Source: Paracoccaceae bacterium (GTDB lineage: Bacteria; Pseudomonadota; Alphaproteobacteria; Rhodobacterales; Rhodobacteraceae). From it: a stretch of DNA of 13,615 bases. The notes under the pieces were generated by a model. That model did no database searches. It saw nothing but the letters and a program-made list of their open reading frames with translations, and was not told the DNA's origin. Below, piece by piece: positions 1-13,615 of the stretch. Location: contig DQCI01000180.1 in assembly GCA_003545125.1 (NCBI GenBank), forward strand, positions 14,496-28,110. The letters are read 5' to 3'. A program made the translations under genes and the position numbers. Every line of letters begins with the position of its first letter. Within the stretch, counting starts at the first letter, position 1.

Positions 1-486
1 GGCGCCGAAATCATGATCCGCACCGCAGGCTACACGGCACCGATCCGCGCATCCTGGCGGTTCACGAACCAGGCCAATGCGTTCCAGAACCTGATGGCGA
101 CGGTGAGCGTCTGCATGTGCGGCAGCGACGGCACCTTCGACAGCATGGGTGAGGGGATGATCGTCGATTTCGACGGCACGGTGATCGCGCAGGGCACCAC
201 CGGACGCGTCGACGAGATCATCACCGCCGAGCTGCGTCCCGATCTGATCCGCGAGGCGCGGCTGGGCTGGGGGGTCGAGAACAATATCTATCAACTCGGC
301 CACCGGGCTTACGTTGCGGTGAAAGGCGGCGCCGGCGATTGCCCCTATACCTTCATGCAGGATCTCGTGGCGGGGGACTATCGCCTGCCATGGGAAGACG
401 ATGTGAAGGTGACAGACGGAACCTCTTGCGGGTTTCCCGCGCCAACTCGTGTCTTTGGCGAGACCAGCTCGGAGGGCGGCATATGA
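1..486 (+). CDS. AmiE/AmiF-type aliphatic amidase or formamidase, C-terminal part
   Basis: This is the C-terminal 161 residues of a nitrilase-superfamily amidase; the reading frame is open from base 1, so the gene begins upstream. Enzymes of this family hydrolyse short aliphatic amides or formamide to ammonia and the acid in the cytoplasm. The first residues ([11 protein letters not shown]) line up with the GAELIVRCQGY segment that follows the catalytic cysteine of AmiE, so the Glu, Lys and Cys catalytic residues lie outside the window. Later landmarks are the strand [13 protein letters not shown] and the terminal [18 protein letters not shown] and CPYTFMQD segments, typical of the AmiE/AmiF tail. 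Its stop overlaps the biuH start by 4 bases (ATGA, 483-486), so it belongs to the same operon. The natural substrate cannot be told from this half; formamide or another simple amide is a guess. Confidence 0.85.
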
Positions 487-1166
487 GTTTTTCCCAGATC
501 CCCGCCGACCCCTACGCCTGGCCCTGGAACGGCGATTTCCGCCCCGAGAATACCGCGCTCGTCGTCATTGACATGCAGACCGACTTCTGCGGCCCCGGCG
601 GCTATGTTGACAGCATGGGCTACGACCTGAGCCTCACCCGCGCACCCATTGAGCCGATAAAGTCGGTGCTTGCAGCCGCCCGCGTCCATGGCCTCACCCT
701 GATCCACACCCGCGAGGGCCACCGCCCGGATCTCTCGGACCTGCCCGCCAACAAGCGTTGGCGCTCGCAGCAGATCGGGGCGGGGATCGGCGACCCGGGC
801 CCCTGCGGCATGATCCTCGTGCGCGGCGAGCCGGGCTGGGAAATCATCCCCGAGCTTGCCCCCGTCGAGGGGGAATTGGTGATCGACAAGCCGGGCAAGG
901 GCAGCTTCTGCGCCACCGACCTCGAACTTGTCCTGCGCACCCGCGGCATCGACAACCTGATCCTCACCGGCATCACTACGGATGTCTGCGTGCACACCAC
1001 CATGCGCGAAGCCAATGACCGTGGTTTCGAATGCCTCCTTCTGGAAGACTGCTGCGGCGCCACCAAGCTTGAAAACCACCTGGCCGCGCTTGACATGGTC
1101 AAGATGCAGGGCGGCGTTTTCGGCGCGGTGGCCAGTGCGGGCCAAGTGTTGGAGGCGCTGAAATGA
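483..1166 (+). CDS. biuH: Biuret amidohydrolase (isochorismatase-fold cysteine hydrolase)
   Basis: A 227-residue cytoplasmic hydrolase predicted to convert biuret to allophanate and ammonia. The isochorismatase-fold triad is visible as Asp30 (VVIDMQ), Lys136 (IDKPGKG) and Cys169 (TTDVCV). These sit at a constant offset of six from the Asp36/Lys142/Cys175 triad I recall for Rhizobium leguminosarum BiuH. Gln209 in KMQGG corresponds at the same offset to the BiuH substrate-contacting Gln215. Remembered BiuH segments such as [35 protein letters not shown] and [10 protein letters not shown] are almost unchanged, so this call is stronger than a family call. The ATG at 483 is chosen because it overlaps the upstream stop and has GGAGG at 471-475 with 7-base spacing; the frame is open further upstream but that part overlaps the amidase. 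It is followed by an ATGA overlap with the ABC ATPase. The product allophanate would feed AtzF, encoded on the other strand. Confidence 0.9.
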
Positions 1167-2704
1167 AAGACAGCGCCATCCCTCACATCGGTGGCAAGGC
1201 CATCGGGCTTGAAACCGTCGGCATGACCAAGCGCTTCGGGGCCCTGGCCGCCCTCGACGATGTCTCGATCAAGGTGAAGCCCGGTGAGTTTCATGCCCTC
1301 CTCGGCGAGAACGGCGCCGGCAAGTCGACCTTGGTGAAATGCATCATGGGGTTCTACCAGCCCACTTCGGGCGCCATCGTCGTCGACGGTGCCGAGACGC
1401 CAGTGCCCACCCCCGCCGCCGCCCGCGACATCGGGATCGGCATGGTCTACCAACATTTCACCCTGGTGCCTGCGTTGTCGGTGGCGGAGAACATGGTGAT
1501 CGCGCGGGGCGACGTTTCCACTGTGATCGATTGGAAGGCGGAACGGGCGCGGCTCGAGGATTTCATGGCACGGATGCCGTTCAACGTGCACTTGGAAGCC
1601 CCGGTCTCGCAACTCTCGGCGGGAGAAAAACAGAAACTCGAGATCCTGAAACAGCTCTATCTCGACCAGCACTTCCTGATCCTCGACGAACCCACATCTG
1701 TATTGACCCCGGACGAAGCCGAACAGGTGCTGGGGCTGGTGCGCGGAATGACCGAGGCGGGGGCGATCACCGTGCTGATGATCACCCACAAATTCCGCGA
1801 AGTGACCGCCTTTGCCGACAGCGTCAGCGTGTTAAGGCGCGGGCGTTTTGTCGGCGGCGGCAAGGTCGCCGAGATGTCGACCGACGAGATGTCGCATCTG
1901 ATGATCGGCGAGGCGGAGTTGCGGGCGCCCGAACCTCGGGCCGACGATGTCGAAAGCGACCGTGTGTTCGAACTGGCGGGTCTCTTCGTGGACAATGACG
2001 AAGGGGTGTCGGCCGTCGAAGCGGTCAACCTCAAGATCCGCGGCGGCGAAATTGTCGGGATCGCCGGCGTCTCGGGCAATGGCCAGACGGAACTCATGGA
2101 AGCGATCACCGGCCAGCGCGCGATGACCGATGGCCGGGTGTTCATCAACGGCGCGCCATTCGACGCTACACGGACCGACTACCGCAATTTCAAAATGTTC
2201 GGCCTTCCCGAAGAGCCGCTGAAGAACGCCGCCGTAAGGCGCATGAGCGTGGCCGAAAACATCGCCTTTCGCACCTTCGACCGGGCGCCGATGGCCAAAC
2301 TCGGATGGTGGCTGCGGCCCCCGGAGATGCGAAAGCGCGCCGCCGAACTCATCGACGCCTACCGAGTGAAGACTCCCTCGACCGAGGCCCCGATCGAGAC
2401 TCTTTCAGGCGGCAATGTGCAACGCGCGATCCTCGCACGCGAGCTTTCGGGAGATGTCGAGGTACTGGTGGTCGCCAATCCCTGTTTCGGGCTCGATTTC
2501 GTCTCCGTCGCCGAGATCCGCGCCCAGATCGTGGCGGCCCGCAACAATGGCGCCGCAGTGCTTCTCGTTTCGGAAGACCTCGACGAAGTGCTGGAGCTCT
2601 CGGACCGGGTCGCGGTCATGTCCGGAGGCCGGATCGACCACGTGATCCCGATCGCCGAAGCCGACCGCCAGACCATCGGCAAATTCATGGCAGGTCACCC
2701 ATGA
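1163..2704 (+). CDS. ABC transporter ATPase, tandem-domain nucleoside/simple-sugar type
   Basis: A 513-residue protein with two fused ABC ATPase domains, the architecture of RbsA/NupO-type importers that pair with BMP-family or sugar binding proteins. Domain 1 is canonical: Walker [10 protein letters not shown] (48-56), Q-loop near VYQHFT (95-100), signature LSAGEKQ (151-157), Walker B LILDEPT (172-178) and H-loop ITHK (207-210). Domain 2 is degenerate: its Walker [11 protein letters not shown] (302-311) lacks the P-loop lysine and Walker B reads [11 protein letters not shown], while the signature LSGGNVQ (414-420) is intact. This asymmetry is normal for the family. The start overlaps the biuH stop (ATGA) and has GGAGG 7 bases upstream; the stop overlaps the next start. 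No permease or binding protein is in the window, so they probably lie upstream. Context suggests import of a ureide, biuret-like compound or nucleobase; the substrate is inferred only. Confidence 0.93.
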
Positions 2705-3363
2705 TCCAGGTCAAGGCAGAGCCCTACCCCTACAGCTTCCCGCCGGGCCAGACCGCGCTCGTGGTGATCGACATGCAGCGCGATTTCGTGGAACCGGGTG
2801 GCTTCGGCGCCGCGCTCGGCAATGACGTCGCGCGATTGCAGGCCATCATCCCCACCACCGCAGCGCTGATCGGGCTGTTTCGCGACCGGAACTGGCTGGT
2901 GATCCATACCCGCGAAGCCCATCTTGCCGATCTGTCCGATTGTCCGCCCTCGAAAATCGCACGGGGAGACGCGAGCCCTCGGATCGGCAAGGCAGGCAGC
3001 ATGGGACGGCTCCTGGTGCGCGGAGAGCCCGGCAACCAGATTGTGCCGGATCTCGCACCCCTGCCCGGCGAATGGGAAATCGACAAGCCCGGCAAGGGCA
3101 TGTTCTGGTCCACCGGATTACACGAAGCGCTCCGGGGGATGGGGATCACCCACCTGGTTTTTGCCGGCGTCACCACCGAGGTTTGCGTTCAAACCTCGAT
3201 GCGCGAAGCCAATGACCGCGGCTATGAGGGCTTGCTCATCACCGATGCCACGGAAAGCTATTTTCCCGAATTCAAGGCAGCGACAATCGCAATGCTGACC
3301 GCCCAGGGCGGCATCGTCGGCTGGGCGGCGCCTTTCTCGGCGCTGAAGGAGGCCGTTGGATGA
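2701..3363 (+). CDS. Second isochorismatase-fold cysteine hydrolase, BiuH paralogue (possible triuret or other ureide hydrolase)
   Basis: A 220-residue cytoplasmic cysteine hydrolase related to the BiuH encoded 1.5 kb upstream. The triad is conserved as Asp24 (VVIDMQ), Lys129 (IDKPGKG) and Cys162 (TTEVCV). The BiuH glutamine is also kept (Gln202, TAQGG), as are LLVRGEPG and the [10 protein letters not shown] stretch after the cysteine. It differs where BiuH is most conserved: the loop [17 protein letters not shown] becomes [27 protein letters not shown] becomes GMFWSTGLH, and DCCGAT becomes DATESYF. The active-site chemistry is therefore retained but the substrate pocket is changed. A substrate larger than biuret is plausible; triuret hydrolase (TrtA) is a known close relative of BiuH, but I cannot tell from sequence alone. 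Start and stop both overlap neighbouring genes by four bases, so it is translated together with the ABC ATPase and atzG. Confidence 0.85.
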
Positions 3364-3554
3364 GCCGGTTCGATGCCGACAAGCTGATCGATGCCACCGG
3401 CCCGGCGGTGGACCTGCCCATAGCGGTCGGGCACCGCCCCGGCGTGGTCGTACATCTGGAAGCGGCCCATGAAGCGATGCAAAAGATGCGCGGCCTGACA
3501 CTCGATAGCCATGCCGAGCCCGCCCCGGTGTTTCGCCCGGACGAACAGACATGA
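3360..3554 (+). CDS. atzG: AtzG/HpxX-type small subunit (DUF4089, GatC-like)
   Basis: A 64-residue protein of the DUF4089 type. AtzG binds the amidase AtzE, forms a heterotetramer with it and is needed for its stability; it is a GatC-like remnant. Support comes from size, position immediately before the amidase gene, and shared landmarks: a first helix ([17 protein letters not shown]), a second helix ([15 protein letters not shown]), and a proline-rich tail ending [11 protein letters not shown], resembling the RPAPF-type tail of AtzG. The start at 3360 overlaps the previous stop (ATGA) and has a good ribosome site AAGGAGG at 3346-3352. Its stop in turn overlaps the atzE start. The homologue in purine catabolism is HpxX, so the name depends on the substrate of the partner. 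It has no membrane segment or signal peptide. Confidence 0.82.
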
Positions 3555-4933
3555 GCGCGGCCGAGATCACCACTGCCGTCACTTCCGGCGAGACCACGGC
3601 CCTGTCCGTGACCGAGGCGACGCTGGCGCGGATCGCCGAGCGCAATGGCGCTCTCAACGCCTTCACCGACATCACAGCCGAGCGCGCGCTGGCCAAGGCA
3701 GCCGCGGTTGATGCGGCGATCGCGTCGGGAGAGGATCCCGGGCCGCTCGCAGGCGTGCCTTTCGCGGTCAAGAACCTGTTCGATATCGAAGGGGTGACAA
3801 CGCGGGCCGGGTCCCGGATCAACCGCGACCTGCCTCCGGCCAGCTCTGACGCGACCCTGATCGCAAATCTCGAAGCGGCCGGTGCCGTGCTCGTGGGCGC
3901 ACTCAACATGGGCGAGTATGCCTACGATTTCACCGGCGAGAACGCCCATGACGGGGCCTCGGTCAACCCGCACGACTTGAGCCGTATGTCCGGTGGCTCC
4001 TCCGGCGGGGCGGGCAGCGCGGTGGCGGGCGGACTGGTGCCCCTGGCGCTGGGATCCGACACCAACGGTTCGATCAGGGTGCCATCATCCTTTTGCGGCA
4101 TCTTCGGGCTCAAACCCACCTACGGGCGGCTCTCGCGCAGCGGGAGTTTCCCCTTCGTTGCGAGCCTCGATCATCTCGGTCCTTTCGCGCGCAGCGTGGC
4201 CGACCTCGCGCTCGCCTATGACGTGATGCAAGGGGCCGACCAGAGCGATCCCGCCCAGACGCCGCGACCCGTTGAGCGCTGCTCGGACAGGATCGACGCT
4301 GGGGCGACGGGTCTCAGGATCGCCCGTCTCGGCGACTACTTCACCAAAGGCGCGGGGGAAGCGGCGCTGAGCGCGCTCGACGCGGTCTCGGCGGCGCTCG
4401 ATGTGACCCGTGACATCGCCCTGTCCCATGCGGGCGAGGTTCGCTCCGCCGCTTATCTCATCACTATGGCCGAAAGCGGCGCGCTGCACCGCGAAACTCT
4501 CAAAACCCGCGCGGACGACTATGACCAAGACGTGCGCGACCGTCTGCTTGCCGGTGCGCTCCTGCCCGCCGAATGGGTCGTCACGGCGCAAAAGGTCCGA
4601 CGGGCCTTTGCTCAAGAGATGGTCGAAGTGTTTCGGAAGGTGGATGTGCTGCTCGCCCCCGCCACGCCCTGCACCGCCCCGAAACTGGGGGAGAAATGGC
4701 TCAATCTCGGCGGCGACCCGGTGCCGCTTCGCCCGAATATCGGCGTCTTCACCCAGCCGATTTCGGCCATCGGCCTGCCGGTGGTCGCGGTCCCGGTCTG
4801 GCCGAAAGGCTCGGCGCTGCCGATCGGCATACAGGTGATAGCCCCGCCGTGGCGGGAGGATCTCGCGCTTCGCGTGGCCCGGCACCTCGAACGCCTCGGC
4901 ACAGTTGCCTCGCCGATGGCCGGAGGGAGCTGA
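3551..4933 (+). CDS. atzE: AtzE/HpxY-type amidase (1-carboxybiuret hydrolase or oxalurate-pathway amidase)
   Basis: A 460-residue amidase-signature enzyme. The Lys-cisSer-Ser triad is visible as Lys74 (FAVKNLFD), Ser150 (MSGGSSGG) and Ser174 (SDTNGSIRVPSS); the 24-residue spacing of the two serines matches the family. The motif FCGIFGLKPTYGR follows, and the C-terminal domain ends normally, so the gene looks intact. AtzE deaminates 1-carboxybiuret, the cyanuric acid ring-opening product, to 1,3-dicarboxyurea. The homologue HpxY is linked to oxalurate breakdown in purine use. The upstream DUF4089 subunit and the downstream DUF3225 gene fit either system; allophanate hydrolase nearby favours the carboxybiuret reading. 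The start is fixed by the ATGA overlap with atzG. A GatA-type role is unlikely because the partner gene is DUF4089-like and gatB is absent. Confidence 0.85.
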   Translation: MSAAEITTAVTSGETTALSVTEATLARIAERNGALNAFTDITAERALAKAAAVDAAIASGEDPGPLAGVPFAVKNLFDIEGVTTRAGSRINRDLPPASSDATLIANLEAAGAVLVGALNMGEYAYDFTGENAHDGASVNPHDLSRMSGGSSGGAGSAVAGGLVPLALGSDTNGSIRVPSSFCGIFGLKPTYGRLSRSGSFPFVASLDHLGPFARSVADLALAYDVMQGADQSDPAQTPRPVERCSDRIDAGATGLRIARLGDYFTKGAGEAALSALDAVSAALDVTRDIALSHAGEVRSAAYLITMAESGALHRETLKTRADDYDQDVRDRLLAGALLPAEWVVTAQKVRRAFAQEMVEVFRKVDVLLAPATPCTAPKLGEKWLNLGGDPVPLRPNIGVFTQPISAIGLPVVAVPVWPKGSALPIGIQVIAPPWREDLALRVARHLERLGTVASPMAGGS

Positions 4934-4936
4934 GCC

Positions 4937-5698
4937 ATGGAGAACAAGGGGCGTTGGTCGGGGCGCAACACCGGCAAGGATCGGGTACGCGGCGAGGTGT
5001 GGGACAGGCTCGATGCGGGCGGCTACGCGATGGGGCCCACCTGGAGCCACATCCCGAATTTCATCGGCGCCGACCAGGCCGCCTGGCATCTCGCCCAGAC
5101 CCCGGAATGGCAGGCCGCGCGGGTCGTCAAATGCAATCCCGACCCGCCGCAGATCCCGGTGCGGCTGCGTGCACTCTACGAGGGCAAAACGCTTTTCGCG
5201 CCGGTGCCCTATCTGACGAAAGACTTTCCCTACCTTCGGATCGATCCCGAATCGCTTGCGAAAAAGGGCGTGAGCTTCGAACTCGCCGCCACGTCCGAAG
5301 GCTATCTCATCCATGGCGAGCGTATCGGCTTCGAAGACGTGGAACCGCTCGATTTCTGCGTCGTCGGATCGGTCGCCGTGGGGCGCGTTGGCGGGCGCAC
5401 CGGCAAGGGCGCCGGCTTCGCGGATCTGGAGACGGGCATTTTCCGCGCGCTCGGCAAGGTTGGGCCTGACACGGTGCTCGCGACCACGGTGCATTCGAGC
5501 CAGCTTGTCGATGACGCGAAGGTGGTGATCGAGGCGCATGACAATCCGCTCGACTACATCGCCACCGAACAACGGCTGATCGTCACCGGCAACACCGACC
5601 CCAGACCCGCAGGCGTCACATGGGATGCGGTGCGCGAGGACCAGTATGAAACCATCCCGTTCCTGCGCGCGCTGCGCGGGCGGATGGAAGACGGCTGA
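4937..5698 (+). CDS. 5-formyltetrahydrofolate cyclo-ligase-like protein (5-FCL paralogue, COG0212 type)
   Basis: A 253-residue soluble protein of the 5-formyltetrahydrofolate cyclo-ligase superfamily. The N-terminal basic helix KDRVRGEVWDRL (14-25) matches the family start, and the ATP/folate loop appears as GRTGKGAGFADLE (153-165), where true cyclo-ligases have a GxRxGxGGGYYD-like loop. The Tyr-Tyr pair is replaced by Phe-Ala and the protein is longer than the roughly 180-200 residues of housekeeping enzymes. It therefore resembles the 5-FCL-like paralogues for which a cryptic link to thiamin metabolism has been proposed. Start: ATG three bases after the atzE stop with GGAGGGAG at 4922-4929. 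It overlaps atzH by one base. Being wedged between atzE and atzH suggests an accessory role in the same pathway, perhaps ATP-dependent handling or repair of an N-carboxy or N-formyl intermediate; this is speculation. Confidence 0.82.
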   Translation: MENKGRWSGRNTGKDRVRGEVWDRLDAGGYAMGPTWSHIPNFIGADQAAWHLAQTPEWQAARVVKCNPDPPQIPVRLRALYEGKTLFAPVPYLTKDFPYLRIDPESLAKKGVSFELAATSEGYLIHGERIGFEDVEPLDFCVVGSVAVGRVGGRTGKGAGFADLETGIFRALGKVGPDTVLATTVHSSQLVDDAKVVIEAHDNPLDYIATEQRLIVTGNTDPRPAGVTWDAVREDQYETIPFLRALRGRMEDG

Positions 5699-6081
5699 TG
5701 GAAATCGACCGTCCAGACGTACTCGCCGAAGTCGAGGCGGTCTTTGCCGCCTACGAAGCCGCGCTGGTCGGCAACGACGTGGCCACGCTCGACGGGCTGT
5801 TCTGGCAGGATGCGCGGGTGATCCGCTACGGCATCTCGGAGAACCTCCATGGGGCGGGCGAGATCCTCGCCTTTCGCAAGGCGCGCCCCTCGAAAGGACT
5901 GGCCCGCCGACTCTCGCACACCACGATCACGACATTCGGCCAGGATTATGCGACCGCTTCAACGTTGTTCCGCCGCGACGAGTCGCCCAACAAGGTGGGA
6001 CGACAGATGCAAACCTGGGTGCGGCTGCCCGAAGGCTGGCGGGTGGTCGCTGCGCATGTGTCGATCATCGACGCGCCCTGA
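5698..6081 (+). CDS. atzH: AtzH/HpxZ-type protein (DUF3225, NTF2-like fold)
   Basis: A 127-residue NTF2/SnoaL-like protein of the DUF3225 family. The features are an N-terminal helix (DVLAEVEAVFAAYEAALV), the strand-turn LFWQDARVIRYGISENLHG (35-52), AFRKAR (58-63), and the terminal strands QTWVRLPEGWRVVAAHVSII. As I recall, AtzH from Pseudomonas sp. ADP is a decarboxylating amidohydrolase that turns 1,3-dicarboxyurea into allophanate; HpxZ in the oxalurate cluster belongs to the same family. The genes for AtzG, AtzE and AtzH therefore lie in one operon, interrupted only by the 5-FCL-like gene. The start overlaps the upstream stop (TGATG) with GGAAG seven bases before it. Its stop lies three bases from the stop of atzF on the other strand, so this is the last gene of the left operon. 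Confidence 0.85.
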   Translation: MEIDRPDVLAEVEAVFAAYEAALVGNDVATLDGLFWQDARVIRYGISENLHGAGEILAFRKARPSKGLARRLSHTTITTFGQDYATASTLFRRDESPNKVGRQMQTWVRLPEGWRVVAAHVSIIDAP

Positions 6082-6084
6082 AGT

Positions 6085-7866
6085 TCAGCGGCGCGCCATG
6101 TAGCCCCGCCATCCGCCGAACGAGGTGATCTCTTCCGCCCCCTCAAGCGCACGGGGTTCGCACAGGAATCCGCTGACCGTTGAACCATCCTGCAAGCTCA
6201 GCTTACCGATCCCGAGCGGCGCCGGGATGTTCGCAACGAACCGCCCGAAAGCGGCGGCCGGCAGCGCCCAGACTTCGACCTCGATCCCGTCCCCCGCGTA
6301 CCCTGGTTCGGCAATCAGCCCGGGTTTCGCCGGCGTGGTGTCGGGCAGCGCGTAGAGCCGGTAGCCGGGCGAAGTTGTCGTGGCACGAAGCAAAACGCCG
6401 CCTGGGTCGGTCAGCTGCGTGTTCAACGCCATCCCCGACAGATGCGCGCCGACCACCGCAATCTCCACCCAACCGGCGGGACAGTCCGGCAAAGGTGCTG
6501 CGGGCAGCGGCGCGCCCCGGTCGCGCCCGATTCCGCATTGGGCTGCCGCATGCAGCGCCCCGGCGAGAGGCGCGAGGGCGTCGTCGCAAAAGCCGGGACC
6601 GATGAGAGTTACACCGGCGGGCAGGCCCGAGGGTCCGAACCCGGCAGGCACCGCAATCGCCGCGAGCCCGAGCAAATTCACGAAATTGGTGTAGCGGCCG
6701 AATTCGCTGTTGCGGATGATCGGCTCGGCCCGCATGTCCTCGACCGTGCAGGTGGTGGGCGACGTCGGCAGCAACAGCGCATCGACGGCATCCCAGACCG
6801 GAGCCACCTGTTGCCGGATCTCGTTCAATCGGTAGAGCCCGTTGAACGCATCGACAGCCGAGTAACCGTCGGCGGCCGCGATGATTGCGCGCACAGTCGG
6901 GTCGAAATCGGCTTGGTTGGTCGCAAAGAAGCGCTCGACCGCCGCCAGCCGTTCGGCGACCCAAGGCCCTTCATAGAGTAGCGCCGCCGCCTCGCGGAAA
7001 GGGGCGTAGTCAAAAGGCACAATGGTGGCCCCGAGCGCCTCGGCCCGCACCATCGCCGCGTCATAGGCGGCCTCGACCTCGGTGTTGCCGAAGAATTCGC
7101 GCTCTGCCCCGTCCAACACACCGATGCGCGGCCGGGGCGGCAAAGCCACCGGTGCGGCGGGCCGCGAAAACGGGTCGTCCGGGTCATACCCGTCCATCAC
7201 CCGGCGGATGGCCACGCCGTCGCCGACCGAACCCGCGAAAACCGTCACCACATCGACAGACCGGCAGGCAGGGACGACTCCCGTGTTCGGCACGAGGCCC
7301 GGCGTCGGTTTGATCCCGACAAGATTGTTGAAGGCCGCAGGCACACGGCCGGACCCCGCGGTATCGGTACCGAGCGCGAAGGTGCAAAGCCCCGAGGCCA
7401 CCGCGACGGCCGAACCCGAGGAGGAGCCGCCGGACACATAGGCGGAGTTGAAGACCGAACGCGGCGCCCCATGCGGCGAGCGCGTGCCATTCAATCCGGT
7501 CGCGAACTGGTCGAGATTTGTCTTGCCGATCACGATGGCACCAGCCGCGCGCAGCCGCGCGACGACCGTCGCATCCGCTGCAGCCTCATAGGCATAGGCC
7601 GGGCAGGCTGCGGTCGTCGGGAGACCGGCGACATCGATGTTGTCTTTCACTGCGAACGGCACACCCCAGAGCGGCAGATCGCGCGGCATTTCCATCACCG
7701 CCCCGGCCGCTACACGCAATACGTCGTCCGCCACCTGGCAGATGAAAACCGCCGGGTCCGCGCAGGCGGTGCGGCGCGCGATCACCTCTTCGATCACGTC
7801 GAGCGGTGTTGCACCCTCGTCGTAGGCCGCCCGGAGCGCGTCCAGTGTCATCATTTTGGACAGCAT
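6085..7866 (-). CDS. atzF: Allophanate hydrolase
   Basis: A 593-residue two-domain enzyme that hydrolyses allophanate (urea-1-carboxylate) to ammonia and CO2, the final step of biuret and s-triazine breakdown. The N-terminal amidase domain carries Lys74 (FAVKDNID), Ser148 (VSGGSSSG) and Ser172 (GTDTAGSGRVPAA); these spacings (74 and 24) equal those of the Lys91/Ser165/Ser189 triad recalled for Pseudomonas AtzF. FNNLVGIKPTPGLVPNTGVVP is also diagnostic. The C-terminal domain (from about residue 440) ends in GFLCEPRALEGAEEITSFGG, the conserved allophanate hydrolase tail, and in other AtzF proteins handles the carboxylated intermediate. There is no fused biotin-dependent urea carboxylase. The ATG at 7866 is chosen because AAGGAGG lies just upstream (7871-7877); the frame stays open further up but that part looks non-conserved. 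It is preceded by a 211-base gap and may have its own promoter. Confidence 0.93.
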   Translation of the reverse strand: MLSKMMTLDALRAAYDEGATPLDVIEEVIARRTACADPAVFICQVADDVLRVAAGAVMEMPRDLPLWGVPFAVKDNIDVAGLPTTAACPAYAYEAAADATVVARLRAAGAIVIGKTNLDQFATGLNGTRSPHGAPRSVFNSAYVSGGSSSGSAVAVASGLCTFALGTDTAGSGRVPAAFNNLVGIKPTPGLVPNTGVVPACRSVDVVTVFAGSVGDGVAIRRVMDGYDPDDPFSRPAAPVALPPRPRIGVLDGAEREFFGNTEVEAAYDAAMVRAEALGATIVPFDYAPFREAAALLYEGPWVAERLAAVERFFATNQADFDPTVRAIIAAADGYSAVDAFNGLYRLNEIRQQVAPVWDAVDALLLPTSPTTCTVEDMRAEPIIRNSEFGRYTNFVNLLGLAAIAVPAGFGPSGLPAGVTLIGPGFCDDALAPLAGALHAAAQCGIGRDRGAPLPAAPLPDCPAGWVEIAVVGAHLSGMALNTQLTDPGGVLLRATTTSPGYRLYALPDTTPAKPGLIAEPGYAGDGIEVEVWALPAAAFGRFVANIPAPLGIGKLSLQDGSTVSGFLCEPRALEGAEEITSFGGWRGYMARR

Positions 7867-8077
7867 CGCCCCTCCTTCCGTCGCGCGTTTCGGGGTGATA
7901 CCGCCGCGCCACTCCAACGACCCCAAATGGTAACGCGGGGCCGGCAGGCTCGAAACCTGTTCCCGGCGCTCGGCGAACCTCCCTCGCCCGCGGACGGCAA
8001 AAGCCTGTTTCGCGAGCAGCCAAACAGAATTCTGCCGTAGAATTTGCCTCCTCGATGATCGCGTCCGAGGCCCAAAT
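7867..8077 (-). other. Intergenic gap between the carbamoylase gene and atzF
   Basis: This is the longest non-coding stretch inside the right operon (211 bases). I see no conserved reading frame in it. Near its start, in transcript order, AATTCT and AGAATT form a six-base dyad around ACGGC, and CAGAATTCTG (8025-8034) is itself a ten-base palindrome. Neither is followed by a T-run, so neither is a convincing terminator. TACCAT is the best -10-like word upstream of atzF but has no good -35 partner. The gap may hold a separate atzF promoter or an RNA processing site; the sequence does not decide. Confidence 0.4.
7871..7877 (-). promoter_or_regulatory. Strong Shine-Dalgarno site of atzF
   Basis: Read on the minus strand this is AAGGAGG, a full match to the anti-16S sequence, followed by GGCG and the ATG at 7866-7864. 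It settles the atzF start against the upstream in-frame extension and against the two later ATG codons (residues 5 and 6), which are too far from it. The spacing of four bases is a little short. Confidence 0.75.
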
Positions 8078-8992
8078 TCAATCGGGGTCGGCCGCCGTGA
8101 TCACTGCATAGTCCTCCGGCGCGCGATGCAGGGCGAAATTGAACACATTCGCCCGGATCTCGGCGCATCGGTCGAGATCGACTTCGGCGGTAATCACCTC
8201 GTCGCCGCTGCCCGCCGAACGAGCGAGGATTTCACCCGTCGGCGCGACGATGAGGCTGCCACCTATCAGTTCGCTGCCCTCCTCGAGCCCGGCCTTGGCT
8301 ACCGCGACAGCCCACAGCCCGTTCTGGTAGCATCCGGCCTGAACCGACAACTCGTTGTGGAAGTATTGCAGGTGATCATGTTCCGGCGCCGGCGGGTAGT
8401 GTGCAGGAGTGTTGTAGCCCAGCACAACCAGTTCGGCGCCGCCCAGGCCGAGGACACGCCAGGTCTCCGGCCAGCGCCGGTCGTTGCAGATGCACATGCC
8501 GAGCTTGCCGCCCAGGGCGTCAAACACCGGAAACCCGAGATTCCCTTTCTGGAAATAGCGCTTCTCGAGGTGCTGGAAAGGTCGCCAGGTCTCGTTGTCG
8601 CGATGTCCCGGAAGGTGGATCTTGCGGTATTTGCCCAAGATCGCGCCCTCGGGGGAAACCAGGATCGCCGTGTTGTAATGCGCGCCCTCCGGGGTGCGCT
8701 CGGCATAGCCGAGATGGAAGCCCAAGCCCAGTTCGGCGGCGAGATCGAACAAAGGGCGGACCGTGTCGTTGGGCATTTCGGTTTCGAACCAGGTATCGAC
8801 CTCGGACTGGTCCTCCATGAACCAGCGCGGAAAGAACGTGGTCAACGCCAGTTCCGGGAACACCACCAACGCCGCGCCCCGGGCATGGGCGGTGCGCATC
8901 ATGGCGCACATCCGGTCGACCGCGGAGCTGCGCGGCTCCGCCTTGGCGATCGGCCCGAGCTGGGCTGCGGCGGCAATGAACTTCCGGCTCAT
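8078..8992 (-). CDS. N-carbamoyl-D-amino acid hydrolase-like nitrilase-superfamily enzyme (D-carbamoylase)
   Basis: A 304-residue nitrilase-superfamily amidohydrolase, the same length as Agrobacterium D-carbamoylase, which removes the carbamoyl group of N-carbamoyl-D-amino acids to give the amino acid, ammonia and CO2. The catalytic triad is visible as Glu47 (VVFPELALTTFFPRW), Lys124 (KYRKIHLPGH) and Cys169 (CICNDRRWPE). RPFQHLEKRYF, the histidine-rich YNTPAHYPPAPEHDH loop, and LSVQAGCYQNG are closely conserved with that enzyme, so the family call is strong. The loop before the lysine is three residues shorter. The ATG at 8992 overlaps the dpaL stop by four bases and has an AAGGGAG-like site upstream. 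No hydantoinase gene is in the window, so the carbamoyl substrate may be imported or made elsewhere. Co-translation with dpaL suggests its product is the DpaL substrate or a similar amino acid. Confidence 0.88.
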   Translation of the reverse strand: MSRKFIAAAAQLGPIAKAEPRSSAVDRMCAMMRTAHARGAALVVFPELALTTFFPRWFMEDQSEVDTWFETEMPNDTVRPLFDLAAELGLGFHLGYAERTPEGAHYNTAILVSPEGAILGKYRKIHLPGHRDNETWRPFQHLEKRYFQKGNLGFPVFDALGGKLGMCICNDRRWPETWRVLGLGGAELVVLGYNTPAHYPPAPEHDHLQYFHNELSVQAGCYQNGLWAVAVAKAGLEEGSELIGGSLIVAPTGEILARSAGSGDEVITAEVDLDRCAEIRANVFNFALHRAPEDYAVITAADPD

Positions 8993-10242
8993 TCGCGCGC
9001 TCCCTTGCCTGCACCGCGAACAGCCCCGGCCGGGAGACCCACCAGCTCTTCGTAGAGCGCCGGGTCGGTATCGCCTTCGGTTCCGAACACCACGACCCGC
9101 GAAGCGGCGTCGAGCCCGAGGATACGCCGGGCCTCGTCGTCGCCCAATGCCGCGTCCAGCCCCGCCAGTCCGGCGACGGCGGATTCGCCCGCAACGATGG
9201 CCGGATCATCGGCCACAGGGTCGGCAAGCCGGCGCATCGCGGCGACCGCCGAGGCATCGCTCAGCGCCATGACCACGTCCGCGTGATCGACCAGCACCTC
9301 CCAGGCGAGGGCAGAAACCTCTCCGCAGGCCAGCCCCGCCATCAGCGTGTCGAGATCGCCCTCGACGGGCGTCGGCGCGCCGGATCGGAAAGACGCAAGC
9401 CAGCATGCCGAAAGGTCCGGGTCGCACAGCACGATGGTCGGGCGCCCGTCACCCCAGCGGCGCACGGCCTGGGCCGTGACCGATGCCGCCATACCGCCGA
9501 CGCCGGTTTGCAGGAAAACATGGGTGGGGACCTCGTCGAGCGCATCGAAGGCTTCGGCGGCCATGACCTCATAGCCCTGCATCACGTCTTTCGGCACCTC
9601 CATGTAGCCGTCGTAGGAGGTATCCGAGACCACGAACCAGCCCTCGCGGGTCGCGGTTTCCTGCGCCGTCCGTACGCTGTCGTCATAGTTGCCCGGACAA
9701 CGGCGAACCTCGGCGCCATAGGCTTCGATCGCGGCTTTGCGGGCCGCTGACACAGTGGCGTGGATGAAGATCACGCATCGGCAACCGAAGGTCATCGCGC
9801 CCCAGGCGACCGATCGCCCGTGATTGCCGTCGGTCGCGCAGCAGACCGTGATCGCGCCGGCTTCGCCGGGGAACGCGCGCGACGTGATCTCGTCGATGGT
9901 GACCGGATGACCAAGCCCGCGCCCGAGCTGCGCCTGCAACAGCCGGGCCACGGCGTAGGCGCCACCGAGCGCCTTGAAACTGCCGAGCCCGAAACGACCG
10001 CCCTCATCCTTGTAAGACAGCGCGGCGATGCCGAGTTCCGACGCCAGCCCGGGCAAGGCGACAAGCGGGGTTTCCGCGTAGCCCGGCCATGCACCGATCG
10101 CGGCGCGCGCGGCGGCGAAGCCCTCATCGCTCAGGATATGGTTCTGCGCGGCGGTCCAGGGCGCATCCCTGCGGGCGCGTGTGTTGACTGCGAGGGTAAA
10201 ACCCTCGGGCGTGCCGGGGTTTCGTGAGATTTCTTTGGTCAT
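8989..10242 (-). CDS. dpaL: Diaminopropionate ammonia-lyase (PLP-dependent)
   Basis: A 417-residue fold-type II PLP enzyme that converts 2,3-diaminopropionate (and in some members D-serine) to pyruvate and ammonia. The Schiff-base lysine is Lys90 in RFGLGSFKALGGAYAV, matching RFGLNAFKMLGGAYA of E. coli YgeX. ATDGNHGR (136-143) contains Asp138, equivalent to the catalytic aspartate of that family; DTSYDGYMEVPKD and the TGVGGMAA phosphate-binding loop follow. The start is uncertain. The ATG at 10242 gives a family-like N terminus but its upstream bases are pyrimidine-rich (ACCTCCTCCC) with no Shine-Dalgarno site. A GTG at 10299 is in frame but lies in the loop of a hairpin. The stop overlaps the carbamoylase start. 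In E. coli ygeX also sits among ureide-metabolism genes (ygeW, hyuA, yqeA), which supports a role in degrading carbamoylated or purine-derived compounds. Confidence 0.9.
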   Translation of the reverse strand: MTKEISRNPGTPEGFTLAVNTRARRDAPWTAAQNHILSDEGFAAARAAIGAWPGYAETPLVALPGLASELGIAALSYKDEGGRFGLGSFKALGGAYAVARLLQAQLGRGLGHPVTIDEITSRAFPGEAGAITVCCATDGNHGRSVAWGAMTFGCRCVIFIHATVSAARKAAIEAYGAEVRRCPGNYDDSVRTAQETATREGWFVVSDTSYDGYMEVPKDVMQGYEVMAAEAFDALDEVPTHVFLQTGVGGMAASVTAQAVRRWGDGRPTIVLCDPDLSACWLASFRSGAPTPVEGDLDTLMAGLACGEVSALAWEVLVDHADVVMALSDASAVAAMRRLADPVADDPAIVAGESAVAGLAGLDAALGDDEARRILGLDAASRVVVFGTEGDTDPALYEELVGLPAGAVRGAGKGARE

Positions 10243-10280
10243 GGGAGGAGGTACTCGACAGATTGCGCCCGGTGTGGGCA

Positions 10281-10310
10281 GGAACCGGGCGACTTGCACC
10301 GCCCGGTTCC
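10281..10310 (-). repeat. Perfect 11-bp inverted repeat after dctP
   Basis: GGAACCGGGCG (10281-10291) and CGCCCGGTTCC (10300-10310) are exact reverse complements around an eight-base loop, giving a very stable GC-rich stem about ten bases after the dctP stop. There is no T-run on either side, so it is not a standard intrinsic terminator. In TRAP and ABC operons a stem-loop after the binding-protein gene commonly protects its mRNA and lowers read-through, so that binding protein exceeds downstream enzymes; that role is inferred here. Downstream genes dpaL to atzF probably depend on read-through. Confidence 0.7.
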
Positions 10311-10320
10311 CGTGTTGCGA

Positions 10321-11358
10321 TCAGAAGCCGGTCTTTTCTTCGTCGATCGAAGTCAGCATGGCTTCGAGCATAGCGGTGCCTTTTTCCCCGTATTGCGCCT
10401 CGATCAGGGCGCGCACCGCCGGCTGTGCGGCGGCCGCGAACTTGGCTTGTTCTTCGGGCGTGACCACGTTGACCTCCATGCCTTCCGCCAGCGCCGGCAG
10501 GCCTTTGTCGGAGGCTTCGATGACCCGGCTCATCGCCCGGCCAGTGTCGGTGGCGACGGAAGCGGCCCAGGACACGAGGTACTGATCTTCCGCGCTCAAC
10601 CCGTCATAGAACGCCGGGCTCATCGTCCAGATGTAGGGCGTGATCAGGTGGTTGGTGATCGACAGGTATTTCTGCACCTCGTCGAACTTGGCGAAAGCGA
10701 TGATCGGCACCGGGTTCATCTGACCGTCGGCCACGCCGGTCTGCAGCGCGGTATAGACCTCGGCCCAGGGCAGCGGGGTCGGTTGACCGCCGAGCGAGGT
10801 GATGATCGCTTCATGGGTGGGCAGCGTCATGGTCCGGATGCGCTGTTCTTCCATGTCCGCCACCGATGTGATCGGTGCCTTGGAAGAGGTGAAGGCGAAG
10901 AACCCGCCGGAATCGATCAGGCCGAGCACCTTGAGATCGGTCTCGGCTTCCAGATCCGAGACAAAAGCTTCGCCGAAGGACGACTCCTTCGTGATCACCT
11001 CGGAGGCGACACCGATGTTGGGGAAAGCGAAGGGGATGTCGAACACACCCACCAGCGGGTAGTGCTGGGCCATGCCGCCCGACGACGAGATCGCGCTTTC
11101 AACGAGGCCGGCGCGGACCTGGTCGATCACTTCGTTGTCCTTGCCGAGCTGACCGTTGGGGAAGAGCTGCACCTCGATGCGGCCGTTGGAATTCGATTCG
11201 ACGAGTGATTTGAACACCGACGACATTGCGCCGGAATGGCTGGCGAACGGGTCTTCGGGGTTCAGATGGGCGAGCCGGATCGTGATGTCGGCGGCATTGG
11301 CCTGCGCGGCCATCACCAGACCGGCAAGAGCCATCGAGGCGGATTTCATGAACGACAT
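10321..11358 (-). CDS. dctP: TRAP transporter periplasmic solute-binding protein, DctP family
   Basis: A 345-residue periplasmic binding protein. A signal peptide is clear: MSFMKSASMALAGLVMAAQ followed by the cleavage site ANA|AD after residue 22. The mature part begins ITIRLAHLNPEDPFA, the usual DctP opening. It contains RIRTM with Arg175 at the position of the arginine that binds a carboxylate in DctP proteins, then PLPWAEVYTALQTGVADGQMNP, the family hallmark segment. The ligand is therefore probably an organic acid or a carbamoylated amino acid with a carboxylate; context favours the latter. The ATG at 11358 has AAGGAAA seven bases upstream and is required for the signal peptide, so the longer open frame is not used. 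It lies 35 bases after dctM. Q-M-P gene order differs from the common P-Q-M order. Confidence 0.93.
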   Translation of the reverse strand: MSFMKSASMALAGLVMAAQANAADITIRLAHLNPEDPFASHSGAMSSVFKSLVESNSNGRIEVQLFPNGQLGKDNEVIDQVRAGLVESAISSSGGMAQHYPLVGVFDIPFAFPNIGVASEVITKESSFGEAFVSDLEAETDLKVLGLIDSGGFFAFTSSKAPITSVADMEEQRIRTMTLPTHEAIITSLGGQPTPLPWAEVYTALQTGVADGQMNPVPIIAFAKFDEVQKYLSITNHLITPYIWTMSPAFYDGLSAEDQYLVSWAASVATDTGRAMSRVIEASDKGLPALAEGMEVNVVTPEEQAKFAAAAQPAVRALIEAQYGEKGTAMLEAMLTSIDEEKTGF

Positions 11359-11393
11359 AGGATTTCCTTTGCTTGTGGAACGTGCTCGGTGGG

Positions 11394-12680
11394 TCAAAGC
11401 CCGAGCAACCGGGGAACGAAAAGGGTGAGGTCGGGCCAGTAGGCGATGAGCAACAGGATCGCGACTTCGGCGATGATGAAGGGCCACAGCTCGCGTGTGA
11501 TCGCTTCGACACTCTCGCCAGTGACCGAGGACAGGACGAACAGGCAGGCACCGACCGGCGGTGTCATCAGCGAGATGTTGAGGGCGAGGATGATCATGAT
11601 CCCCGCGTGCACCGGCTCCATGCCGATCTGCAGCGTGAGCGGCGCGAGAACAGGAGCCAGGATGATCAGCGTTGCGTTGATGTCCATGACCAGGCCGATC
11701 AGCAAGAGCAGCACCAGGATCAACCCGATGATCACCCGTGGGTCGTCGGAGACCGCCAGCATGGCTTGGGCGATGTCCTGGGGGATGCGGTTGTAGGTCA
11801 TCCACCACCCGAGGATCGAGGCCGAAGCGATGATGAGGAAGATCACCCCGGTGATCCGGGTGGTGCGCACGGCGATCTCGTACAGGTCAGGCCAGCTGAG
11901 CGCGCGGTAGATCACCCCGCCCACGAACAATGCATAGGCCACGGCGATGGCGGCGGCCTCGGTGGGGGTGGCGAAACCGCCGAGGATCGAGCCGAGGACG
12001 AAAACCGGCAGAAGGGCGGCCAGGAAGCCTTCGCGCAACGCGGTCCAGACGACCCTGAAGCTGGGTCGCCCGGTGCCGCCCGGCAAATTCTTGCGCTTGG
12101 CCTGGAAGGCGATGACGCCCATGCCGATGAACGCGATCAGCAATCCCGGGAGAATACCCGCGGCGAACAATCCGGCGATGGAAACGCCCATGATCGAGCC
12201 ATAGATGATCGCGAGCGTCGACGGCGGGATCGTCGGGCCGATGATCGAACCCGCGGCGGTGACGGCGGTGGCATAGGCGCGCGAATAGCCGGCCTTCTGC
12301 ATTGCCGGCACCAGCGTGTTGCCGAAGGCCGCCGCGTCGGCCGTCGCCGCGCCAGTGATGCCTGCGAACATCACCGAGGCCACCATGTTCGAATGCGCCA
12401 TGCCGCCGCGCATCCAGCCGACAAGCGCATTCGCAAGCCGTACCAGCCCTTCGGTGATGCCGGAGCGGTTCATGATCTCGCCGGCGAGGATGAAGAACGG
12501 CATGGCCAGGAAGGGGAACAGGTCGAGCCCGGCGAACACCCGATCGGGGGCCATGGTCAGGAACCTCGGCCCCATGTCGAGTATCCCGATCACGCCGGCG
12601 ACACCGATGGAAAAGCCGACCGGCATACCCAGCGCCAGCAGTCCAAAGAAGGCGACGGCAACAAGAAGCGTTCCCATCAT
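11394..12680 (-). CDS. dctM: TRAP transporter large permease, DctM family
   Basis: A 428-residue inner-membrane protein of the DctM family with about 12 hydrophobic segments, the normal length. It begins MMGTLLVAVAFFGLLALGMP, and has the family segments FPFLAMPFFILAGEIMNRSG, GGMAHSNMVASVMFAGITG and SIIGPTIPPSTLAIIYG, and ends with a membrane helix near LIAYWPDLTLFVP. It forms the sodium-coupled translocation channel with DctQ. The start overlaps the dctQ stop by four bases (12677-12680), and two adjacent ATG codons are available; GGGAG precedes them by five bases. The substrate is not determined by this subunit. Confidence 0.95.
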   Translation of the reverse strand: MMGTLLVAVAFFGLLALGMPVGFSIGVAGVIGILDMGPRFLTMAPDRVFAGLDLFPFLAMPFFILAGEIMNRSGITEGLVRLANALVGWMRGGMAHSNMVASVMFAGITGAATADAAAFGNTLVPAMQKAGYSRAYATAVTAAGSIIGPTIPPSTLAIIYGSIMGVSIAGLFAAGILPGLLIAFIGMGVIAFQAKRKNLPGGTGRPSFRVVWTALREGFLAALLPVFVLGSILGGFATPTEAAAIAVAYALFVGGVIYRALSWPDLYEIAVRTTRITGVIFLIIASASILGWWMTYNRIPQDIAQAMLAVSDDPRVIIGLILVLLLLIGLVMDINATLIILAPVLAPLTLQIGMEPVHAGIMIILALNISLMTPPVGACLFVLSSVTGESVEAITRELWPFIIAEVAILLLIAYWPDLTLFVPRLLGL

Positions 12681-13210
12681 TCGTCTCCCATCGGAGCGAG
12701 CGTGGAGCCGGTTGCGCGCGGGGCACGCTCGGCGAAATAGTCGTGGATCCCGATCAGAACGAGTTGCAGGCTCGCCAGTCCTGCGGCCAGGGGCACCCCG
12801 ATGAACGGATACCCCTTCGGGATCGCGTAGATCATCGTCAGCCGCGAAAACCCGCGGGCCGCAAAACCGATCCCGTAGATGAAGAGAATGAGAAAGAACG
12901 CAAGGGCGATCACGTCAAAGCTGACAGCCAGCCATCGGCGCAACCGCGGCGGCAAGCGGGTAAACACGAATTCGACGCCGATATGCTCGCGGTGTGCGAT
13001 GCCGGAGGACACCGCCAGCAACGCCATCCAGATCATCAGGTACCGCGCGAGTTCTTCCGTGAAAGTCAGCGGCAGCGGGATGACGTAACGCACCAGAACG
13101 CCGAGCCATACATCCAAGACGAGCAACACGAGCAGCCCCACGGTGAACCGCTCAACGAGCCAGTTGACCTTGAGGCTCCAGTGCCTGGCTTTGACGGCGA
13201 TGCTGTTCAC
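12677..13210 (-). CDS. dctQ: TRAP transporter small permease, DctQ family
   Basis: A 177-residue inner-membrane protein with four predicted hydrophobic segments: around FTVGLLVLLVLDVWLGVLV, LARYLMIWMALLAVSSGIA, FDVIALAFFLILFIYGIGF and FIGVPLAAGLASLQLVLIG. The segment TFTEELARYLMIWMALL and the following HREHIGVEF are typical of DctQ. The best start is GTG at 13210, since no in-frame ATG occurs before the second membrane segment; GGGGGA lies eight bases upstream as a weak ribosome site. It is the first gene of the right operon and faces the divergent RpiR regulator across about 100 bases. Confidence 0.92.
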   Translation of the reverse strand: MNSIAVKARHWSLKVNWLVERFTVGLLVLLVLDVWLGVLVRYVIPLPLTFTEELARYLMIWMALLAVSSGIAHREHIGVEFVFTRLPPRLRRWLAVSFDVIALAFFLILFIYGIGFAARGFSRLTMIYAIPKGYPFIGVPLAAGLASLQLVLIGIHDYFAERAPRATGSTLAPMGDE

Positions 13211-13233
13211 CCGGCGAATCCCCCGCGACCCAT
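13207..13233 (-). other. Possible eight-codon leader frame overlapping the dctQ start
   Basis: On the minus strand an ATG at 13233 opens the eight-codon frame MGRGGFAG, whose TGA (13209-13207) overlaps the dctQ GTG (13210-13208) as GTGA. This is the same start-stop overlap geometry used between genes elsewhere in the window. It could couple translation of dctQ, which otherwise has a weak site, but such a short frame can easily occur by chance. Confidence 0.25.
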
Positions 13234-13235
13234 AG

Positions 13236-13264
13236 TTGACGCGTCAATGAAATTCAGTTTTCAT
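13236..13264 (+). promoter_or_regulatory. Promoter-operator region between dctQ and the RpiR gene
   Basis: TTGACG (13236-13241) and TTTCAT (13259-13264) are separated by 17 bases and match five and four positions of the sigma-70 -35 and -10 consensus, oriented towards the RpiR gene. Two dyads overlap them: the perfect 12-base palindrome TTGACGCGTCAA (13236-13247) and TGAAA-N6-TTTCA (13248-13263). This placement suits an autoregulated repressor that also controls the divergent TRAP operon, and RpiR-family operators are often short A/T-ended dyads. The transcription start and the binding itself are inferred. I did not find an equally good promoter towards dctQ. Confidence 0.5.
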
Positions 13265-13311
13265 CTGGCGGAAAAGGATGAAGCACTCCTTTCTGACAAC
13301 GGAATCCCGAT

Positions 13312-13615
13312 ATGCCAAAAAACGATGCGCAATCCCCGGCCCCGTCGATCACTGTGCGAATTCATAAGGCATATGCGGGATTGCCGGACGGCGAACGCCA
13401 GATCGCCGATGTGGTGCTCGAAACCCCGGCTGAACTGGCCGTCGTGAATGCGACCGAGCTCGCGCGACGCGCCGATGTGTCCAACGCCACCGTCAGTCGG
13501 TTCTTCCGCCGGCTCGACTACGGGAGTTTCGAAGAGGCCCGTCAGGATGCACGCAAACTGCGCGCCGACGGATCGCCACTCTATACCGGCCGCACGGGGC
13601 GCACGGGGCGCACAG
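13312..13615 (+). CDS. RpiR-family transcriptional regulator, N-terminal part
   Basis: The first 101 residues of an RpiR/MurR-type regulator, cut by the window end. The N-terminal domain has the family pattern GLPDGERQIADVVLETPAEL, then the helix-turn-helix ATELARRADVSNATVSRFFRRLDYGSFEEAR. The SIS sugar-phosphate-binding domain expected downstream is not in view, so the effector cannot be judged. The ATG at 13312 is preceded by GGAA eight bases or so upstream, a weak site, and gives the usual short arm before the domain. It is transcribed away from dctQ across a shared promoter region, so it is the likely local regulator of the TRAP-dpaL-carbamoylase-atzF operon. The frame stays open to the end, through a nine-base repeat. 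Confidence 0.88.
   Translation, partial: MPKNDAQSPAPSITVRIHKAYAGLPDGERQIADVVLETPAELAVVNATELARRADVSNATVSRFFRRLDYGSFEEARQDARKLRADGSPLYTGRTGRTGRT
13591..13615 (+). repeat. Nine-base tandem repeat CGCACGGGG in the RpiR gene
   Basis: CGCACGGGG occurs twice exactly (13591-13599, 13600-13608) and a third copy begins (CGCACAG) at the window edge. The period is a multiple of three and encodes Arg-Thr-Gly repeats just after the DNA-binding domain, so copy-number change would keep the frame. The full length is not visible. Confidence 0.6.

Follow-up and report, generated by a model that had tools for sequence, protein, structure and literature searches.

The locus considered here raises the question of what AtzE, AtzG and AtzH do in an operon that also encodes two isochorismatase-fold hydrolases. 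The window, namely the whole stretch of 13,615 nucleotides that was analysed, corresponds to bases 14496-28110 of the 28.9-kb contig DQCI01000180.1 of a Paracoccaceae bacterium (assembly GCA_003545125.1, a draft genome of 4.35 Mb in 343 contigs that is 88.95% complete). An earlier, sequence-only reading had proposed that the second of the two hydrolases supplies carboxybiuret to AtzEGH, for example as a triuret hydrolase. The evidence presented below makes it likely that the operon imports and mineralises triuret via TrtA, AtzEG, AtzH and AtzF, with BiuH serving for biuret. The features of the locus are as follows.

1..486, + strand: formamidase gene, 3' part (best model NF009803, 251 bits, positions 185-332 of 333)
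483..1166, + strand: biuH, predicted biuret hydrolase, ORF A (NF050097, 418 bits, cut-off 370; PDB 6azo, E 9e-122; tree)
1163..2704, + strand: ABC transporter ATPase gene, presumed part of a BMP-type importer (ORF; cluster present in 74 of 80 related TrtA loci)
2701..3363, + strand: trtA, predicted triuret hydrolase, isochorismatase-like cysteine hydrolase, ORF B (PDB 6xix, E 2e-91, gapless, 65% identity; residues; tree)
3360..3554, + strand: atzG, small subunit of AtzEG (PF13318, 38.9 bits, cut-off 24)
3551..4933, + strand: atzE, 1-carboxybiuret hydrolase-type amidase (TIGR02715, 679 bits, cut-off 426; PDB 6c62, E 8e-141)
4937..5698, + strand: 5-formyl-THF cyclo-ligase-like gene (PF01812, 60.7 bits, cut-off 27)
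5698..6081, + strand: atzH (DUF3225), probable dicarboxyurea decarboxylase (PF11533, 193 bits; 9 of 9 modelled pocket residues)
6085..7926, - strand: atzF, allophanate hydrolase, convergent (TIGR02713, 768 bits, cut-off 511)

From biuH to atzH, adjacent genes overlap by 1 to 4 bases, the exception being atzE and the cyclo-ligase-like gene, which are separated by a 3-base gap. The latter gene sits between atzE and atzH, and its product reached 20 bits against the MTHFS equivalog, where the cut-off is 85. The formamidase score lies below the NF009803 cut-off of 406 bits because only part of the gene is in the window; directly before the window, this gene contains 59 N (in the wider locus, L006), reflecting an assembly gap or a masked stretch. 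Further upstream on the contig, and in the direction of the operon, a BMP-type binding protein (PF02608) and two permeases (PF02653) are encoded. When promoter elements were sought in L006, no nitrogen-type (sigma-54) site was matched ahead of the importer genes, the single sigma-54-type match lying at position 6261 with two mismatches, where about three such matches are expected by chance. No sigma-70-like site was seen at L006:10400-10800.

The second hydrolase, ORF B, comprises 220 amino acids without an internal stop. Among solved structures, it matches TrtA of Herbaspirillum sp. BH-1 (6xix) best, the match to BiuH (6azo) being at E 4e-49. As the alignment with 6xix is gapless, TrtA residue numbers could be transferred. 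In this manner, ORF B was seen to match TrtA at Asp24, Phe29, Phe35, Asn41, Glu72, Lys129, Lys132, Glu160, Cys162, Tyr187, Gln202 and Ile205. The catalytic triad of Asp24, Lys129 and Cys162, together with Gln202, is thus complete, and ORF A contains the same Asp-Lys-Cys triad and Gln, confirming the presence of two hydrolases of this fold. Likewise borne out was the notion that the substrate loops differ, since ORF B presents F35 and N41 where ORF A aligns Tyr and Tyr. Of the TrtA selectivity set (F35, N41, E160, Y187, I205 and A134), five of six are found in ORF B. The exception is residue 134, which is Met in ORF B, Ala in TrtA and Ser in BiuH; a TrtA A134S mutant is described as neutral in the available part of PMC7948467.

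In a tree containing characterised TrtA, two BiuH and RutB, ORF B fell inside a TrtA clade of 20 rows (support 100/98) and, within it, a clade of 10 rows that includes 6xix (96/91), while ORF A grouped with BiuH (85/86). A warning was raised by the program over the length of the RutB branches near the root; we think that this has no bearing on the placement of ORF B. Against the BiuH equivalog, ORF B scored 228 bits, below the cut-off of 370, with F35 and N41 again standing where BiuH has Tyr, and against the RutB equivalog it scored 89 bits (cut-off 378). On the basis of homology, residues and tree, the ORF at 2701-3363 is, as judged from its sequence, a triuret hydrolase (TrtA), and that at 483-1166 is by the same measures BiuH. 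As such, the earlier proposal that the second BiuH-like protein is a triuret hydrolase is supported, as the protein falls among the characterised TrtA, away from BiuH and RutB, and carries TrtA selectivity residues. ORF B hence resembles TrtA of Herbaspirillum sp. BH-1 (PDB 6XIX, 6XJE and 6XJ4; PMC7948467, available part) in triad, Gln202 and five of the six positions that set TrtA against BiuH. In comparison to BiuH of Rhizobium leguminosarum 3841 (PDB 6AZO; PMC5806882, available part), ORF A is of the same family, whereas ORF B shares the fold and triad but lies below the equivalog cut-off and outside the BiuH group.

Matches to family profiles upheld the presence of AtzE, AtzG and AtzH. AtzE scores above the AtzE family cut-off and is adjoined by AtzG; it is 51% identical to AtzE of plasmid pADP-1 (the protein of PDB 6c62, letter for letter over the stretch compared) and 50% identical to HpxY of Klebsiella. 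ADP-type AtzE and HpxY are told apart by 28 columns, of which 15 are ADP-like in the window, 10 are HpxY-like and 3 are other. AtzH, in turn, has all nine residues of a pocket modelled with 1,3-dicarboxyurea, namely, Tyr22, Arg46, Arg63, Arg66, Arg73, Phe94, Arg96, Gln106 and Gln108 (PMC6219798, available part).

The AtzD/TrzD family model found no match in the window's genome, given its completeness of 88.95% and its 343 contigs, nor did AtzD of pADP-1 as query find a match on the window's 28.9-kb contig. As a positive control, the same family model matched pADP-1 and nine others among 41 records. The sequence-only reading, which had seen no cyanuric acid hydrolase in view, thus holds for the contig and for the rest of the draft genome. 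Among the nearest TrtA loci (the best 80 of at least 573 relatives), AtzD was found within the fetched stretch in eight. In four of these (L014, L018, L019 and L035), it lies between biuH and the ABC gene, with AtzE directly 3' of trtA in all four; the arrangement in L018 was seen from two contig ends. A carboxybiuret-making AtzD was therefore gained or lost inside these sister operons while TrtA and AtzE stayed. These four belong to the 11 loci in which AtzE immediately follows trtA; with AtzD in the operon, carboxybiuret is thus delivered there to the same set of downstream enzymes.

The operon can be compared with atzDGEHF of pADP-1 (PMC6219798, available part). The two are alike in the order atzG-atzE-atzH, in the nine AtzH pocket residues and in AtzF, and differ in that TrtA replaces AtzD as the putative source of carboxybiuret, in that BiuH and the cyclo-ligase-like gene are added, and in that importer genes belong to the same operon. 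In the proposed pathway, the importer, judging from the importer genes alone, would bring in triuret. ORF B would then remove a terminal ammonia from triuret to yield 1-carboxybiuret, AtzEG would release a second ammonia to give 1,3-dicarboxyurea, AtzH would decarboxylate the latter to allophanate, and AtzF would finish the breakdown. BiuH would take biuret arising from uptake or from spontaneous loss of CO2 by carboxybiuret. That the carboxybiuret made by TrtA probably passes first through AtzEG, for deamination, and then through AtzH, for decarboxylation to allophanate, is suggested by gene linkage, by the published role of AtzGEH on the same intermediate of cyanuric acid breakdown, and by an AtzH pocket residue that tracks AtzE. 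The overlaps between trtA and atzG, atzG and atzE, and the cyclo-ligase-like gene and atzH also count in favour of this pathway.

The distribution of these genes was considered in the 80 nearest TrtA loci (again, the best 80 of at least 573 relatives), with fetched flanks of up to 10 kb per side. BiuH was present in 70 of the 80 and AtzE, at an identity of at least 44%, in 27. In 11 of the 27, AtzE lies directly 3' of trtA, as in the window; in the other 16, most of them in beta-proteobacteria, it lies upstream of trtA. In the 58 TrtA loci with full flanks, BiuH was found in 55, the BMP protein in 56, AtzF in 35, formamidase in 23 and the cyclo-ligase-like gene in 8. An AtzH-like gene downstream without visible AtzE was found in 24 of the best 80, including both Herbaspirillum loci (L022 and L042), which differ in this respect from the window.

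Sampling independent of TrtA was also performed, with AtzE of pADP-1 being searched in 299 genomes evenly drawn from the family of Ramlibacter monticola, which we take to be the Burkholderiaceae. AtzE was found in 67 of the 299 (E <=1e-140). TrtA (E <=1e-70) was present in 54 of these 67 but in only 7 of 80 genomes without AtzE (Fisher P 7e-20, uncorrected for kinship), the 80 having been taken from the 232 AtzE-less genomes as 20 listed plus 60 chosen by running numbers of the same draw. In 48 of the 67, AtzE lies within 20 kb of trtA, in none does it lie further off on the same contig, in 6 it is on another contig, and 13 had no TrtA match. The AtzD family, by contrast, was above cut-off in only 10 of the 67 AtzE genomes and, in a hand count, was absent in 41 of the 48 with linked AtzE and trtA. 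The proposal of a triuret-biuret operon in which AtzEGH has a role outside s-triazines hence gains support from sampling that did not start from TrtA.

When genomes were drawn across the phylum, AtzE/HpxY was found in 36 of 398, with a TrtA-like gene within 20 kb in 7 of the 36, the window included. Three of these seven TrtA-like genes are at least 59% identical, one being the window itself. In one family of the window's class (f31), none of 11 was linked on one contig within 20 kb, while a TrtA-like protein at 53-55% identity was present in all 11. The linkage of AtzE and TrtA is, as such, lineage-dependent, being weak in other lineages.

A second line of evidence came from AtzH. Across 112 distinct sequences, Arg occupies position 66 in all 83 AtzH copies that have AtzE no more than 3 kb away and in none of 26 copies without AtzE, where the residue is Cys (15), Thr (3), Gln (2), Ala (2), or Ser, Leu, Tyr or Val (one each). 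In the Herbaspirillum loci, the AtzH-like protein has Cys66. Three copies with AtzE more than 3 kb away were set aside, namely, that of L019, with Arg, and those of L015 and L016, two distant relatives of AtzH that have Val. The 83 copies near AtzE comprise 53 from loci chosen for AtzE, 10 from plasmid loci likewise chosen, 19 from TrtA loci and one from the window; among the 26, at least 3 kb of sequence was available on both sides in 24, with less in L020 and L043. When the TrtA loci and the window alone were considered, Arg66 was present in 20 of 20 AtzH copies with AtzE. At position 96, by comparison, Arg occurs in 82 of the 83 copies near AtzE and in 9 of the 26 without. Because Arg66 and the presence of AtzE are identical traits over the 109 rows, their five changes on the best tree, which was built without columns 66 and 96, coincide. 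Strongly supported branches force only one of the five, a number that does not suffice for a sign test, and the Arg66 statistics are further constrained by kinship.

The simplest reading of this sequence pattern is that AtzH with AtzE would meet a dicarboxylate, whereas AtzH without AtzE would meet the monocarboxylate carboxybiuret and correspond to TrtB, a carboxybiuret decarboxylase named in the available part of PMC7948467 that acts on the TrtA product. The 26 AtzE-less copies may thus be TrtB, which we infer to be AtzH-like; the probable TrtB is an AtzH-family protein that lacks Arg66 and occurs in AtzE-less loci, whereas AtzH of the window keeps Arg66. This reading is weakened in that Arg66 mutants are not among the AtzH mutants reported as impaired in the available part of PMC6219798. 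A further candidate pattern was rejected. In the 58 loci whose sequence extends at least 9.9 kb to the upstream side of trtA and at least 4 kb to its downstream side (22 of the 80, with short flanks, being left out), AtzE (22 loci) and a TrtB-like AtzH clade (14 loci) did not co-occur (Fisher P 4e-4). This exclusivity was set aside because the TrtB-like clade is near to a single origin and an independent-pairs test was not significant.

The relation of the atrazine plasmid to such operons was next addressed. AtzE of pADP-1, the substrate of which is carboxybiuret, groups, at 100/100 support, with seven copies linked to TrtA and one linked to AtzD, in a tree that is rich in TrtA loci by design. 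AtzH of pADP-1 stands beside the corresponding AtzH copies with modest support, and beside an AtzD-linked AtzH in a larger tree. In the unbiased set, 31 AtzE copies share at least 65% identity with the pADP-1 protein, 21 of them being TrtA-linked and 10 coming from genomes without a TrtA match; the nearest (79% identical) is TrtA-linked, while the second-nearest (77%) has AtzD upstream and no TrtA. As the majority of close AtzE copies are TrtA-linked, the plasmid likely recruited its module from a mainly triuret-linked family, an older AtzD-linked copy being a possible alternative source.

Other readings of the locus were weighed. According to the first, AtzGEH is an oxalurate module (HpxXYZ) that adjoins the triuret genes by chance; in a two-step scheme that we infer for HpxXYZ, AtzE would hydrolyse the ureido group of oxalurate and AtzH would decarboxylate N-carboxyoxamate. 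Indeed, NCBIfam names the window's AtzH as HpxZ, the AtzE columns are split as given above, both HpxZ proteins that were compared share these nine pocket residues, and purine-type genes lie near the operon. The HpxXYZ genes of Klebsiella (L089), Serratia (L096) and family f72 (L119-L129) form a homologous three-gene set but, unlike in the window, no TrtA adjoins them. In L096 and L119-L129, GGT stands beside AtzE, with a partial match in L089. This neighbour, seen in 11 of 11 hpx-type loci of f72 and in the Serratia and Acidithiobacillus loci, found no match on the window's contig. Moreover, the HpxY proteins of Klebsiella and Serratia sit on a branch of their own (100/100), and only 1 of the 11 f72 hpx-type genomes encodes a TrtA-like protein, at 53% identity. 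With the trtA overlap and the AtzD genes inside sister operons pointing to carboxybiuret rather than oxalurate, this reading is unlikely.

BiuH could alone suffice to finish triuret breakdown, and it might be the sole working branch, with carboxybiuret decarboxylating spontaneously, BiuH using the resulting biuret, and AtzGEH acting on another ureido substrate. Carboxybiuret has a published half-life of about 20 min (PMC7948467, available part), AtzGEH occurs also near other isochorismatases and ABC transporters, and AtzE was not seen in 53 of the nearest TrtA loci (best 80 of at least 573), some fetched stretches being short. Against this, AtzE goes with TrtA across the 299 genomes of one family, and 24 of the 80 loci show no AtzE yet have an AtzH-family gene no more than 2.5 kb 3' of trtA, suggesting that carboxybiuret is not left to decay. 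A working BiuH branch alone is thus considered quite improbable. That ORF B instead acts on a related small ureide such as formylurea is very improbable, as the protein is of TrtA type at 12 of 13 catalytic and selectivity positions and 65% identical to TrtA, despite formamidase and formyl-THF cyclo-ligase-like genes in the same operon and despite formylurea ranking second among TrtA substrates, albeit as a very poor one at 0.3% of triuret (PMC7948467, available part).

The preferred reading, namely that of a triuret operon employing AtzGEH, extends published work. Operons of TrtA, BiuH and AtzF have already been described (PMC7948467, available part), the new part being AtzGEH. According to the available part of PMC6219798, atzGEH clusters of beta-proteobacteria are bordered by genes for allophanate hydrolase, ABC transporters and amidases, a layout seen in loci L071 and L080; the available part of PMC12625717 discusses triuret genes of nitrifiers together with purine breakdown. 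A literature search, with most subscription journals outside its reach and the papers covered in part, returned no statement that atzGEH serves triuret.

As to the source of triuret, the operon could conceivably be part of an enzymatic purine-to-triuret route in which a dioxygenase cleaves an oxidised purine, such as urate, to triuret, although this is highly doubtful. In three of the window's closest relatives (L008, L009 and L011), genes for an 8-oxoguanine deaminase (606, 619 and 627 bits, respectively; cut-off 532) and a 2OG-Fe(II) dioxygenase immediately precede the importer genes in the same direction, while L010 contains the deaminase gene (626 bits) without that of the dioxygenase. L009 comes from Hoeflea alexandrii DSM 16655, a relative in culture that has the same operon. 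On the window's contig, a related dioxygenase gene lies two genes upstream of the importer, on the opposite strand and separated from it by an oxidoreductase gene, and the gene for a deaminase from a neighbouring family is more distant. The idea that a normal urate pathway is missing, which would have favoured the dioxygenase route, was rejected, as urate oxidase was found in 15 of 15 genomes (PF06181 in 13, PF01014 in 2). With an ordinary urate oxidase in all 15, the purine-to-triuret route stays speculation; if true, it would give triuret its still-missing biological source. In its atoms, triuret corresponds to urate from which C5 and C6 have been removed. The importer binding protein is related to AtzT (PDB 6pi5, E 1e-40), described as guanine-binding in the available part of PMC6834077, a kinship that a purine route would fit.

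The AtzGEH enzymes are best known from herbicide breakdown, and the operon described here suggests that herbicides were not their first evolutionary purpose. The finding that most AtzE genes in one large family lie near trtA points to a natural source of substrate for the module, and Arg66 of AtzH may offer a testable single-residue marker of which of two alternative routes carboxybiuret takes. The presence of AtzE in a genome should hence not be taken as a mark of triazine breakdown.

Several further genes stand out in the window, elsewhere on its own contig (L006) and at related loci. These are as follows:

Window 1-486 and L006:13979-14495: formamidase gene, broken by a run of 59 N
Window 4937-5698: 5-formyl-THF cyclo-ligase-like gene, flanked by atzE and atzH
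Within window 8078-13210, minus strand: nitrilase and diaminopropionate ammonia-lyase-like genes
L006:8972-10614 and L008:991-3249: 2OG-Fe(II) dioxygenase genes, adjoining the importer-trtA operon
L006:4849-6222: amidohydrolase gene, closest match PDB 2paj
L059:10659-11000 and L068:10684-11142: small ChrR/cupin-like gene, directly 3' of trtA
L091:5334-6935 and L092:7199-8782: gene of ~530 aa annotated as 'regulator', in two AtzGE clusters

The cyclo-ligase-like gene is retained between trtA and atzH at two loci from which atzE is missing (L013 and L017). Loci L059 and L068, both with the ChrR/cupin-like gene, are without AtzH, and the sequence cluster containing the L059 copy covers nine loci; this gene could encode a further decarboxylase, or its product could act in regulation. 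The gene annotated as 'regulator' is placed between an isochorismatase gene and either atzF or atzG.

Purine-type genes were also seen beside the importer-trtA operon, with an 8-oxoguanine deaminase gene adjoining it in four relatives (L008-L011). The closest match of the L006 amidohydrolase, PDB 2paj, is an isoxanthopterin deaminase, and the amidohydrolase group is probably a second, separate heterocycle operon. Two more dioxygenases and a TauA/SsuA-type importer neighbor the amidohydrolase gene. The minus-strand genes of the window, among which reading of the ORFs also pointed to putative TRAP transporter genes, form an adjacent group that is probably unrelated.

Formamidase is present at 23 of the 58 TrtA loci with full flanks, these being drawn from the 80 nearest TrtA loci (the best 80 of 573 relatives). 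An IncR plasmid of Enterobacter hormaechei (L097) carries a complete atzF-importer-formamidase-biuH-trtA cassette, flanked on both sides by IS1 genes. Among the matches listed, TrtA also occurs on Klebsiella and Citrobacter plasmids, at the same 64.8% identity.
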